60,555 bases of DNA, taken from a virus. Each line of letters begins with the position of its first letter. Position 1 is the stretch's first letter. The notes below the pieces were generated by a model, which made no database searches, was not told the DNA's origin, and saw nothing but the letters and a program-made list of their open reading frames with translations. The stretch lies in IMG/VR virus record IMGVR_UViG_3300002835_000195, positions 1 through 60,555 of that record. The stretch is one strand, 5' to 3'. Shown one piece after another: positions 1 to 60,555 of this stretch. A program made the translations under genes and the position numbers.

Positions 1-360
1 TGGTGGTGCGGGTGGAGTTGGAGTTGGTTCTGGTGGTGCGGGTGGAGTTGGAGTTGGTTCTGGTGGTGCGGGTGGAGTTGGAGTTGGTTCTGGTGGTGCG
101 GGTGGAGTTGGAGTTGGTTCTGGTGGTGCGGGTGGAGTTGGAGTTGGTTCTGGTGGTGCGGGTGGAGTTGGAGTTGGTTCTGGTGGTGCGGGTGGAGTTG
201 GAGTTGGTTCTGGTGGTGCGGGTGGAGTTGGAGTTGGTTCTGGTGGTGCGGGTGGAGTTGGAGTTGGTTCTGGTGGTGCGGGTGGAGTTGGAGTTGGTTC
301 TGGTGGTGCGGGTGGAGTTGGAGTTGGTTCTGGTGGTGCGGGTGGAGTTGGAGTTGGTTC
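1..360. repeat. Twelve perfect tandem copies of a 30-bp unit
   Basis: Each 30-bp unit begins tggtggtgcgggtggagttg, and all twelve copies are identical. A 14-bp partial copy follows at 361-374. On the minus strand the unit keeps frame and encodes EPTPTPPAPP. The array touches the window edge, so the true copy number is unknown and may be an assembly limit. Perfect identity points to recent expansion by slippage or recombination. There are no spacers, so it is not a CRISPR array. Confidence 0.97.
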
Positions 361-864
361 TGGTGGTGCGGGTGCGGGTACATCTATTATATTAATGATA
401 CCTCCCATACTAGAATGAACTTCACAATTGTAATAAAGAGTGGAAGGTGCATCATATGGAACTGTAAATGTTATTGTTCCATTAGCAATTCCATTATTAG
501 TTACACCACTACTGTATGCGTTTTCAGTACCTGTTGACCTTACAGTTTTAATCCAAAATGGATGTCCTAATGCGTTTATGTTAAATGTATAAGTTTCTCC
601 TTCCATTAGCGTCAAAGTTGGATTGGGATTTGAATCTTGATTTATCATATAGTTTCCTTTACCACGAACTTCCGTGATATCACTTAAATCTATAAATTTA
701 GAACTTACTGGTTCAAATGCCTTGACAGGGTTGAGTGATATTTTATTGGTGATGTATGTGTCGATGTTTCCGTCTGCTCCATATATCGTTACCCTCACGG
801 TGGGTGTTACATCGTGAGTTAACCGCGAACTAGAGTAATTATTGCGATATCTAGAGTGAAGCAT
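1..864 (-). CDS. Cupredoxin-like structural protein with Pro/Thr repeat tail (partial, runs off left edge)
   Basis: The minus strand is open from an ATG at 864 to the window edge (288 codons, no stop). An AGGA Shine-Dalgarno (plus 869-873) lies just upstream, and the start is 10 bp after the stop of the preceding gene. Residues about 78-165 look like a cupredoxin (blue-copper) fold: GHPFWIKTV supplies His101, and the closing strand YYNCEVHSSMGG supplies Cys147, His150 and Met153, the usual His/Cys/His/Met type-1 copper ligand set. The Cys-x2-His-x2-Met spacing is tighter than the C-x2-H-x4-M of plastocyanin. The N-terminal 77 residues are unassigned. From residue 169 the protein is a perfect EPTPTPPAPP repeat (12 copies), probably an extended stalk. 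There is no signal peptide. Its place after a structural gene suggests a virion decoration or fibre protein, but copper binding and location are inference. Confidence 0.75.
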   Translation of the reverse strand, partial: MLHSRYRNNYSSSRLTHDVTPTVRVTIYGADGNIDTYITNKISLNPVKAFEPVSSKFIDLSDITEVRGKGNYMINQDSNPNPTLTLMEGETYTFNINALGHPFWIKTVRSTGTENAYSSGVTNNGIANGTITFTVPYDAPSTLYYNCEVHSSMGGIINIIDVPAPAPPEPTPTPPAPPEPTPTPPAPPEPTPTPPAPPEPTPTPPAPPEPTPTPPAPPEPTPTPPAPPEPTPTPPAPPEPTPTPPAPPEPTPTPPAPPEPTPTPPAPPEPTPTPPAPPEPTPTPPAPP

Positions 865-874
865 AGTGTTCCTA

Positions 875-2611
875 TTACGAAGCGTAGAACGAGAAGGTGA
901 TGCCGCTTCCTGTGTTGTGTGGAGCAAAACTCAACGAATACGGTGGATAGAAAACTTTGAGTTTATTGATGTTGTCTACTTCAAAGAACATTTCATCGCC
1001 GTGATACATGGTGTACGAAGCGGTTCCTGCTGTAGCACCGTAAAGTGCTGCGTCTGCTTCAGAAATCACACACAGGATTTCATTTTGTGAAGCGTTTGCT
1101 CCTGTTGCCACTCGTGACACCTTGATGCGGATACCGTTTGCACAGGTGAATCCTGCGTTTCCGTTGTATTCAGTCAGGTTCTTTGCGGTGTTGCTTACAT
1201 AATTGGTACGAGACATGAACGACGGTTGTAGCGTGTACGATTCAACTGCTACTCCGATGGTTCCTGTAGAAGTGTTTACAGTGTCAGCAATAGTCTGTAG
1301 TTGTGTATTTACTGCACTCTTGATTAGGCTGTAGATGGACAGAGCATCATTAAAGTCTAGTGCTCCAACACTCACAGTTGGATCGTATAGTGCTTTCTTG
1401 GTTGCAATCAAGAAGTCGCTATTGGTCTTTAGTTGTGCAATCTTGGTATCGAAATTGCTCTCTGTTACAAGAGTAGAAGATTGAAGATCAACAGGCAGCA
1501 CTCCACCTGAGTAGCCCTTGACCAATACGGGACCGTTTGCAGTATCACCCGCAACCCACACTCCTGTTACAGCATAGGTAGAACCCGCTACTTGAATTGG
1601 GTTGTTGTATTCTTGAGAAATACCTACTGCTGTGCCAAGAGTCACACTAGCAGTAAAAGAAAAACCGCTGTTTACAAGATAAGTGTTGATGGCAGCACCA
1701 CACCATCCTGCACCAGTAATTCCACCAACTCTGTACAGATTTCCGTTCGCTGCTCTTGCATTAATATAGGTGGGAACAGTTGCTAGCGAAGCGTCATCAG
1801 AGGCACCCTGACCAACCACAGTAATATCGTCTGTGGTGTAGTCTAGGTCACGAATATCCAAATTGGTTGCACTAACAGTTACTCCATCAATTCCAACACC
1901 AAAAGATTTCACATTTACATTAAGTGCGTTGTTGTCTGCGTAGATGGCAGAAGCGGTTGCTCCTGTAAATCCGAAAAGTCCAACAGAAACAGTTGACGCA
2001 GTTCCACCACCGTAAACCGTTACGGTATCGCTTGCCGCAGTTAGCCCGCGAATAGAAACTGTTCCAACGGTAATGCCAATAGCAGTTGCACCGCTCACAC
2101 CGTAAACTGCAACTCCTCCTGTTATTCCAAAAGAACCAGTAACAGGAACAGCAGAGCCTACAGTTATGCCGACAGGGAATCCACCGCTCAAGCCTTGAAT
2201 AGCAATATAATCACCAGCAGTATCGCCCGAACCGTTTCCACCAGCCAAATATCTAATACTAAAAGTAGCACCGCTGTATGGAGTTACGGTCACAGTTCCT
2301 ACAGTAATGCCGATTGCAGTTCCGCCAGAAATACCTGCAATTGGTATTGTGCCCAATGAACCAACAACAGTAGTGGCAATGGTGCTATAGATGCCATTGG
2401 CTAGATTATAGGTTGCCCACGAACCACAAAGCCCAACAGGTAGTGGAGCATTGGATGACACATAATTTACAGTATCGTTTGTGCCGTAAGCAACCTTGAC
2501 AATCTGGTGATGTGCAGTTTCTCCTGCACCTACGGGCTTGACATAATCGCTGGCTATGGTATAAGTAGTGCCGCTAGTAACAATGTTGTAGTTGTCGCTG
2601 GTTGCTCCCAT
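875..2611 (-). CDS. Glycine-rich repetitive virion structural protein
   Basis: This 578-aa protein is not matched to a T4 gene. It is rich in Gly, Thr, Val and Ala with few charged residues, typical of beta-structured phage appendage proteins. A short motif of the form G-(I/L/V)-S-G-x3-(I/V)-G-I-T-V-G recurs near residues 93-106, 140-153 and 171-184, suggesting stacked beta repeats. The C-terminus (about 500-578) reads like a compact closing domain (YHGDEMFFEVDNINKLKVFY). The ATG at 2611 has a weak GGAG 11 bases upstream. It is transcribed away from gp33 and sits 10 bp before the cupredoxin-like gene, so the two are probably co-transcribed. A whisker, collar or fibre component is possible; the function is unproven. 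Confidence 0.7.
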   Translation of the reverse strand: MGATSDNYNIVTSGTTYTIASDYVKPVGAGETAHHQIVKVAYGTNDTVNYVSSNAPLPVGLCGSWATYNLANGIYSTIATTVVGSLGTIPIAGISGGTAIGITVGTVTVTPYSGATFSIRYLAGGNGSGDTAGDYIAIQGLSGGFPVGITVGSAVPVTGSFGITGGVAVYGVSGATAIGITVGTVSIRGLTAASDTVTVYGGGTASTVSVGLFGFTGATASAIYADNNALNVNVKSFGVGIDGVTVSATNLDIRDLDYTTDDITVVGQGASDDASLATVPTYINARAANGNLYRVGGITGAGWCGAAINTYLVNSGFSFTASVTLGTAVGISQEYNNPIQVAGSTYAVTGVWVAGDTANGPVLVKGYSGGVLPVDLQSSTLVTESNFDTKIAQLKTNSDFLIATKKALYDPTVSVGALDFNDALSIYSLIKSAVNTQLQTIADTVNTSTGTIGVAVESYTLQPSFMSRTNYVSNTAKNLTEYNGNAGFTCANGIRIKVSRVATGANASQNEILCVISEADAALYGATAGTASYTMYHGDEMFFEVDNINKLKVFYPPYSLSFAPHNTGSGITFSFYAS

Positions 2612-2646
2612 TGGACATTTTGCTCCGTTTTGGGGGTATCGGGTTC

Positions 2647-2654
2647 CTAAATAC
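2647..2654 (+). promoter_or_regulatory. Candidate late promoter (CTAAATAC)
   Basis: CTAAATAC resembles the T4 late-promoter octamer TATAAATA and recurs before gp32, gp13, gp18, the gp67/68-type gene and the 54826 gene. Here it precedes gp33. With transcription expected about 6 bases downstream, it supports the gp33 start at 2691 rather than the ATG at 2664. Confidence 0.5.
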
Positions 2655-2690
2655 TGCTAACTTATGTATAAAATTGAAAGTAGGTCTGAA

Positions 2691-2906
2691 ATGGAAGTCA
2701 ATAACGCACGATTCCCTAAAGAAGTAGAAGTACACGCTCAAAAATTCGGAGTTTCGTATATTGACTCCGTGATTGCGGTTTGCGAACGCTACGGCATTGA
2801 ACCACAAGTAGCCGCTAAATTTTTGAACAAGCCCATAATTGAAAAGATACGGGCTGAAGGGCAGAATCTAAATCTGCTACCAAAGAAGGCAAAACTTCCT
2901 ATTTGA
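2691..2906 (+). CDS. gp33: Late-transcription coactivator gp33
   Basis: This small protein of 71 aa resembles phage late-transcription coactivators (T4 gp33 type). Those bridge host RNA polymerase and the sliding clamp so that the gp55-directed polymerase can fire late promoters. The signature is the helical segment VSYIDSVIAVCERYGIEP followed by KPIIEKIRAEGQNLNLLP. In T4 the gp33 C-terminus carries the clamp-binding residues, and here the end is LNLLPKKAKLPI. An ATG at 2664 would add nine residues. I prefer 2691 because AGTAGG lies six bases upstream and because 2664 is too close to the candidate promoter at 2647. Lying immediately upstream of gp32 matches the T4 order 33-59-32 without gene 59. 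Assignment rests on motif memory and context. Confidence 0.72.
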   Translation: MEVNNARFPKEVEVHAQKFGVSYIDSVIAVCERYGIEPQVAAKFLNKPIIEKIRAEGQNLNLLPKKAKLPI

Positions 2907-2909
2907 CAC

Positions 2910-2938
2910 TTGACAGCCCACGGGGTTTGGGGTATAGT
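2910..2938 (+). promoter_or_regulatory. Sigma70-type promoter for gp32
   Basis: TTGACA at 2910-2915 and TATAGT at 2933-2938 are separated by 17 bp. This is a near-consensus host promoter expected to be active early. A second TTGACA lies at 2903-2908. Confidence 0.75.
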
Positions 2939-2941
2939 TAC

Positions 2942-2949
2942 CTAAATAC
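2942..2949 (+). promoter_or_regulatory. Candidate late promoter (CTAAATAC) for gp32
   Basis: The same octamer as before gp33 follows the sigma70-type promoter by a few bases. It would give gp32 both early and late transcription, as expected for a protein needed throughout replication. Confidence 0.5.
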
Positions 2950-3010
2950 CTGTGTCTGAATTGTTCGTCAACACATCAACACACAGTACATCAAGTACAA
3001 GGAGATACAC

Positions 3011-3958
3011 ATGAGTTTCAAGGATATGAAGAGTCGTTCCAAGTCGCCCACCTCCTACCAGTCTCTCGCGGCTGAAATGGAGAAACTGAACAAGCGGTCA
3101 GAGTCGTACAAGGATGACCGTTTTTGGAAGCCTGCATTGGACAAGGCTTCCAACGGCTACGCGGTGATCCGCTTCCTACCCGCTGTTGAAGGCGAAGACT
3201 TGCCGTGGGCACGGGTGTGGAATCACGGTTTCCGTGGTCCAGGTGGTTGGTACATTGAGAATTCTCTCACCACCATTGGTCTGAAAGACCCTGTTTCCGA
3301 ACTGAATTCACAGTTGTGGAATAGCGGTAGCGATGACGACAAGAAGTTGGCTCGTGACCGAAAGCGTCGCCTGTCGTATGTCAGCAACATTCTTGTGGTC
3401 AGCGATCCCAAGAACCCAGAGAACGAGGGCAAGGTGTTCCTGTTCCGATACGGCAAGAAGATTTTTGAGAAAATTCAGAGTGCTATGAATCCCGAGTATC
3501 AGGACGAGAAGCCCCTGAATCCGTTTGACTTCTGGAGCGGAGCAGACTTCAAGTTGAAGATTCGTCAGGTGGACGGGTATGTGAACTACGAGCGTAGTGA
3601 GTTTGCTGATTCTGCTCCTCTGTTCGGCGGTGATGACAAGGCTCTTGAGGAGTTGTGGAAGAAGCAGCATCCTCTCAAGGAGTTCACCGATCCGAAGAAT
3701 TTCAAGTCTTACGACGAGTTGAAGGCACGGCTCCACGAGGTGCTTGGTGGTGATATCCGTGCCAGTGTCAACGAGTCCGCTGCAAAGGGCGGTGCGGAGA
3801 CTGCCTCTTTTGATGATGAAGACGAGACACCGCGTCCCGTGCGTAAGCCCGTGACGGCTGCTCCTGCCCCAAAGAAGGAGCAGAAGCGGGTGGTTGAGTC
3901 CGATGACGAGGTAGAGGATTCGCTCTCTTACTTTGAGAAGTTGGCTGGCGACGAGTAA
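3011..3958 (+). CDS. gp32: Single-stranded DNA-binding protein gp32
   Basis: This 315-aa protein matches the T4 gp32 family, which coats single-stranded DNA during replication, recombination and repair. The N-terminus is basic (MSFKDMKSRSKSP). The core has the conserved NHGF (His72), WYIENS, RKRRLSYVSNILVV, FLFRYGKKIFEKI and NPFDFWSGADFKLKI segments. The C-terminus is the typical acidic tail (ESDDEVEDSLSYFEKLAGDE) that recruits partner proteins in T4. The start at 3011 has a strong AAGGAG nine bases upstream. The protein contains no cysteine at all, so the T4 zinc site (one His, three Cys) cannot form. It is preceded by an early and a late promoter and followed by a strong terminator, so it is probably monocistronic. 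Length is close to T4 (301 aa). Confidence 0.95.
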   Translation: MSFKDMKSRSKSPTSYQSLAAEMEKLNKRSESYKDDRFWKPALDKASNGYAVIRFLPAVEGEDLPWARVWNHGFRGPGGWYIENSLTTIGLKDPVSELNSQLWNSGSDDDKKLARDRKRRLSYVSNILVVSDPKNPENEGKVFLFRYGKKIFEKIQSAMNPEYQDEKPLNPFDFWSGADFKLKIRQVDGYVNYERSEFADSAPLFGGDDKALEELWKKQHPLKEFTDPKNFKSYDELKARLHEVLGGDIRASVNESAAKGGAETASFDDEDETPRPVRKPVTAAPAPKKEQKRVVESDDEVEDSLSYFEKLAGDE

Positions 3959-3983
3959 GCCACCTGCCTAGCAGCACGAAAAG

Positions 3984-4006
3984 GGCACGCTTCGGCGTGC
4001 CTTTTT
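3984..4006. terminator. Bidirectional intrinsic terminator between gp32 and the tape measure
   Basis: The stem GGCACGC / GCGTGCC encloses a TTCG tetraloop and is followed by TTTTT on the plus strand. An A-rich run upstream provides U residues for the opposite strand. It separates the converging gp32 and tape-measure transcripts. Confidence 0.9.
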
Positions 4007-4009
4007 CTT

Positions 4010-6139
4010 TTATAGTGTGCTGCGTTCCATGTTTTTTAGAGTGGCTTCGCTGTTGCGAACTCGCAGATCGTCGTTGTAATTATTTACAACAGTATTGCTT
4101 TGGTTGTACATGGTAGCCGCTGCCGCTCTTTGTTGATTTGCAAACTGTGCTTGTGCTTTTGCTTGGTTTTCTGCATACGCACGAACTTCTTCTGTTCCTC
4201 TTCTGTTTATTTCCATAGCGTTAGCCTGTTGTCCAACTGGAGTTGAAGCAGTTGAAGCAGGAGCAACAGAACCAGTTGTTTGTTCAGGAGTTGTTGCTGT
4301 TGGTGTTCCGCCTTCAACTTTAATCAAATCACCGACAGCAGGAATGGAAGACACAAAATCGTATATTCCTTTAGGTCCAATCAATTCTGCAATTTGATTT
4401 CCTACCCATTCTCCTCCCATAGCACCAGCGACTCCTCCAAGAACGGTTCCAACTGGACCTATGGCAGTTCCTAATCCGCCTCCTATTATTCCTCCAATTG
4501 CGGCACCAAATCTTTTAGATATTTCTGCACCAATTGCTTGCTTTTTCTCTTCTGGTCCAAGAGACGGGTCGTTTTTTATGCTGTATATATTGAAAGCACC
4601 AATTATTCCCTCAAGTGCAGCAGTGATTGGGCCGAGGGATTTCATTCCACCCAAAATTTTACCCATATTGGATTTTAGAAATGCTCCTGGATTTGCAACC
4701 GCTTCTGCTATTGCTGCTGCTTCGGTTGCAACAGATTTGCCTGCTTGTACTACTGCACTTCCAGCAGACTTTGCACCTTCCAATCCTTTAGACGCTAGAT
4801 TTTTTGTGCCTTCCCATGCACTGCTCCACCATGATTTGCTTTTTGATGCTGTTTCAGCAGCACTCTCTGCACCAAAACCAAGCATAGATTTGGTGCCTTG
4901 CCATGCTTTTGAAGCCATGCCTTTTGTGCCTTGCCATGCCTTTTTTAGACCCAAATCTGTTGCTTTGTCTGATGCCCAATCTGTTACGGTGGACAGCATT
5001 CCAGGTTGCCCCTCTGCTCCTGCTCCTCCACCCATTCCAAACATTCCGCCCATCATGCCCAAGAGTCCGCCACCACCAAGCAAACCAGAAAGAGTTTTTC
5101 CAAGACCCCCAAATAGCCCTTTTTGTTTTTCATCCGCTTTAGCAGCGTTAGTCATATTTTTTATGGCTGCTTCTTTTTGTTTAAGTGATTCTGTTCCTGA
5201 CTTTTTACCAACTATTCCTTCTTTGATGACTCGCACATCAGCAGCAATTTGTCCAAGCACTCCAACATCACCACCTGCCATGCCTGCTAATCGTCCACCT
5301 GCGGCTCCACCAAACACACTACCTACTGTTCTTGCTCCTGGGAATGGAGGAGTTGGTGCTCCTGCAATACCTCCACCCATTCCTCTGCCCATCAGGATTC
5401 GTTCCAGTTCGTTTTGCTTTCGTCCTGCTTGAGAAATACTTTCGACTCTGCGTCCAGCAAACGCTTCTAGTTCTTCTCGCCCTGCTCGTTTTTCTGCCAT
5501 ATAGTCGCCAAGTAGTCCTCCAACAAGAGGAATCTGACGAACGATGGCTTCTGGAGCAGCCTTTAATTTTGATACCATTCTTTCTTTGGCGAATGCAGCA
5601 AATCCAGTTTTCTTTTGCAATACATCTTCAACTGGTTTTATGATTTCTGCTATCTTTTTTGTAATATCAGATTTTTCTCCAGTTGTCTTTTCAGCAGTTT
5701 CTCGTATGAATTTTAGTTTGTTGTATATGTCTAATTGTTCTCTTCGGTCTTTTGAGCGAACTGCTTGTTCAGATAGAGACAGAGCAGATTCAATAACTGC
5801 AAAGTTTGCTGCGTTATTTGGGTCGTCTAGGTCTTGAAGCCTCCCTCTTTCACTTCTAACCAGTTCTTCAATTTGGGCACGAACACCTTTTGCACCGCCT
5901 TTGCCCAATACAGCCATAGACAGTTCGGTGTCTCCACCAGATAGTTCACGCTGTTGTTCTAATAGTGCTTCAAGTAGACCAATTTTTGAGTCAACTTCTG
6001 TGTATTCTTTTTCCACTTCTGGTGGAAGCGGTATTTCAGGTGCAGCAGGCGCAGACGGTGATGCTTTGGTGGGAGCAAACCGTCCACCTACTCGTGGAAC
6101 TGCCCCTCGCCTACCCCTACCTGGACCTTTTTTTGCCAT
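4010..6139 (-). CDS. Probable tail tape-measure protein
   Basis: This 709-aa protein has the architecture of a tape measure, which sets tail length and is held in the tube lumen. The N-terminus is very basic (MAKKGPGRGRRGAVPR), followed by predicted helix and coiled coil to about residue 210. Around residues 395-450 there are tryptophan-bearing repeats (KAWQGTKGMAS, KAWQGTKSMLG, SAWEGTKNLAS), two of them exactly 11 residues apart, a spacing known from tape measures. A Gly/Ala-rich hydrophobic stretch (about 545-600) could act on membranes. T4 gp29 has about 590 aa, so the tail would be slightly longer. The gene begins directly after the stop of the -1 frameshift extension of gp26, the position of a tape measure behind its tail-assembly chaperones. 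Direct sequence similarity to gp29 is not evident. Confidence 0.72.
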   Translation of the reverse strand: MAKKGPGRGRRGAVPRVGGRFAPTKASPSAPAAPEIPLPPEVEKEYTEVDSKIGLLEALLEQQRELSGGDTELSMAVLGKGGAKGVRAQIEELVRSERGRLQDLDDPNNAANFAVIESALSLSEQAVRSKDRREQLDIYNKLKFIRETAEKTTGEKSDITKKIAEIIKPVEDVLQKKTGFAAFAKERMVSKLKAAPEAIVRQIPLVGGLLGDYMAEKRAGREELEAFAGRRVESISQAGRKQNELERILMGRGMGGGIAGAPTPPFPGARTVGSVFGGAAGGRLAGMAGGDVGVLGQIAADVRVIKEGIVGKKSGTESLKQKEAAIKNMTNAAKADEKQKGLFGGLGKTLSGLLGGGGLLGMMGGMFGMGGGAGAEGQPGMLSTVTDWASDKATDLGLKKAWQGTKGMASKAWQGTKSMLGFGAESAAETASKSKSWWSSAWEGTKNLASKGLEGAKSAGSAVVQAGKSVATEAAAIAEAVANPGAFLKSNMGKILGGMKSLGPITAALEGIIGAFNIYSIKNDPSLGPEEKKQAIGAEISKRFGAAIGGIIGGGLGTAIGPVGTVLGGVAGAMGGEWVGNQIAELIGPKGIYDFVSSIPAVGDLIKVEGGTPTATTPEQTTGSVAPASTASTPVGQQANAMEINRRGTEEVRAYAENQAKAQAQFANQQRAAAATMYNQSNTVVNNYNDDLRVRNSEATLKNMERSTL

Positions 6140-7032
6140 TTACTGATGCCCTTGCCGCTTGGCTCGTTCTTTCTCTTCTTTCAAGAATTGGATCAATAAA
6201 TTTATGTATACTTCACGCTCCCAAGGTATGAGAGACTCTACTTCAGCCAAAGAGTATTTGTGGTGCTGTATTAGTGAAAAATTGGTGTTGTAATACGCTG
6301 CCAGTGTGTTGTGGCAGACCGTTATTGAAAAAAATCGGAAACAGACTTTACCTCCGTTTCCACCAATTTCTTGCACGACGGACAAGTGTATTTGAAGCCG
6401 TATACTAGTTCTGGGGTGGTTTTCACAAATTTCATAATCTGCTCAAATTGCTCGGGTAGCAAGTTGTCCACGAAGTCTGCTAGTTCTTTGGGATCAATGT
6501 CGTCTTTACCGTACACATTGTCACCAAAAATTACGCTCTCTATACAGTCTTTTGCTATTCCAAAAATTGCATCAATTTCACTCTTGCTGTAGTCTACATC
6601 GTGCATGGACGGATACCGCAGCACCAATGATATCTGATCGTTGATTTTTACGGTGGAGTCTACGCTTTCCTTTTCAACTTTCTTAACTTTGACTTCTTGT
6701 AGATTGATTCGTATTCCAGTTTTTGTTTGGCAGGTAGAGCAAGCAATCTGTGGTTTTACTTCTTCACCAACAGACTTCATGCGAATCTGTAGGAATGCGT
6801 ATTCTGCGTCTGCTGTGCACAATTTCTTGGTGTCTAGCAGTCCGTTGGTGCAAGCAGAAATTATGTTACGCATAGCATCTACGATCTGGTTCATGTCACC
6901 AGATTGTGCAGCAATTAGAAGCACCTTTTCTTCTTTGACTAGAAAGGGTCTATACTTTGCTACTATGCCAGATATTGGCAGAGTCATTGTATAAGACGGC
7001 AATTGCGAAGAGGTCAGTTTCAGTTTTTCCAT
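6140..7032 (-). CDS. Predicted -1 frameshift fusion: gp26 plus 62-residue C-terminal extension (tail-assembly chaperone, long form)
   Basis: If ribosomes slip back one base on seven T (6334 to 6328), gp26 residues 1-235 continue into the -1 frame for 62 residues to a stop at 6140-6142, giving a 297-aa protein. The added part contains KYSLAEVESLIPWEREVYIN and ends in a charged helix (FLKEEKERAKRQ). That resembles the charged helical extensions of long-form tail chaperones such as lambda gpGT. The -1 frame has no ATG: its only upstream start is a TTG at 6385 inside gp26 without a convincing ribosome-binding site. This argues that the segment is expressed by frameshifting. The tape measure starts at the next base, 6139. 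The genetic layout is seen in the sequence; the frameshifting itself is inference from known systems. Confidence 0.7.
6298..6334 (-). promoter_or_regulatory. Programmed -1 ribosomal frameshift signal
   Basis: The minus strand reads GAT TTT TTT CAA TAA at the end of gp26. The T-TTT-TTT heptamer (6334 to 6328) lets both tRNA-Phe re-pair after a -1 slip. One codon later comes the zero-frame stop. Ten bases beyond the heptamer a hairpin forms, CTGCCA (6317 to 6312) pairing with TGGCAG (6303 to 6298) around an 8-base loop, a plausible stimulator. Confidence 0.75.
6322..7032 (-). CDS. gp26: Baseplate hub / tail assembly protein gp26
   Basis: This 236-aa protein of the T4 gp26 family contains the recognisable block YRPFLVKEEKVLLIAAQSGD (residues 27-46) and FLQIRMKSVGEEV (80-92). 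Two CxxC pairs, C98/C101 and C217/C220, suggest a zinc ribbon. T4 gp26 acts in baseplate hub assembly. A TTG five codons upstream would extend the frame, but ATG 7032 has GGAG seven bases before it. TATAGATA at 7063-7070 may be its late promoter. The gene ends with seven T and a stop, and the following -1 frame carries an extension, so this is probably the short form of a two-product tail chaperone serving the tape measure downstream. Confidence 0.85.
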   Translation of the reverse strand: MEKLKLTSSQLPSYTMTLPISGIVAKYRPFLVKEEKVLLIAAQSGDMNQIVDAMRNIISACTNGLLDTKKLCTADAEYAFLQIRMKSVGEEVKPQIACSTCQTKTGIRINLQEVKVKKVEKESVDSTVKINDQISLVLRYPSMHDVDYSKSEIDAIFGIAKDCIESVIFGDNVYGKDDIDPKELADFVDNLLPEQFEQIMKFVKTTPELVYGFKYTCPSCKKLVETEVKSVSDFFQ

Positions 7033-7062
7033 GCTATCTCCGTTCAAATAAAGAGTGTATAG

Positions 7063-7070
7063 TATCTATA
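7063..7070 (-). promoter_or_regulatory. Candidate late promoter (TATAGATA) for gp26
   Basis: TATAGATA on the minus strand differs from the T4 late octamer TATAAATA at one base. It ends 30 bases before the gp26 ATG, the same distance as the identical octamer before gp48. Confidence 0.42.
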
Positions 7071-7808
7071 TTACTGCTGTCCGTTTATTACTCCATTAAC
7101 GGTTCCGTCGCTGCCGTAGCGATTTATTCTCCCTGTTTTGGGATTTACTGCGAATGCTGTTTGTCTTGGTTGTGGCGATGGAAGAATCTGCTGCGGTAGG
7201 TTTAGTCCAAACGGAGAAACTTGTTGTTGTGCAGCAGAAGGAGTAGTTGACGGCGGATTTGGTAGAAGTGTAACAGCGGGTGTGTATTTTCTATACGCAA
7301 GCACAATGTCTTGTGTAAGTATTTCGTTGTCTTTTTCGTATCCAAGCATGAGTTCTCCTATTTGCTTTGGATACATTTCTTCAATTACTGCGGAATACAC
7401 CACTTGATCGCTTTTGTCTAAAACATTGATTACTCCATCTGTGATGTATTCGTCATAAAATGCGAACTTATAGTTGAAAGGATTGCAGATAAAGTTTAAC
7501 CACTCTTCAAAAAATGCTCGTTCTTTTAGATCGCCCGATAGTATGTACGAAAGCGTCAAGTCTCCAGAGTATAGAGGTTCGGTTGGAAACTGTCTTTGTG
7601 GTCCGTAGAACCTGTAGTTTTGTGTGGTGAGTGATCTTCCAGGAACAGAAGCAGAAGTGCACCGTAGAGTTAGTTGCTTTTGTGATGCTGGACGATATCC
7701 AAATATTGCGGGTGTGTTTAACACCATTTCAAAACGGTTGGCGTATATCAGGCTGTCCCGATATATTTCGCCCATCATTTCATTAATATTGGATGGAATG
7801 TATGTCAT
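7071..7808 (-). CDS. Tail-tube-like baseplate protein (gp19/gp54-type)
   Basis: The 245-aa protein has the look of the T4 gp19/gp54 tube-fold family: an N-terminal strand (YANRFEMVLNTPAIFGYR), a loop of the kind CTSASVPGRSLTT, then PLYSGDLTLSYILSGDLKERAFFEEWLNFIC, the central strand-helix unit seen in tail-tube and tube-initiator proteins. The last 70 residues are Pro/Gln-rich and likely disordered. The ATG overlaps the stop of the preceding gene (ATGA), so translation is coupled. Within a hub and tape-measure operon a tube initiator such as gp54 is the most likely role, but gp19 paralogues are hard to tell apart without a profile search. Confidence 0.6.
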   Translation of the reverse strand: MTYIPSNINEMMGEIYRDSLIYANRFEMVLNTPAIFGYRPASQKQLTLRCTSASVPGRSLTTQNYRFYGPQRQFPTEPLYSGDLTLSYILSGDLKERAFFEEWLNFICNPFNYKFAFYDEYITDGVINVLDKSDQVVYSAVIEEMYPKQIGELMLGYEKDNEILTQDIVLAYRKYTPAVTLLPNPPSTTPSAAQQQVSPFGLNLPQQILPSPQPRQTAFAVNPKTGRINRYGSDGTVNGVINGQQ

Positions 7809-8401
7809 GGAGTGTTTCCCGAACGAACATATGAGTTGTATGCCATACGACGAACGCCCATCTTTCGCCCCTTCACGAACAGGGCAAGGTCAACATCCAC
7901 CAACACATCCCAAAATTCCATAGGAATCTGTATGGGTCGCCTACGAAGTCCACCTATTACATAGCGTCGGTAGCAGGGCTTGAAAAAACCAAATTTTCGT
8001 GATCCGTTTAGTCGGTCGTATGAAACTCCCAAACGGGTAAGAGACTCGTCACCGCTTCTACGCATTGGTAAATTTGTTTCTATGGCACCGAACAATTGCC
8101 GTCTCCATTTTTGGGCAACATAGTGCAGATTCAGTCCTTCAAACCCGTCTTTGTGTACTTTGGTTACGATTACTAGTGGAAACACATCGTAGGCTTTAGA
8201 TGAATTTAAAAATCTGTCGTCTTGTGGTTTATATTTAAAAAATACCATCTGCCCTGCCATGAGCCGTGACGGAGTGCGTAGTTCTCCAATGGTATTCAAA
8301 TACTTCAGTAATTGCAGATACGATTGGTCTGTGCCACCAAGACCAGCAATAGTCTCTTCTAGTAGGGCTTTTAGTTCTTTTGGTTGTTGCGGGGTTATCA
8401 T
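7805..8401 (-). CDS. Conserved T4-like protein of unknown function next to gp4
   Basis: The protein has 198 aa. The readable segments VFFKYKPQDDR, YDVFPLVIVTKVHKDGFEGLNLHYVAQKWRR and FKPCYRRYVIGGLRRRPIQIPMEFWDVLVDVDLALF recall a small protein found beside morphogenesis genes in other T4-like marine phages. I cannot attach a proven function. It is rich in Arg and Lys with hydrophobic strands and could be a DNA- or baseplate-associated structural protein. It overlaps both neighbours by 4 bp (ATGA at each junction), so it is translated together with gp4 and the tube-like protein. T4 gene 2 (DNA end protector) lies near gene 4 in T4 and is one candidate, not supported by any motif I can name. Confidence 0.55.
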   Translation of the reverse strand: MITPQQPKELKALLEETIAGLGGTDQSYLQLLKYLNTIGELRTPSRLMAGQMVFFKYKPQDDRFLNSSKAYDVFPLVIVTKVHKDGFEGLNLHYVAQKWRRQLFGAIETNLPMRRSGDESLTRLGVSYDRLNGSRKFGFFKPCYRRYVIGGLRRRPIQIPMEFWDVLVDVDLALFVKGRKMGVRRMAYNSYVRSGNTP

Positions 8402-8841
8402 GTCTTGTGTCTAAACAGATCGTCTTCGGTAAGCACTCGGAACTCCCAACCACGAGACTCCGCAGCAGTTTTAGCCGCTGCCCATTTAGCCTTGTTGGTG
8501 ATCCATGTTTGGGCTTCATACAGGTAATTGCGGCTACGCTTTTTTGGTTTCTTTGGTTCCTGTGTCTGTTTTTTTGGTTTTACTTCAATCAGCATGGTTT
8601 TTACCCCACCATCGGTAGTACGCATCTCCACGATAAAATCCACAAAGTAGCGGTGCGGTTTTCGGTCAAGTGGGCTGATATATGGTATCACCACCTCTTC
8701 TGACCCCCATCGCAGCACAGTTTCGCTCAGGTCACAGAATTTCATAAACCGCCGTTCCCACATAGAACGGTACACTATTTGGGTGGGGTTGCCCATGTAT
8801 TTGGATGGGTTGGTTGGGCTAAAATATCCTTTGTAGGGCAT
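8398..8841 (-). CDS. gp4: Head completion nuclease gp4
   Basis: This 147-aa protein is similar to T4 gp4 (gp50/4 head completion). It shows the TnsA/endonuclease-like pattern: GNPTQIVYRSMWERRFMKF (residues about 16-34) with the conserved Glu in SMWE, then HRYFVDFIVEM with the catalytic-type Asp, then LIEVKPKKQT, the E-x-K of restriction-endonuclease folds. The C-terminus YEAQTWITNKAKWAAAKTAA and GWEFRVLTEDDL completes the family profile. In T4 it acts after DNA packaging so that the head can join the neck. It heads the minus-strand operon, divergent from gp48 with only 36 bp between them. No clear Shine-Dalgarno precedes the ATG. Confidence 0.88.
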   Translation of the reverse strand: MPYKGYFSPTNPSKYMGNPTQIVYRSMWERRFMKFCDLSETVLRWGSEEVVIPYISPLDRKPHRYFVDFIVEMRTTDGGVKTMLIEVKPKKQTQEPKKPKKRSRNYLYEAQTWITNKAKWAAAKTAAESRGWEFRVLTEDDLFRHKT

Positions 8842-8848
8842 ATAGATA
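8841..8848 (+). promoter_or_regulatory. Candidate late promoter (TATAGATA) for the gp48 operon
   Basis: TATAGATA lies in the divergent gap before gp48, 30 bases from its ATG. The same octamer precedes gp26 and gp19. Confidence 0.42.
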
Positions 8849-8877
8849 TGTAGAAGTCCACGAGGAAAAAATAGCCA

Positions 8878-10368
8878 ATGGCTGAATCCACACCAGAAAA
8901 TCTATCGTCCAAGCCTGTTGGTGCCACCAACAGACCCCAAAACTACGGTGGAATACGAAATGGAGTAGTTGGTCCTCAAAGCGGAGACACCATAATCTCT
9001 GCTCTTGAAAACACACCAAGACCACATCGTGGTTCACGAAATCAGCCGTCTGTTATGAAATATCCTGATGCTATTGGTCAATCAGAAGTTCCTCATGTCA
9101 TGCAGTTCAAAATATTTTGGCGGTGGGAACGGCCAGACTTGGCAAATCGACTGGACTCCCTAAAGCAAGAGAGCCAAACCAATATAGAGGCTCTACAAAC
9201 AAGTCTTTCAACACTAGACAGCGAGTCTTCAGACTTTGCATCTGAAGTGTTAAACGATCAACGAGTTTCAAAAATAATAGATCAAAACAATATTCGTGGG
9301 CTGTTTGAGCGTGGTGATTTGGAAGGATGGGAAGCAAAATCTATTCTAGAAGAAACTCTTAAAAGTGAACAAGCAAAGGTTGATACAATTAGTGCGTATC
9401 GTGCAGAACTTTTAGGCAAAACCACACCTGATTCAGATGAGAGATTAGCGTTACGAAGCGGATTCAATGAGCAGTTAGCAAACCTTGATCCTCTTGAGAC
9501 AGGAGCAAAAGCAGGAGGTCTTGCTGCGCTTGGTCAAGCGGTTACAAGTTTCCGTAGCACCAGTGGAACGGTTGGTTCTCGTTTGAGGAAAGCAGGCATA
9601 AGTGGTTTGAAGACTGGACTAGTGGTCGGAGCAGGAACGGCAGTTGCAACAGCACTTGGAAAATATTTACAGGCTGAACCAGTATACGACCAGATGGTGT
9701 CCATTTATCTGCCTATGTGTACCAAAATAAATCAAACCGATGTGTTTTCTTACAAAGAAGCAAACATGGCGGTTGCTGGTGGGCTAATGGATATTTTGGG
9801 TGGACCTATGAAAGAATCACTGGTTCAGGGAGTTCAGGCTCTTGCTACAAAAGTTGGTGACACTAAAGGATTGGGAGACGCTGTTTCTGCTTTTACAGGC
9901 ACAGTAATCAATCCCCGTCTCGAAAAGATATTCCAACAAAAAGGTATCAGAACATTCACTTTTTCTTGGGATTTCTATCCACGAAACCCAGTTGAAGTAG
10001 AAAACATCAAGGCAATCATTGATACATTCCGATACCATTCTCACCCAGCCATTTCTATGGATTCTGATGCCCATAAAGACGCATCAGCAGAACAGAAACA
10101 AGCACACACCAAAATAATGCTTCGCGTTCCTGCCGAATTTGAGGTGCGATTTTTATCTTCAACCCCAAACCCTGGAATTGTGGGATACACCGAAAACGAA
10201 TACATTCCAAAGGTTGGGCGGTGTGTAATCACGGATATCCAAGCCGACTATACTCCAAACAGTATATTCTCTACTTTCCAAAACAATGCTCCTACTGCTG
10301 TTACTTTTACTCTTACAATGAGTGAAGTAACACAGATGACTCGTGAGCATGTGGAGGCTGGATACTAA
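8878..10368 (+). CDS. gp48: Baseplate tail-tube cap gp48
   Basis: At 496 aa it is longer than T4 gp48 (364 aa). The C-terminal half carries the family pattern: ADPVYDQM-type segment AEPVYDQMVSIYLPMCTKIN, then FTFSWDFYPRNPVEVENIKAIID, PAEFEVRFLSSTPNPG and a final ITDIQADYTPNSIFSTFQNN strand set that is tube-like. The region around residues 80-240 is helical and seems to be an insertion relative to T4. gp48 sits on the baseplate hub and nucleates the tail tube. A GAGG lies ahead of the ATG. It is first in a long plus-strand baseplate operon and its stop overlaps the start of gp53 (TAATG). Confidence 0.85.
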   Translation: MAESTPENLSSKPVGATNRPQNYGGIRNGVVGPQSGDTIISALENTPRPHRGSRNQPSVMKYPDAIGQSEVPHVMQFKIFWRWERPDLANRLDSLKQESQTNIEALQTSLSTLDSESSDFASEVLNDQRVSKIIDQNNIRGLFERGDLEGWEAKSILEETLKSEQAKVDTISAYRAELLGKTTPDSDERLALRSGFNEQLANLDPLETGAKAGGLAALGQAVTSFRSTSGTVGSRLRKAGISGLKTGLVVGAGTAVATALGKYLQAEPVYDQMVSIYLPMCTKINQTDVFSYKEANMAVAGGLMDILGGPMKESLVQGVQALATKVGDTKGLGDAVSAFTGTVINPRLEKIFQQKGIRTFTFSWDFYPRNPVEVENIKAIIDTFRYHSHPAISMDSDAHKDASAEQKQAHTKIMLRVPAEFEVRFLSSTPNPGIVGYTENEYIPKVGRCVITDIQADYTPNSIFSTFQNNAPTAVTFTLTMSEVTQMTREHVEAGY

Positions 10369-11285
10369 TGTATTTCAGCAACTTTCCAATCCTTTTGTAT
10401 CCCTATCAGATTGGTGATGCTACAAAAAATATTGCTGCACGAAATATTCTTCGCAGAGTGGTCATGTCCGAAGAAACCAAAGCGTCTCGCGGTGCGTTTG
10501 TGGAATACCATATAAAAGATGGAGAGCGTCCCGAGCATATAGCAGATAGAGTTTACGGCAATCCAGAAGACCACTGGATAGTTCTTTTGTCCAACGATAT
10601 TATTGATCCGTATCACGATTGGTATAAGTCTTCCTCTGCTATGGAAGAGTATATCTCGAAAAAGTACGGAGGCTTTTCTGTGTTTTTTACAGATACAAGT
10701 GACGCATTTGTATACAATACTAATCTGTTTGTTGGTTCAACTCTTGAGCAAAATGGAGCATTCTCTTCCATAACAGAATATCATCCCACCCTGTGTAAGT
10801 TGGTTGTTGACTCGCCTTCTTTCACGACAGGAACCGCAACAGTTGGTCTTTCTGGCGGAAGCAGCATACAAATCAAAATTCAACGGGTCTTGCCTTCGTA
10901 TACTGCTGTAAACTATTTTAGAGCATATGGTCTTACTGCCACAATAGGACCAACAGGAGAAAACGGAACAGACGAGATTCCGTCTCTTGATCCTTTGGCT
11001 AAACAGACCAATCAGTATTCTGATTACACTCAATTAGGTGTGGTTGGTGGTGGGTATCCCGTAGTAGGAATTCGCACAACAAGCGGAACCACAGGATCGG
11101 TAGCGTTGTGGCAAACTTACATTGGCGGGTATATGGGAATTTCTGGAGATGCTGTGAATCAATACGCGGTTTCTAATTTCACCTATGAAACAGAACGAAA
11201 CGAACTGCGAAGAAAAATAAAGGTGTTGCATCCACGCTATGCGGATAGTGTAAAGCGAGAGATAGAAAATCTCCTAAAGGTGTAA
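10368..11285 (+). CDS. gp53: Baseplate wedge protein gp53
   Basis: The 305-aa protein begins MYFSNFPILLYPYQIGDATKN and continues with YHIKDGERPEHIADRVYGNPEDHWIVLLSN, the LysM-like signature of T4 gp53. In T4, gp53 clamps adjacent wedges together and completes the baseplate ring around the hub. The middle (about 110-220) is a beta-rich insertion. The C-terminal ETERNELRRKIKVLHPRYADSVKREIENLL is a helical anchor. T4 gp53 has 196 aa, so this version carries about 100 extra residues. The start overlaps the gp48 stop, implying coupled translation. Confidence 0.87.
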   Translation: MYFSNFPILLYPYQIGDATKNIAARNILRRVVMSEETKASRGAFVEYHIKDGERPEHIADRVYGNPEDHWIVLLSNDIIDPYHDWYKSSSAMEEYISKKYGGFSVFFTDTSDAFVYNTNLFVGSTLEQNGAFSSITEYHPTLCKLVVDSPSFTTGTATVGLSGGSSIQIKIQRVLPSYTAVNYFRAYGLTATIGPTGENGTDEIPSLDPLAKQTNQYSDYTQLGVVGGGYPVVGIRTTSGTTGSVALWQTYIGGYMGISGDAVNQYAVSNFTYETERNELRRKIKVLHPRYADSVKREIENLLKV

Positions 11286-11289
11286 TATT

Positions 11290-12615
11290 ATGGCACAACA
11301 GATAGGCAGCAATCTAATCAAGGCTGGTGATTATAAACTCACCAAGTTATTGCTCCGCTCTTCTGTTACCAATAAAGAATTGGATGTATCTAATCTGTAC
11401 TCAAAGTTTGAATTGTTTGAAGACCTGTTTTCTCCGTACATGAGTGGAATGGTGTACATGAACGAATCGTTTAATGCTCCTGAAATCCTTCCAATCACTG
11501 GGCAAGAGTTTTTAGATGTAGAGTTTAAGACTGATGTTCAGAATGTAAAACCAGTAAAGAAAACTTTTAGAGTTTACAAACTGGATAAACACAGCCCAGA
11601 TCCTAACGGAAAAGGACAGCAATATACTTTGCACCTAATAAGCGAAGGTGGAATGATAAACCATTCCCAACGCTGCGGATATGCTGTAAACGGTTCGGTT
11701 TCTAAAATGATAGAAACTGTTGTAACAAAACATTTTCCGTCCCATATATGGGAAAACCGTTTTGATGTTCAACCAACAGTTGACAATTACTCGTTTGTTC
11801 TTCCAAAAAGTTATACACCATTCAAAGCCATATCGTGGTTGGCAGGAAAAGGAATAAGCGATGCGGTTGATGATTACAGTCCGTTTTTCTTTTACGAGAC
11901 ATTTGACGGATACTCTTTTAAGAGCCTGACTAAAATAATCGAAGACGGGTCAAAAGTTGTTCAAGACTACTATTTTATAAAAGATAAACTCGCTACACCC
12001 GATGGAGGTCCATCAAGTCTTCCAACAGATGGACCATTGAGTGCTGTGTTTCACCGAGTTCAGGCGTTAGAAGAGGTGTCGCGGTTTAACATGGCAGAAA
12101 ACATTATTGGTGGTGTTGTGTCTTCGCGTTTGATTGTTCACGATATGCTGCGTAAAGAGCAACGAGAGATACAGTTTAGAGAGAGCGATGTGTTTGAAGA
12201 CTGTAAGAAATTGGGTTCTAAACCACACTACAAGAACTCAAAAAACGATGATGAGTATTTCTACAATCAACCGTGCTCGTATTACTTTTTGCCGTCTAAT
12301 AGTTACACGGCTTACACCGAGCAAAATAACATCGTAGATAATGTTGGAGTTGAATCGTATTTCTTGAAACGAAAATATCATGTGAATGCTATAATGACAC
12401 AGAAAATTGCCATAGACATATACGGAGACAGCACCAAGCGTGTTGGTCAGGTTGTAAACCTGTACACTCCAAAGTTTTCGGCAGATCATGCGATAAAAAG
12501 TGATAAAGCAGACAAGAATTTTAGCGGCAATTATCTGATTACATCGGTGCGACACACCTTTGGAACTGCTTACAGTTGCAAACTTGAACTTTCAAGAAAT
12601 GCGATGGGGGTATAA
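11290..12615 (+). CDS. gp27: Baseplate hub protein gp27
   Basis: The 441-aa protein fits the gp27/gpD hub fold by length, position and pattern. An N-terminal beta domain (YKLTKLLLRSSVTNKELDVSNLY, then FEDLFSPYMSGMVYMNES) is followed by the second tube-like domain (FRVYKLDKHS, YTLHLISEGGMINHSQRCG). A helical linker reads VSKMIETVVTKHF and TPFKAISWLAGKGISD. The C-terminal half has FFFYETFDGYSFKSL and GNYLITSVRHTFG. In T4 a gp27 trimer forms the torus that holds the gp5 spike and matches the tube's sixfold symmetry to the spike's threefold symmetry. It is directly followed by the gp5 spike (stop/start overlap at 12615), which strengthens the call. T4 gp27 is 391 aa. Confidence 0.8.
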   Translation: MAQQIGSNLIKAGDYKLTKLLLRSSVTNKELDVSNLYSKFELFEDLFSPYMSGMVYMNESFNAPEILPITGQEFLDVEFKTDVQNVKPVKKTFRVYKLDKHSPDPNGKGQQYTLHLISEGGMINHSQRCGYAVNGSVSKMIETVVTKHFPSHIWENRFDVQPTVDNYSFVLPKSYTPFKAISWLAGKGISDAVDDYSPFFFYETFDGYSFKSLTKIIEDGSKVVQDYYFIKDKLATPDGGPSSLPTDGPLSAVFHRVQALEEVSRFNMAENIIGGVVSSRLIVHDMLRKEQREIQFRESDVFEDCKKLGSKPHYKNSKNDDEYFYNQPCSYYFLPSNSYTAYTEQNNIVDNVGVESYFLKRKYHVNAIMTQKIAIDIYGDSTKRVGQVVNLYTPKFSADHAIKSDKADKNFSGNYLITSVRHTFGTAYSCKLELSRNAMGV

Positions 12616-13712
12616 TGAAAGGCTTTTCAGGACGAGAAGGATTTGTGTGGTGGCACGGTGTCGTTGAGGACAACGCTGATCCGTTGTATCTTGGACGCTG
12701 CCGAGTTCGCATATTTGGATTTCATAGCGACAACAAAGTAGAGTTGCCTACCGCAGCCCTGCCGTGGGCGTATCCTATGCAGCCAATTACAAGTGCTGCT
12801 CTGTCTGGTATTGGACAGTCTCCCACAGGACTCCTGAACGGCTCTCATGTGTTTGGATTCTTTAGAGACGGAGACGACGCACAAGAGCCTGTAATGATGG
12901 GATCTTTTGGTGGTGTGCCACAAGCAAACGCTGATACATCTAAAGGATTTGATGATCCTAGCGGAATCTATCCTGCAAAAGCCGAAGATGTGAACAATGG
13001 AGTGTTTCCTGTTGGCGTGTCTGTTGTTGGTGAAGCCGACACAAACAGACTTGCTAGAAACAATGGAGAAAATAATGGGCAAGGAACTGTCGCAGAAAGA
13101 CGGGCAAGAACAGTCAAACAAAATGTTCAAAGTGCTCCTGGAATCAAAGACGGTAAGAGCCAATGGAGCGAGCCACAAACCCCATACAATGCCGTGTATC
13201 CAAAAAATCATGTACTGTATACCGAAAGCGGTCATGTAAAAGAATATGACGATACCCCTGGAGCAGAACGCATCCACGAGTATCACACATCAGGCACTTT
13301 CACAGAGGTTGGAAACGGGTGGACAAATAATCCTGATGGAACCCGAGTTCAGAAAATCGTGGGTGACGATTACGAAATATGTTTGGGAAACAAAAAGGTG
13401 TATATTGGTGGCAAAGAAGGACTTAATGTCGTGGTTGATGGGCCAGTCAACCTTACAGTCAACGGCAACGGCAGCAATATTCAAATAGACGGCAACATTA
13501 ATATTTTTGCAAAGGCTGAAGTAAATCTGCAATGCGAAGGCAAGTTCCGTGCTTCAGGCAAACAGATGGAATTTTTTGCTGCTGATAGTATTGCGTTCTC
13601 GGGCAAGACTGTGGAATTCATATCTGATGGCTCTGTGGCTGTGGTGGGTAGCCGTATTGAGTTGAACTCTGGTCAGCCGTCTGTTCGCCCAAGCAAGGTG
13701 CAGTTGCAATGA
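12615..13712 (+). CDS. gp5: Baseplate spike protein gp5 (OB fold and beta-helix, no lysozyme domain)
   Basis: The 365-aa protein has an N-terminal OB-fold (residues about 8-110: WWHGVVEDNADPLYLGRCRVRIFG, LPTAALPWAYPM, VFGFFRDGDDAQEPVMMGSFGG), as in T4 gp5 and VgrG. A linker runs from 110 to 210. The C-terminus (about 240-350) is made of short repeats such as VNLTVNGNGSNIQIDGNINI and VEFISDGSVAVVGSRIEL, the triple-stranded beta-helix needle. T4 gp5 (575 aa) carries a lysozyme between these two parts. Here the segment in between has no lysozyme-like sequence and is too short. The needle should pierce the outer membrane mechanically. It is followed by a carbohydrate-binding-like protein and a PAAR tip, each overlapping by a few bases. 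Confidence 0.87.
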   Translation: MKGFSGREGFVWWHGVVEDNADPLYLGRCRVRIFGFHSDNKVELPTAALPWAYPMQPITSAALSGIGQSPTGLLNGSHVFGFFRDGDDAQEPVMMGSFGGVPQANADTSKGFDDPSGIYPAKAEDVNNGVFPVGVSVVGEADTNRLARNNGENNGQGTVAERRARTVKQNVQSAPGIKDGKSQWSEPQTPYNAVYPKNHVLYTESGHVKEYDDTPGAERIHEYHTSGTFTEVGNGWTNNPDGTRVQKIVGDDYEICLGNKKVYIGGKEGLNVVVDGPVNLTVNGNGSNIQIDGNINIFAKAEVNLQCEGKFRASGKQMEFFAADSIAFSGKTVEFISDGSVAVVGSRIELNSGQPSVRPSKVQLQ

Positions 13713-13930
13713 ACTATCGTGGCGACCACCGCAAGTACGAGCCAAACAGTTCCGTATATCGTGTATACGCTTACGGAGATGTGGTGTCTCGTGAAGGTAA
13801 GTTTTGGATATGTGGAGTTACCCAATCTTATGGGTATTTGCCAAGCGAAACAGAATCAGGATTTACTCTCATGTCTCTGACTGTTGATCCTTCGCCAAAT
13901 CCAAGTATTATAGACGGAGGACTGATCTAA
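13709..13930 (+). CDS. Small protein with CBM5/12-like fold, spike-associated
   Basis: This 73-aa protein sits between the spike and its PAAR tip. The core VYRVYAYGDVVSREGKFWIC, then GYLPSETESGFTLM, resembles the short chitin-binding/CBM5-12 pattern (Y-x-x-G-D-x-V-x-x-x-G-K-x-Y/W). In that family aromatic residues hold polysaccharide. The start overlaps the gp5 stop (ATGA) and its stop overlaps the next start (TAATG), so the three products are made in linked amounts. A role in holding the spike or touching the cell surface is inference. Confidence 0.6.
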   Translation: MNYRGDHRKYEPNSSVYRVYAYGDVVSREGKFWICGVTQSYGYLPSETESGFTLMSLTVDPSPNPSIIDGGLI

Positions 13931-14190
13931 TGCCAGGGGTTTGTAGAGCATTCATAGATACTGCTGGAGGTACTATTTTGGTTGGAGACTCTTCGGTTTT
14001 GGTAGAAGGAAATCCCATAGTAGTAGAGGGAAATCCTGTCGAAGATCACGGAAACAACGAGCACGACGCAGCAACAATGATTAATGGCAATCCACGAGTT
14101 GTAGTAAACGGGATTCCTGTCTGCACAGAAGCAAGTCAGGCATCGTGTGGTGATGTTCCAAGCGGTTCAGCACGAGTAATAGTGGGGTAA
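13930..14190 (+). CDS. PAAR-motif spike tip protein (gp5.4-like)
   Basis: The 86-aa protein has the hydrophobic beta hairpin repeats of PAAR proteins: ILVGDSSVLVEGNPIVVEGN, then ATMINGNPRVVVNGIPVCTE, then GSARVIVG. PAAR proteins form the sharp conical tip of phage and type VI secretion spikes and bind one metal ion through His and Cys side chains. His40, His45, Cys65 and Cys73 are candidates here. Length is close to T4 gp5.4 (97 aa). It follows gp5 and the CBM-like gene in one coupled unit, the expected place for the tip. Confidence 0.87.
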   Translation: MPGVCRAFIDTAGGTILVGDSSVLVEGNPIVVEGNPVEDHGNNEHDAATMINGNPRVVVNGIPVCTEASQASCGDVPSGSARVIVG

Positions 14191-14193
14191 TTT

Positions 14194-15024
14194 ATGGCGT
14201 GTCCATGTAAACAAAAACTAACAGACGAACAAAAAGATTTGGTCAATAGCCAATCGGGCAAGTCTTTTGTGCAAAACACTACAGGCGGACAGGCTGGAGG
14301 CGTTAGTAGTGCTCTTGGTCAGTCTATTGGAAGACTCGGTGCTCTTGCTACTGCTATTCAAACACCAACAATAGGAACTGTTGGCTCTGCTCTTGGAAAC
14401 AGCGGTGTTGATGTTAACAGACTCAATAAAATTATAGCCGACACAACCAATATGCAAAGCGCAGTTAATGCTTTTAAATCCCAAGCAGATAGATTAAGCA
14501 ACCCTCAAACTCTTATGGGCGTGATTGGTAGCATGAATTTTTACGCAAATTTGGGGTGTGCTCTTGGGATTGAGGGACTTGATGTTACCGTTTCTATTGG
14601 CGTACTGACTGGAAACGGTCAAAACGCAATTAGTGTTGCTGGTGGTGTTCAGGTTGATTTGGATCGCATCATAGATAATTTTTCAAGAAATCCGTCTGGT
14701 GCTGGTATGGAAAACGCTGCAAAAGAATTCAATACCGCACTAGAGGGAATAACTTCAAAAATAAACGACGCAACAGGAGCACTAAACAAAGTTACAGGTG
14801 ATAGTGTAAACATGATTAGTCAAGCAGCAGGTGCAATATCAAAATATAGCCAGATCAATTTTTTCAGCAATCTAATCGGAGAAGCAAACGATCCGTGTAA
14901 CAAAATGAGTGTTGCGGTCAATCAGGGAGGATTGCTAACACCAGAGTTTCAGCAGTTAGCGGGTGCAGCAAACGCATCGGTAGCGTCTCCATTCGCAAGT
15001 TCAGGGAGCACAACAACCAGATGA
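14194..15024 (+). CDS. Putative baseplate-associated protein of unknown function
   Basis: The 276-aa protein is low in charged residues and rich in Ala, Gly, Ser and Asn with helical stretches. The N-terminus has a CPCKQKL cysteine pair, the middle reads NFYANLGCALGIEGLDVTVSIG, and the C-terminus is Ser/Thr/Ala-rich. The GCALGI segment and position after the spike resemble proteins of other marine T4-like phages whose role is unknown. It has no signal peptide. It starts three bases after the PAAR stop and its stop overlaps the next ATG (ATGA), so it is part of the same baseplate operon. An assembly factor or hub-associated protein would fit. Confidence 0.6.
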   Translation: MACPCKQKLTDEQKDLVNSQSGKSFVQNTTGGQAGGVSSALGQSIGRLGALATAIQTPTIGTVGSALGNSGVDVNRLNKIIADTTNMQSAVNAFKSQADRLSNPQTLMGVIGSMNFYANLGCALGIEGLDVTVSIGVLTGNGQNAISVAGGVQVDLDRIIDNFSRNPSGAGMENAAKEFNTALEGITSKINDATGALNKVTGDSVNMISQAAGAISKYSQINFFSNLIGEANDPCNKMSVAVNQGGLLTPEFQQLAGAANASVASPFASSGSTTTR

Positions 15025-15686
15025 TAGCGTCTTCCATCTCATCGTATTCAGATTTGGTGTACTCCATAGGTGAGATTATTGGTGTGTTTGGCGTTGGTAT
15101 TGTTGTTGGGTTGTGGACTATGCTAAAGAAGAAAAAGTTTACTGCTTTGCTTGAAATAAAGAAAGAGCAAAAAGTGGCACAAGCACACAGCCAAGTTCAC
15201 GAAACTCTGACAGAATTGCGTCTGCTTGTTCGTGCGTCTCGGGCAATGGTGTTTCAGTTCCACAACGGTGGGCGATTTGCTGACGGCAGTTCCATTAAAC
15301 GCTTTTCTGTTACCCACGAGTCTTGTGGTACAGGGGTTCAGGGCATGTTGTTGGAATCACAAGATGTATTACTGAACCGTTACCGAGAAATGGTTGATAT
15401 TTTAGAAAATCGGTCTAATCAAATAATCAAGGTTTCTGATCTGCCCCAGTGCTCGTTTCGTTACGGACTTGAAATAAATAATGTACTGTTCTTTGCGGTT
15501 AGCCCCTTGAAATGCGAAGACGGGCTGACTCCTATGGGATTTGTGTGCTGCCATTGGTGTGATATTGGCGATTTGGACGCAGTTCACGACGAAGGGATAC
15601 CCGAAAGTTCACTTTCAGAGGTGGTTTCGGTGTCCACTAAAACAATAAATTCACACCTAACTATGGGTAAACGCCATGCCTCTTAA
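15021..15686 (+). CDS. Membrane-anchored GAF-like protein inside the baseplate operon
   Basis: The 221-aa protein starts with a hydrophobic segment (residues about 12-34, IIGVFGVGIVVGLWTM) followed by KKKK, a typical N-terminal membrane anchor with cytoplasmic C-terminus. A helix (40-72) leads into a GAF-like domain: RASRAMVFQFHNGGRFADGS (residues 71-90), IKRFSVTHESCGTGVQ, then CSFRYGLEINNVLFFAVSPL and MGFVCCHWCD. GAF domains bind small molecules or act as dimer scaffolds. It overlaps the previous gene by 4 bp and gp25 by 11 bp, so it is made with baseplate proteins. No baseplate role is known to me for such a protein. Membrane sensing, docking of baseplate assembly or superinfection control are all possible. 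Not an HTH or kinase. Confidence 0.65.
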   Translation: MIASSISSYSDLVYSIGEIIGVFGVGIVVGLWTMLKKKKFTALLEIKKEQKVAQAHSQVHETLTELRLLVRASRAMVFQFHNGGRFADGSSIKRFSVTHESCGTGVQGMLLESQDVLLNRYREMVDILENRSNQIIKVSDLPQCSFRYGLEINNVLFFAVSPLKCEDGLTPMGFVCCHWCDIGDLDAVHDEGIPESSLSEVVSVSTKTINSHLTMGKRHAS

Positions 15687-16086
15687 AATAAATTCAACAC
15701 CACAAGAGCCTGTCTATACCGATATAGACCCGCTGTTTACCCGAAATCCCAAAACCAGCGATGTGGTTGCAACCAAAGACACCAAAGCCATCAAGGTAGC
15801 GGTTCAAAACCTGCTGTCTACGGCTTTTGGTGAACGGCTGTTTCAGCCACAGATTGGAGCCTCGCTTCGTCCGCTGCTGTTTGAGCCTGTGGATTCAATT
15901 ACCGCTTTTGAAATACGCGACAGAATCTTGGAAACCATTCGTAAGAACGAGCCGCGAGTGAACAATATAATAGTGGATGTGGTGTCCAATCCTGATTCAA
16001 ACGAGTATCAAGTTGCGGTAGAGTATACCGTACAGTCCATTGGAGCGGTAGACAGAGTAACAACACTGCTTGAAAGGGTACGCTGA
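15676..16086 (+). CDS. gp25: Baseplate wedge protein gp25
   Basis: This 136-aa protein of the gp25/GpW family has the family signature: KAIKVAVQNLLSTAFGERLF followed by PQIGASLRPLLFEPV and AFEIRDRILETIRKNEPRV. In contractile injection machines gp25 forms the core of the inner baseplate and primes sheath polymerisation. The length matches T4 (132 aa). Its start lies inside the end of the GAF-like gene and its stop overlaps the gp6 ATG, so all three are translationally linked. Confidence 0.95.
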   Translation: MPLKINSTPQEPVYTDIDPLFTRNPKTSDVVATKDTKAIKVAVQNLLSTAFGERLFQPQIGASLRPLLFEPVDSITAFEIRDRILETIRKNEPRVNNIIVDVVSNPDSNEYQVAVEYTVQSIGAVDRVTTLLERVR

Positions 16087-17921
16087 TGGCAACAAACGCT
16101 AACGCTCTGAATGTGGTTGGACTAGATTTTAGCGAGGCAAAGGCTTCTCTAAAGGCTTTTCTCGAATCGCAAGACACACTCAAAGACTATAATTTCAATG
16201 GCTCTGTATTGAGCACCATTTTGGATGTCATGGCATACAACACCCACTATCAAGGGTTCTATGCCAACATGGTAGCCAACGAAATGTTCTTGGACAGTGC
16301 AGTACTGCGTCCGTCGATTGCGTCTCATGCCAAGCAGTTGGGCTACACTCCACAGTCGGCTCGTGCAGCAAAGGCTACTCTAACCGTTCCTATTTCAAGC
16401 GGATCTTCAACCACAGACACTTACTTGGCTCGTGGAACTGAATTTACGGGAACCGATCCCGAAGGCAGTCAATACAAGTTTATACTATTGGAAAATGCCT
16501 ACGCAGACACAACAACCAACAGTTTTGAAGAGGTAGATGTTTACGAGGGCAGTTTGCGTCGTGTTAGTTATGTGTACGACCGCAATCGTAAAGACCTTTC
16601 GGTTTTGCTTATTCCTAACGATAAGGTTGATACCACAACCATCCGTGTTCGCGTTCAGGCTTCTGTGACTGATTCAACAGGCTCGTCTAGTGTGTGGAGT
16701 GAGGCTGCGTCTTATGTAAATCTGACTCCAACCTCAAAGGTGTTTTTCCTGCAAGAAAAGGAAAAAGGACTGTATGAACTGTATTTTGGTGACGGTTTCT
16801 TGGGACAAGAACCTGAAACTGGAAACCTGATTTCAATTGAATATCTTGAAACTAATGGAGCAGCGGCTAATGGAATAAGCGATTTTACTTCTGCTGTTAG
16901 TGGACTTGGCACCGTTGAAACTGTTTCTGAATCGGCTGGTGGTGGAGACGCAGAAACATCCGTTCGTATCAAGTTCATGGCTCCCAAATACTACAAGTCA
17001 CAGAGTCGTGCAGTAACCGAAAACGATTACATTACCGCAGTTAATCGGTACTATCCCGATGCTGCGTCTGTGTATGTGTACGGAGGAGAAACTGTTACGC
17101 CACCACAGTACGGCAAAGTGTTTATTGCTATTCGCCCCACCTCGGGACAGGCATTAAGCACAAGCGAAAAAGAAAGTCTAGTCAGAAATTTGCGTAACAA
17201 TGCGTCTGTGGTCAGCATTATTCCTGAAATAGTAGACACCGATTATTTGGATTTGGTTGTTGACAGTAAGATTACCTACAATCCGTCTGCCCTGAACATT
17301 AGTGCAGGAACACTTAAAGCACTTGCGGTTGCGTATGCGTTTTCGTATTCTAATATCCAATTGAATTCGTTTGGTTCTAATTTTTATTACTCTGCTTTTA
17401 TCAAAGGAATAAGTGATCTACACCCGTCCATTTTGAGCAACCAAACCACGGTTAAATTGCGAAAAACAGTAGAGGTGGGGCGAATTGTTTCTTCTAAAGG
17501 ACTAGTGATTGATTTCGGAAACTCGCTGTATCATCCACACGACGGACACATTTCCATTTTGTCTTCTAACATGTTCCCCCACAAAAACTATGACGGAACC
17601 ACTGTTTACAACTGCACACTAGAAGACGACGGCTACGGGGTTCTTAATGTGGTCAAGTACGAAACTAGTGGAGCCAAAACTGTGGTTCTAAAAGGCGTAG
17701 GCACAATAGAGTATTCTACAGGAATAATCAGACTCAATTCAAAGTTTGTTCCACAGATTGCAGAAGGAATTGTTTACGGAATCACCGTAACTGTTCAACC
17801 ACAAAACCAAGACTTATATGTAAAAGAGAACAGAATTATCCGAATCAATCGCGGTTATTCTGATTCTGTTTCAGTTTCTCTGTCTTCGGAAACAGTTTCA
17901 CGAGCAGCGGCTATCTCATAA
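16086..17921 (+). CDS. gp6: Baseplate wedge protein gp6
   Basis: The 611-aa protein matches T4 gp6 (660 aa) and the J-type baseplate family. The N-terminus contains NFNGSVLSTILDVMAYNTHYQGFYANMVANEMFLDSAVLR and SIASHAKQLGYTPQSARAAKATL, the best-conserved part of gp6. Later blocks include LYELYFGDGFLGQEPETGNL and VTENDYITAVNRYYPDAASVYVYGGE. gp6 dimers form the continuous inner ring of the baseplate that joins wedges and changes shape on contraction. Together with gp25 and gp53 it defines the wedge core of this operon. Confidence 0.95.
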   Translation: MATNANALNVVGLDFSEAKASLKAFLESQDTLKDYNFNGSVLSTILDVMAYNTHYQGFYANMVANEMFLDSAVLRPSIASHAKQLGYTPQSARAAKATLTVPISSGSSTTDTYLARGTEFTGTDPEGSQYKFILLENAYADTTTNSFEEVDVYEGSLRRVSYVYDRNRKDLSVLLIPNDKVDTTTIRVRVQASVTDSTGSSSVWSEAASYVNLTPTSKVFFLQEKEKGLYELYFGDGFLGQEPETGNLISIEYLETNGAAANGISDFTSAVSGLGTVETVSESAGGGDAETSVRIKFMAPKYYKSQSRAVTENDYITAVNRYYPDAASVYVYGGETVTPPQYGKVFIAIRPTSGQALSTSEKESLVRNLRNNASVVSIIPEIVDTDYLDLVVDSKITYNPSALNISAGTLKALAVAYAFSYSNIQLNSFGSNFYYSAFIKGISDLHPSILSNQTTVKLRKTVEVGRIVSSKGLVIDFGNSLYHPHDGHISILSSNMFPHKNYDGTTVYNCTLEDDGYGVLNVVKYETSGAKTVVLKGVGTIEYSTGIIRLNSKFVPQIAEGIVYGITVTVQPQNQDLYVKENRIIRINRGYSDSVSVSLSSETVSRAAAIS

Positions 17922-17924
17922 CAC

Positions 17925-20900
17925 ATGATTGACCTGAAAAACATTATAATCAACACGCCCACCGAGGCACTTGAAAAGGTTATTGCTCCTTTTATTGAGG
18001 AGCAGTTTCCTTCGTTTATGCGTCGTGACTACAGAAAACTAGTCATGTTCATAAAGGCGTATTACGAGTGGATGGACAAGCAGGGAAATCCTGGGTTTGT
18101 GGTATCAAACCTGTCTTCGGTTTACGATATAGACAGGAGTTTGGAAGAATACTATTCACATTTCAAGAACACCTATCTTGACGGATTTCCTGATGTGTTG
18201 GCTACCAATACAAGCGGCAGAAAACCAAACAAGAACACTCTTCTCAAACAAATTCGTGACTTTTACGGTAACAAAGGCACAGAGAATGCGTACAAGTTCT
18301 TGTTCCGAGTACTGTACGACAGCGATGTTGACTTCTACTATCCAAAAGAGGATGTGCTGAAAACATCTGACGGTCGGTGGATTGAAAAGGTTTCGCTAAA
18401 AACCACATCGTCCAACGGCTCAACGCTGTTTTCTGCAAAAGGACAAAGCGTATACCAGTACATTGGAAACCAATTGGTGGCTTCTGCTGAAGTGGATTCG
18501 GTGGTTCAGTACAATCAAGACGGTTACGAGATCACAGAATTTTTCTTGAACAACTTGGTTGGCAATTTTGTGTCTACTGTTCCTGTTACTTTTATAGTAG
18601 ACGGACAACAGTATCAAGAAACAGTTTTTAGCGTATTGTCTGACTTCTTTATCCAAACACCTGGGTCAGATTTCCGCGTTGGAGACGAAATTTACATTAC
18701 CGATGACAAGGGTATAGGCTTTTCTGCGTTTATTGAGCAGACAGGTCTTGGTGGAACCATTAAAAAGATCGGTGTAAAGAATTCAGGCATCAACTACTTT
18801 AATACAGTCACGGTGTCGTTTATTAGCCAAACAGGCAACTTGAGTTCGGCTGTGGTGTTTGCCCGTCCCACAGCAGTTACTCGTTACCCTGGATACTATT
18901 CCAACAACAGCGGAAAACTGTCGTCCACCAAAAAGATTCAAGACGGACACTACTACCAAGACTTTTCGTATGAACTAAAGTCTGCGGTAAGCCTAGACAC
19001 CTATTTCTCTGTGCTGAAAGACCTGATTCATCCCGCAGGAATGCGGATGTTTGGTTCTATTTTGGTGAATGACGCTCTGCAAAACACACCAAATACTTCT
19101 GCACAAGGCACATTTTTCCGCGATCCAATTATTGGAAACTATACACCGTACACTAGCGGAACCACTCTTGATCTGCGAGCAAACGGTCTGACAGGTGGGG
19201 GTGGTTGGTGTGGAGCCGAAGGCGACCTGTACCCGTTGGGCTACAATCCGTATATTGGCAGCACTAGCGAAGTTGGCCCTAGCGGAAAAACTGCTCCACT
19301 TGGAACTCTATTTTACGGCACTTCTTTGGGCTACACATACTGTATCGTGCCTGAAGGGGGCAAAACTGCTCACGATCCGCTTGGTGCTCCACTAGGCAGT
19401 ACAACTGCATGGTTTAACGGCAAAGAAACTGCTCTGACACCTGAAGGCATGCGTGGGCTAGTGCTGTGGCTGAAGCCTGAAAATATTGGTGTGTGTGGTG
19501 CGGTTGCCAATGGAGCCAGTGTGGATGTGTGGCGAGATGCGTCACCGTCTCGCAACCATGCCGTTCCGCCCACATGGGACAAGTGGAACGGTGTTTCTGA
19601 CATATGGACAAACGCATCTGCTACTGCTTGGACTAGAAGTGTTCACGATGCCACAAACCCAATTACCAAACTTTCGTTTTTGCTGAACGGAAAATGTGGT
19701 GGATTTACAACGGATCGTCTTTTTATGGCTGGATTGAATAGTGATCCTGCCACAAACGCTAGTTTTACAAGTATTGATTATGCCATTTACTCGTATGGAC
19801 CATTTTTAGGAGGTTTAGCAAGCAGAAGACTGATTGCTTATGAAAGTAATAAGCAAGGACCAGACCTTGTTACTGCCAGTGCAGACTCTTCGTTTCACGA
19901 CAATACTGTATGCGAAATTGAGTACGCAGAACCCAACATTGTGTATCGTGTAAACGGAGTTTCGTATAGAACAGTATACGCTGGATACGGACTAACTTTC
20001 TACGCTGATACTTCTGGATATAGCGGAGCAGGCACATCCATCAAAATTTTGGAAATGTCGTATAAAGGCACACCTGTTGTGCCGTCGTGGGTGGTTACTG
20101 GTTCGGGCATAACCGTTGAAAATTACGCAGGACTCACAGTAGATAAACTTCGACCAACCCTACAAACTGCCGCAGCAGGTGGTGCTACTGGAATTTCTTT
20201 CAACGGTGGATTAGTATTTTCTCCACAAACAACTTACGGTGGAATTAGCCTTGCTCAAGGTATTTCTATGGGGTTCACAGCAGCAGGCAGTAGCGCAGAA
20301 AAATTGATGAATGGTCAGCACATGTATCTTAAGCGTCCTCTAAAAATCACAGATGATGCAGATATTTTTATAGTCTATAAAACCACATTAGAGGGTGTTA
20401 GTTACGGTTACGGTTTGCTTGCATCCAGAAACAGCAATGCTATTGGAAATAATTTGCGAATGGATTCTGTGTTGTTTAGCCGTTCATATAACTCACTAGA
20501 CAGAAATCCGTCAGTACAGAACTCTTCGTATTATTCCGTTCTGCCAAACGGAACACTATTTTATCCAGGAGCGTCTTTGCCGCCTGCTGGATTGGTTGGT
20601 TTCCGACCACAAGGCGATACTGACGGAGCATTGCAGAATTTTATAGCATACGATCCTCATGTGTCTGGTGTGTGTATGGGAATTTGTGTGGGAGAAGCAA
20701 GACGAGATTCTTCTAACAGAATTGAATCTTTCCTTAATGGCGACATTGCTACAAATCAATCGCCAACAACTGGAAGAAGTATTATTTCTTTGACTGCACC
20801 ACAATCTGACAATTTTATTGTCACTAAAAACTTGGTGTACAGTTTTGATCCAGGAAAAACTGCGTGTCTTGATAAATTTGTGTTGTCTAAAAATAAAAAT

Positions 20901-22709
20901 TTGTTAGACCCGTACCCTCTAACAGAAACTTCAATAGATGTGTTGGCTCCATTGAGTCCGTCTATGTTTAGGCGTGACGGAACCACAGTTGTTCCTGCTG
21001 TTACACGAGTAACACAAGACGGTGGAGCAAATTTAGGTTCAGATGAAGTTTATGAATTTATACCATCATCCAGTAAAAATGTTTACATAAATACTCCTTC
21101 TGCTTGGAGAAATGCTTCTTTGCTTTCTACCACTTGGACATTTACTGCCACTATTCGTAAAGAAGATGGATCTGCTATTACTTCTGCAAATGTTTACATT
21201 TACGGTTTGGGTTCTAACGATTCAGCAGCAGGAACCATTGAAAATCTTGGAAACGGTTGGTATAAAGTGACACGAACTAAAACAGGAACAACACCAACCA
21301 ATGTTACTCTTGTTGGGTTGACTGGACTTGCAGACGGAGTAAAGTATAGAATTGGGCGTATTGGACTGTATCCTTTCCCTGCAACAAGTGATATTAGTGG
21401 AGTTGGATTGCGGTCGTCGTATCCAACAGGTTATACTCGCTTCGGAACCGCTTTAAATAATGAAGTTGGATACCGAAATGGACCTTGGGGAAAGCAACAA
21501 ATTGTTTGGCAAGCACTTAATTTTTCTACTATTAATACTAACGCTTCGTTTAATGGTAATGGTGGTTTTTATGCCCCTGCTGTACCAATTGACAGCATAA
21601 AATTGTATAGATTTTCTGTGTGGGTAAATCGTGCCGTGGCTGGAAACGGTAATGTTTATTTTGGAAACAACGAATCTTCATATGAGAGGTCTAACGGATC
21701 GTCCACTACTAATCCGTATTTTTCTTCTAATGGGTCTACATCTTTACCGTATGATGGAAAACAAAACCAATGGGTTTTGTTGGTTGGACACATCCATCCT
21801 TCAGGAAGTGCTTCTGGAGCAAACCATCCAAACAGCGGATTCTATACTGTTGGAAGTGGTACAACATACGCATCACTTTCAGAGGGAGATAAAATATGGC
21901 AAAGTGGTACATCTTCTACCGTTTTGAGAACATTTTTGTACGGTAGCAGTATCCCAGGAACTTTGGTGTATTTTGCACAACCAAGAATTGATTTGATTGA
22001 CGGTAACGAAGTGTCTATTGAAGAATTAACAAACAATATACCAAATACGGTTTACGATTTGAGCGCATCAGGAAATATTTCTGAAGTATACGATTATGTT
22101 GGCTATTCGTCTTCAGACGGAAACGGATCTGCTGTGTTTGACGCGAAAGGTGGTTTAATTACTAGCAAGAATGGACTTAATCTTGGTGACAGTGGAAACA
22201 GTACATGGGAGGCGTGGATTAAACCAGCATTAGGAAATGTAACAGCAAAAACTAATTACATGTATATGGGAGCAGGCGGTCGTCCGTTCTTTAACGCTCC
22301 ATCAGGAGACAGAAGAGCGAGTTGGATATTACGACTAGGAACAACATCTTATGGTATTAACTCGCCTGTTGGTAGTGTGCCTGCTGGTGTGTGGAGTAAT
22401 GTGGTGTGTGTTGCCCAGTATGACGGATCATATACCACAATGAAAATGTACATAAACGGCAATTTGGTAGAATCTCAAAAATTTAGCGGAAAACAAACTT
22501 ATGATGTTTCTAATCCTTTCTTGACTATAGGTGATAGAAGACCAGCACAAAACCAATCAGACTATCCAGGAAGGCGATCCGTTGATGGTTTAGGATTTAA
22601 TTGGGGATATGAGGGGTCTGTTTCTTGTGTTCGCGTGTATTCGCGTGCTCTTAATGATTTAGAAATTAGACAAAACTTCAATTCGTTAAGAAACCGATTT
22701 GGTGTGTAA
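17925..22709 (+). CDS. Giant baseplate-peripheral protein with gp7-like N-terminus and LamG-type adhesin domains
   Basis: The protein has 1594 aa. The first 130 residues (IAPFIEEQFPSFMRRDYRKLVMFIKAYYEWMDKQ, then KNTYLDGFPDVLA, LLKQIRDFYGNKGTENAYKFLFRVLYDSDVDFYYP) match the N-terminal module of large gp7-like wedge proteins of marine T4-like phages and attach it to the baseplate after gp6. The rest is modular beta structure. Around 500-560 and 780-1000 there are lectin/LamG-type segments (GLVLWLKPENIG, IFIVYKTT, FLNGDIATN). A carbohydrate-binding-like region follows, and the last 190 residues form a complete LamG domain (NSTWEAWIKPALG, WSNVVCVAQYDGSYTTMKMYINGNLV, VSCVRVYSRALNDLEIRQNF). Positions 19700-22700 look more AT-rich than the start. 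The first LamG domain lacks its closing strands, which seem to lie in the next gene. Confidence 0.75.
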   Translation: MIDLKNIIINTPTEALEKVIAPFIEEQFPSFMRRDYRKLVMFIKAYYEWMDKQGNPGFVVSNLSSVYDIDRSLEEYYSHFKNTYLDGFPDVLATNTSGRKPNKNTLLKQIRDFYGNKGTENAYKFLFRVLYDSDVDFYYPKEDVLKTSDGRWIEKVSLKTTSSNGSTLFSAKGQSVYQYIGNQLVASAEVDSVVQYNQDGYEITEFFLNNLVGNFVSTVPVTFIVDGQQYQETVFSVLSDFFIQTPGSDFRVGDEIYITDDKGIGFSAFIEQTGLGGTIKKIGVKNSGINYFNTVTVSFISQTGNLSSAVVFARPTAVTRYPGYYSNNSGKLSSTKKIQDGHYYQDFSYELKSAVSLDTYFSVLKDLIHPAGMRMFGSILVNDALQNTPNTSAQGTFFRDPIIGNYTPYTSGTTLDLRANGLTGGGGWCGAEGDLYPLGYNPYIGSTSEVGPSGKTAPLGTLFYGTSLGYTYCIVPEGGKTAHDPLGAPLGSTTAWFNGKETALTPEGMRGLVLWLKPENIGVCGAVANGASVDVWRDASPSRNHAVPPTWDKWNGVSDIWTNASATAWTRSVHDATNPITKLSFLLNGKCGGFTTDRLFMAGLNSDPATNASFTSIDYAIYSYGPFLGGLASRRLIAYESNKQGPDLVTASADSSFHDNTVCEIEYAEPNIVYRVNGVSYRTVYAGYGLTFYADTSGYSGAGTSIKILEMSYKGTPVVPSWVVTGSGITVENYAGLTVDKLRPTLQTAAAGGATGISFNGGLVFSPQTTYGGISLAQGISMGFTAAGSSAEKLMNGQHMYLKRPLKITDDADIFIVYKTTLEGVSYGYGLLASRNSNAIGNNLRMDSVLFSRSYNSLDRNPSVQNSSYYSVLPNGTLFYPGASLPPAGLVGFRPQGDTDGALQNFIAYDPHVSGVCMGICVGEARRDSSNRIESFLNGDIATNQSPTTGRSIISLTAPQSDNFIVTKNLVYSFDPGKTACLDKFVLSKNKNLLDPYPLTETSIDVLAPLSPSMFRRDGTTVVPAVTRVTQDGGANLGSDEVYEFIPSSSKNVYINTPSAWRNASLLSTTWTFTATIRKEDGSAITSANVYIYGLGSNDSAAGTIENLGNGWYKVTRTKTGTTPTNVTLVGLTGLADGVKYRIGRIGLYPFPATSDISGVGLRSSYPTGYTRFGTALNNEVGYRNGPWGKQQIVWQALNFSTINTNASFNGNGGFYAPAVPIDSIKLYRFSVWVNRAVAGNGNVYFGNNESSYERSNGSSTTNPYFSSNGSTSLPYDGKQNQWVLLVGHIHPSGSASGANHPNSGFYTVGSGTTYASLSEGDKIWQSGTSSTVLRTFLYGSSIPGTLVYFAQPRIDLIDGNEVSIEELTNNIPNTVYDLSASGNISEVYDYVGYSSSDGNGSAVFDAKGGLITSKNGLNLGDSGNSTWEAWIKPALGNVTAKTNYMYMGAGGRPFFNAPSGDRRASWILRLGTTSYGINSPVGSVPAGVWSNVVCVAQYDGSYTTMKMYINGNLVESQKFSGKQTYDVSNPFLTIGDRRPAQNQSDYPGRRSVDGLGFNWGYEGSVSCVRVYSRALNDLEIRQNFNSLRNRFGV

Positions 22710-22724
22710 GAAAGAGGTAATTTA

Positions 22725-23267
22725 ATGGCAGATGAAACATTTTTACCGCAACAAGAAGATTTTTTTGCTTCCAATCCAGAGCAATTTAACTCATCAGATA
22801 TATTATTGGGAAGAATTGGAGTTAATGTTAGTTCTGGTGCTACAGGCACAGGAGCGGTCGGATCATCGTCTTGGATCACATCAGTTCAGACCAATACTCC
22901 TTCGTATTCGTTTGGTGGAGTTATTAGCGAAATAATTGTATTTGATCGTAAACTTCAAGAAGAAGAAAGACAACAGGTTTACGGATATCTGTCAAGAAAA
23001 TATAATTTAGACTCTAAACTTCCAGATTCGTTTTATTTGTCTCACCCAAGCGGTTACGAAAAGGGGCTAACCTATTGGAGTATTGCTCACCACCCCAATT
23101 CCAAAGACCTGCTAACCATTCCTGATGGTATGTCGTTTGCAGGCATAACCATTACCAATTTCTTAAACATGCCCGAAACGGTTTACAAGTCTAAGGGTAC
23201 AGTCTTGTCGGGAGGAACGGTGTTGTCGGGCGATACATATGATTACTTGGAAAACACTGGTGCGTAA
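22725..23267 (+). CDS. Displaced LamG C-terminal piece (possible remnant cassette)
   Basis: This 180-aa protein is not a complete domain. Residues 25-90 hold only the closing strands of a LamG/concanavalin-type domain: DILLGRIG, then FGGVISEIIVFDRKLQEEER, QQVYGYLSRKYNL. Its start (FLPQQEDFFAS) lines up with a point in the 1594-aa neighbour (APQSDNFIVTKN near 20800) where an incomplete LamG domain is interrupted. It may be the old C-terminus of that gene, left behind when a new cassette was inserted. The last 80 residues (SHPSGYEKGLTYWSIAHHPN onward) are unassigned. It keeps a good Shine-Dalgarno (AGAGG) and an intact frame, so it may still be made as a separate subunit. Confidence 0.55.
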   Translation: MADETFLPQQEDFFASNPEQFNSSDILLGRIGVNVSSGATGTGAVGSSSWITSVQTNTPSYSFGGVISEIIVFDRKLQEEERQQVYGYLSRKYNLDSKLPDSFYLSHPSGYEKGLTYWSIAHHPNSKDLLTIPDGMSFAGITITNFLNMPETVYKSKGTVLSGGTVLSGDTYDYLENTGA

Positions 23268-23279
23268 AACGGAGATCCT

Positions 23280-25715
23280 ATGCCTGCCTATCTGAAAGCG
23301 TCAATCAAGCGGTCGTATGCTGAAGGCTTCCTGAACGAACTGGAACGCAACGATAACCAGTATTTTTTCTTTGCAGGAAAGCCCACAGCGTGGCAGACTA
23401 GTGGTGGCGACAACAGCCCACCAACCCCAGGAACAGCAGAGTATCCTGACAGCGATGAAAACGAACGCGAGATAATGCGTAACATTATTGGTTATAAGAA
23501 ACTGAATCCAAAAAATATCCTGTTTGCTCTGCCCCGCTACGAGTGGACAAGCGGAACAACTTATGACCAATACAGTGACCGTGAAGGCATGTTTGACACC
23601 GACGATCCCAAGATTTTTTATGTGATTACAGACGAAAACAACCTGTATAAGTGTTTAACTCGTCCAACCGTGGACGGAACCTATAACGGACAAGGCACAG
23701 CGTCTACAGTAAAACCAAGCGGAACGCTTACTACTCCCTTTACTCTTTCAGACGGGTACACATGGAAGTATTTGGCTACTGTTCGATCATCCGATCTGCC
23801 GTATGAGTTAACTGACTATATTCCCATTGATTTTGTGACCAGTAGAGACGACACCGAAACTACCAATCAGTACGCTGTTCAGGCTACAGCAGTTTCGGGA
23901 GAAATTACTCGTTTGGATTTCATAACAAACGGCGGTGTGTCTGCTGCTGTTTACAGCCAAACTGAAAAACGAGAAGGCACATCAAACCAGCCTATTCGCT
24001 TGGGAAGTTATACAGAAACAAGCAGTGGCGAAAAGGTTGTGTATATCCGAGCAGAAGACCGCTCAAATATTGAAACCCCAGGTAACAAGGCTGGATACAT
24101 TCTTCGCGTGGTTAACTCTACAACCAATCCGCAAACCATAAACAATTACGCGGTTATTACAGAAGGCGGCTATACTGGCAGCGGAAACAATTTAGTTTAT
24201 TTTAAAGTGCAAAACGACGCTTTGGATTTTACAGTTACCAATCCATCAGCGGGTGGAGTCGATTTTACGGCATTTGAAATCCTGCCACGAATCCGCATCA
24301 CAGGGGACGGAAGTGGTGCCTACGCATTCCCTGTAATGAATTCAGACAATACTATTGGTGGAGTTAATCTCATAAATCGCGGTGAGGACTATACACAAAC
24401 ATCAGTATTCGTCACTACATCCATTTCAACACAACCCACCAAAGTGCACCCAACCATTACAGCCGTACTAGCACCAAAAGGTGGACACGGCAGCAATATT
24501 CTTAAAGAACTGAATGTAAAGGATATTATTGTTATTATTGAGGTGTTAGAAGACGACGAAGACAAGTTTGTTGGTGGTGGCTCGTATCGTCAATTCGGAA
24601 TAGTAAAAAATCCTGTTCTAAATGACGGTTCTCAAACTGTTGCGGGATCTGCTGATCCGTATTACCGAGATGTTACACTTGTATACGATGGAACCGAAAC
24701 AAGTAGAACGCTAGACGGGTGGAAGACTAATGGTTTTAATGGTGGTATTAGAAACTTTATGTTTGGAACAGAGTCATCGGTTGGAGCAAAAATAGAGCAG
24801 TTAAAAGCAGTATCGGATATCAGTAACGAACGCAGACTAACAGTTAAAGTAAAAAATATTGGTGGAAACTATACCACATACCAGTCTCGTCCAAACGACC
24901 TAATACTGTCGTTTGCTTCGTCTGCTGATCTTTCTGGATTTATTACAGGAGAAACAGTAACACAAACCATACCTGCTGGCACAACTGTTGCGTCTTCAAA
25001 CCCAGGTCTGTCCGCAGGTATTTCTTACGGCTACGATATAAACACCGTGGGTGTGTTGATTTCCAAACAAACCAACAAACTAACAGTTAGAACACAACGC
25101 AATTCGTTTGTGAGTGGGTCTGTTAAAGTGATTGGTAGCAGAAGCGGTGCTTCTGCTGCACCATCGGGTGTTACACCCCGTTACGGAGAGTACGCATGGG
25201 TATACAATCCTACTACTAATTCTTTCGTAAACGAGGGTGGCGTATACGACCTGTTCCGAATTGTGGAAGTAGGTAGTCCGTATTTTGATCTGAACGAAAC
25301 TCCTGCGTATACTGGTCTTACCATTCTGTCTCTTGGAACAAGTGTTAGTGGTGCAACAGGTGGTATAGATGTGACCTCTGCTGCCCTGACTCAAAACTCA
25401 TTTTCAAATGGCGACTTTGTGCAACAAGGTTCAAGCGGTGACGCATTTGGCAACTACGCAAGTGGAACGGTTTACAATTGGGAATTTATAAATTCGTCCA
25501 GCGGTCGGTTGTATCTGGCAGATGTGTTTGGCAACTTTGCAAATGTTGCACAAAACGGCATAACTGGCAGCACTCTTGGTTCGTATATTGTTACTAGTAT
25601 ATCCTTGCCTGACATTGATCCAACCTCTGGTGAAATCATATACATAAACAATATACGCCCGATTTCACGAGTAAAGGGACAATCTGAAGAATTCCGTCTG
25701 CGATTAGGCTTCTAA
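23280..25715 (+). CDS. gp8: Baseplate wedge protein gp8 (enlarged)
   Basis: The 811-aa protein's N-terminal 170 residues carry the gp8 pattern of marine T4-like phages: NDNQYFFFAGKPTAWQTSGG, IIGYKKLNPKNILFALPRYEW, GTTYDQYSDREG and FYVITDENNLYKCL, YTWKYLATVRSSD. T4 gp8 (334 aa) forms part of the peripheral wedge and binds gp7 and gp10. Here about 450 extra residues of beta-rich sequence follow, so the protein probably also contributes to the outer baseplate rim. A GGAG precedes the ATG. Its neighbours, the gp7-like giant upstream and the DUF4815-type giant downstream, are plausible wedge partners. Confidence 0.72.
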   Translation: MPAYLKASIKRSYAEGFLNELERNDNQYFFFAGKPTAWQTSGGDNSPPTPGTAEYPDSDENEREIMRNIIGYKKLNPKNILFALPRYEWTSGTTYDQYSDREGMFDTDDPKIFYVITDENNLYKCLTRPTVDGTYNGQGTASTVKPSGTLTTPFTLSDGYTWKYLATVRSSDLPYELTDYIPIDFVTSRDDTETTNQYAVQATAVSGEITRLDFITNGGVSAAVYSQTEKREGTSNQPIRLGSYTETSSGEKVVYIRAEDRSNIETPGNKAGYILRVVNSTTNPQTINNYAVITEGGYTGSGNNLVYFKVQNDALDFTVTNPSAGGVDFTAFEILPRIRITGDGSGAYAFPVMNSDNTIGGVNLINRGEDYTQTSVFVTTSISTQPTKVHPTITAVLAPKGGHGSNILKELNVKDIIVIIEVLEDDEDKFVGGGSYRQFGIVKNPVLNDGSQTVAGSADPYYRDVTLVYDGTETSRTLDGWKTNGFNGGIRNFMFGTESSVGAKIEQLKAVSDISNERRLTVKVKNIGGNYTTYQSRPNDLILSFASSADLSGFITGETVTQTIPAGTTVASSNPGLSAGISYGYDINTVGVLISKQTNKLTVRTQRNSFVSGSVKVIGSRSGASAAPSGVTPRYGEYAWVYNPTTNSFVNEGGVYDLFRIVEVGSPYFDLNETPAYTGLTILSLGTSVSGATGGIDVTSAALTQNSFSNGDFVQQGSSGDAFGNYASGTVYNWEFINSSSGRLYLADVFGNFANVAQNGITGSTLGSYIVTSISLPDIDPTSGEIIYINNIRPISRVKGQSEEFRLRLGF

Positions 25716-25725
25716 AGAGGAAACA

Positions 25726-28700
25726 ATGGCTTACGATCCAAGTATCTTCAATATCAATCCGTATTACGACGATTACGATCCCGCCAAGGCTTTTCTCCGA
25801 GTGCTTTTCAAGCCAGGTTACGCGGTTCAAGCCCGTGAACTGACCCAAATCCAGTCTATTCTTCAGGATCAGGTTTCACAGATTGGCGACCATCTGTTCA
25901 AGGACGGTTCGCGTATTGTGGGTGGTGGCATTAGCGTTCGTAATACCAATTACCTTATGATCCAGCCTGATGTGGCAGGACTAACAGATATTAGTGATTA
26001 CTCTTTTGTACTGAACGCAACCGTAAAGTTTGGAGAAGGTGCAAGCGGAGCACAGCCTGAAGCCCGTGTGGTTCACTATATTGAACCAGATTCCACAGAC
26101 GGAAATCTGATTCTTATCCTAGACTATATTTCAGGATCACAATTCAATACTGGTTCAAATATTAGTCTTACAACAGACGCAGAAGTTCCTGTTCAATACA
26201 CATTGACTCCTGAAACCGATTCTTGGGCAGCAGGATCGTGTAAGTTGGTGTCTGTCAATGATGGAATTTTCTATGTTGACGGGTTCTTTGTTCGTAATCA
26301 ACAGCAGTACTATGTTCCTTTTCGAACAGTTGCCGTTAGTGCAACTGTTTCCCGTAGAGATTTTGAATACGGAACCGCATATGCGGATCTAAACGCCAAA
26401 GTTGGTTTTGCTATTACTCGTGATTCTATTACCGAATCAGAGGACTCGTCGCTGCGTGATCCTGCTATTGGTTCGTACAACTACAATGCTCCTGGGGCTG
26501 ATCGTTTCAAGATTGACCTTGTGTTGGATCAAAAAGATCTGCTATCGGTTCCAGACAATTTTGTTGAATTGTTGCGGTTTGAAAACGGCAGAATTACTCG
26601 CAAGGTTGAGCGTGTAACCTATGGAGAAATTGAAAAAACACTGTCTCGCAGAACATACGACGAGTCAGGATCGTATATTGTTAAGCCTTTTGAGGTGAGT
26701 GTTTCTTTGACAGGAACCACTCTTGAATACACCTTCGGAAAAGGCAAGGCGTATGTTCAGGGATACGAATTAGACTCACAGTATCCACAAAAGGTAAGTG
26801 TTCCCGCTGCACGAACCACACAGACTGAAACTGATCTGTTGTTCCCGTTTGCGAGTGGAAACTGGGTTGGAGTGTGTGCTGGTTTTGATACTGATACCCT
26901 TGCTTCTTTTGGTACAACATTCAACAACAATATTGGAACCACATTAAATAACGGTTCTGCTGAAGTATATTTTAGAAATACAAACAAAGCAGTAATTGGT
27001 CAGGCAAAATTGCACGGACTGATTCCATTTGGATTTGTTAACTCTGCAAGCGGATTGACTCGTGGTCACTACAAGATGTACCTATATGGAGTTTGCGCTG
27101 GTTCAGTTATTGCAGGTGCTTCTAGTGCAGTAGTAATGCCAAGTGGTGCTCTAGTAAACAGCGGAAGAACTCTTGCTGTGTTTGGTGCATGTGGTGCAAA
27201 CGCAGTATTTTCTCTTAACGGTGGAGACGCACTTCCTCTTGTTTACGATATAAAACCTGGATATGGTATTTCAGGATTCACCAAAGTTGAATTTTATACT
27301 AAAGTTGTAAGCAACGATATAACTCCGTCGTTTACATCAACCACTACCCCAATCACTTATACAGTAACTCCGTCTAGTAATTTTACAAACACTATTCCTA
27401 GTGCAACAAATTACGGAATGCTTGGATTTTTTAATTACGGAGCCGCTGGAACAAATAACGCAGCAGATGTTCAGCAGATAACCTTGTTATCGTCTAGTGG
27501 TTTAAATGGAACCACAGCACAAGCGTATAGTCCAGGTCATAGCACAAGCATGACAGGAATTACTGTGTCTTCTGACGGTTCTTCGAATCTTGTTTTGAGT
27601 ATTCCAGGAAGTGCTAATCCTGTAGGATTTACTGCTGCTCCTGTGAAAATGATTTTGCCTTTGAAATATTCTTTGGACGCAACCAGACTATCAACAAACG
27701 CATCATCAAATATTAGAACCAAAACCACTACAGCATTTACTCACACCACCAACAATGTTGCTAGCAATTCTGCTATCAGAGGCGGAAGAAAATACATCCA
27801 ACTTCCACATTGGGATGTGTATTCTATTAGTGGAATCAGCATGGGGACTTCAGATGTCACTTCTTGGTTTGAATTGGATGACGGTCAGCGAGAAGACTAT
27901 TACGATTATTCCAGAGTGTTTGTGAAATCTGAAAAGCAAAATTCTTTAACTTCTGGTGCTTCTTTCCGTGTTAGTTACAACTATTTCTTGCACGGTGGGC
28001 TGACATTTGCACCATTCGTTGGCGCAAACTCTTATATCGGAGTGAACTACAGCCACATTCCGCTGTACACTAATTCAAGAACAGGCAAGACCATATCTCT
28101 AGCAAACGCAATTGATTTCCGCCACTCTGGCCCAACTGCATCTGATCCACTTGCAAAACCGTATGGACTATTTGAGTTTGGTTCTGCTCTTGCAAATACC
28201 ATAGTTTCGTACAACCACTATCTGCCAAGAATAGACAAGATTAAACTAAAGGTAAACCCGTCAAACGGTGCTCCGTTATTTGTGGTTGAACAAGGACAGC
28301 CCGATCTTGTTCCTGTTGCACCGCCAGACACAGACGATGCTATTACTCTGTATACTGCACTTGTGCCTGCATATACTCACAAGGCATCAGATATTGTACT
28401 GACACCATACGACAACCACCGCTACACAATGGCAGATATTGGAAAAATTGAGAAGCGTGTGGACGATGTGGAAACTTTTGCAACCTTGTCTGCATCTGAA
28501 GTTGAACTTGAAGGCAAATCACTTCTCACATACGCAAGAGCCATTGGTTCGTCTATTACAGTAGAACCAGTCAAGACATCTCTGTATGTGGACGAATTCA
28601 ACGGACACAACTCGGGTGATGTTTCAAGCGATGAACACATTTGCTCTGTGGATTACGAATACGGCGAATTGCGTCCATTTTTCTTGTCGTATCCTGTTTC

Positions 28701-30828
28701 ACTTGGAACACACACCACTAATCCGTCTATTGCTCTGTCTTCTGATGGACTGTGCACACTGGCATACGGAGTAACTGCTCACACACAAAATCTTGGATAC
28801 ACTAAGACAGTTAAGCCCAATCCAACAAACACCACTAATTGGTTAGGGTTCTTGACTGCTTCCAAGACCATAGAAACAGTTTGGGACACCTCGTATCGTC
28901 CTCTTACCAAGACTAATGCTCTTGGAGAAAACGATAACTGGATTTCTTCTGATGCGTATGATCGTCGTGGCTTTGGAACCCAATGGAACGATTGGGAAAG
29001 CATGTGGACAGGTATAGAGACTCGTCAAGAAGAAAACGATACTCTACAACGAGCCATTCTTGAACTTCCTCGTTCTGCTTCTCCGTCTGCTGTTGCCTCT
29101 GTGGACTCTGGAAATCCGTCAATAGGTGTTGGTCGCAGAATTGACGCAACAACCAGCGAAAAAATGATGGGATACGCCAAGTCCAAGCGACTCAAGAATC
29201 GTATTAAAGAAACGGTAGAGAGTCGTGTAGTAGACAAGAGCGTGCTTCCGTACATTTCAACACAATCAGTTTCAGTAACAGCACACGGATTAAAGCCAAA
29301 CGCCACCAATCTTTCTGTTTTCTTTGATGGTGTGTCTTTGGCAGGTGGTGTTGGTGCTGGAATTTCTGCTGACAAATACGGAAGCGTTTCTACCTCGTTT
29401 ACCATTCCTGCTGGACGCTTTACGGTTGGCGAAAAACTGATTCGTATTAGCGACTCTTTTGATCCACAGAACGCATCAACCGCTGCTGAAACAATTTTCT
29501 ATGCAGTTGGCACTCTTGCGAAACGCGATTCGGGGTCGTATTCAACTCGTCCTCCTGAACTGCGTCGTCAAAGTGTTACTAGTGATGGAGTAATCAAGAC
29601 ACCTTTCAACCGAGATGTGTCATACGATAGCAATACAAATACTGTTGACAACAACCAGTGGTCTGACCCGCTGTGTCAAACTTTTATTGTGGACAAGAAA
29701 ACATATCCTGATGGGCTGTTCTTGTCTAGTGTTGATCTGTTCTTTGCCAAAGCAGACACTTTGCTGCCAGTAACAGTACAGATTCGTCCAACCGTTAATG
29801 GGTATCCGTCTCCGTCTGTGGTTCTTCCGTTCTCCACAGTAACCAAGATGCCGTCTGCGGTAACTGTTGATTCAAATAACGGAAACCCAGTAGCAACCAC
29901 ATTCACATTTAGCAGCCCTGTGTATCTTGAACCTGGGGAGTACGCTATTGCTGTGGTCACAAACAGCGGCAAGTACGAACTGTACGCATCTGACACCTCT
30001 CTAAATACCACATCGGGCGGACGGGCAGGAAACAATGCAACGGTAGGCACTCTGTATCTTCCGCAGAACACAAGCACATGGGTTGCAGACAATGCCACAG
30101 ATATTGCTTTCCGTGTTAATCGTTGTGCGTTTACCACAAACAGCGGAACTCTTCAGTACTCAAACACTTCAGGATGGGGAAGTGGAAGCATTGAAATTGC
30201 AAAAATTTGTACCAACGAAATAGTTCCTATTGGGTGTGCTGTTTCCCGAACCATTGATGGTGTGTCTGTAAAGAACTGCCAAAACACTTATTTTACTGCC
30301 GCAAAAACCGCTTTGCCCGTACTGTTTACCCTTACACGAGGCACAAGCGATGCGGTGTCTCCTGCTGTTGATGTTGGCACATTTGCTGGATATGCAGTAA
30401 CCATGTATTTGGGTACACAGCCGTCTACTGGAGCACCGTATTCCACATCTTCATATGTGTCCCGTGCTGTGGTGTTACCACAAGACGCAACCTCTAATGG
30501 AATATTTGTGTATACAAACGCGGTTATACCACAAGGTGCCACCGTAAACTTGTACTGCAAGTATTCGTCCTCTGGTGAAAGTGGACTGTTCCAATCCCAG
30601 TGGCGACCCCTTGTGCGGGTAAATCCCCTGTTTACCAGTTCAACAGAAGCAGATTTCCGAGAAGCAGTATACGGAATAACTGGTCCAAATGTTGCACCCA
30701 TTACTGGCTTGAGCGGAGGCATCAATTCGTATCAAATCAAGGCAGAGTTCTTGGCTGCAAGCGGGTCTAACACACCGTATTCCAAGACTCCTGCCCTAAA
30801 GAATATTCGTGTGGTAACTTGGAGGTAA
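25726..30828 (+). CDS. DUF4815-type giant baseplate/tail structural protein
   Basis: At 1700 aa this is the largest protein in the window. The N-terminus, FNINPYYDDYDPAKAFLRVL followed by FKPGYAVQARELTQIQSILQ and QVSQIGDHLFKDGSRIVGGG, is the hallmark of the DUF4815-containing structural proteins of marine T4-like phages. A helical region near 900-960 (KIEKRVDDVETFATLSASEVELEGKSL) and another near 1100-1150 (WNDWESMWTG) alternate with beta domains. The C-terminal 350 residues include a domain for receptor or protein contact (QTFIVDKKTYPDGLFLSSVD). It is likely attached to the baseplate rim in the gp10 position. The exact role is unknown. GAGG lies before the ATG and it follows gp8 by 10 bp. 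Confidence 0.72.
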   Translation: MAYDPSIFNINPYYDDYDPAKAFLRVLFKPGYAVQARELTQIQSILQDQVSQIGDHLFKDGSRIVGGGISVRNTNYLMIQPDVAGLTDISDYSFVLNATVKFGEGASGAQPEARVVHYIEPDSTDGNLILILDYISGSQFNTGSNISLTTDAEVPVQYTLTPETDSWAAGSCKLVSVNDGIFYVDGFFVRNQQQYYVPFRTVAVSATVSRRDFEYGTAYADLNAKVGFAITRDSITESEDSSLRDPAIGSYNYNAPGADRFKIDLVLDQKDLLSVPDNFVELLRFENGRITRKVERVTYGEIEKTLSRRTYDESGSYIVKPFEVSVSLTGTTLEYTFGKGKAYVQGYELDSQYPQKVSVPAARTTQTETDLLFPFASGNWVGVCAGFDTDTLASFGTTFNNNIGTTLNNGSAEVYFRNTNKAVIGQAKLHGLIPFGFVNSASGLTRGHYKMYLYGVCAGSVIAGASSAVVMPSGALVNSGRTLAVFGACGANAVFSLNGGDALPLVYDIKPGYGISGFTKVEFYTKVVSNDITPSFTSTTTPITYTVTPSSNFTNTIPSATNYGMLGFFNYGAAGTNNAADVQQITLLSSSGLNGTTAQAYSPGHSTSMTGITVSSDGSSNLVLSIPGSANPVGFTAAPVKMILPLKYSLDATRLSTNASSNIRTKTTTAFTHTTNNVASNSAIRGGRKYIQLPHWDVYSISGISMGTSDVTSWFELDDGQREDYYDYSRVFVKSEKQNSLTSGASFRVSYNYFLHGGLTFAPFVGANSYIGVNYSHIPLYTNSRTGKTISLANAIDFRHSGPTASDPLAKPYGLFEFGSALANTIVSYNHYLPRIDKIKLKVNPSNGAPLFVVEQGQPDLVPVAPPDTDDAITLYTALVPAYTHKASDIVLTPYDNHRYTMADIGKIEKRVDDVETFATLSASEVELEGKSLLTYARAIGSSITVEPVKTSLYVDEFNGHNSGDVSSDEHICSVDYEYGELRPFFLSYPVSLGTHTTNPSIALSSDGLCTLAYGVTAHTQNLGYTKTVKPNPTNTTNWLGFLTASKTIETVWDTSYRPLTKTNALGENDNWISSDAYDRRGFGTQWNDWESMWTGIETRQEENDTLQRAILELPRSASPSAVASVDSGNPSIGVGRRIDATTSEKMMGYAKSKRLKNRIKETVESRVVDKSVLPYISTQSVSVTAHGLKPNATNLSVFFDGVSLAGGVGAGISADKYGSVSTSFTIPAGRFTVGEKLIRISDSFDPQNASTAAETIFYAVGTLAKRDSGSYSTRPPELRRQSVTSDGVIKTPFNRDVSYDSNTNTVDNNQWSDPLCQTFIVDKKTYPDGLFLSSVDLFFAKADTLLPVTVQIRPTVNGYPSPSVVLPFSTVTKMPSAVTVDSNNGNPVATTFTFSSPVYLEPGEYAIAVVTNSGKYELYASDTSLNTTSGGRAGNNATVGTLYLPQNTSTWVADNATDIAFRVNRCAFTTNSGTLQYSNTSGWGSGSIEIAKICTNEIVPIGCAVSRTIDGVSVKNCQNTYFTAAKTALPVLFTLTRGTSDAVSPAVDVGTFAGYAVTMYLGTQPSTGAPYSTSSYVSRAVVLPQDATSNGIFVYTNAVIPQGATVNLYCKYSSSGESGLFQSQWRPLVRVNPLFTSSTEADFREAVYGITGPNVAPITGLSGGINSYQIKAEFLAASGSNTPYSKTPALKNIRVVTWR

Positions 30829-30829
30829 C

Positions 30830-31039
30830 ATGAGCAGTCGGTATGTGCGTGACCCCCAAACAGGGGCATTATATTTGAAAGATCGGGATGTGCTAGCCGT
30901 GCGAGCACACCAAGAAACCGTGGAGATGACTGTACAGGCTTTACAAGATCAGATAAATACATTGAACGCTAGGCTATCGCAACTTGAATCTGCATTGAGC
31001 ACAGGAACCCTATGGCAGCAAACACAGGACCAGACCTAA
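30830..31039 (+). CDS. Small coiled-coil protein
   Basis: This 69-aa protein has an N-terminal segment YVRDPQTGALYLKDRDVLAV that resembles a short beta hairpin. Residues 30-60 (VEMTVQALQDQINTLNARLS) have a clear heptad pattern, so it should form a parallel coiled coil. It is squeezed between two giant structural genes, starts 2 bp after the previous stop and overlaps the next start by 28 bp. A trimerisation or linker factor for fibre attachment would fit, but there is no family match. Confidence 0.55.
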   Translation: MSSRYVRDPQTGALYLKDRDVLAVRAHQETVEMTVQALQDQINTLNARLSQLESALSTGTLWQQTQDQT

Positions 31040-33900
31040 ACACCTACAGCATTCCAGAAGTGGCACTTGGCGACACCTTCAATACATGGAGGGATGTTAC
31101 CAATACTGGCGTATACAAACTAAACAAACTCAAGATTTACGAAGGAGTTTCGTCGTCTTCAGTTGATATTACTGTGGCTGCGGGTGGAACTCTTTCTGCT
31201 GCTATTGCGGATAATGTAAACAAAGGTGTTACATTCATTCAGCCTGTGACCTTCCAAAGCGGTGTAACCTTTAACGGAAATGTTACTTTTAATGCAGACA
31301 CATTCACAGTAAACGCAAATATTGTCACTATTGACGACTACTCTCTTGTGCTTGGCGACACTGCTGCGGGTTCAACAGACACAAAAATTAACGCAGCAGG
31401 TGGTGGTGGTCTGCTTATAAATCGTGGAACCAGTGGTACAACCGCAGAGTGGCTGTGGAAAACCACACAAGTTCACGGGCTTACTGGTGTGTGGCAAGCC
31501 AACGCACACATTGGTATTAGCGGTGCCACTTTTGGCATCTACCCCAATCAAGGCGGTATTCTGCCTGTTCACGGCAGCGGTATTCGTTTGGACGGTGGCA
31601 GCACAAGCGATCACGGGTTGCTTGTTGAATTGACTTCTAGTGGCGTTGCAGGCACCACAAGCAACCGCTCCATCCAGTTTGAGCGGTATTCGCCAGCAGG
31701 TGCCACCGTGTTCATGGAAGTTTTGAGTGGAACCACATACGGCAACCGACCGTTTGTAAACATTTCTGATGGTGCAAACCGCAAGACCATTACACAAGTA
31801 GCACACACCTTTGTGTTTGGTACTCCTGTTCGTTTTGATAAAGTTGCCAACAACTATGCAGCAGCACAAGCATCAGACACAGAGAGTGCAGAAGTTGTGG
31901 GAATTGTGTCCAAAGTTATAGACGCAGATTCCTTTGAACTAACCTTTATTGGTGAGATTTTTGGTGATTTTGCCCCAATCAACACATCAGGCACGAGTCT
32001 TGTTGCTGGAACAGTGTACTATCTCTCTCCAGGAACTCCTGGAATCATTACTCCTGTTCAGCCTACAAGTCCTGGAACTGTGCATAAAGCCGTGTTGATT
32101 GCCACAGGAACCGCTTCTGCCATTGTGTTGCCGTTTACTGGTGGATTGCTGGCTTCACCCATTCAAATTGCTTCGTCTTCATCAGTAGCAACGCGAATAG
32201 TACAACTCAACACCTTTAAAGCGGGTGACATTGTACGGTTTAAGGCGTATCCGAGTGGTGTTACCCTGTCGTATAAACCAACCGTAGGTGCAACTGCTGA
32301 AGCAAACTACTCTGATGGAATCTATGTAAAGGCACAGGCAAACACCCCTGAAGAAGCAGAAATTGCAGGAATGGTTATTGCGGTTGGAGCCACCAACGGC
32401 ATTAACGACTCGTTCGATGTGCTCATGGACGGTTTCTTTACCGTACCTTCGTGGAGTTCTCCGTACAGCACTCTAACTCCTGGAACCGTGTACTTCTTGA
32501 ACACAGGCTGTGCAGGCACAACAGGTTCGTTTGAGAGTGGTGTGTCTTCACTTACCTCTACTCCACCGTCAACCGAAGGCACAGTTCGTAAGCCCATGCT
32601 TATGGCAACAAGTGCTTTGAGTGGCTACTTGTTCTCGTATCGTGGCGATGTGCGTGGTGCTGCTGTTGGCATTAGTTACGCCAATCTTGCCAACTTCTTG
32701 GTTAGTGATATTTCTGATGGAATTAGTGGCGATCTAAAGATTGGAGTGTACGACGGCAACACCAACGGCAGAGAAGCCGTCCGTATTGCCGCAGGTGTGG
32801 GCAAATTTGCTACCAGTGTTGGTGTTACAGGATATGTGGGTGTTGGTGGTGGGTGGACACCCTTTACAACGGCTAACAGCAACAACCGAATCTTGGCTCC
32901 TCTTGATGTGCGTGGCGAGATACGAGTAGGCGTAACAGTTGATTCAACACCACAAGGACGCGACTTGTTGGTGTCTCGGTATACTGGTGACAGTGTGTCT
33001 ATCAACGGCACTACTTCTGCTGCTGTGAATGTTATTAGTACTCGCTACTTGTCGTCTAGTCTTGCTTTGGGACACGGTGTGCGGTCTGCGGTGGGGTCTG
33101 ACGGGTGGATAAGCAGCCTGCCTAATTCTGTGAGCACCGCTAGAAGTGCACTGGTTGTGGGTTTGAGTGGCAGCGATCCTGCACTTGTGTGGAAAACTGC
33201 TCCTACTGGTTCAACGGCTTTGGGTAGTGCTGTTACCTTGACTGATGCGTTTAGCATTGTGGGTAGTACTGCAAGTTTTGCTGGTGATGTTGGAATTGGA
33301 ACCAACACTCCTGCCATAAAATTGGATATAGTTGAAACTGTTGCTCTCAAGCAAGCACAAATACAATTCGCTAATACTGCTTCTGGTGGAAACGCACAAA
33401 TAGGTCACGATTTGAATGGTGATATGTATTTGTATGAAACTGCTACGAAGAATATGAGAATCGGTACGAATAATACAGAAAGACTGCGTATTACATCTGA
33501 TGGAAAAGTGGGAATTGCTAATGCGTCTCCTGCTGTTGCTCTAGACATTACTGGTGAGGCTCGTTCGTCCACATCTACTACCTCTAGTTCAAACGCCAAA
33601 ACGCTGACCACGAAGGATTATGTGGACAGTAAAGATATTGGTGTTGGTCAAACATGGCAGAATGTTGCTGCTAGTAGAAGTACTGGTACAACCTACACCA
33701 ATACCACTGGTAAACCCATAATGTTAGCAATTAATTTTAGTACAGCAGGTGCAATTACAGTGGGCGGTGTTTTAGTTGGAAATTTTGGAGTAATTACAGG
33801 TCTACGAGTCTCTTTATATGCAATAGTTCCTGTTGATGCTAATTATGTTGTTTCAATTCCCAATGGGGGAATAGTTGAGGGTTGGTCGGAACTACGGTAA
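31012..33900 (+). CDS. Tail fibre / virion structural protein with GIGT repeats
   Basis: The 962-aa protein opens with EVALGDTFNTWRDVTNTGVYKLNKLKI, then VTFNGNVTFNADTFTVNANIVTIDDYSLVLGD, a pattern typical of fibre proteins of marine T4-like phages. Two copies of a small module (AEVVGIVSKVIDADSFELTF and AEIAGMVIAVGATN) also occur in the next protein. Near 750-860 are fibre repeats of the form VGIGTNTPAIKLDI and SDGKVGIANASPAVALDI. The C-terminal 80 residues form a compact hydrophobic tip beginning VAASRSTGTTYTNTTGKP. I chose the ATG at 31012 because AGGA lies five bases upstream and it overlaps the coiled-coil gene. Confidence 0.7.
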   Translation: MAANTGPDLNTYSIPEVALGDTFNTWRDVTNTGVYKLNKLKIYEGVSSSSVDITVAAGGTLSAAIADNVNKGVTFIQPVTFQSGVTFNGNVTFNADTFTVNANIVTIDDYSLVLGDTAAGSTDTKINAAGGGGLLINRGTSGTTAEWLWKTTQVHGLTGVWQANAHIGISGATFGIYPNQGGILPVHGSGIRLDGGSTSDHGLLVELTSSGVAGTTSNRSIQFERYSPAGATVFMEVLSGTTYGNRPFVNISDGANRKTITQVAHTFVFGTPVRFDKVANNYAAAQASDTESAEVVGIVSKVIDADSFELTFIGEIFGDFAPINTSGTSLVAGTVYYLSPGTPGIITPVQPTSPGTVHKAVLIATGTASAIVLPFTGGLLASPIQIASSSSVATRIVQLNTFKAGDIVRFKAYPSGVTLSYKPTVGATAEANYSDGIYVKAQANTPEEAEIAGMVIAVGATNGINDSFDVLMDGFFTVPSWSSPYSTLTPGTVYFLNTGCAGTTGSFESGVSSLTSTPPSTEGTVRKPMLMATSALSGYLFSYRGDVRGAAVGISYANLANFLVSDISDGISGDLKIGVYDGNTNGREAVRIAAGVGKFATSVGVTGYVGVGGGWTPFTTANSNNRILAPLDVRGEIRVGVTVDSTPQGRDLLVSRYTGDSVSINGTTSAAVNVISTRYLSSSLALGHGVRSAVGSDGWISSLPNSVSTARSALVVGLSGSDPALVWKTAPTGSTALGSAVTLTDAFSIVGSTASFAGDVGIGTNTPAIKLDIVETVALKQAQIQFANTASGGNAQIGHDLNGDMYLYETATKNMRIGTNNTERLRITSDGKVGIANASPAVALDITGEARSSTSTTSSSNAKTLTTKDYVDSKDIGVGQTWQNVAASRSTGTTYTNTTGKPIMLAINFSTAGAITVGGVLVGNFGVITGLRVSLYAIVPVDANYVVSIPNGGIVEGWSELR

Positions 33901-33918
33901 ACTGTTATCAAAGGTAAT

Positions 33919-33950
33919 CACACATGGGATCATCACTAGTACTAACAGGC
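33919..33950 (+). repeat. 32-bp direct repeat, copy 1 (start of collar-fibre gene)
   Basis: The sequence from cacacatgggatcatcacta onward is repeated exactly at 36209-36240. This copy covers the start codon and first nine codons of the collar-domain fibre gene. Confidence 0.97.
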
Positions 33951-36185
33951 GGAGCAGCAACCACCAAGACCCTAAAGGAGAGCATCTCTCTAACAGGTCA
34001 CGGTTTTAGTGTGGGAACTGTGATTCGCTACAACCCAAGCGGAACCCCAAAACTGTATGTGCCTGCACAAGCAGACTCCGCAGAAAACGCCGAAGTGCTA
34101 GGCATCGTGAACGCAGTCACCGACGCAAACACTTTTGAACTCACCTACGGCGGGTATTTGGAAATGCCCGCGTTTAGTGGTATTAGTTTTCCTGTCATGT
34201 TCTTGTCGGGTGTGTGTGCTGGTGGGCTGACTTCCAATCCGCCCAGTGCTTTGGGACAGGTCATCAAGCCTGTAGCCACCAAGCACCCCACCCTGAACGG
34301 CTTTGTGCTGAACAACTACTTGGGCACACAGATTGGCGGCTCGTCCACTGTGGGTATTGACCAAGTACAGCCTGTGGGCAGCATTATGCCCTTTGCTGGT
34401 AGTGCCATACCTGACTCGTGGTTGGAGTGTAACGGCACCACTTACACGGTTGCAGACTACCCTGAATTGTACGGTGCAATACAGTACACCACAGGTGATC
34501 GGATGCCACTTTACGGTTATGTGGCTAAAATTACTTCTGGTGCTGGAAATTGGACAAATATTGCTGCTGTTGGTGGCTATATACAGTTCAAAAACAACAC
34601 CACAAGCACATGGACAACCAATCAACCTGTCAGTGGTCAAAATTTGATATACGACACACAAGCAGAAATAACTGCACAAATTATTGCGGTGTCTGGTGCT
34701 GATGTTTGGGTGCAAGTACTGCCTGTATACAACAGTTCCACCAAAACCTTTGTGTATCCCAATATGGCGTTTACAACTGGTGGGGTGCTGTGGAATAATA
34801 CTGGTGCTTTTACTACATCAAAATATAGAGTACTAGACTCAACAGGAACAATAATTCACACCAACAATAGTGTGTCTGCTGTTTCTTTGGTTGCTTTCAA
34901 CACCCCAGATATGCGTGGGCGGTTTGCGGTTGGTGTTAACACATCGGCATTGGGTGAGATGGAAGCCGATACGGCAAACACCTCTGCTATCTCTGGCATC
35001 TACGCTCTCGGAAGCGAGGGTGGTGAAGAAAAACACATTTTGACAACGGCGGAAATGCCCAACCACAGTCACGAAGGAACAATTTCTGCACCTTCAAATA
35101 ATCCGTACTTGATTATTCCTCCAGTAATTGCTGGCAGTAAAAACACAGGAATTAATACCATATACGCTTCAGAACTAGATCAACAAGCAGGACCAGAGTC
35201 AATCAACCTAAATGCAAGCAGAGTTTACTTTGAGTTTGTTGGCTCCAACACCCCCCACAACAACATGCCACCGTACCTCGCGGTGCGGTACATCATTAAA
35301 GCCAAGCCGTACACCCGTGCAGCCATTATTGACGGGCTAGACCTGCCGTGGCAGTCCACACTGGTTCGTGATCTACGCACCCGTGCCATTGGCGGCTCCA
35401 ACAGCGATTTGGTGTTCTACACCAACACCGCAGGCGACAGTGGGTTGGGCACAGAGCGGATGCGTATTTATGGAAACGGAAATACGGGCGATATACTGTT
35501 CTCTGGTGCGGGAGACAGCACAACAACGAATCCACTCATATTGAGCGTTGGCGGAACTCGGATAAACAGCAACCGCGATGACGCTTTCTTTATATCAACA
35601 AAACAAGACGGAACAACTGTTGGATATTTTGGATTCAACGGATTCAGCACCCAATCACTCAAGTATACTGAATGGGAAGTCGCAACACGAGGAGCGAGTG
35701 ACTCTGCTTCTGTTACTAGGCTCTACATTAACCAAATAGGAAATGTTGGGATTGGAACACAGACTCCAGCAGTCAAACTAGATGTGGTTGGTAACATCAA
35801 GGCTAGTAGTGGATTGGTTCTTGGCGGTGCAACTTTTGCTGCTCCGAGTGGGAGTGCTCCTATATTTGCTGTTCGGGCTTGGGGAAAAATAACTCCGAAT
35901 GGTTCTAGTAATCCATCCAGTTTTGTTGGCGGAAACATAGCAAGTGCGGTGCGATCAGGTGATGGAACTATAACTGTGACTATGACCACGGCTATGCCAA
36001 GTACAGATTATTCTGTGGTTGCTTCTTCTGTTGGACAAACGGTAGATGGTGTTGACAATCGCACTCAAGTTTCCGTTAGTATCATAAGTACGACACAATT
36101 TGCAATAATTTTGGCTCAATCTAATACTGCTATTTTAAGAGATTTTAATGCCGCGAACATCATAACATTCGTAGTTGTTGGTTGA
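33924..36185 (+). CDS. Tail-collar-domain fibre protein (short-fibre gp12-like)
   Basis: The 753-aa protein has an N-terminal attachment module (residues 1-120), including AEVLGIVNAVTDANTFELTY, that is shared with the preceding fibre. Residues about 150-470 hold a split phage tail collar domain: QPVGSIMPFAGSAIPDSWLE and CNGTTYTVADYPELYGAI, later NTPDMRGRFAVG, EEKHILTTAEMPNHSHEG and HNNMPPYLAVRYIIKA. The HSH and HNNMPPY parts match metal-binding fibre tips such as T4 gp12. Fibre repeats (GIGTQTPAVKLDV) follow. The C-terminus PIFAVRAWGKITPNG is a known receptor-binding fibre tip type in marine phages. AAGG precedes the ATG. It is likely a host-recognition protein. Confidence 0.8.
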   Translation: MGSSLVLTGGAATTKTLKESISLTGHGFSVGTVIRYNPSGTPKLYVPAQADSAENAEVLGIVNAVTDANTFELTYGGYLEMPAFSGISFPVMFLSGVCAGGLTSNPPSALGQVIKPVATKHPTLNGFVLNNYLGTQIGGSSTVGIDQVQPVGSIMPFAGSAIPDSWLECNGTTYTVADYPELYGAIQYTTGDRMPLYGYVAKITSGAGNWTNIAAVGGYIQFKNNTTSTWTTNQPVSGQNLIYDTQAEITAQIIAVSGADVWVQVLPVYNSSTKTFVYPNMAFTTGGVLWNNTGAFTTSKYRVLDSTGTIIHTNNSVSAVSLVAFNTPDMRGRFAVGVNTSALGEMEADTANTSAISGIYALGSEGGEEKHILTTAEMPNHSHEGTISAPSNNPYLIIPPVIAGSKNTGINTIYASELDQQAGPESINLNASRVYFEFVGSNTPHNNMPPYLAVRYIIKAKPYTRAAIIDGLDLPWQSTLVRDLRTRAIGGSNSDLVFYTNTAGDSGLGTERMRIYGNGNTGDILFSGAGDSTTTNPLILSVGGTRINSNRDDAFFISTKQDGTTVGYFGFNGFSTQSLKYTEWEVATRGASDSASVTRLYINQIGNVGIGTQTPAVKLDVVGNIKASSGLVLGGATFAAPSGSAPIFAVRAWGKITPNGSSNPSSFVGGNIASAVRSGDGTITVTMTTAMPSTDYSVVASSVGQTVDGVDNRTQVSVSIISTTQFAIILAQSNTAILRDFNAANIITFVVVG

Positions 36186-36208
36186 TATTGTATATTAAAA
36201 ATAGAAAC

Positions 36209-36240
36209 CACACATGGGATCATCACTAGTACTAACAGGC
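36209..36240 (+). repeat. 32-bp direct repeat, copy 2
   Basis: An exact copy of 33919-33950 that carries a duplicated start codon and nine codons of the collar-fibre gene into the gap before the beta-helix gene. Confidence 0.97.
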
Positions 36241-36264
36241 AGAACAAAAAACACCCATAAATAA
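36214..36264 (+). pseudogene. 16-codon relic ORF from a duplicated fibre gene start
   Basis: ATG at 36214 opens MGSSLVLTGRTKNTHK then TAA (36262-36264). The first nine residues equal the start of the collar-fibre protein. The frame is the same as that of the next gene, whose ATG comes two codons after the stop. It is either the broken N-terminus of that gene or a leader peptide that couples translation. Confidence 0.6.
36256..36263 (+). promoter_or_regulatory. Candidate late promoter (CATAAATA)
   Basis: CATAAATA is one base from T4 TATAAATA and lies only 7 bases before the ATG at 36271. A transcript from it would be almost leaderless. It may also be chance in an AT-rich gap. Confidence 0.3.
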
Positions 36265-36270
36265 ACACAT

Positions 36271-39200
36271 ATGCCAGACTTTTCCCCACTACCATCGGCA
36301 GCCAACAACGCCCTGCTAAACCTCAAGTTTATTGCAGAAGACACCACCATCTACCTGTCTCCACCCAACAACGGTTTGGGCAAGACTGGATCTGCTGGCA
36401 CATGGACAGGACTCACATGGGGAAGCGACGATAGTGGTGACGGCACTCTAGCCAAGCCCTTTGCAACACTCCGTCGTGCGTGGACAGAGGCACAAAAGTA
36501 TACAATCACAGGCAACGCTACTCTATACATTCAGTTCCAAAAAGGAATTTACGGATACACATACGATACAGGTAACACAGGCAGCAATCCTTTCCCTGAC
36601 AACCTGTACCACCCACAGGGCGGAAATATTGTTATTCAAGGTGACTTGAATGCCATCAAGCAGCGGTACATCTATCGCGTAAAAGACTACTCTTGGGACT
36701 TGTCGCGGGTTGCGTATTTCGGTCACACTGGCACAGTAAACACATGGTATGCTGTTCATGCGGGTGGAGATACTGCTGCTAACTACCCATTAGGAAACGG
36801 AAATACCGCCCACGGATTCAGTGCAGAAGACGAGTTTGGATATGTGTCCGTGTCTAATGCGTTCCTACACTCGTCTACTATTATTGGTTATAACGATGCT
36901 TTGAATGGAGTTGCTTCTGCAAAATACACAAACACACACGGCCACAACTTTGGCAGACATGTGTATAACCACGGTTTGTCGTATGAAGACTCTCAAGCCA
37001 TTTTAGGATTAGCACGAATTGAAGGTGCGTCTTCTAGTGCTTTTGATTTGGCACTTCAGTTTAAATGGATCAATCTGGACGGTCGAATCAACACCTATCC
37101 AAACACCACCGTAAACGGAAAACTCCCAGGAGGACTTGGAAACGGTCTTACTGGATACGGAACTTTAGGAAACAATCCGTGCTATCCAGAGCCACAGTAC
37201 TCTCAACCAAACGGTTTCTATGGTCCAACTTTTGGCGTAAGTTCAAGTTTGGCGACTATTGATCCGTATTCATCTTCTTCGGTTGGTGGAGTTCAGTTTG
37301 GAATTGCTTCAGGAGTTTCTGTTGGATATCCCGCACGAAACGCTGGTGAGGTTCATGTTAGTGATGACGCACACCTGTTGACAAATTTCCCAGTTGTTAT
37401 CAAAACTTATAGCAGCGGATCAATCACATTCAACAATGGAACAAATGCTCAACCCATTCCTCTAGTGATTGAGGGCGGAACTATTAAATCCATCAGAAAT
37501 CTCATGTTTGTGAATGGACATGTTGAAGGTGCTAGTTACGGTGCAAAATCGGTTTGTAGTGGATGGGATCACCAACTAAACGCTGTTAGTGCAAGTGTTA
37601 CTCGTTACGCTTCAAATCCTGGAATGATTGTTCAGGACGGAGGCAGCACATCAATTCGTAACCTTGGTTTCCTTGGATACGGATTGTCTGTGAACAGTCC
37701 TGTGTGCGTTTATGTAAACAACGGAACGCTGCTCAGTGACATGGGTTTTGATGCTTCCAATTATATGGAGTATAGCCCTGGAGTTCATAATGTTGGAAGC
37801 ACTTTCTATTACCCTAAACTTGGGCTTTTAATGAATACTCCAATATTTGTTAGCAGCCACTCGGCTGGAATACATGTAGACGGTCCAAATGGAGTTGTAG
37901 ATTTTACCAATGGTTTCAGAACCAGTAGCAAACTAAGTGATTCGTATTGCAATCAAGCCGTCCTGATGCAATCAATTACACCCGCAACAAATATGTTGTT
38001 TTCTTTTAACAACGCCAAAATGTATATGGGTCCATTAGACATTTCTTACAATTCGTATACTCCAGGATATACCCAATTACGGTTGGACATACCGCAGTTT
38101 TCGGGATCTACTCTTTCAAATGGACTAACTGCTGCTTTTTATGTTCCTGAAATTTTTGCAAACACTCGCGGGGACAGATACAAGAGTGTTGTTGGTTATA
38201 AAAACCAAGGCGGTACACGAACGGCTGTTCTGCGAGCGTTTAATATAATAGAAACTACTGTGGATCAGAAAGCCGCTTCCACTGGATGGACTCTTGGAAC
38301 ATGGAGAAACGGAGCGGGAACCGTTGTAAATGAAAGACCTGTAAAAAATCAAAGTGTCATATTCCACTGTCAGAAACTTAATACTCCTGCATTTGATACC
38401 ATTGAAGCGGTAAGATCATGGTTAAATGCTTCTGCTGGAAATACTCTTGAATTTTTTGCGTATTCTAATAATACAGAAGGAACAACTCTAGAGTATCTTG
38501 GATTGGGTAATGGTGGAATAGTTTTGGGTTGTAGTGGTGGAACCACTCTATCATGCAGCACCACAGCACTCGGAACAAACAAGGGAACTGAATTTGGATT
38601 GACTCTTACCAATAGTAGTGCAAATGGAGTTGGTGAGAGATCCAAAGACTATGTGAGGTTGTATGGATTTGGCGCGAATAATGGACATTCTATCCTTACC
38701 TCTCTCGGCGGAAAATTTTACATTGCTGGAAATGCTATTTTTCGTGGTAGGTGCTATAGTCAAATTGTATCTAGTGGTGGTGATTCTGTTGTTAAAAGCG
38801 CAAGAGGAGCAATCAGTATACGAGACTTTACCCACTCTGGTGTACTTGTTCAGCAAAAACCCGCTATACTTGCTTTGGGAGGAGTACATATAAAGCATCC
38901 GTTTGGGTTTGGTTACGGTGGATGGGAGTTAGGAAACGACTACGGATACGGAATCTATTCTCGTCACGGAGCCTATCTGTCTCTTGGTTACAATTCGGAT
39001 TATCACGATCCTGTAGTAATTGGTCTTCCGTATTCTAGGCGTGCCCATGTGAACGAAGCAGGGCAGAACATGGGATTCTATAATAAAGGTGGCACCACAG
39101 AGTTGGGAATAAACACAGCAAATATTTCAATCCCATTCCTTCTAGATCATAATACTCAATCTGATTGGACTGCTGGCACTTACATATCAGTAATTGCGGC

Positions 39201-39669
39201 ATTTGATGGTGGATATTACGCTGAAAGTAGCGATACAACTGCAATCAAATACTACTTTGGGTATAATTCTCTAGCAAGTGGTTGCGGTGCTCTTTGGCAC
39301 ATATGGAACACAAGTCAAGGGCAATCCAATCTCTTTATAAACACCATGACACGAGGCACATTTGGATTGCCCACTTCTGGAAACGGAACCCAACTAATGT
39401 ACAATATTCCACGAGGCATGACCATGTGGTGGATAAAGGGTGCAACTGGATGGGTTGGAGGATCTGGAACTCCAAGCACTTCCAATAATCTGCTGTATAA
39501 ATCTCCTGTAAATTTTGGTGGTGCTGGAAGTATTGACCAAAATTTGATACCTAGTGCAAATCAAATTGCTTCTGCTTTTACTGCAAATCCTCCAGGGTAT
39601 TCTGGTCCAGCACTTTATAGAGGAACTCAAACAGTACTGAACGCTTACTACTCTAGTGGAGGAGGATAA
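36271..39669 (+). CDS. Tailspike/fibre-type protein with beta-helix-like sequence
   Basis: The 1132-aa protein carries SDDSGDGTLAKPFATLRRAW near residues 42-61. This is the entry motif of right-handed beta-helix tailspikes and polysaccharide-active fibres (D-G-T/S-x-x-x-P-F-A-T-L/I). The rest is rich in Gly, Asn, Tyr and Ser with many short strands, as in such helices (NIVIQGDLNAI, SIRNLGFLGYGLSV, GGIVLGCSGGTTLSC). No catalytic residue can be named. There is no Shine-Dalgarno before ATG 36271. An in-frame stop lies six bases upstream, preceded by a relic of another fibre's N-terminus. The gene may therefore have lost or exchanged its attachment domain. It is probably a host-surface binding or depolymerising appendage. 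Confidence 0.65.
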   Translation: MPDFSPLPSAANNALLNLKFIAEDTTIYLSPPNNGLGKTGSAGTWTGLTWGSDDSGDGTLAKPFATLRRAWTEAQKYTITGNATLYIQFQKGIYGYTYDTGNTGSNPFPDNLYHPQGGNIVIQGDLNAIKQRYIYRVKDYSWDLSRVAYFGHTGTVNTWYAVHAGGDTAANYPLGNGNTAHGFSAEDEFGYVSVSNAFLHSSTIIGYNDALNGVASAKYTNTHGHNFGRHVYNHGLSYEDSQAILGLARIEGASSSAFDLALQFKWINLDGRINTYPNTTVNGKLPGGLGNGLTGYGTLGNNPCYPEPQYSQPNGFYGPTFGVSSSLATIDPYSSSSVGGVQFGIASGVSVGYPARNAGEVHVSDDAHLLTNFPVVIKTYSSGSITFNNGTNAQPIPLVIEGGTIKSIRNLMFVNGHVEGASYGAKSVCSGWDHQLNAVSASVTRYASNPGMIVQDGGSTSIRNLGFLGYGLSVNSPVCVYVNNGTLLSDMGFDASNYMEYSPGVHNVGSTFYYPKLGLLMNTPIFVSSHSAGIHVDGPNGVVDFTNGFRTSSKLSDSYCNQAVLMQSITPATNMLFSFNNAKMYMGPLDISYNSYTPGYTQLRLDIPQFSGSTLSNGLTAAFYVPEIFANTRGDRYKSVVGYKNQGGTRTAVLRAFNIIETTVDQKAASTGWTLGTWRNGAGTVVNERPVKNQSVIFHCQKLNTPAFDTIEAVRSWLNASAGNTLEFFAYSNNTEGTTLEYLGLGNGGIVLGCSGGTTLSCSTTALGTNKGTEFGLTLTNSSANGVGERSKDYVRLYGFGANNGHSILTSLGGKFYIAGNAIFRGRCYSQIVSSGGDSVVKSARGAISIRDFTHSGVLVQQKPAILALGGVHIKHPFGFGYGGWELGNDYGYGIYSRHGAYLSLGYNSDYHDPVVIGLPYSRRAHVNEAGQNMGFYNKGGTTELGINTANISIPFLLDHNTQSDWTAGTYISVIAAFDGGYYAESSDTTAIKYYFGYNSLASGCGALWHIWNTSQGQSNLFINTMTRGTFGLPTSGNGTQLMYNIPRGMTMWWIKGATGWVGGSGTPSTSNNLLYKSPVNFGGAGSIDQNLIPSANQIASAFTANPPGYSGPALYRGTQTVLNAYYSSGGG

Positions 39670-39670
39670 T

Positions 39671-41584
39671 ATGAGCAAAAAGGTAATAGTAATAAACTCT
39701 AGTGGAGAAGTAGTTCCCCCTTCTTCCGCTCTAATCTCTTCTTCTATTTCGCAATCAGAAGAGTCTTTTATTCCATCTAATTACGGTGCTGGCTTTTTGC
39801 CAATTATTGTTGATAGTGCAAGAGAGGACATATATGCGTCTACTTTTACAACCATTGGCGCAACAAATTCTATAGAGTTGCAAAACGATTTTGAAACACC
39901 AAAAAGCAGATCACTGACTCTACAAACCAGATCCAATATTGTTCCCATAGCCGATCAGCAGATTTCTGGAACACTATACAAAGGATTTGCCACAAACGAG
40001 TTGGTGTATCAGTCTAACATTAGACCAGAAGTAATCAATTTTTATGCTCCAAGTGGCATTACTGCCACAGAATACAATCCAATTATTGGAATAACTGGTG
40101 TAAGCGGTTTCCTTGGCAACAACGCAGCACAGTTCATGGGTTCTTATTTGGATTTGGACACCCCCACAGCGGGATTAAGTCTTCCAGGATTTAGCAGTGC
40201 GGGAACAACAGGAACCTGTTTCTTGATTTCTGGTTTTATTCTGTTGGAATCCAATCCTTCAACCACTTACGACCCTATAATTGCGTTCCGTGGAGTGTGT
40301 GCTTCTGCTGGTATTGGAATTGGCACAACAAATGATTCTTTCTCGCTTGAATACGATTCTGATATTAGTGCCAAGCGATTAAAATTCCACTTTAGCCATT
40401 CGTCTCACAGCAATAGCGGATTCAGTTATTCTATGAATGTGTCTCCCGCAAGTGGAGTAACACTTGGTCAATGGCATCATTTTGCCGTATCGTGGATCAA
40501 TGCTGGAAGCAGTGCATCCGTCTGCTCGTATTGGAACGGAGAGCGGCAAGAAAAAATTGCTACCATTGCTGGAAACATTAGAAACACCCCGTCAAGTTTC
40601 TATGTTGGTTGTGGTCCTCAAGGCTACAGACCACTCAAGGGTTGGCTTGATGACATAATGGTTAGTATTGGTTCAACCAACGGAGGCCGTCTTGATCCTG
40701 TTCGTGGATTTTCGGGAGGAGCAACAGGACCAACCATAACTACAAAGCAAGAAGCAGGATTTTACACTGTATACCATTTGGGAATGGATGGCCCAGAAGG
40801 CACATCTTTATTCCCCTGCGATACCACAAACAAAATAATGAGTAATGTGGCGTTTTATAACGGCGATTTGTTCATATACGGAAATATTGGCTCCACGGCT
40901 TCACGAACATGGACAACCCCCATAGTGGGTGTGTGTGGAGGTCATGCTGTTCCAGGAACATCATACGGTTATATTTTCGGATACGATACCAAGTCGTGTT
41001 TCATTCCAACAGCAGTAACCGATTTGACTTCTGGTCTAACTGGTGCAAAGGAGTACAGAAAAGACCTTATTGATTACAGTTTCCGTTACTATCTCGGAAT
41101 TACTGCAATGGCTGGTGCAAGCGGAGCAAGTGGAGATTTTACAAACCTATATTCTGGTTCCACTTTCCCAACATCGTGGACATACTACGGAATAGAAAGC
41201 AACTTGAATTATTTGAAAAATGTCTACGATGCTATTATTGTGGGTGGATTAACTGCTGAGGTTGGCATACCAAACGCACAAGGAAACTATTATTCGTTTG
41301 TAACTGCTGCTGCTTGCAATTTGTATAAAGATGTGTTGGCGTATTTTGGTGAAGCAAATACTGCAAGAACATTTGCCAATAATGCCATAGACTCCAAAAC
41401 ATCCTATACAGATTTGAAACTTTTCCAAGGTATCACACAACCCAAAATTGTTTCCAAGTTAGCAGCAAGTGGAAATTCAGTGGTCTACATTCCTGTAACA
41501 TCACTAACCACAAAAACCAATCGTTCTCCAGAAAACTACTGGAACACTGGTGTAGAACAAGAAAAAGTAGAAGCCATTCCATAA
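39671..41584 (+). CDS. LamG-domain structural/adhesin protein
   Basis: The protein has 637 aa from ATG 39671. A GTG at 39656 is in frame, but the ATG has GGAGG six bases upstream and is preferred. Residues about 130-330 form a LamG/concanavalin A-like domain: NNAAQFMGSYLDLDTP, FLISGFILLESNP, LGQWHHFAVSWINAGSSASV, YWNGERQEKIATI, GWLDDIMVSIG. Such domains bind glycans or mediate protein contacts. The N-terminal 90 residues and the last 250 are unassigned. The start of the protein (KKVIVINSSGEVVPPSSALI) may be the attachment part. It closes the large fibre block. Confidence 0.68.
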   Translation: MSKKVIVINSSGEVVPPSSALISSSISQSEESFIPSNYGAGFLPIIVDSAREDIYASTFTTIGATNSIELQNDFETPKSRSLTLQTRSNIVPIADQQISGTLYKGFATNELVYQSNIRPEVINFYAPSGITATEYNPIIGITGVSGFLGNNAAQFMGSYLDLDTPTAGLSLPGFSSAGTTGTCFLISGFILLESNPSTTYDPIIAFRGVCASAGIGIGTTNDSFSLEYDSDISAKRLKFHFSHSSHSNSGFSYSMNVSPASGVTLGQWHHFAVSWINAGSSASVCSYWNGERQEKIATIAGNIRNTPSSFYVGCGPQGYRPLKGWLDDIMVSIGSTNGGRLDPVRGFSGGATGPTITTKQEAGFYTVYHLGMDGPEGTSLFPCDTTNKIMSNVAFYNGDLFIYGNIGSTASRTWTTPIVGVCGGHAVPGTSYGYIFGYDTKSCFIPTAVTDLTSGLTGAKEYRKDLIDYSFRYYLGITAMAGASGASGDFTNLYSGSTFPTSWTYYGIESNLNYLKNVYDAIIVGGLTAEVGIPNAQGNYYSFVTAAACNLYKDVLAYFGEANTARTFANNAIDSKTSYTDLKLFQGITQPKIVSKLAASGNSVVYIPVTSLTTKTNRSPENYWNTGVEQEKVEAIP

Positions 41585-41587
41585 TTT

Positions 41588-41860
41588 ATGGCTATATCCC
41601 TTATACATTATGGAAACTCAAAGGTTGTTCTCAACGGGCGCGAGTACTCGTGGGATGATTTTTTGAAAGTGTGTGGTGACTACTCTGTTCCGTTTGGATT
41701 TCACACACGGGTATACGAGCAGGGCGTTCGGCACTATGTTACAGACGGAGACAATACCGTATACCTAAAGAAACAAGACGCGGGTTGTGATCGGTGGTGT
41801 GCCCGCGAGCCTGAACTAGCCTTACTAGTGGAAAGACTAAAGGCTGAAAACGGAGACTAG
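41588..41860 (+). CDS. Small conserved-looking protein of unknown function
   Basis: This 90-aa protein begins AISLIHYGNSKVVLNGREYSWDDFLKVCGDY and has a second half with YVTDGDNTVYLKKQDAGCDRW. It has balanced composition, no membrane segment and no recognisable family. It starts three bases after the stop of the LamG gene and lies before the late promoter of the neck operon, so it should be the last gene of the fibre transcript. Confidence 0.5.
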   Translation: MAISLIHYGNSKVVLNGREYSWDDFLKVCGDYSVPFGFHTRVYEQGVRHYVTDGDNTVYLKKQDAGCDRWCAREPELALLVERLKAENGD

Positions 41861-41876
41861 GCAAAACGCCACGCTC

Positions 41877-41884
41877 CTAAATAC
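41877..41884 (+). promoter_or_regulatory. Candidate late promoter (CTAAATAC) for the neck operon
   Basis: CTAAATAC followed by AAGGAG and the gp13 ATG (17 bases from the octamer to the start codon). It begins the gp13-gp14-gp15-gp16-gp17 set. Confidence 0.55.
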
Positions 41885-41900
41885 TTGAAAAGGAGACTGC

Positions 41901-42656
41901 ATGGCTAGCCCACAATCCCGTCAACAACTAAAAGACTACTGCCTACGGGCACTAGGTCATCCTGTGATTGAAGTTAATGTGGAAGACTCACAGGTAGAAG
42001 ACCGCATTGACGAAGCACTACAATACTTTGCCAAGTGGCACCACGATGGCGGTATGCGGATGTACTACACCTATCCGCTAACACAACAAGACATCGACCG
42101 TAAATTTATAGACACCACCCCCATTGATCCGTCCATTCTGACAATTAATCGTATATTTCATATGGGCTTCAACATCTCCACCCATAATATCTTTAACATC
42201 CGCTACCAGTTGGCACTCAATGACTTTTACGGTTTGCGTACAGGGCAGACCAATCTGAACTACTATGTGTCTACCATGCAGTATATTGAGATGTTGGAGC
42301 AGTTGCTTGATCCTGAAAAACAGATTCGTTTCAACCGAGTAAACAACCGCCTGTTTATTGATGCCACCACAACCGATATGCAGGCAGGCACTTTCCTTAT
42401 GATTGAGGCGTACACAGCCAATAACCCCGAACTCGCAACCGAAATTTATAACGACAACTACCTGAAAAAGTATACTATTGCTCTTATCAAGCGGCAGTGG
42501 GGAGTAAACCTGTCTAAGTACGAGGGTATGCCACTCCCAGGAAATGTCACATTCAACGGCGGTAAAATCTATCAGGAAGCAATGGAAGAAATAGCAAAAT
42601 TGGAAGAAGATGTGCAGAGCAAGTACCAATTGCCACCCGATTTTATTACAGGATAA
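41901..42656 (+). CDS. gp13: Neck protein gp13
   Basis: The 251-aa protein matches the gp13 family of head-to-tail connector proteins. It shows LKDYCLRALGHPVIEVNVED, VEDRIDEALQYFAKWHHDGG, INRIFHMGFNISTHNIFNIRYQ and TMQYIEMLEQLLDPEKQIRF. gp13 and gp14 together form the neck that closes the filled head and accepts the tail. T4 gp13 has 309 aa, and the shorter form is typical of marine T4-like phages. AAGGAG precedes the ATG. It is followed at 4 bp by gp14. Confidence 0.93.
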   Translation: MASPQSRQQLKDYCLRALGHPVIEVNVEDSQVEDRIDEALQYFAKWHHDGGMRMYYTYPLTQQDIDRKFIDTTPIDPSILTINRIFHMGFNISTHNIFNIRYQLALNDFYGLRTGQTNLNYYVSTMQYIEMLEQLLDPEKQIRFNRVNNRLFIDATTTDMQAGTFLMIEAYTANNPELATEIYNDNYLKKYTIALIKRQWGVNLSKYEGMPLPGNVTFNGGKIYQEAMEEIAKLEEDVQSKYQLPPDFITG

Positions 42657-42659
42657 AGC

Positions 42660-43544
42660 ATGGCAGTAAACCCGTATTTTCGTAGGAACAATGTAGGCGA
42701 GCAGAACCTACTAGAATCACTCACGACCGAGGCTATCAAAATCCACGGTCACGATATGGTGTACATTCCACGAGAAACGGTTACAGAAGACAAGATTCTT
42801 GGCGAAGAAGTGTCCAAGTTCAAGGACGCAAACCGTATAGAAATGTACATGGAAAACGCTGAAGGATTTGATGGCGAAAGTGACATGACTCGGTTTGGTT
42901 TAGATATCCGAGAGAACTGCACTTTCATTGTGTCCAAGCGTAGGTTCTTGGAAGTAATGAGCCACAATACTGCAATCCGAGATTTGGGTCGCCCCCGTGA
43001 AGGCGACATCATTTATTTTGATTATCCGTATAATCTGTTTGAAATCAAGTATGTGGAACACGACAACCCGTTCTATCCGCTGGGTCAACGATACTCTTTC
43101 AAACTGTACTGTGAATCCTTCAAGTACACGCAAGAAGAGATTGATACAGGTGAAAGCGATATGGACGCTGCGGTGGCTGCTGTAGCGACTTATAAAAAAC
43201 TGTTCAAGGTTAGTAGTTCAGCAAAGGCATTCACGGTTGGCGAAGAAATTTACGCTGGTAATTCTGCAAACCCACATGCAGTTGGCAGAGTAGACAAGGT
43301 TGAGGATACCGCAGACAATAACTATTACATTACCGTAAATGTGACCAAAGGTGATTTTGAAGTAGGTGATACCGTTGTTGGCAGAACCAGTAATGCGTCT
43401 ACTGCTATTACAGAGATCACCAATACAAATATCCACACAACTAACGCAAACATTCAAGACAACGAAGCCCTTGATTTGGAAGCCAATCGTGACAACATCT
43501 TTGATTTCACAGAGAAAGATCCGTTTAGTGAAGGACTGTACTGA
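42660..43544 (+). CDS. gp14: Neck protein gp14
   Basis: The 294-aa protein carries the gp14 pattern: VNPYFRRNNVGEQNLLESLT and TEAIKIHGHDMVYIPRETV near the start, then FEIKYVEHDNPFYPLGQRYSFKLYCESFKYTQEEIDTGESDMD, the most conserved stretch. A later part (about 175-260) is an inserted beta domain (SAKAFTVGEEIYAGNSANPHA). gp14 is the second head-tail connector of the neck. It lies between gp13 and gp15, and its TGA overlaps the gp15 ATG. Confidence 0.93.
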   Translation: MAVNPYFRRNNVGEQNLLESLTTEAIKIHGHDMVYIPRETVTEDKILGEEVSKFKDANRIEMYMENAEGFDGESDMTRFGLDIRENCTFIVSKRRFLEVMSHNTAIRDLGRPREGDIIYFDYPYNLFEIKYVEHDNPFYPLGQRYSFKLYCESFKYTQEEIDTGESDMDAAVAAVATYKKLFKVSSSAKAFTVGEEIYAGNSANPHAVGRVDKVEDTADNNYYITVNVTKGDFEVGDTVVGRTSNASTAITEITNTNIHTTNANIQDNEALDLEANRDNIFDFTEKDPFSEGLY

Positions 43545-44404
43545 TGTTTACGCAGTTCTATAACCAATCCATCAGGCGAATGGTGGTGGCATTTGGTGCC
43601 TTATTCAACCAAATCAAGATTTCTCGTGCTACTAGTAACGGCACAGAATACATTGAAGTGCCCCTAGCATACGCTCCCAAAGAAAAGTACAAGGTGCGTT
43701 TAGCAGGAGATCCGTATCTACAGAATCCCATGCAGATTACCCTGCCACGCATGGCATTTGAAATTACAGGATTTGCATACGATCCTGCCCGTAAGCGAAA
43801 CAGCATGCAGCGAAATGTGGTTCGTGATACACAAACATCGTCTATGAAGTATACCTTTGCAGAGGTGCCGTACAACATTGACTTTGGGCTGTATGTGTAC
43901 ACCCGAAACATGGACGACGGGCTGCAAATTGTTGAACAAATACTACCGTACTTTGCTCCTGAATTTGTGGCTACTGTTAACTTTGACGATGTGAATACAA
44001 AGGTAGATGTACCCATCTACCTGAACTCTGTGAGTTCTGAAGAAGACTACGAAGGCGATTTCCAGTCTCGTCGTAGTATTATTTTCACCCTGAACTTCAC
44101 CATGAAGTCGTACATCTTTGGTAATGTCCGCAGTTACAAGGAAATCCGCAAGACCGATACCAAGATTTACGATTTCAATTACTTTCCAAGTTACACCGCA
44201 GGGTCTACACTTGCAGGTGTTACTGGATTGGCAACCAAGATATTCACAGGTATAACAGGACCAAGCGGTGCAAGTTCCAGCAAGTATAACTACACCCCGT
44301 ACACCCAGATTTACGAGTATCAGAGCGGCTCTACTCTTGCACAGGGCGTAACAGTTGAGTGGTTTGGAGACATGGGGATCACAGCACCGCCGTATCCTAG
44401 TTGA
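43544..44404 (+). CDS. gp15: Tail completion and sheath stabiliser protein gp15
   Basis: The 286-aa protein has the typical start FTQFYNQSIRRMVVAFGALFNQI followed by VPLAYAPKEKYKVRLAGDP and ITLPRMAFEITGFAYDPARK, LQIVEQILPYFAPEFVATV. gp15 caps the finished tail and sheath and is the contact with the neck. The final 60 residues (GLATKIFTGITGPSG onward) are a variable tail. The length is close to T4 (272 aa). Order gp13-gp14-gp15-gp16-gp17 is as in T4. Confidence 0.94.
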   Translation: MFTQFYNQSIRRMVVAFGALFNQIKISRATSNGTEYIEVPLAYAPKEKYKVRLAGDPYLQNPMQITLPRMAFEITGFAYDPARKRNSMQRNVVRDTQTSSMKYTFAEVPYNIDFGLYVYTRNMDDGLQIVEQILPYFAPEFVATVNFDDVNTKVDVPIYLNSVSSEEDYEGDFQSRRSIIFTLNFTMKSYIFGNVRSYKEIRKTDTKIYDFNYFPSYTAGSTLAGVTGLATKIFTGITGPSGASSSKYNYTPYTQIYEYQSGSTLAQGVTVEWFGDMGITAPPYPS

Positions 44405-44417
44405 TTGAGAGGTTTTT

Positions 44418-44909
44418 ATGGGTGATGGGTTTTCGCATATTGAAAGTGTATTGGGTGTTGGTAGCACGGGTGAGAGCGAGCCACAGGCTATTGTGCAGTC
44501 TGCTCCCATGCCTATGGTTAAGATAGAGACTCCTCCTCTATCAGACGAGTACCTTGAAAAAGACCTGAAGCACGATTACGAGACTGCTCGTAAAAATCTT
44601 CGTGAATTGGTAGAAGCAGGCAAAAACGCTTTGGATGGGGTTATTGCCGTGGCACAAGAAGGCGACTCGCCCCGTGCGTATGAAGTGGTAGCCCAAATGA
44701 TAAAGACCCTTTCAGAAACCAATCGTGATCTGCTAGATATCCATGACAAGATCAAGGGTATTCGCAAAACTGAAAACAACACCACAAACAACCACACCAC
44801 AAACAATGCCATTTATGTGGGGTCTACTCGTGATCTGCAAGACATTATAAATTCTGCTCGTTCCAGTACAAAAGCGTTTATTGATGCAAAGGTAGAGGAT
44901 GAATCGTGA
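44418..44909 (+). CDS. gp16: Terminase small subunit gp16
   Basis: The 163-aa protein lies directly before the large terminase. The middle is helical, KDLKHDYETARKNLRELVEAGKNALDGVI, then YEVVAQMIKTLSETNRDLLDIHDKI, the central coiled-coil type that rings DNA in T4 gp16 (164 aa). The C-terminus, NNAIYVGSTRDLQDIINSAR, is a family feature. gp16 recognises DNA and stimulates gp17. Its TGA overlaps the GTG start of gp17. Confidence 0.9.
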   Translation: MGDGFSHIESVLGVGSTGESEPQAIVQSAPMPMVKIETPPLSDEYLEKDLKHDYETARKNLRELVEAGKNALDGVIAVAQEGDSPRAYEVVAQMIKTLSETNRDLLDIHDKIKGIRKTENNTTNNHTTNNAIYVGSTRDLQDIINSARSSTKAFIDAKVEDES

Positions 44910-46546
44910 ACAAAAGCCAAAAATATCTTGGAAACGCCAACCTTAAAGCGGCTGGCGTAAACATAAACTTTTCAGAAAAGCAGATTGAAGAGTATGTGCG
45001 GTGCTCTCAAGACCCGCTGTATTTCATCAAAAATTATGTAAAGATTGTGTCTTTGGACAAAGGCTTGGTGCCGTTTGAGCCGTATGAGTTCCAAGAGGAC
45101 ATGATTGAAGCCGTTCACAAGAACCGATTCGTGATCTGCAAGATGCCCCGTCAGAGCGGTAAGTCCACAACCATGATTTCGTTCTTGTTGCACTATATCC
45201 TGTTCAACCAAAGCATGAGCGTGGCAATCTTGGCTAACAAACTAGCCACAGCCCGTGAACTGCTGGGACGCTTGAAACTAGCCTACGAGTACCTGCCTGT
45301 GTGGTTGCAGCAGGGTGTGGTAGAGTGGAACAAAGGCTCAATTGTACTAGAAAACGGCTCCAAAGTGCTTGCAGCAGCCACTTCATCGTCCGCTGTTCGT
45401 GGTGGTTCGTACAACTGCATCATGTTGGACGAGTTTGCGTATGTGCCGCAGAATGTGGCTGAAGAGTTTTTCTCGTCGGTGTATCCCACCATTACAAGCG
45501 GTAAAGAAACCAAAGTTATTATTGTGTCCACTCCCAAAGGCTTGAACATGTTCTACCGCCTGTGGGTAAACGCCAACAAGCGAACGGGAGAAGAAGGCAA
45601 GAACGAGTATTATCCAATCGAAGTGCATTGGAGCGATGTGCCAGGTCGTGACGAAGAGTGGAAAAAGCAAACCATTTCCAACACCTCCGAAGAGCAGTTT
45701 CGCACAGAGTTTGAAACGGAGTTCTTGGGTTCGGTACACACCCTTGTGCACCCCGAAAAACTAAAATGCTTGGCGTACCGCACTCCTGAATATTTTAATA
45801 GCGAAGGTTTGCGTGTGTACACCCGTCCCGAAGCAGGGCACAAGTATGTGATTGTGGTAGACACCTCTCGTGGAGTTGGGCAAGACTACCATGCGTTTAC
45901 TGTGGTGGATGTAACGCAGATACCGTACAAGGTGGTAGCCACATTCCGCAACAACCAACTAGCCCCCATGTTGTATCCCAATGCCATCTACCCTGTGGCT
46001 CGTCAGTACAACAACGCATTCGTGCTTGTGGAGATTAACGATATTGGACAGCAGGTAGCAGACATTCTACACGATGACATGGAATACGACAACATCATTT
46101 ATGTGCAGATGCAGGGACGCAAGGGACAGGTTGTGAACGGTGGCTTCGGGCGTGGCGGCTCGGCTATGAAGGGAGTAAAGACCTCCACAGCCGTGAAGCG
46201 TATAGGCTGTGCCATTCTGAAAAACCTGATTGAAGACTCTAAACTGCTAGTGGAAGATTTTAGTGTGGTGGACGAGTTGTGTACTTTTGTGGCACGGGGC
46301 GATTCTTTTGAAGCCGAAGACAATCATAATGACGATTTGGTAATGACTCTAGTGCTATTTGGATGGCTCACAACCCAAGCATATTTTAAAGATATTACAG
46401 GCAGCGACATCCGAAAAGACCTGTACGAAGACCAAATGAAAAATTTGGAAGAAGAAATGACTCCTTTTGGTTTCGTAGACGACGGTAGCGATCCCACAGG
46501 GTTCACAGACGGCAGCGGAACGGCTTGGAATTGGGGTGGTGACTGA
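44906..46546 (+). CDS. gp17: Terminase large subunit gp17
   Basis: The packaging motor protein has 546 aa (T4 gp17 610 aa). The ATPase has a Walker-A-type MPRQSGKST at residues 80-88, Walker B CIMLDE at 171-176 and the coupling segment IIVSTPKG at 205-212. The C-terminal nuclease begins at VIVVDTSRG with Asp319 as first metal ligand, then LVEINDIGQQVADIL, and DNHNDDLVMTLVLFGW near 473-488 with the closing Asp residues. It starts with GTG overlapping the gp16 stop, with AGAGGA upstream. It translocates DNA into the prohead at the portal and cuts concatemers. The last 40 residues are acidic and Gly-rich. Confidence 0.97.
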   Translation: MNKSQKYLGNANLKAAGVNINFSEKQIEEYVRCSQDPLYFIKNYVKIVSLDKGLVPFEPYEFQEDMIEAVHKNRFVICKMPRQSGKSTTMISFLLHYILFNQSMSVAILANKLATARELLGRLKLAYEYLPVWLQQGVVEWNKGSIVLENGSKVLAAATSSSAVRGGSYNCIMLDEFAYVPQNVAEEFFSSVYPTITSGKETKVIIVSTPKGLNMFYRLWVNANKRTGEEGKNEYYPIEVHWSDVPGRDEEWKKQTISNTSEEQFRTEFETEFLGSVHTLVHPEKLKCLAYRTPEYFNSEGLRVYTRPEAGHKYVIVVDTSRGVGQDYHAFTVVDVTQIPYKVVATFRNNQLAPMLYPNAIYPVARQYNNAFVLVEINDIGQQVADILHDDMEYDNIIYVQMQGRKGQVVNGGFGRGGSAMKGVKTSTAVKRIGCAILKNLIEDSKLLVEDFSVVDELCTFVARGDSFEAEDNHNDDLVMTLVLFGWLTTQAYFKDITGSDIRKDLYEDQMKNLEEEMTPFGFVDDGSDPTGFTDGSGTAWNWGGD

Positions 46547-46551
46547 CGGGG

Positions 46552-46559
46552 CTAAATAT
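46552..46559 (+). promoter_or_regulatory. Candidate late promoter (CTAAATAT) for gp18
   Basis: The octamer lies in the 112-bp gap before the tail sheath gene and is followed by a structured leader. Confidence 0.55.
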
Positions 46560-46561
46560 AA

Positions 46562-46591
46562 GGATTCGTGGCGTAGCCACAGGAAAAATCC
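46562..46591 (+). other. Hairpin in the gp18 mRNA leader
   Basis: GGATT (46562-46566) can pair with AATCC (46587-46591), and inside it GTGGC (46568-46572) pairs with GCCAC (46576-46580) around a GTA loop. It would lie at the 5' end of a transcript from the promoter at 46552 and may protect the abundant sheath mRNA. It is not followed by U residues, so it is not an intrinsic terminator. Confidence 0.5.
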
Positions 46592-46658
46592 AAATAATAC
46601 ATACAAGTAGAAGTAACGACACCACACCCCGTGCTTCACAGACGAAGGAGACACCACA

Positions 46659-48710
46659 ATGGGATTTAGAGTAAGCCCTGGCGTAAGCATCAAAGAAGTA
46701 GACCTGACCACAATCGTTCCCGCCGTAGCAACCACACCTGGCGGTTTTGCAGGATATTTCCACTGGGGACCAGTCAACGAAATCGTGACTGTTGCCAACG
46801 AGCGTGAACTATCAAATATTTTCCAGAAGCCCGACAATAACAACTATGTGGACTTCTTTACACCTGCCAACTTCCTACAGTACGGAAACAGCATGCAGGT
46901 TGTGCGTGTTGTGGGTAGTGGTTCTTACAATTCTAATGTTACAAAAGCAGGTGCAACTGCTGTAAACAATCTGTACATCACCAATTCCACTAACTTTGGT
47001 GCTAGTGCTGGACTTACCGCTTCTACTCCTGCAACTAACGGAGTATTGTTTGCATCCAAATATCCAGGTGTTCTTGGAAACAGCATAAAGGTTGTGCTTA
47101 CAAGCGGAAACGGTATTACTGGAGCGTCTTTGGCTGCTGCTGCTTCTCTCGGTGCTACTTTCATAGACATGCACACCACAGGACAGAGCCAAGTTCGTTA
47201 TTTTGCTGTGGGCGATGATGTTGTTTTTGCTGACGGAACTACTGTTACAATCAGTGGAGTTCAAAGAGGAACAACCGCCAGCACCACTTTCACTACATTG
47301 ACTCCAACCAATGGCGACTTCTTCGGAGTAACCAGCGGAGTCACTTTAGACGGAAGTGGTTTACCACGAGTTCGTCTGCTTCTGTCTTCTATTCTTCCAA
47401 GAGCACAGGCTGCTGGAAATAGTTTCGATCTAAAAAGTGCATACGCCAAGTATGTGTCTACAGGCGCAACAACCACCAATTACGCAAGTGATGCTGGTGG
47501 AAACGGCGATCTTGTGAGTGTGCTAGTGTTTGACAAGGACGGAAAGTGGACAGGAACCGCAAACAATCTTTTGGAGAAGTTTGAAGGCTTGTCTCGTGCT
47601 TCAGATGCCCGTAATTACGACGGAAGCAGCAACTACTACCGAACCGTAATCAACGATCAGTCTGATTATGTTTGGGCACTTTCTCAAGAGTTGAATAGTA
47701 ACACAGCAACTTCTGCGTCTTCTACTTTTTCAACAGCAGTTGGACCTGCTCTAAGCACCGCATCGGCTGTTGGTGCTGGAGTCAACTCTCTAGGATTGAC
47801 TGGTGCTGCATCAGTTGCACCAAGCGACAGCGAGCGTTGGTCTAGTGGATGGAGCCTGTTCCAAGACGCAGACACCGTTGATGTGTCTCTGCTTCCAACA
47901 GGAAACGCTTCTGCAACTCTTGAACAACTCATTATTCAGCAGATTTGCGAGAAGCGTCTCGACTGCATGGCATTCGTGTCTCCTGCACAGACCGACATCG
48001 AAAACAAGCAGCCATACGAAGCACTTAGTGCAATCAAGACTTTCCGCGATAGCACATTGAATGTAAATAGTTCATACGCTGTTGCTGACAGTGGTTGGAA
48101 GTATCAACTAGACACTTACAATAACCTTGTTCGTCTAGTGCCTCTCAACGCTGATATTGCAGGTCTAGTGGCTCGTACCGAGTTCACCAATGAAGCGTGG
48201 TTCTCGCCCGCAGGCTTCAACCGTGGACAGGTCAAGAGTGTGGTCAAGTTGGCGTACAACCCGTCCAGCGAAGCCCACCGTGACGAACTGTATACCCGTC
48301 AAATCAACCCTGTGGTTTCATTCCCAGGAGAAGGCGTAATTCTGTTTGGCGACAAGACCATGCAGACTCGTCCTTCTGCGTTTGACCGTATCAATGTTCG
48401 TCGCCTGTTCATCATTCTTGAGAAGGCAATTGCCACCGCTAGCAAGTTCTTCCTGTTTGAGCAGAACGATGCGTTCACCCGTGCTCAATTCAAGAATCTA
48501 GTGGTTCCGTTCCTCAAGACGGTTCAGCAGCGTCGTGGCATCACAGACTTCAAGGTGGTGTGCGATGAAACCAACAACACAGGCGAAATAATTGACCGCA
48601 ACGAGTTTGTTGCAGATATCTTCGTCAAGCCCACCCGCAGCATCAACTTTATCCAGTTGAACTTTATTGCCACCAAGACTGGCGTAAACTTCAGCGAAGT
48701 TGGCGGCTGA
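46659..48710 (+). CDS. gp18: Tail sheath protein gp18
   Basis: The 683-aa protein has the conserved start MGFRVSPGVSIKEVDLTTIVPAVATTPGGFAGYFHWGP found in T4-like sheaths and the C-terminal sheath domain: FNRGQVKSVVKLAYNPSSEAHRDELYTRQINPVV, GEGVILFGDKTMQTRPSAFDRINVRRLF and VKPTRSINFIQLNFIATKTG. These strands make the handshake mesh between subunits that contracts on infection. T4 gp18 has 659 aa. The middle, residues 80-250, is a protruding, variable domain. A CTAAATA promoter and a GAAGGAG ribosome-binding site precede it. Confidence 0.96.
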   Translation: MGFRVSPGVSIKEVDLTTIVPAVATTPGGFAGYFHWGPVNEIVTVANERELSNIFQKPDNNNYVDFFTPANFLQYGNSMQVVRVVGSGSYNSNVTKAGATAVNNLYITNSTNFGASAGLTASTPATNGVLFASKYPGVLGNSIKVVLTSGNGITGASLAAAASLGATFIDMHTTGQSQVRYFAVGDDVVFADGTTVTISGVQRGTTASTTFTTLTPTNGDFFGVTSGVTLDGSGLPRVRLLLSSILPRAQAAGNSFDLKSAYAKYVSTGATTTNYASDAGGNGDLVSVLVFDKDGKWTGTANNLLEKFEGLSRASDARNYDGSSNYYRTVINDQSDYVWALSQELNSNTATSASSTFSTAVGPALSTASAVGAGVNSLGLTGAASVAPSDSERWSSGWSLFQDADTVDVSLLPTGNASATLEQLIIQQICEKRLDCMAFVSPAQTDIENKQPYEALSAIKTFRDSTLNVNSSYAVADSGWKYQLDTYNNLVRLVPLNADIAGLVARTEFTNEAWFSPAGFNRGQVKSVVKLAYNPSSEAHRDELYTRQINPVVSFPGEGVILFGDKTMQTRPSAFDRINVRRLFIILEKAIATASKFFLFEQNDAFTRAQFKNLVVPFLKTVQQRRGITDFKVVCDETNNTGEIIDRNEFVADIFVKPTRSINFIQLNFIATKTGVNFSEVGG

Positions 48711-48713
48711 TCG

Positions 48714-48721
48714 TATAGATA
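48714..48721 (+). promoter_or_regulatory. Candidate late promoter (TATAGATA) for gp19
   Basis: The octamer lies in the gp18-gp19 gap, 23 bases before the gp19 ATG, with AAAGGAG in between. Confidence 0.42.
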
Positions 48722-48744
48722 AGAGAGAAAAGGAGTAAGTCCTA

Positions 48745-49350
48745 ATGCCAGTAGAACCAACTAACAATATTTCAGGGTTCGTAAACGCCTTCGCTGGCGG
48801 TGGTGCTCGTACCAATCTATTCGTGGTCAACGGGTCAATTCCAGGGTACGCAGACAACCGAGCAATTTCTTTCTTGGTAAAGGCTGCACAGATTCCTGCC
48901 TCGTCCATCGGAACCATTGAAGTTCCGTACCGTGGTCGTCGCATCAAACTTCCTGGGGACAGAGTTTTCCAAGACTGGACACTCACCGTGATCTCTGATA
49001 CCAACCTCGCTCTCCGTTCGGCATTTGAGGCTTGGAGTGCCATTTTCAATCAGCACACCGCCAACACCGCTCCCCGTAACTTCATGGAGTTCATGCCCAC
49101 TTGGTCGGTTACTCAACTCCATCGTGACGGTGAGGCTGTGCGTACCTACAATTTCATTGGTTGCTTCCCCAGCGATGTGGGCAGCATTGATCTGTCTTAC
49201 GAGAACAATGACCAAATTGCTGAATTCCCCGTAACCCTAAACTACTCGTGGTGGGAAGCCGCTCCTGGGGCAGCAGTTCCCGCTACTGGTGGCAGCGGTC
49301 TAGGAGCCGTACTACAAGGTCTTGGTATCAACTTCGGTCAGGGCTTCTGA
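48745..49350 (+). CDS. gp19: Tail tube protein gp19
   Basis: The 201-aa protein matches T4 gp19 (163 aa), the subunit of the inner tail tube. It carries AISFLVKAAQIPASSIGTIE, VPYRGRRIKLPGDRVFQDWT, LTVISDTNLALRSAFEAWSAIF and YNFIGCFPSDVGSIDLSYENNDQIAEFPVTLNYSWW. The Gly-rich last 30 residues are an extra tail. Position directly after the sheath gene is canonical. Confidence 0.96.
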   Translation: MPVEPTNNISGFVNAFAGGGARTNLFVVNGSIPGYADNRAISFLVKAAQIPASSIGTIEVPYRGRRIKLPGDRVFQDWTLTVISDTNLALRSAFEAWSAIFNQHTANTAPRNFMEFMPTWSVTQLHRDGEAVRTYNFIGCFPSDVGSIDLSYENNDQIAEFPVTLNYSWWEAAPGAAVPATGGSGLGAVLQGLGINFGQGF

Positions 49351-49376
49351 AGCCCTTTTGAAAAGGTAATTATATT

Positions 49377-51074
49377 ATGGCTATCAACCTGTTCGGCTTT
49401 AGCATCGGTAAAAAGGATGGCAAGGACGCGGCTTCTGCGGAGGAACTCCTCAAGAAGCCCGTTTCTTTTGTGCCCCCAGATTACGATGACGGAGCCACTC
49501 CCATTGAAGTGGGTGGATATTTCGGAGCGTATGTTGACTTTGACGGCTCTGTAAAGTCTGACATTGAACTCATCTACAAATATCGTGAGATGGCACTCCA
49601 CCCCGAGTGTGAAAGTGCTATTGCAGATATTTGCAACGAGAGTATTGTTTACAACGACACACTAGACGCTGTAAAGATTGATGTGTCAGCAGTCAAACAA
49701 AACAAGAGCATCAAGGACAAGATTGAGGACGAGTTCCACGAAGTTCTAAATCTTTTAGACTTTACTCGTCGTGGCTACGAAGTGTTTCGCAAGTGGTACA
49801 TAGACAGCCGTTTGTACTACCATATTATTGTTGACGAGAAGAACAAGAAGAAAGGCATTCTTGAACTGCGTCCAATTGATCCAACCAGAATTCGTAAGGT
49901 TCGCAAAGTAAAGAAGAAGCCACTCACCGCAAATACCAGCGGTGGCAAGATGGCAAACGCTCCACTTGGTGTAAATCTTGTTTCTGAAATAGAAGAGTTC
50001 TACATCTACAGCGAACAAGATCAGGCTTCGTCCACCATGACACTGGATGGACTTAAGATTAATCCTGATGCCATCTGCTTTATTCACAGCGGACTGTACG
50101 ATTCTCGTCGCAAGAAAATTGTGGGTTATCTACACAAGGCAATCAAGGCACTCAATCAGTTGCGTATGATTGAGGACGCGGTAATCATTTACCGTCTAGC
50201 CCGTGCTCCTGAACGCCGTATTTTCTATGTGGATGTGGGCAATCTACCCAAGCAAAAAGCAGAAGAATATGTGCGTGGACTCATGCAGCGGTATCGTAAC
50301 AAACTCATGTACGATCCCAATACAGGTGAGATGAACGATACCCGTAAGCACCTGTCCATGCTTGAAGACTTTTGGATGCCTCGTCGTGAAGGCGGCAAGG
50401 GCACAGAAGTCAGTACTTTACAGGGTGGACAGAATCTTGGTGAAATGGAAGATGTCAAGTATTTCCAAAAGAAACTGTTCCAGTCTCTTAATGTACCCAC
50501 TTCTCGCCTAGAGGAAAGCACAGGCTTCAACATTGGTCGTGCGTCTGAAATTAGCCGCGATGAAGTAAAATTCTTCAAGTTTGTGGAACGACTTCGCATG
50601 AAGTTCTCGGAAGTGTTCTTGAATCTGCTCCGTATCCAGTTGGTACTTAAGGGTATTATTCGTGAAGACGAGTGGCAAGACATTGAACCCAAGATTGCGT
50701 TCAAGTTCAACAAAGACTCCCATTTCAGCGAACTCAAAGAGAGCGAAATTCTCAAAGACCGTCTACAGTCTGCACGAGACGCAGAAGACTTTGTTGGCAA
50801 GTACTACTCCCGCGATTTTGTGCGTCGGCATATTTTAAAGCAGACTGCGGAAGACATTGAAGAGATTGACAATGCCATCAAGAAGGAAATGGCAGAGGGC
50901 AAGATTGTGTCTCCCGAAGGGCAAATGACCCCAGTTGAGGCGGTTGGTGGTGCTTCTGCCGAGGGCGGTGCTGCCCCTGAAGGTGCTGCTTCTGCTCCAG
51001 AACCCGAGGTAACAATTGGTGAAATTGTGGGTGGCGACGAGGACGAGGACGAGTTTGGAAATCCCAAGGAATAA
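49377..51074 (+). CDS. gp20: Portal protein gp20
   Basis: The 565-aa protein (T4 gp20 524 aa) forms the dodecameric ring at one capsid vertex through which DNA passes. It contains IYKYREMALHPECESAIADICNESIV, LELRPIDPTRIRKVRKV, APERRIFYVDVGNLPKQKAEEYVRGLMQRYRNKLMYDPNTGE, SMLEDFWMPRREGGKGTEVSTLQGGQNLGEMEDVKYFQKKLFQSLNVPTSRLE, all diagnostic for T4-like portals. The last 60 residues are Ala/Glu/Asp-rich and probably disordered. The start has AAAGG upstream and lies behind gp19 as in T4. Confidence 0.97.
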   Translation: MAINLFGFSIGKKDGKDAASAEELLKKPVSFVPPDYDDGATPIEVGGYFGAYVDFDGSVKSDIELIYKYREMALHPECESAIADICNESIVYNDTLDAVKIDVSAVKQNKSIKDKIEDEFHEVLNLLDFTRRGYEVFRKWYIDSRLYYHIIVDEKNKKKGILELRPIDPTRIRKVRKVKKKPLTANTSGGKMANAPLGVNLVSEIEEFYIYSEQDQASSTMTLDGLKINPDAICFIHSGLYDSRRKKIVGYLHKAIKALNQLRMIEDAVIIYRLARAPERRIFYVDVGNLPKQKAEEYVRGLMQRYRNKLMYDPNTGEMNDTRKHLSMLEDFWMPRREGGKGTEVSTLQGGQNLGEMEDVKYFQKKLFQSLNVPTSRLEESTGFNIGRASEISRDEVKFFKFVERLRMKFSEVFLNLLRIQLVLKGIIREDEWQDIEPKIAFKFNKDSHFSELKESEILKDRLQSARDAEDFVGKYYSRDFVRRHILKQTAEDIEEIDNAIKKEMAEGKIVSPEGQMTPVEAVGGASAEGGAAPEGAASAPEPEVTIGEIVGGDEDEDEFGNPKE

Positions 51075-51114
51075 TATTTCAACCCTCTCTAATAGGCGAG
51101 AAATACAGCGAATA

Positions 51115-51122
51115 CTAAATAA
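51115..51122 (+). promoter_or_regulatory. Candidate late promoter (CTAAATAA) for the prohead genes
   Basis: The octamer lies in the gap after gp20, 23 bases before the prohead core gene, with AAGGAG in between. Confidence 0.5.
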
Positions 51123-51145
51123 ATAAGGTCTGACAAGGAGAACCT

Positions 51146-51409
51146 ATGGACATCAACAAGAAGATCGTAAAAGCCCTGCTAGAGAAGAACTATGTGGACG
51201 CTAAGGAAAGCGTTTTCAAGAACCTGTACGCCAAGGCTTCGCTCCTGCTAGACGAAGAGCGTGTTGGTCTTGCTGAAGCCCTTTTCAACGAAGACAAGAA
51301 GATGGGCATCTACAGCGATGGCGAGGACGGCGAAGACAAGAAAGAAACCAAGAAGAAGAAGACCAAGAGCGAAAAGCCGTCCATGTACGAAGAGGCTGAA
51401 GGCAACTAA
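51146..51409 (+). CDS. Prohead core protein, gp67/gp68-like
   Basis: This 87-aa protein has an N-terminal helix IVKALLEKNYVDAKESVFKN, then YAKASLLLDEERVGLAEALF, which resembles prohead core proteins of the T4 gp67/gp68 class. The second half is a charged run (EDGEDKKETKKKKTKSEKPS). It lies between the portal and the prohead protease as gene 67/68 does in T4, and its stop overlaps the gp21 ATG. Core proteins shape the prohead and are destroyed by gp21. Similarity is by position and composition, so gp67 and gp68 are not separated here. Confidence 0.75.
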   Translation: MDINKKIVKALLEKNYVDAKESVFKNLYAKASLLLDEERVGLAEALFNEDKKMGIYSDGEDGEDKKETKKKKTKSEKPSMYEEAEGN

Positions 51410-52053
51410 TGAAACTCATCACCGAAACAACCCAGAGTGAAATTCAAGTCTTGACCGAAGAAAAGAACGGTCAGAAGAATTATTTCATTAAGGGTGTATT
51501 CATGGAATCGGATACCAAGAACCGTAACGGTCGCGTGTATCCTGGGGCTATTATGGACAAGGAAATCGGTCGCTACAATAACGAGTATGTAAAGCAGAAC
51601 CGTGCTATGGGTGAACTTGGGCATCCCGAAGGCCCAACCGTGAACCTAGAGCGCGTGTCGCACATCATCAAGAATCTGTCCGTGGACGGCAAGCAGATTA
51701 TTGGTGAAGCCAAGATCATGGACACCCCCTACGGCAAGATTGTAAAGAATCTGATTGACGAAGGAGCCAAACTAGGCGTTTCGTCCCGTGGCATGGGTAG
51801 CCTCAAGGAACAGGATGGAGTCAATGTGGTGCAAGAAGACTTCATGCTTGCAGCAGTGGATGTGGTGGCTGATCCCTCCGCACCCAATGCGTTTGTGAAC
51901 GGTATCATGGAAGGCAAGGAATGGATTTGGGATAATGGGGTTCTCAAGCCTGTAGTTATTGAACAGTACAAGAAGGTAATCAAAAATACCCCGTCCCGCA
52001 AACTAGAAGAGCAGGCAATGAACCTGTTCAAAGACTTCATCTCAAGACTCTGA
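51409..52053 (+). CDS. gp21: Prohead core protease gp21
   Basis: The 214-aa protein (T4 212 aa) is of the herpes-assemblin-like U35 fold. The block NRNGRVYPGAIMDKEIGRYN is followed by GELGHPEG with the catalytic-type His72, and by LGVSSRGMGSL with Ser125/126 as candidate nucleophile. It matures the prohead by cutting gp23, gp22 and core proteins after L/I-x-E motifs. The ATG overlaps the core-protein stop. Next to gp22 and gp23 as in T4. Confidence 0.95.
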   Translation: MKLITETTQSEIQVLTEEKNGQKNYFIKGVFMESDTKNRNGRVYPGAIMDKEIGRYNNEYVKQNRAMGELGHPEGPTVNLERVSHIIKNLSVDGKQIIGEAKIMDTPYGKIVKNLIDEGAKLGVSSRGMGSLKEQDGVNVVQEDFMLAAVDVVADPSAPNAFVNGIMEGKEWIWDNGVLKPVVIEQYKKVIKNTPSRKLEEQAMNLFKDFISRL

Positions 52054-52088
52054 AGCGTCTACATATATTCTAAAGGAGAACTCCAGTC

Positions 52089-53228
52089 ATGGCTAACGAA
52101 AAGATAGAAGATGTCATCAAGAAGGTAATTCTAGGCGAAGGTTTCCTTGCGGAAAACCCTGAACCCACCGAAGAACCCACCGAGGCTACCGAAGCCGAGG
52201 AAGAGGGCTACGAGCAGGAAGTGGTTGAGGAGGAAGTGGAAGACCTAGACGAAGCCAAGGACGAAGAGGAGTCCGAGGAAGAAGAAGACGAAGAGGAAGA
52301 AGACGAGGACGAAGAGGAAGACGAGAAGCCGTCCAAGAAGTCCATGAAGGAAGCCGCTTCTGACTACTCTGACACCAAGATTACCCACGATGTAAACAAG
52401 AAGGGTGCCAAGATTGCCGAGCCGCACAACGCTAACGCTGGCAAGAACATGGGCACCATCAAGGCCAAGCCAAGCGCAGCCAGTAGCAAGGTAGAGAAGC
52501 CGTCCATGAAGGAGAGCATTGAAACCTTGTTCGCTGGCAAGGAACTCAGCGAAGACTTCAAGACTGAAGCCGCCACCTTGTTTGAGGCTCACCTTGCGTC
52601 TCGTACCAACGAGATTGAGGAAGAGATTCAAGCCAAGTATGAGACTCTGCTAGAAGAGCACACCCTCGCCGTCACCGAAGAAATGGTTGAGCGTATTGAC
52701 GAGTACCTCAACTATGTGGTGGAAGAGTGGATGCAGGAGAACCGTTTGGCTGTCAGCAACGGTCTTCGCACCGAAATCGCTGAGGGATTCATTGAGCGTC
52801 TCAAGGGCGTGTTTGCCGAGTCGTACATTGAAATTCCCGAAGAGAAACTTGATCTGTTTGAGTCCACTGTTGAGGACTACGAGAGCCTCAAGAGTGAACT
52901 AGACGGTCAGGTTGCCAAGAACATGGAGATCAACGAAGAGTGCGAACAACTCCGTTGCGAACTCCTGTTCCGCGAAATGGCTGAAGGTCTAACTGACACC
53001 GAGACTCAGAAACTCCGCGAACTCGCTGAGAGCGTGGAATTTGATTCTGTGGAGCAGTTTGCCGAGAAACTCGCTGTTCTCCGCGAGAACATTGAGAAAC
53101 TTGGAACCGTAACCGAAACCGCTACCGAAGAGGAGTCTCTTGAAGAGTCTTACGAGGAAGGTTCCGAAACAGAGGCTTCTCCGCTCATGGAGGCTTACCT
53201 CAAGTCCATGAGCAAGAGCAAGGAATAA
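52089..53228 (+). CDS. gp22: Prohead scaffold protein gp22
   Basis: The 379-aa protein is longer than T4 gp22 (269 aa). It begins MANEKIEDVIKKVILGEGFLAENPEP, where LAE is a possible gp21 cleavage site. An extremely acidic stretch follows at residues 22-85 (Glu/Asp runs). The second half is helical and contains the gp22-type block LLEEHTLAVTEEMVERIDEYLNYVVEEWMQEN. It forms the inner scaffold on which gp23 assembles and is degraded later. AAGGAG precedes the ATG. Confidence 0.93.
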   Translation: MANEKIEDVIKKVILGEGFLAENPEPTEEPTEATEAEEEGYEQEVVEEEVEDLDEAKDEEESEEEEDEEEEDEDEEEDEKPSKKSMKEAASDYSDTKITHDVNKKGAKIAEPHNANAGKNMGTIKAKPSAASSKVEKPSMKESIETLFAGKELSEDFKTEAATLFEAHLASRTNEIEEEIQAKYETLLEEHTLAVTEEMVERIDEYLNYVVEEWMQENRLAVSNGLRTEIAEGFIERLKGVFAESYIEIPEEKLDLFESTVEDYESLKSELDGQVAKNMEINEECEQLRCELLFREMAEGLTDTETQKLRELAESVEFDSVEQFAEKLAVLRENIEKLGTVTETATEEESLEESYEEGSETEASPLMEAYLKSMSKSKE

Positions 53229-53293
53229 TTTCACTTTTTTCTTAACACTTTCCAGTCAATTCCGACTGTTAAACAACCAAAGGAGACACTACG

Positions 53294-54748
53294 ATGGAAA
53301 ACAAGATGCTAACCGAACAGGCTCTCCGTAAGTGGAAGCCCGTTCTAGATCACGCCGACATGGCTGCGATCACCGATCCGCACCGCCGTGCGGTAACTGC
53401 CACCCTCCTAGAGAATCAGGAGCAAGCAGTTCGTCAGCAGATGCTAGCCGAAGGTCCCGCCAATGTTGCTGGTACTGGTATGTCGCCTGTTGTTGGCAGC
53501 GAAGGCAACATCAAGGGCTACGATCCAATTCTAATCCAGTTGGTTCGTCGCGCCATGCCCAACCTAATGGCTTACGATATCTGTGGCGTTCAGGCTATGT
53601 CTGCTCCCACAGGTCTAATCTTCGCCATGCGTAGCAAGTACGCAACCAAGGACAGCAGCACTCACGGAGCAGAAGCCCTGTTCAATGAGCCTGATTCTGC
53701 ATTCGCAGGCGGCACTGCTGCACAGAACTTCAGTGGTCACACTGGTGGTGCTGGTGCAACTGGTGCAACTGGTGGTCTAGGTGGAACCTTTGGATTCGTT
53801 GATCCATTCCTTGGTTATCCAAACATTGGCGATCCAACCAGCAATACTGGTCTAACTCAAGGTATCGGTATGAGCACTTCGTATGGCGAAGGCGTAACTC
53901 CCAATGAAATGGGCTTCAGCATTGAGCGTGTGGCTGTACAGGCTAACACTCGCGCTCTCGCTGCTGCATACAGCGTAGAACTCGCTCAAGACCTCAAGGC
54001 TGTTCACGGTCTAGACGCTGAAACCGAACTCGCTAACATTCTCAGCACAGAAATTCTGTCTGAAATCAACCGCGAAGTAGTTCGTAATGTCTATCGTACT
54101 GCTAAACTCGGTGCACAGCAGACCGACCTGTACTACAAGGCTGTTGGTGGTGGTCTAACCACTGGTGCAGGTGGCGTGGGTGGCGTATACGATCTTATTC
54201 AGGACTCTGACGGTCGTTGGAGTGCTGAGAAGTTCCGTGGACTCATGTTCCAGATTGAGCGTGAGTGCAACAAGATTGCCAAGGATACCCGTCGTGGCAA
54301 GGGCAACTTCATCATCTGCTCGGCAGATGTTGCAAGTGCTCTCGCAATGGGCGGTTTCCTCAACATCAGCCCTGCACTGAATGTCAGCCTTGATGTTGAT
54401 GACACTGGCAACACCTTTGCTGGTACACTCAATGGCAAGATCAAGGTGTACATTGATCCGTACTCTGACAGCACTGCTGCTTCTAACGGCAACTTTGTCT
54501 GCGTCGGCTATAAGGGAACCAGCCCGTATGATGCGGGTCTGTTCTACTGCCCTTATGTCCCGCTACAGATGATGCGTGCAGTTGACACCAGCACCTTCCA
54601 GCCCAAGATTGCGTTCAAGACCCGCTACGGCATGGTTGCGAACCCCTTCGCTGAAGGCGTTAGTTCTGGTGCTGGTCGTCTAGCACCACGCACCAACCTT
54701 TACTACCGCATCTTCCGCGTAGACAACCTACACGGCGTTGCATCGTAA
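53294..54748 (+). CDS. gp23: Major capsid protein gp23
   Basis: The 484-aa protein (T4 521 aa) has an N-terminal propeptide with the gp21 site MLAE|G after residue 53. Conserved blocks follow: GYDPILIQLVRRAMPNLMAYDICGVQAMSAPTGLIFAMRS, FSIERVAVQANTRALAAAYSVELAQDLKAVHGLDAETELANILSTEILSEINREVVR and TRYGMVANPF. It makes the hexameric shell of the head. A variable insertion near 140-190 is Gly-rich. Codon use is clean and GC is higher than in the fibre block, as expected of the most abundant protein. AAGGAG precedes the ATG. A strong terminator follows. Confidence 0.98.
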   Translation: MENKMLTEQALRKWKPVLDHADMAAITDPHRRAVTATLLENQEQAVRQQMLAEGPANVAGTGMSPVVGSEGNIKGYDPILIQLVRRAMPNLMAYDICGVQAMSAPTGLIFAMRSKYATKDSSTHGAEALFNEPDSAFAGGTAAQNFSGHTGGAGATGATGGLGGTFGFVDPFLGYPNIGDPTSNTGLTQGIGMSTSYGEGVTPNEMGFSIERVAVQANTRALAAAYSVELAQDLKAVHGLDAETELANILSTEILSEINREVVRNVYRTAKLGAQQTDLYYKAVGGGLTTGAGGVGGVYDLIQDSDGRWSAEKFRGLMFQIERECNKIAKDTRRGKGNFIICSADVASALAMGGFLNISPALNVSLDVDDTGNTFAGTLNGKIKVYIDPYSDSTAASNGNFVCVGYKGTSPYDAGLFYCPYVPLQMMRAVDTSTFQPKIAFKTRYGMVANPFAEGVSSGAGRLAPRTNLYYRIFRVDNLHGVAS

Positions 54749-54771
54749 TAGTTGAAGTAAACTAAAGACTT

Positions 54772-54806
54772 GGGGGAGAGGCTCAAACCTCTCCCCCTTT
54801 TCTTTT
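54772..54806 (+). terminator. Strong intrinsic terminator after gp23
   Basis: A 10-bp perfect stem, GGGGGAGAGG (54772-54781) with CCTCTCCCCC (54788-54797), encloses a 6-base loop and is followed by TTTTCTTTT. It ends the structural transcript. Confidence 0.97.
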
Positions 54807-54811
54807 GGTGT

Positions 54812-54819
54812 CTAAATAC
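54812..54819 (+). promoter_or_regulatory. Candidate late promoter (CTAAATAC)
   Basis: The octamer follows the gp23 terminator and ends 6 bases before the ATG at 54826. A T4-like transcription start would fall on or next to the start codon, so the message may be leaderless. Confidence 0.45.
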
Positions 54820-54825
54820 TAGCAC

Positions 54826-55359
54826 ATGGCTAAAGGCGAACCATTCAATCTTTCAGAAATTGAGGCAGGGATTCTGTCCCGATACCCTCAATACATGAAT
54901 CCGCTGCTACCCACCTACTATCGGTTCAGCATCGCCAAACTGCCAAAGGTTTCGTATTTCTGCCAAAGTGTGTCACTACCCACCGTGACCATGAGCGAAG
55001 TCATAATGCCCACTCCGTTTCAGCAGATATCCCGCCCGTCCAAACTAGATTTTGATGAACTCAATCTAGGATTTGTGATTGACGAAAACATGGGCAACTA
55101 CCTTGAAATATTCAATTGGCTACGGTCAATGACAAATGTGGAAGACTATCAAGAGTTCAAGCCGTCAAATACTCATGTAACCACAGCCAACCTTGTGATC
55201 CTGAATTCTACAAAGAACCCTAAACTGAACATAACCTTTCACGACATCTATCCACGCATACTGTCTTCCGTTGATTTTAGTTCAACTGTAATTGACCCCG
55301 AGCCGTTTATTGCAAACTGTACTTTCAAGTATCGCAGTTTTGATATACAGGTTCTCTAA
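54826..55359 (+). CDS. Tail-tube-like structural protein (gp19-family paralogue)
   Basis: This 177-aa protein has the tube fold pattern: YRFSIAKLPKVSYFCQSVSL, PTVTMSEVIMPTPFQQISRP, LDFDELNLGFVIDENMGNYLEIFNWLRSMTN and the closing FIANCTFKYRSFDIQVL. It is a third gp19-like protein besides gp19 and the 7071-7808 product. Genes at this position after gp23 are common in T4-like marine phages. A baseplate or tube-end role (gp54 or gp3 position) is likely, but I cannot decide. Its start has no Shine-Dalgarno and lies just behind a late promoter motif. Confidence 0.72.
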   Translation: MAKGEPFNLSEIEAGILSRYPQYMNPLLPTYYRFSIAKLPKVSYFCQSVSLPTVTMSEVIMPTPFQQISRPSKLDFDELNLGFVIDENMGNYLEIFNWLRSMTNVEDYQEFKPSNTHVTTANLVILNSTKNPKLNITFHDIYPRILSSVDFSSTVIDPEPFIANCTFKYRSFDIQVL

Positions 55360-55381
55360 TATTTTAGATAAACATTCCCGC

Positions 55382-55409
55382 TTGACATCTATTGAATCGC
55401 GTGTATACT
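55382..55409 (+). promoter_or_regulatory. Sigma70-type promoter for uvsY
   Basis: TTGACA (55382-55387) and TATACT (55404-55409) are 16 bp apart. Transcription would begin about 14 bases before the uvsY ATG. Confidence 0.8.
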
Positions 55410-55429
55410 CCTCCGATGGAGATTTGTTT

Positions 55430-55864
55430 ATGACCCTAGACGACATTCGCAAGGAGTTGGAACGGGACACCCGTATTGACGATTCGGCGTTGGATGCCGA
55501 GTCGCTACGCATTCCTCAACTCCACAATAAGTACCTGAACTTCCTAATGGAAGAGCGGCTATGTTTGGCTCGTTACGAAAACGATGTGGCTGTGGCTCTT
55601 CGTGACAAGTGGGAGTACTACACGGGTAAGATGAGTGAAGAAGAATTGCAGAAGCGAGGATGGGAGCCGTTCGCTCTAAAGATTCTCCGCAACGATTTGG
55701 ATATGTACCTGAACGCTGACCCTGATATTGTCAAGACGCGGCAAAAGGTGTACTACCAAAAGGAAAAGATTGGACTACTTGAAGAAATTGTCAAGGAGTT
55801 GAACAATCGCCATTGGAAGATTCGTAATGCTATTGAGTGGAGAAAGTTTGTTAATGGACAGTAA
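55430..55864 (+). CDS. uvsY: Recombination mediator UvsY
   Basis: The 144-aa protein is close to T4 UvsY (137 aa). The frame extends further upstream to 55292, but ATG 55430 has GGAG eight bases before it, lies right behind a strong promoter and begins with the family start MTLDDIRKELERDTRIDDSALD. Other family parts are IPQLHNKYLNFLMEERL, DKWEYYTGKMSEEELQKRGW and LRNDLDMYLNADPDIVKTRQ. UvsY loads UvsX recombinase on gp32-covered single strands. It begins an operon with dCMP deaminase and uvsW. Confidence 0.9.
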   Translation: MTLDDIRKELERDTRIDDSALDAESLRIPQLHNKYLNFLMEERLCLARYENDVAVALRDKWEYYTGKMSEEELQKRGWEPFALKILRNDLDMYLNADPDIVKTRQKVYYQKEKIGLLEEIVKELNNRHWKIRNAIEWRKFVNGQ

Positions 55865-56399
55865 TCTGCTTCGTGAAGACATGAGCAATTGGTGGATTGA
55901 CCGCATGTACCTACAGGATGTGTGGGGGGTTGCTGCCAAGCATTCCACAGATCCACGCACACAGGTGGGTGCTGCTCTTGTGCTTTCAGGGGGTACAGGC
56001 ATAGTTTTGTCTTCTTGGAACAAGATTCCACAACGAGTTCGGCTAACAGGCGACAACCTAGCAGTAGAATCCAAGAATTACTGCACAGAACACGCCGAGC
56101 GTTCCGTGATTTTCAAAGCCTTGCAAAACAAATTGCCAACAGACGGACTCCACCTGTACTGCACATGGGCAGCGTGTGCAGAGTGCTCTCGTGCCATTGT
56201 GGAATTTGGTATACGACGAGTTGTAACTCTACGCAGACTGGTCGAGCGAACCGCTCCCAAGTGGGAGCCGTCTGTTCGTGCAGGGCTGCAAATGATGCGT
56301 GACTCTGGCATAGACCTTGTGGGATGGAGTGGCGATCTAGGCAGTAAAGAAAGCATCCGCTTCAGCGGAGAAACGCTAACAGCAGAAGTATTGAAATAA
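55854..56399 (+). CDS. cd: Deoxycytidylate (dCMP) deaminase
   Basis: The 181-aa zinc enzyme converts dCMP to dUMP for thymidylate synthesis. Numbered from ATG 55854, the zinc and proton-shuttle motif TEHAERSVIF gives His80 and Glu82. The second zinc motif CTWAACAECSRAI gives Cys108 and Cys111. In most family members the residue before the first Cys is Pro; here it is Ala. A start at 55881 is also possible, and 55827 would lie deep inside uvsY. The gene overlaps uvsY by 11 bases and its TAA overlaps the uvsW ATG, so it is part of that operon. T4 cd has 193 aa. Confidence 0.88.
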   Translation: MDSNLLREDMSNWWIDRMYLQDVWGVAAKHSTDPRTQVGAALVLSGGTGIVLSSWNKIPQRVRLTGDNLAVESKNYCTEHAERSVIFKALQNKLPTDGLHLYCTWAACAECSRAIVEFGIRRVVTLRRLVERTAPKWEPSVRAGLQMMRDSGIDLVGWSGDLGSKESIRFSGETLTAEVLK

Positions 56400-57904
56400 T
56401 GATTGATCTTGATGTGAGTATTGTTGATTCTGTATGGCTTCGCGTTCAATGCGAACGCGGTGTTGCCAAAGAATTGGCAGACTATTTCACATTCAAGGTT
56501 CCTGGATACAAGTTTATGCCTGCGTATCGCAGTAAGATGTGGAATGGCGAGATTCGCCTGTACAATATCCACAATCAGCAGATATACGGCGGGCTGTCTG
56601 ATTACATTGAAAAATTTGCGGCAGAGCGTGGTTACTCCATCACTATGCCCACAACCAATCAGGTAAAAACCACTCCTGATGCTGTAAGAAAATTCATAGA
56701 GGATTTCTTACAGGTATGTGTGAATGAAGAAAAAGCAAAGGCTCACGATCACCAAATAAATGCAGTACAACACGCTATTGAAAAAGAACGGTGCCTGCTG
56801 CTGTCTCCTACAGGCAGTGGCAAGAGCCTAATCATCTATTCACTTATCCGCTACTATTTGGACAAGATTCCAAAAGGCAAGAAAGTGCTGATTATTGTTC
56901 CAACAGTTTCGCTCGTGGAACAGATGTACTCTGATTTTGTTGATTATTCGCACGACAACGGGTGGAAAGTATGGGAAAACTGCCACAAGATTCTTGCAGG
57001 CGCAAGCAAAACCACAGACAAGCGTGTGGTGATTTCTACATGGCAAAGTGTGTTCAAGCAGCCTGAAAAGTATTTCTCGCAGTTTGGTGCGGTGATTGGT
57101 GACGAGGCTCACCTGTTCAAAGCCAAGTCTCTTACTTCTATTATGACCAAATTAAAGACTTGCCCGTTCCGTGTAGGCACCACAGGCACACTAGACGGTA
57201 CACAGACCCATCGCCTTGTGCTTGAGGGGCTGTTTGGTCGTGCATACGAAGTCACCAAAACCAAAGAACTCATGGACAAGAAAATCCTGAGCGATCTGAA
57301 AATTGATTGTCTTGTTCTGAACTATCCGCTTGAAGATCGTCAAGCAGTCAAGAAAGCAAAATACCAAGACGAGATCAAGTGGATCATTTCGTCACCAAGG
57401 CGCAATGCTTTTATTGCAGATATGTGTCAGCGATTAAAAGGCAACACACTTGTATTATTTCAATTCGTTGAAGGACACGGTGCAGAACTACATAAGTTAG
57501 TGAGCGAGCGTGTAGGCTCCACTCGTAAAGTTTTCTTTGTATACGGAGGAACTGAAGCGGGCGAGCGAGAAGAGATACGCAAGATTGTGGAACAGGAGTC
57601 AGACGCAGTAATCGTCGCATCCTATGGAACATTCAGCACAGGCATCTCCATACGCAGACTCAACAATATTGTGTTTGCTTCTCCCTCAAAGTCCCGAATA
57701 CGAGTATTGCAGAGCATTGGTAGGCAGTTACGAGTCTCCGAACACAAGTCCACTGCTAGACTATTTGATATCGGGGATGACCTTTCTTGGAAATCGTGGA
57801 TAAATCACACAATGCGACACATGGGCGAGCGTTTGAAGATTTACGAATCAGAAGGGTTTACGCATAAGGTAGTCAAGATAGACATAGGAGGTAAACAGAC
57901 ATGA
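56399..57904 (+). CDS. uvsW: DNA/RNA helicase UvsW
   Basis: The 501-aa protein (T4 503 aa) is an SF2 helicase that unwinds R-loops and branched DNA and drives fork regression. The N-terminal domain (residues 1-100) has YFTFKVPGYKFMPAYRSKMWNGEIRLYN, typical of UvsW. Helicase motifs follow: HDHQINAVQHAIEKERCLLL, Walker A SPTGSGKS near 140, IIVPTVSLVEQM, DEAH in AVIGDEAHLFKAKS, GTTGTLDG, then VIVASYGTFSTGISIRRLNN and the arginine motif SIGRQLRVSEHKST. Overlaps both neighbours by 1-4 bp, indicating coupled translation. Confidence 0.96.
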   Translation: MIDLDVSIVDSVWLRVQCERGVAKELADYFTFKVPGYKFMPAYRSKMWNGEIRLYNIHNQQIYGGLSDYIEKFAAERGYSITMPTTNQVKTTPDAVRKFIEDFLQVCVNEEKAKAHDHQINAVQHAIEKERCLLLSPTGSGKSLIIYSLIRYYLDKIPKGKKVLIIVPTVSLVEQMYSDFVDYSHDNGWKVWENCHKILAGASKTTDKRVVISTWQSVFKQPEKYFSQFGAVIGDEAHLFKAKSLTSIMTKLKTCPFRVGTTGTLDGTQTHRLVLEGLFGRAYEVTKTKELMDKKILSDLKIDCLVLNYPLEDRQAVKKAKYQDEIKWIISSPRRNAFIADMCQRLKGNTLVLFQFVEGHGAELHKLVSERVGSTRKVFFVYGGTEAGEREEIRKIVEQESDAVIVASYGTFSTGISIRRLNNIVFASPSKSRIRVLQSIGRQLRVSEHKSTARLFDIGDDLSWKSWINHTMRHMGERLKIYESEGFTHKVVKIDIGGKQT

Positions 57905-58743
57905 GAGGCAAGAAGTCAAAACTCCGAGTGTTTAAACTGCGTAGCGGTGAAGAAATCATTGCCAAGATTGCTGCCCGTCCTCGCGGCAAATTCACACTGG
58001 AACGCCCCATGCGAATCAATTACTCTGTGGTGGCTGATCCGTTTACTGGTGTGAAGAAAAGTGTGCTATATTTCACTGATTGGCTTGGGGGTGCTGTGGA
58101 ATTACAGGTGGATATCCCACGAGCGTTTGTGTTGTTGGAACTGACCCCTGATCCTGATATGGAAAGGCTATATTCCACCCAATCAGACGCACAAGACCAA
58201 TTCAAGGCTAGCGGAACAGGTGGAATTGAACCAGATGTTGATCCTGTTATCCCACCGCCAACAGAAGAAGAATTAAAGAAACTTGATTCTCTGTTAGAGT
58301 CTATGGGCATACCCAAACTAGACGAAGAGACAAAGACACATTTTCCAGAAGACGCAAACGCGCCCAAGCCACCAAAAGACAAAAGCAAACTGCCTCCGTT
58401 TCCTTCTCTGTTCCCGCCACGACAAAATGGCATCTTGTTTAGTTTTTCAATTCCAAACGATATTCTGAACGAGTGGATTGAAAACGGAATAATGGATTAC
58501 ATGAAAGAGTGCATGGAAGACTTCATGGACATTGAAATGATGGACCCCATGATGAAGCCCAAGAAAAAGAAGCCTGTTGCCCCAAAGAAGCAAAAGCCGT
58601 CCAAAAACAAAAGCGAGTGGAAGCCGCCTACGGATGACCGCTCAAAGAGTTCCGACTACGGCAACAAGATTGATGACTGGTCGCCATTTTTGAAAGATTA
58701 TGTTGCAGGTCTTACTGGAGAAAACCAGCAAGACGGTGCTTGA
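57901..58743 (+). CDS. Unknown protein with Sm-like N-terminus, in the uvsW operon
   Basis: In this 280-aa protein residues 8-90 (LRVFKLRSGEEIIAKI, FTLERPMRINYSVV, SVLYFTDWLGGAVELQVDIP) look like a small beta barrel of the Sm/LSm type, a pattern seen in uncharacterised proteins of T4-like phages. A Pro-rich linker follows (130-175). A helix rich in Met and Glu (about 190-225: NDILNEWIENGIMDYMKECM) comes next, and the end is Lys/Pro-rich (KPKKKKPVAPKKQKPSKNKS). It starts four bases inside the uvsW stop. RNA or DNA binding would fit but is not shown. Confidence 0.58.
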   Translation: MRGKKSKLRVFKLRSGEEIIAKIAARPRGKFTLERPMRINYSVVADPFTGVKKSVLYFTDWLGGAVELQVDIPRAFVLLELTPDPDMERLYSTQSDAQDQFKASGTGGIEPDVDPVIPPPTEEELKKLDSLLESMGIPKLDEETKTHFPEDANAPKPPKDKSKLPPFPSLFPPRQNGILFSFSIPNDILNEWIENGIMDYMKECMEDFMDIEMMDPMMKPKKKKPVAPKKQKPSKNKSEWKPPTDDRSKSSDYGNKIDDWSPFLKDYVAGLTGENQQDGA

Positions 58744-58767
58744 CAAACCGTGAGTGTGTGATACTAT
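58740..58767 (+). promoter_or_regulatory. Sigma70-type promoter for gp55
   Basis: TTGACA (58740-58745) and TACTAT (58762-58767) are 16 bp apart and overlap the end of the preceding gene. The leader is short, with AAAGGA before the gp55 ATG. Confidence 0.7.
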
Positions 58768-58785
58768 TCGCCATGAAAGGACATT

Positions 58786-59328
58786 ATGGGCAAGAAAACC
58801 GATCACTATATTGACAACAAACGATTTTTTGAAGAGATGAAGGCGTGGAAGACTCTTGTGAATGCCGCCAACAAGGAAGGCAAGCCTCACCCGCCCGTCA
58901 CTTCTTATATTGGCGAGTGCTTCATGGCAATCGCTGATCGGTTGTCTCGCAAGCCTAATTTTATAAACTATCCGTATCGTGACGAGATGATCTCGGACGG
59001 AATTGAAAATTGTCTGCTGTACGCATATAATTTCAATCCACGCAAGTCCAAGAATCCGTTCTCGTATTTTACACAGATCATTTACTACGCTTTCCTCCGA
59101 CGAATATCCAAGGAAAAGAAGCAAGCGTATATTAAACTCAAGAAGATAGAAAATTCAGATGTGGATTCCACTTTAAAGAAGTGGTTCCGCGAAAACTACT
59201 TGGGCGGTGAAGAAAACAAGCCTTCGGTGCTGACTGAAACAGACATTCAGAATTTTGAAAAGAAGAAAGAACCAGAGGCAGCAGCAGAGAAGCCCAAGAA
59301 AAAGAAAAAGGTTAAAGGCAAGAAGTGA
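58786..59328 (+). CDS. gp55: Late-transcription sigma factor gp55
   Basis: The 180-aa protein (T4 185 aa) is the small sigma that directs RNA polymerase to late promoters. The core TSYIGECFMAIADRLSRKPN, FINYPYRDEMISDGIENCLL, NFNPRKSKNPFSYFTQIIYY and AFLRRISKEKKQAYIKLKKI corresponds to the sigma region 2-like fold that reads the late octamer. In T4 the C-terminal end binds the sliding clamp. Here the end is a Lys-rich run (KPKKKKKVKGKK), with ETDIQNFEKK before it as a possible clamp contact. It has its own early-type promoter and is followed by gp47, whose GTG overlaps its TGA. Confidence 0.94.
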   Translation: MGKKTDHYIDNKRFFEEMKAWKTLVNAANKEGKPHPPVTSYIGECFMAIADRLSRKPNFINYPYRDEMISDGIENCLLYAYNFNPRKSKNPFSYFTQIIYYAFLRRISKEKKQAYIKLKKIENSDVDSTLKKWFRENYLGGEENKPSVLTETDIQNFEKKKEPEAAAEKPKKKKKVKGKK

Positions 59329-60386
59329 AACTGCCAATTATTACTGATACCCATTTTGGGGCACGAAACGATTCTCCTGTATTCATGGAGCACTTCATGC
59401 GGTTTTTTGACCGCGTGTTTTTCCCGTGGGTGGAAACGCATCAGCCGTCTGCTATTCTGCACCTTGGCGACTTTTTGGATCGTCGCAAGTTTGTGAACTT
59501 CTCAACCCTGAATGCGGTGCGCGAAGGCTTTGTGAAGCGATTAGAAAAGACGGGTGCGGAATTCCATGTACTTCTTGGCAATCACGATATTTTTTACAAG
59601 AACACTAGCAGCGTAAATTCTCTACGGGAACTGTTTTCAGATCGGTTCGTGGTATACGAAAAGCCACAGGTTGTGGAATTTGACCGCCGACCGCTAGCCT
59701 TGTTGCCGTGGATCAACAAGGAAAACGAAGCCGAAGCATTGGATTTCATCAAAACTGCACCCACAGATATTTTGTGTGGGCATTTGGAACTAGACGGCTA
59801 TCAGGTATTGCGTAACACTCCGTTTTCGGGAGGCATGAGTTCTGATCTGTTTAAGCGATACTCCGCAGTATACACAGGACACTTTCATACTCGTCACAGC
59901 CGTGGAAATGTTCATTATTTGGGATGCCCGTATCAGATCACTATGAACGATTACGGTGACAAAAAGGGATTCCATGTACTAGACACCGATACGGGCGACT
60001 TGGAGTTTATTCCTAATCCGTATACCATCTTTACACAACTACGATACAACGACACCGATGCCGATCCTGCCACTCCTATCCAAGTGGAAGAAGCACGAGT
60101 CAAAAGCAAATATGTTCGGGTAGTTGTGGAAACCAAGACCAAGCCGTATCTGTTTGAGAAATTCGTTGACTCCCTATACGCACATCAGCCACATACAGTT
60201 ACGATTATTGAAGACTTGGCACCGTCAACGGCTGAAGAAGAAAAGGTGGACTTGACAGAGGACACTATTACGATTATAAATCGTGAGATTGACGGTCTAC
60301 AGAATGTGGACACCTCTCGTCTCAAGACTCTGCTGCGTGAATTGTATACCGAAACACAAGCACTGGAAAACACTAAACAGCAATGA
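59325..60386 (+). CDS. gp47: Recombination nuclease subunit gp47 (Mre11/SbcD-like)
   Basis: The 353-aa protein (T4 339 aa) has the metallophosphatase motifs in order: DTHFGAR near residue 7, LGDFLDRRK near 47, LGNHDIF near 85, CGHLELDG near 150 and GHFHTRHSRG near 185. It forms the gp46-gp47 complex that resects DNA ends for recombination-dependent replication. It starts with GTG overlapping the gp55 stop and overlaps gp46 by ATGA. Confidence 0.96.
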   Translation: MKLPIITDTHFGARNDSPVFMEHFMRFFDRVFFPWVETHQPSAILHLGDFLDRRKFVNFSTLNAVREGFVKRLEKTGAEFHVLLGNHDIFYKNTSSVNSLRELFSDRFVVYEKPQVVEFDRRPLALLPWINKENEAEALDFIKTAPTDILCGHLELDGYQVLRNTPFSGGMSSDLFKRYSAVYTGHFHTRHSRGNVHYLGCPYQITMNDYGDKKGFHVLDTDTGDLEFIPNPYTIFTQLRYNDTDADPATPIQVEEARVKSKYVRVVVETKTKPYLFEKFVDSLYAHQPHTVTIIEDLAPSTAEEEKVDLTEDTITIINREIDGLQNVDTSRLKTLLRELYTETQALENTKQQ

Positions 60387-60555
60387 TTCAGTTCACTAAA
60401 ATTCGATGGAAGAACCTGTTAAGCACAGGCAACACTTTCACAGAGGTAAAGTTGGACAAGCATCCAACCACGCTGATCTGTGGTGAAAACGGTGCAGGCA
60501 AAACCACCCTGTTGGATGCTTTGACCTTTGTGCTGTACGGAAAGCCGTATCGTGG
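60383..60555 (+). CDS. gp46: Recombination nuclease ATPase gp46 (Rad50/SbcC-like), partial
   Basis: The ATG at 60383 overlaps the gp47 TGA. The first 57 codons read IQFTKIRWKNLLSTGNTFTE, then LICGENGAGKTTLLDALTFV, with the Walker A GENGAGKT of Rad50/SbcC-type ATPases. T4 gp46 is 560 aa; the rest lies beyond the right edge. Confidence 0.96.
   Translation, partial: MIQFTKIRWKNLLSTGNTFTEVKLDKHPTTLICGENGAGKTTLLDALTFVLYGKPYR

Follow-up and report, generated by a model that had tools for sequence, protein, structure and literature searches.

A -1 frameshift site predicted to join gp26 to a gp51-like domain at the tail assembly chaperone locus of a T4-like phage

The window, by which we mean the whole stretch of DNA analyzed here, is a linear IMG/VR virus record of 60,555 bases, and the locus described below is read on its minus strand. 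Both the coordinates and a match to PHROG 167 place this locus immediately before the tape measure gene, as in chaperones of the lambda G/GT type. It comprises the following features.

4010..6139, minus strand: tape measure protein, 709 aa, whose ATG directly follows the stop of the extension (weak PHROG 167 match, and position)
6140..6328, minus strand: -1 extension of 62 codons and a TAA, lacking an ATG; gp51-like C-terminal domain, TAC-C (PHROG 634; conservation in the -1 frame only)
6298..6317, minus strand: hairpin CTGCCA-8 nt-TGGCAG, a possible frameshift stimulator (sequence, folding)
6322..7032, minus strand: gp26, 236 aa, the putative short chaperone form, TAC-N (PF12322, PHROG 150)
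6328..6334, minus strand: slippery heptamer T TTT TTT, separated from the gp26 stop by a single sense codon, CAA (sequence, homologues)
6351..6355, minus strand: GGAGG, a candidate Shine-Dalgarno-like element 16 nt upstream of the heptamer (sequence)

The geometry described in the original prediction is borne out by direct reading of the sequence. The gene for gp26 ends GAT TTT TTT CAA TAA, with the heptamer at 6334-6328 and the TAA at 6324-6322, and a CTGCCA/TGGCAG hairpin with an 8-base loop (6317-6298) begins exactly 10 bases past the heptamer. The -1 frame, whose first codon shares the last base of the heptamer (6328), stays open for 62 codons without an ATG; its TAA ends at 6140 and the tape measure ATG starts at 6139. 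The translation of the extension, 62 residues long, is SITVCHNTLAAYYNTNFSLIQHHKYSLAEVESLIPWEREVYINLLIQFLKEEKERAKRQGHQ.

Profile matches assign both halves of the locus to known families of T4-like phages. The gp26 protein is a member of Pfam family PF12322, T4_baseplate (E = 6.4e-58), and matches PHROG 150, "baseplate hub" (E = 6.3e-59). The extension is no orphan sequence, a point absent from the original prediction; it is a homologue of gp51, matching PHROG 634, "baseplate hub assembly catalyst," with an E value of 5.5e-27. The match of the downstream protein to PHROG 167, tail length tape measure, is weak (E = 1.2e-5) and agrees with its position. The predicted structure of gp26 is confident (pLDDT 93). 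A search of the PDB with this fold returned no match with E < 0.001; the two with the highest probabilities among the 50 matches listed, the HK97 tail assembly chaperone 2ob9 (probability 0.33, E = 2.1) and 3fgx (probability 0.30), are nonsignificant. A profile sequence search of the PDB with gp26 likewise gave nothing meaningful, and among viral structure models the matches were gp26-type proteins.

Our comparison set comprised 147 gp26 loci, drawn from IMG/VR as well as annotated phages and selected by gp26 similarity, with the T run playing no part in their choice; Vibrio phage K355 and Aeromonas phage Ah1 stand outside these statistics and are listed apart. The sample is diverse: most loci encode a gp26 33 to 60% identical to that of the window, and the nearest annotated phages reach about 35%. 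An in-frame T TTT TTN lies at the end of gp26 in 147 of 147 loci (88 in a first set and 59 in a later one), 0 to 3 codons before the stop except in 7 loci where gp26 runs 8 codons further. Other long open reading frames at these loci contain the motif in frame 33 times in 72,157 codons, a rate of 0.46 per 1,000, so the T run at the gp26 terminus is far beyond chance, and its predicted conservation in related T4-like genomes, together with that of the -1 frame, is upheld.

Among the 131 nonredundant loci the heptamer is TTTTTTC in 71, TTTTTTT in 50, TTTTTTA in 9, and TTTTTTG in 1. The codon that precedes the two Phe codons is GAT, AGT, AAT, TCT, GCT, TTT, GGT, or CAT, ending in T in 131 of 131. 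Under gp26 codon usage, and with shared ancestry ignored, a T-ending codon at this place in 83 of 83 nonredundant loci has a probability of ~1e-19; TTT serves as the first Phe codon in all 131 (~1e-20, a figure that also ignores shared ancestry and so overstates the evidence). We could thus rule out that the T run merely reflects a conserved FF dipeptide, because neither the first Phe codon nor the third base just before it varies, although synonymous changes were available at both.

The extension itself evolves as a protein in the -1 frame. No ATG, GTG, or TTG is present within its first 13 codons in 51 of the 131 loci, and across these start-less loci the -1 frame is free of stops and shows an amino acid identity of 0.54, synonymous changes making up 40% of the codon differences. 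Identity falls to 0.25 in the 0 frame (8% synonymous, 29 stops) and to 0.33 in the +1 frame (14% synonymous, 83 stops). When the extension is read in the -1 frame, variation is highest at the third position of its codons. Judged by these sequence comparisons, a conventional start cannot account for the -1 conservation of the extension in the 51 start-less loci.

We regard it as nearly certain that the window is from a T4-like (Kyanoviridae-related) myovirus and carries its tail assembly chaperone locus, in which a -1 slip on the heptamer would make a gp26-gp51 fusion, because the heptamer is present in all 147 homologues and the start-less extension is conserved as protein in the -1 frame only. 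The central proposal of the original prediction, a programmed -1 frameshift joining gp26 to the extension in the lambda G/GT/tape measure layout, is thereby sustained. Most ribosomes would complete gp26 (TAC-N), while a fraction would shift back by one base at T TTT TTT, the two Phe tRNAs re-pairing, and read 62 more codons to yield gp26-gp51 (TAC-NC). If the two products act as lambda gpG and gpGT do, each would associate with the tape measure protein, the longer one would recruit tail tube subunits, and both would depart before the tail is completed. The slip site, the start-less -1 coding of the extension, and its gp51 homology are established by comparison among homologues; we infer the slip in cells, its efficiency, its stimulators, and the chaperone role.

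Three observations run against the -1 reading: K355 lacks the heptamer, some homologues have an ATG in the extension, and the matches of the gp26 fold to solved chaperones are nonsignificant. The first two would suit a scheme in which ribosomes terminate on gp26 and reinitiate at a gp51 start codon overlapping the gp26 stop, so that gp51 is made on its own and the T run is incidental. In 31 of 131 loci the first six extension codons do include an ATG, often as part of TAATG or TGATG, and K355 has an overlapping ATG without a heptamer. The original prediction had counted homologues with such an ATG as evidence against itself; these exist, yet every ATG-bearing locus of the main set keeps the heptamer. 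The window, moreover, has ATA ACG at the junction and no ATG, and the first 13 extension codons of the 51 loci devoid there of ATG, GTG, and TTG are still conserved as protein in the -1 frame. Cultured relatives whose junction is also free of ATG include P-TIM40 and Mosig. We therefore consider reinitiation as the general explanation very improbable, although free gp51 may also be made in this way in the 31 ATG-bearing loci.

Slippage of the polymerase rather than the ribosome on the T run is another possible source of the frame change, and the seven-T run of the window speaks for it. Most nonredundant homologues, however, have only six T, which is short for polymerase slippage, and the register always suits tandem tRNA slippage on X XXY YYZ, so we hold a transcriptional origin to be more improbable still. 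The least credible possibility, with a negligible probability in our estimation, is that the -1 open reading frame arose from chance overlap, misassembly, or gene decay. Its shortness is the sole point in favor of this; the layout is the same in a second contig (L011), whose gp26 is 99% identical to that of the window, and is shared by the other homologues, and the conservation of the extension as protein already contradicts such a reading.

Upstream of the heptamer, predicted pairing with the anti-Shine-Dalgarno sequence peaks for 8-mers that start 14 to 15 nt before it, which puts GGAGG about 10 nt away in most relatives. The best pairing energy is -5 kcal/mol or lower in 76% of loci, compared with 10.5% of controls. 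Part of this segment encodes a conserved Leu-Glu-Gly, and its codon choice is skewed: Glu is GAG in 62 of 80 cases versus 26% elsewhere (Fisher P = 2e-21), and the Leu codon ends in G in 50 of 98 versus 27% elsewhere (P = 8e-7), both probabilities with shared ancestry still in. Because GAG and G-ending Leu codons are enriched, the Shine-Dalgarno-like signal is more than an amino acid effect. A role in initiating gp51 is unlikely, since the strength of the element is independent of a nearby ATG (P = 0.24) and the element is also too distant from it.

Downstream, the 40 nt after the heptamer fold modestly more stably than controls over all loci (mean z of -0.93). In the clade to which the window belongs, Shine-Dalgarno-like pairing is weak at the usual spacing and the downstream folding is stronger than in the others (median of -12.1 versus -5.9 kcal/mol), a comparison confounded by GC content (0.45 versus 0.36). 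Members of this clade fold at the same place in different registers, and in-register covariation of the hairpin among them is negligible (consensus energy of -0.52 kcal/mol); given both results, we do not claim a conserved base-paired structure. No trade-off between Shine-Dalgarno strength and downstream folding appears over all loci (Spearman coefficient of 0.0005, n = 130), and the window clade alone departs in the balance between them. We tentatively suggest a composite signal of the dnaX type, in which a GGAGG about 10 nt upstream would stimulate the slip in most lineages and the window clade would largely have swapped it for a stronger hairpin; to this model we give somewhat less than an even chance. 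The Shine-Dalgarno-like element bears on what may fix the proportion of short to long chaperone. It is also the sole part of the locus for which we found no earlier description, in a literature search that covered Vladimirov et al. 2022 through papers citing it.

T4 itself is arranged otherwise. Its gp51 (249 aa) spans positions 13 to 280 of the 282 in PHROG 150 and also matches PHROG 634, being a gp26-like protein fused to a gp51 domain in a single frame, whereas T4 gp26 covers only positions 14 to 235 of PHROG 150 and lacks the gp51 domain. Genes 26 and 51 lie on opposite strands in T4, and the short and long forms thus appear, from sequence, to be encoded there as two genes. Aeromonas phage 31, like T4, has two separate genes. 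Vladimirov and coworkers in 2022 are said to have found frameshifting apparently conserved in several T4-like groups, with T4 using genes 26 and 51. Our comparisons support a picture in which frameshifting would be widespread in the T4-like superfamily and T4 and Aeromonas phage 31 would instead rely on two genes.

The two phages set apart from our statistics differ from each other. In Vibrio phage K355 (L010, 3560-3600), gp26 ends TCA CTT TTC AAG TAA TGG, with no T TTT TTN and with an ATG overlapping the stop; this lineage may have replaced frameshifting by reinitiation. In Aeromonas phage Ah1 (L151, 3214-3400), the end reads GAT TTT TTC GAC TGA and is followed by an unannotated -1 extension. 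Annotation is uneven more generally: cyanophage records usually give gp26 and gp51 as two separate genes, and gp51 is unannotated in Ah1 and in Synechococcus phage ACG-2014e. The locus is therefore annotated inconsistently in deposited T4-like genomes, with gp51 separate, often truncated, or missing, and its coding layout is now settled.

The original prediction held that a frameshift was undescribed for the T4 gp26 family. This does not stand, as frameshifting was already reported for T4-like phages by Vladimirov et al. 2022, according to papers that cite it (PMC10274946, PMC12846349). Vladimirov, Gautam, and Davidson (Virology 2022) are cited there for identifying the TAC genes of T4-like phages; some of these phages are stated to encode the short form and the long fusion in two different genes (PMC10274946, citing Vladimirov et al. 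2022), and poly-T runs are given as known -1 signals in their TAC-N genes (PMC12846349, citing the same study). A 2016 review had still treated T4 as an exception to the conserved G-T frameshift (PMC5009743). Since T4-like TAC frameshifting is thus cited, the window locus is a further case of a described kind. It has in common with T4-like gp26/gp51 the protein families, the T-rich -1 site at the TAC-N end, and the gp51-type C-terminal domain; it differs in being a new lineage, with the usual Shine-Dalgarno-like element displaced and the downstream folding stronger, and, from T4, in being one frameshifted locus rather than two separate genes.

Other known systems resemble the locus in part. 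The -1 signal of Escherichia coli dnaX consists of an upstream Shine-Dalgarno-like element, a slippery heptamer, and a downstream hairpin (PMC3711429), an arrangement to which the signal of most relatives is similar; the heptamer here is T TTT TTN and not the A-rich dnaX site, the gene is unrelated, and the Shine-Dalgarno-like spacing in the window is longer. At the TAC locus of Vandenendeviridae and Andersonviridae, the -1 frame is open in all genomes and a T-rich slip site is conserved (PMC12846349); these are other phage families with a GTTTTT motif, and the likeness lies in the -1 frame and the T-rich site. In lambda, too, a short form (gpG) and a longer -1 frameshift product (gpGT) are encoded immediately ahead of the tape measure gene, although we detected no sequence relation to them in this analysis. 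The lambda slip sequence differs from T TTT TTN.

Elsewhere in the window, a minus-strand block covers 4010-8841, and the remainder (8878-60386) is on the plus strand, where a T4-like structural module encodes baseplate wedge, head closure, tail sheath, portal, and major head proteins. The gp4-like head closure protein at 8398-8841 on the minus strand (PHROG 218) also matches PF08722, a TnsA-like endonuclease N-terminal domain (E = 1.4e-23). A 578-aa protein at 875-2611 on the minus strand, with repeated Gly/Thr/Val motifs and no PHROG match, is possibly a virion surface or fiber protein. The end of the contig (1-374) is a perfect tandem array of a 30-base unit in 12.5 copies with 100% matches, which may be the reason that the assembly ends there; in frame on the plus strand, one possible coding strand, it reads as a repeated VRVELELVLV.
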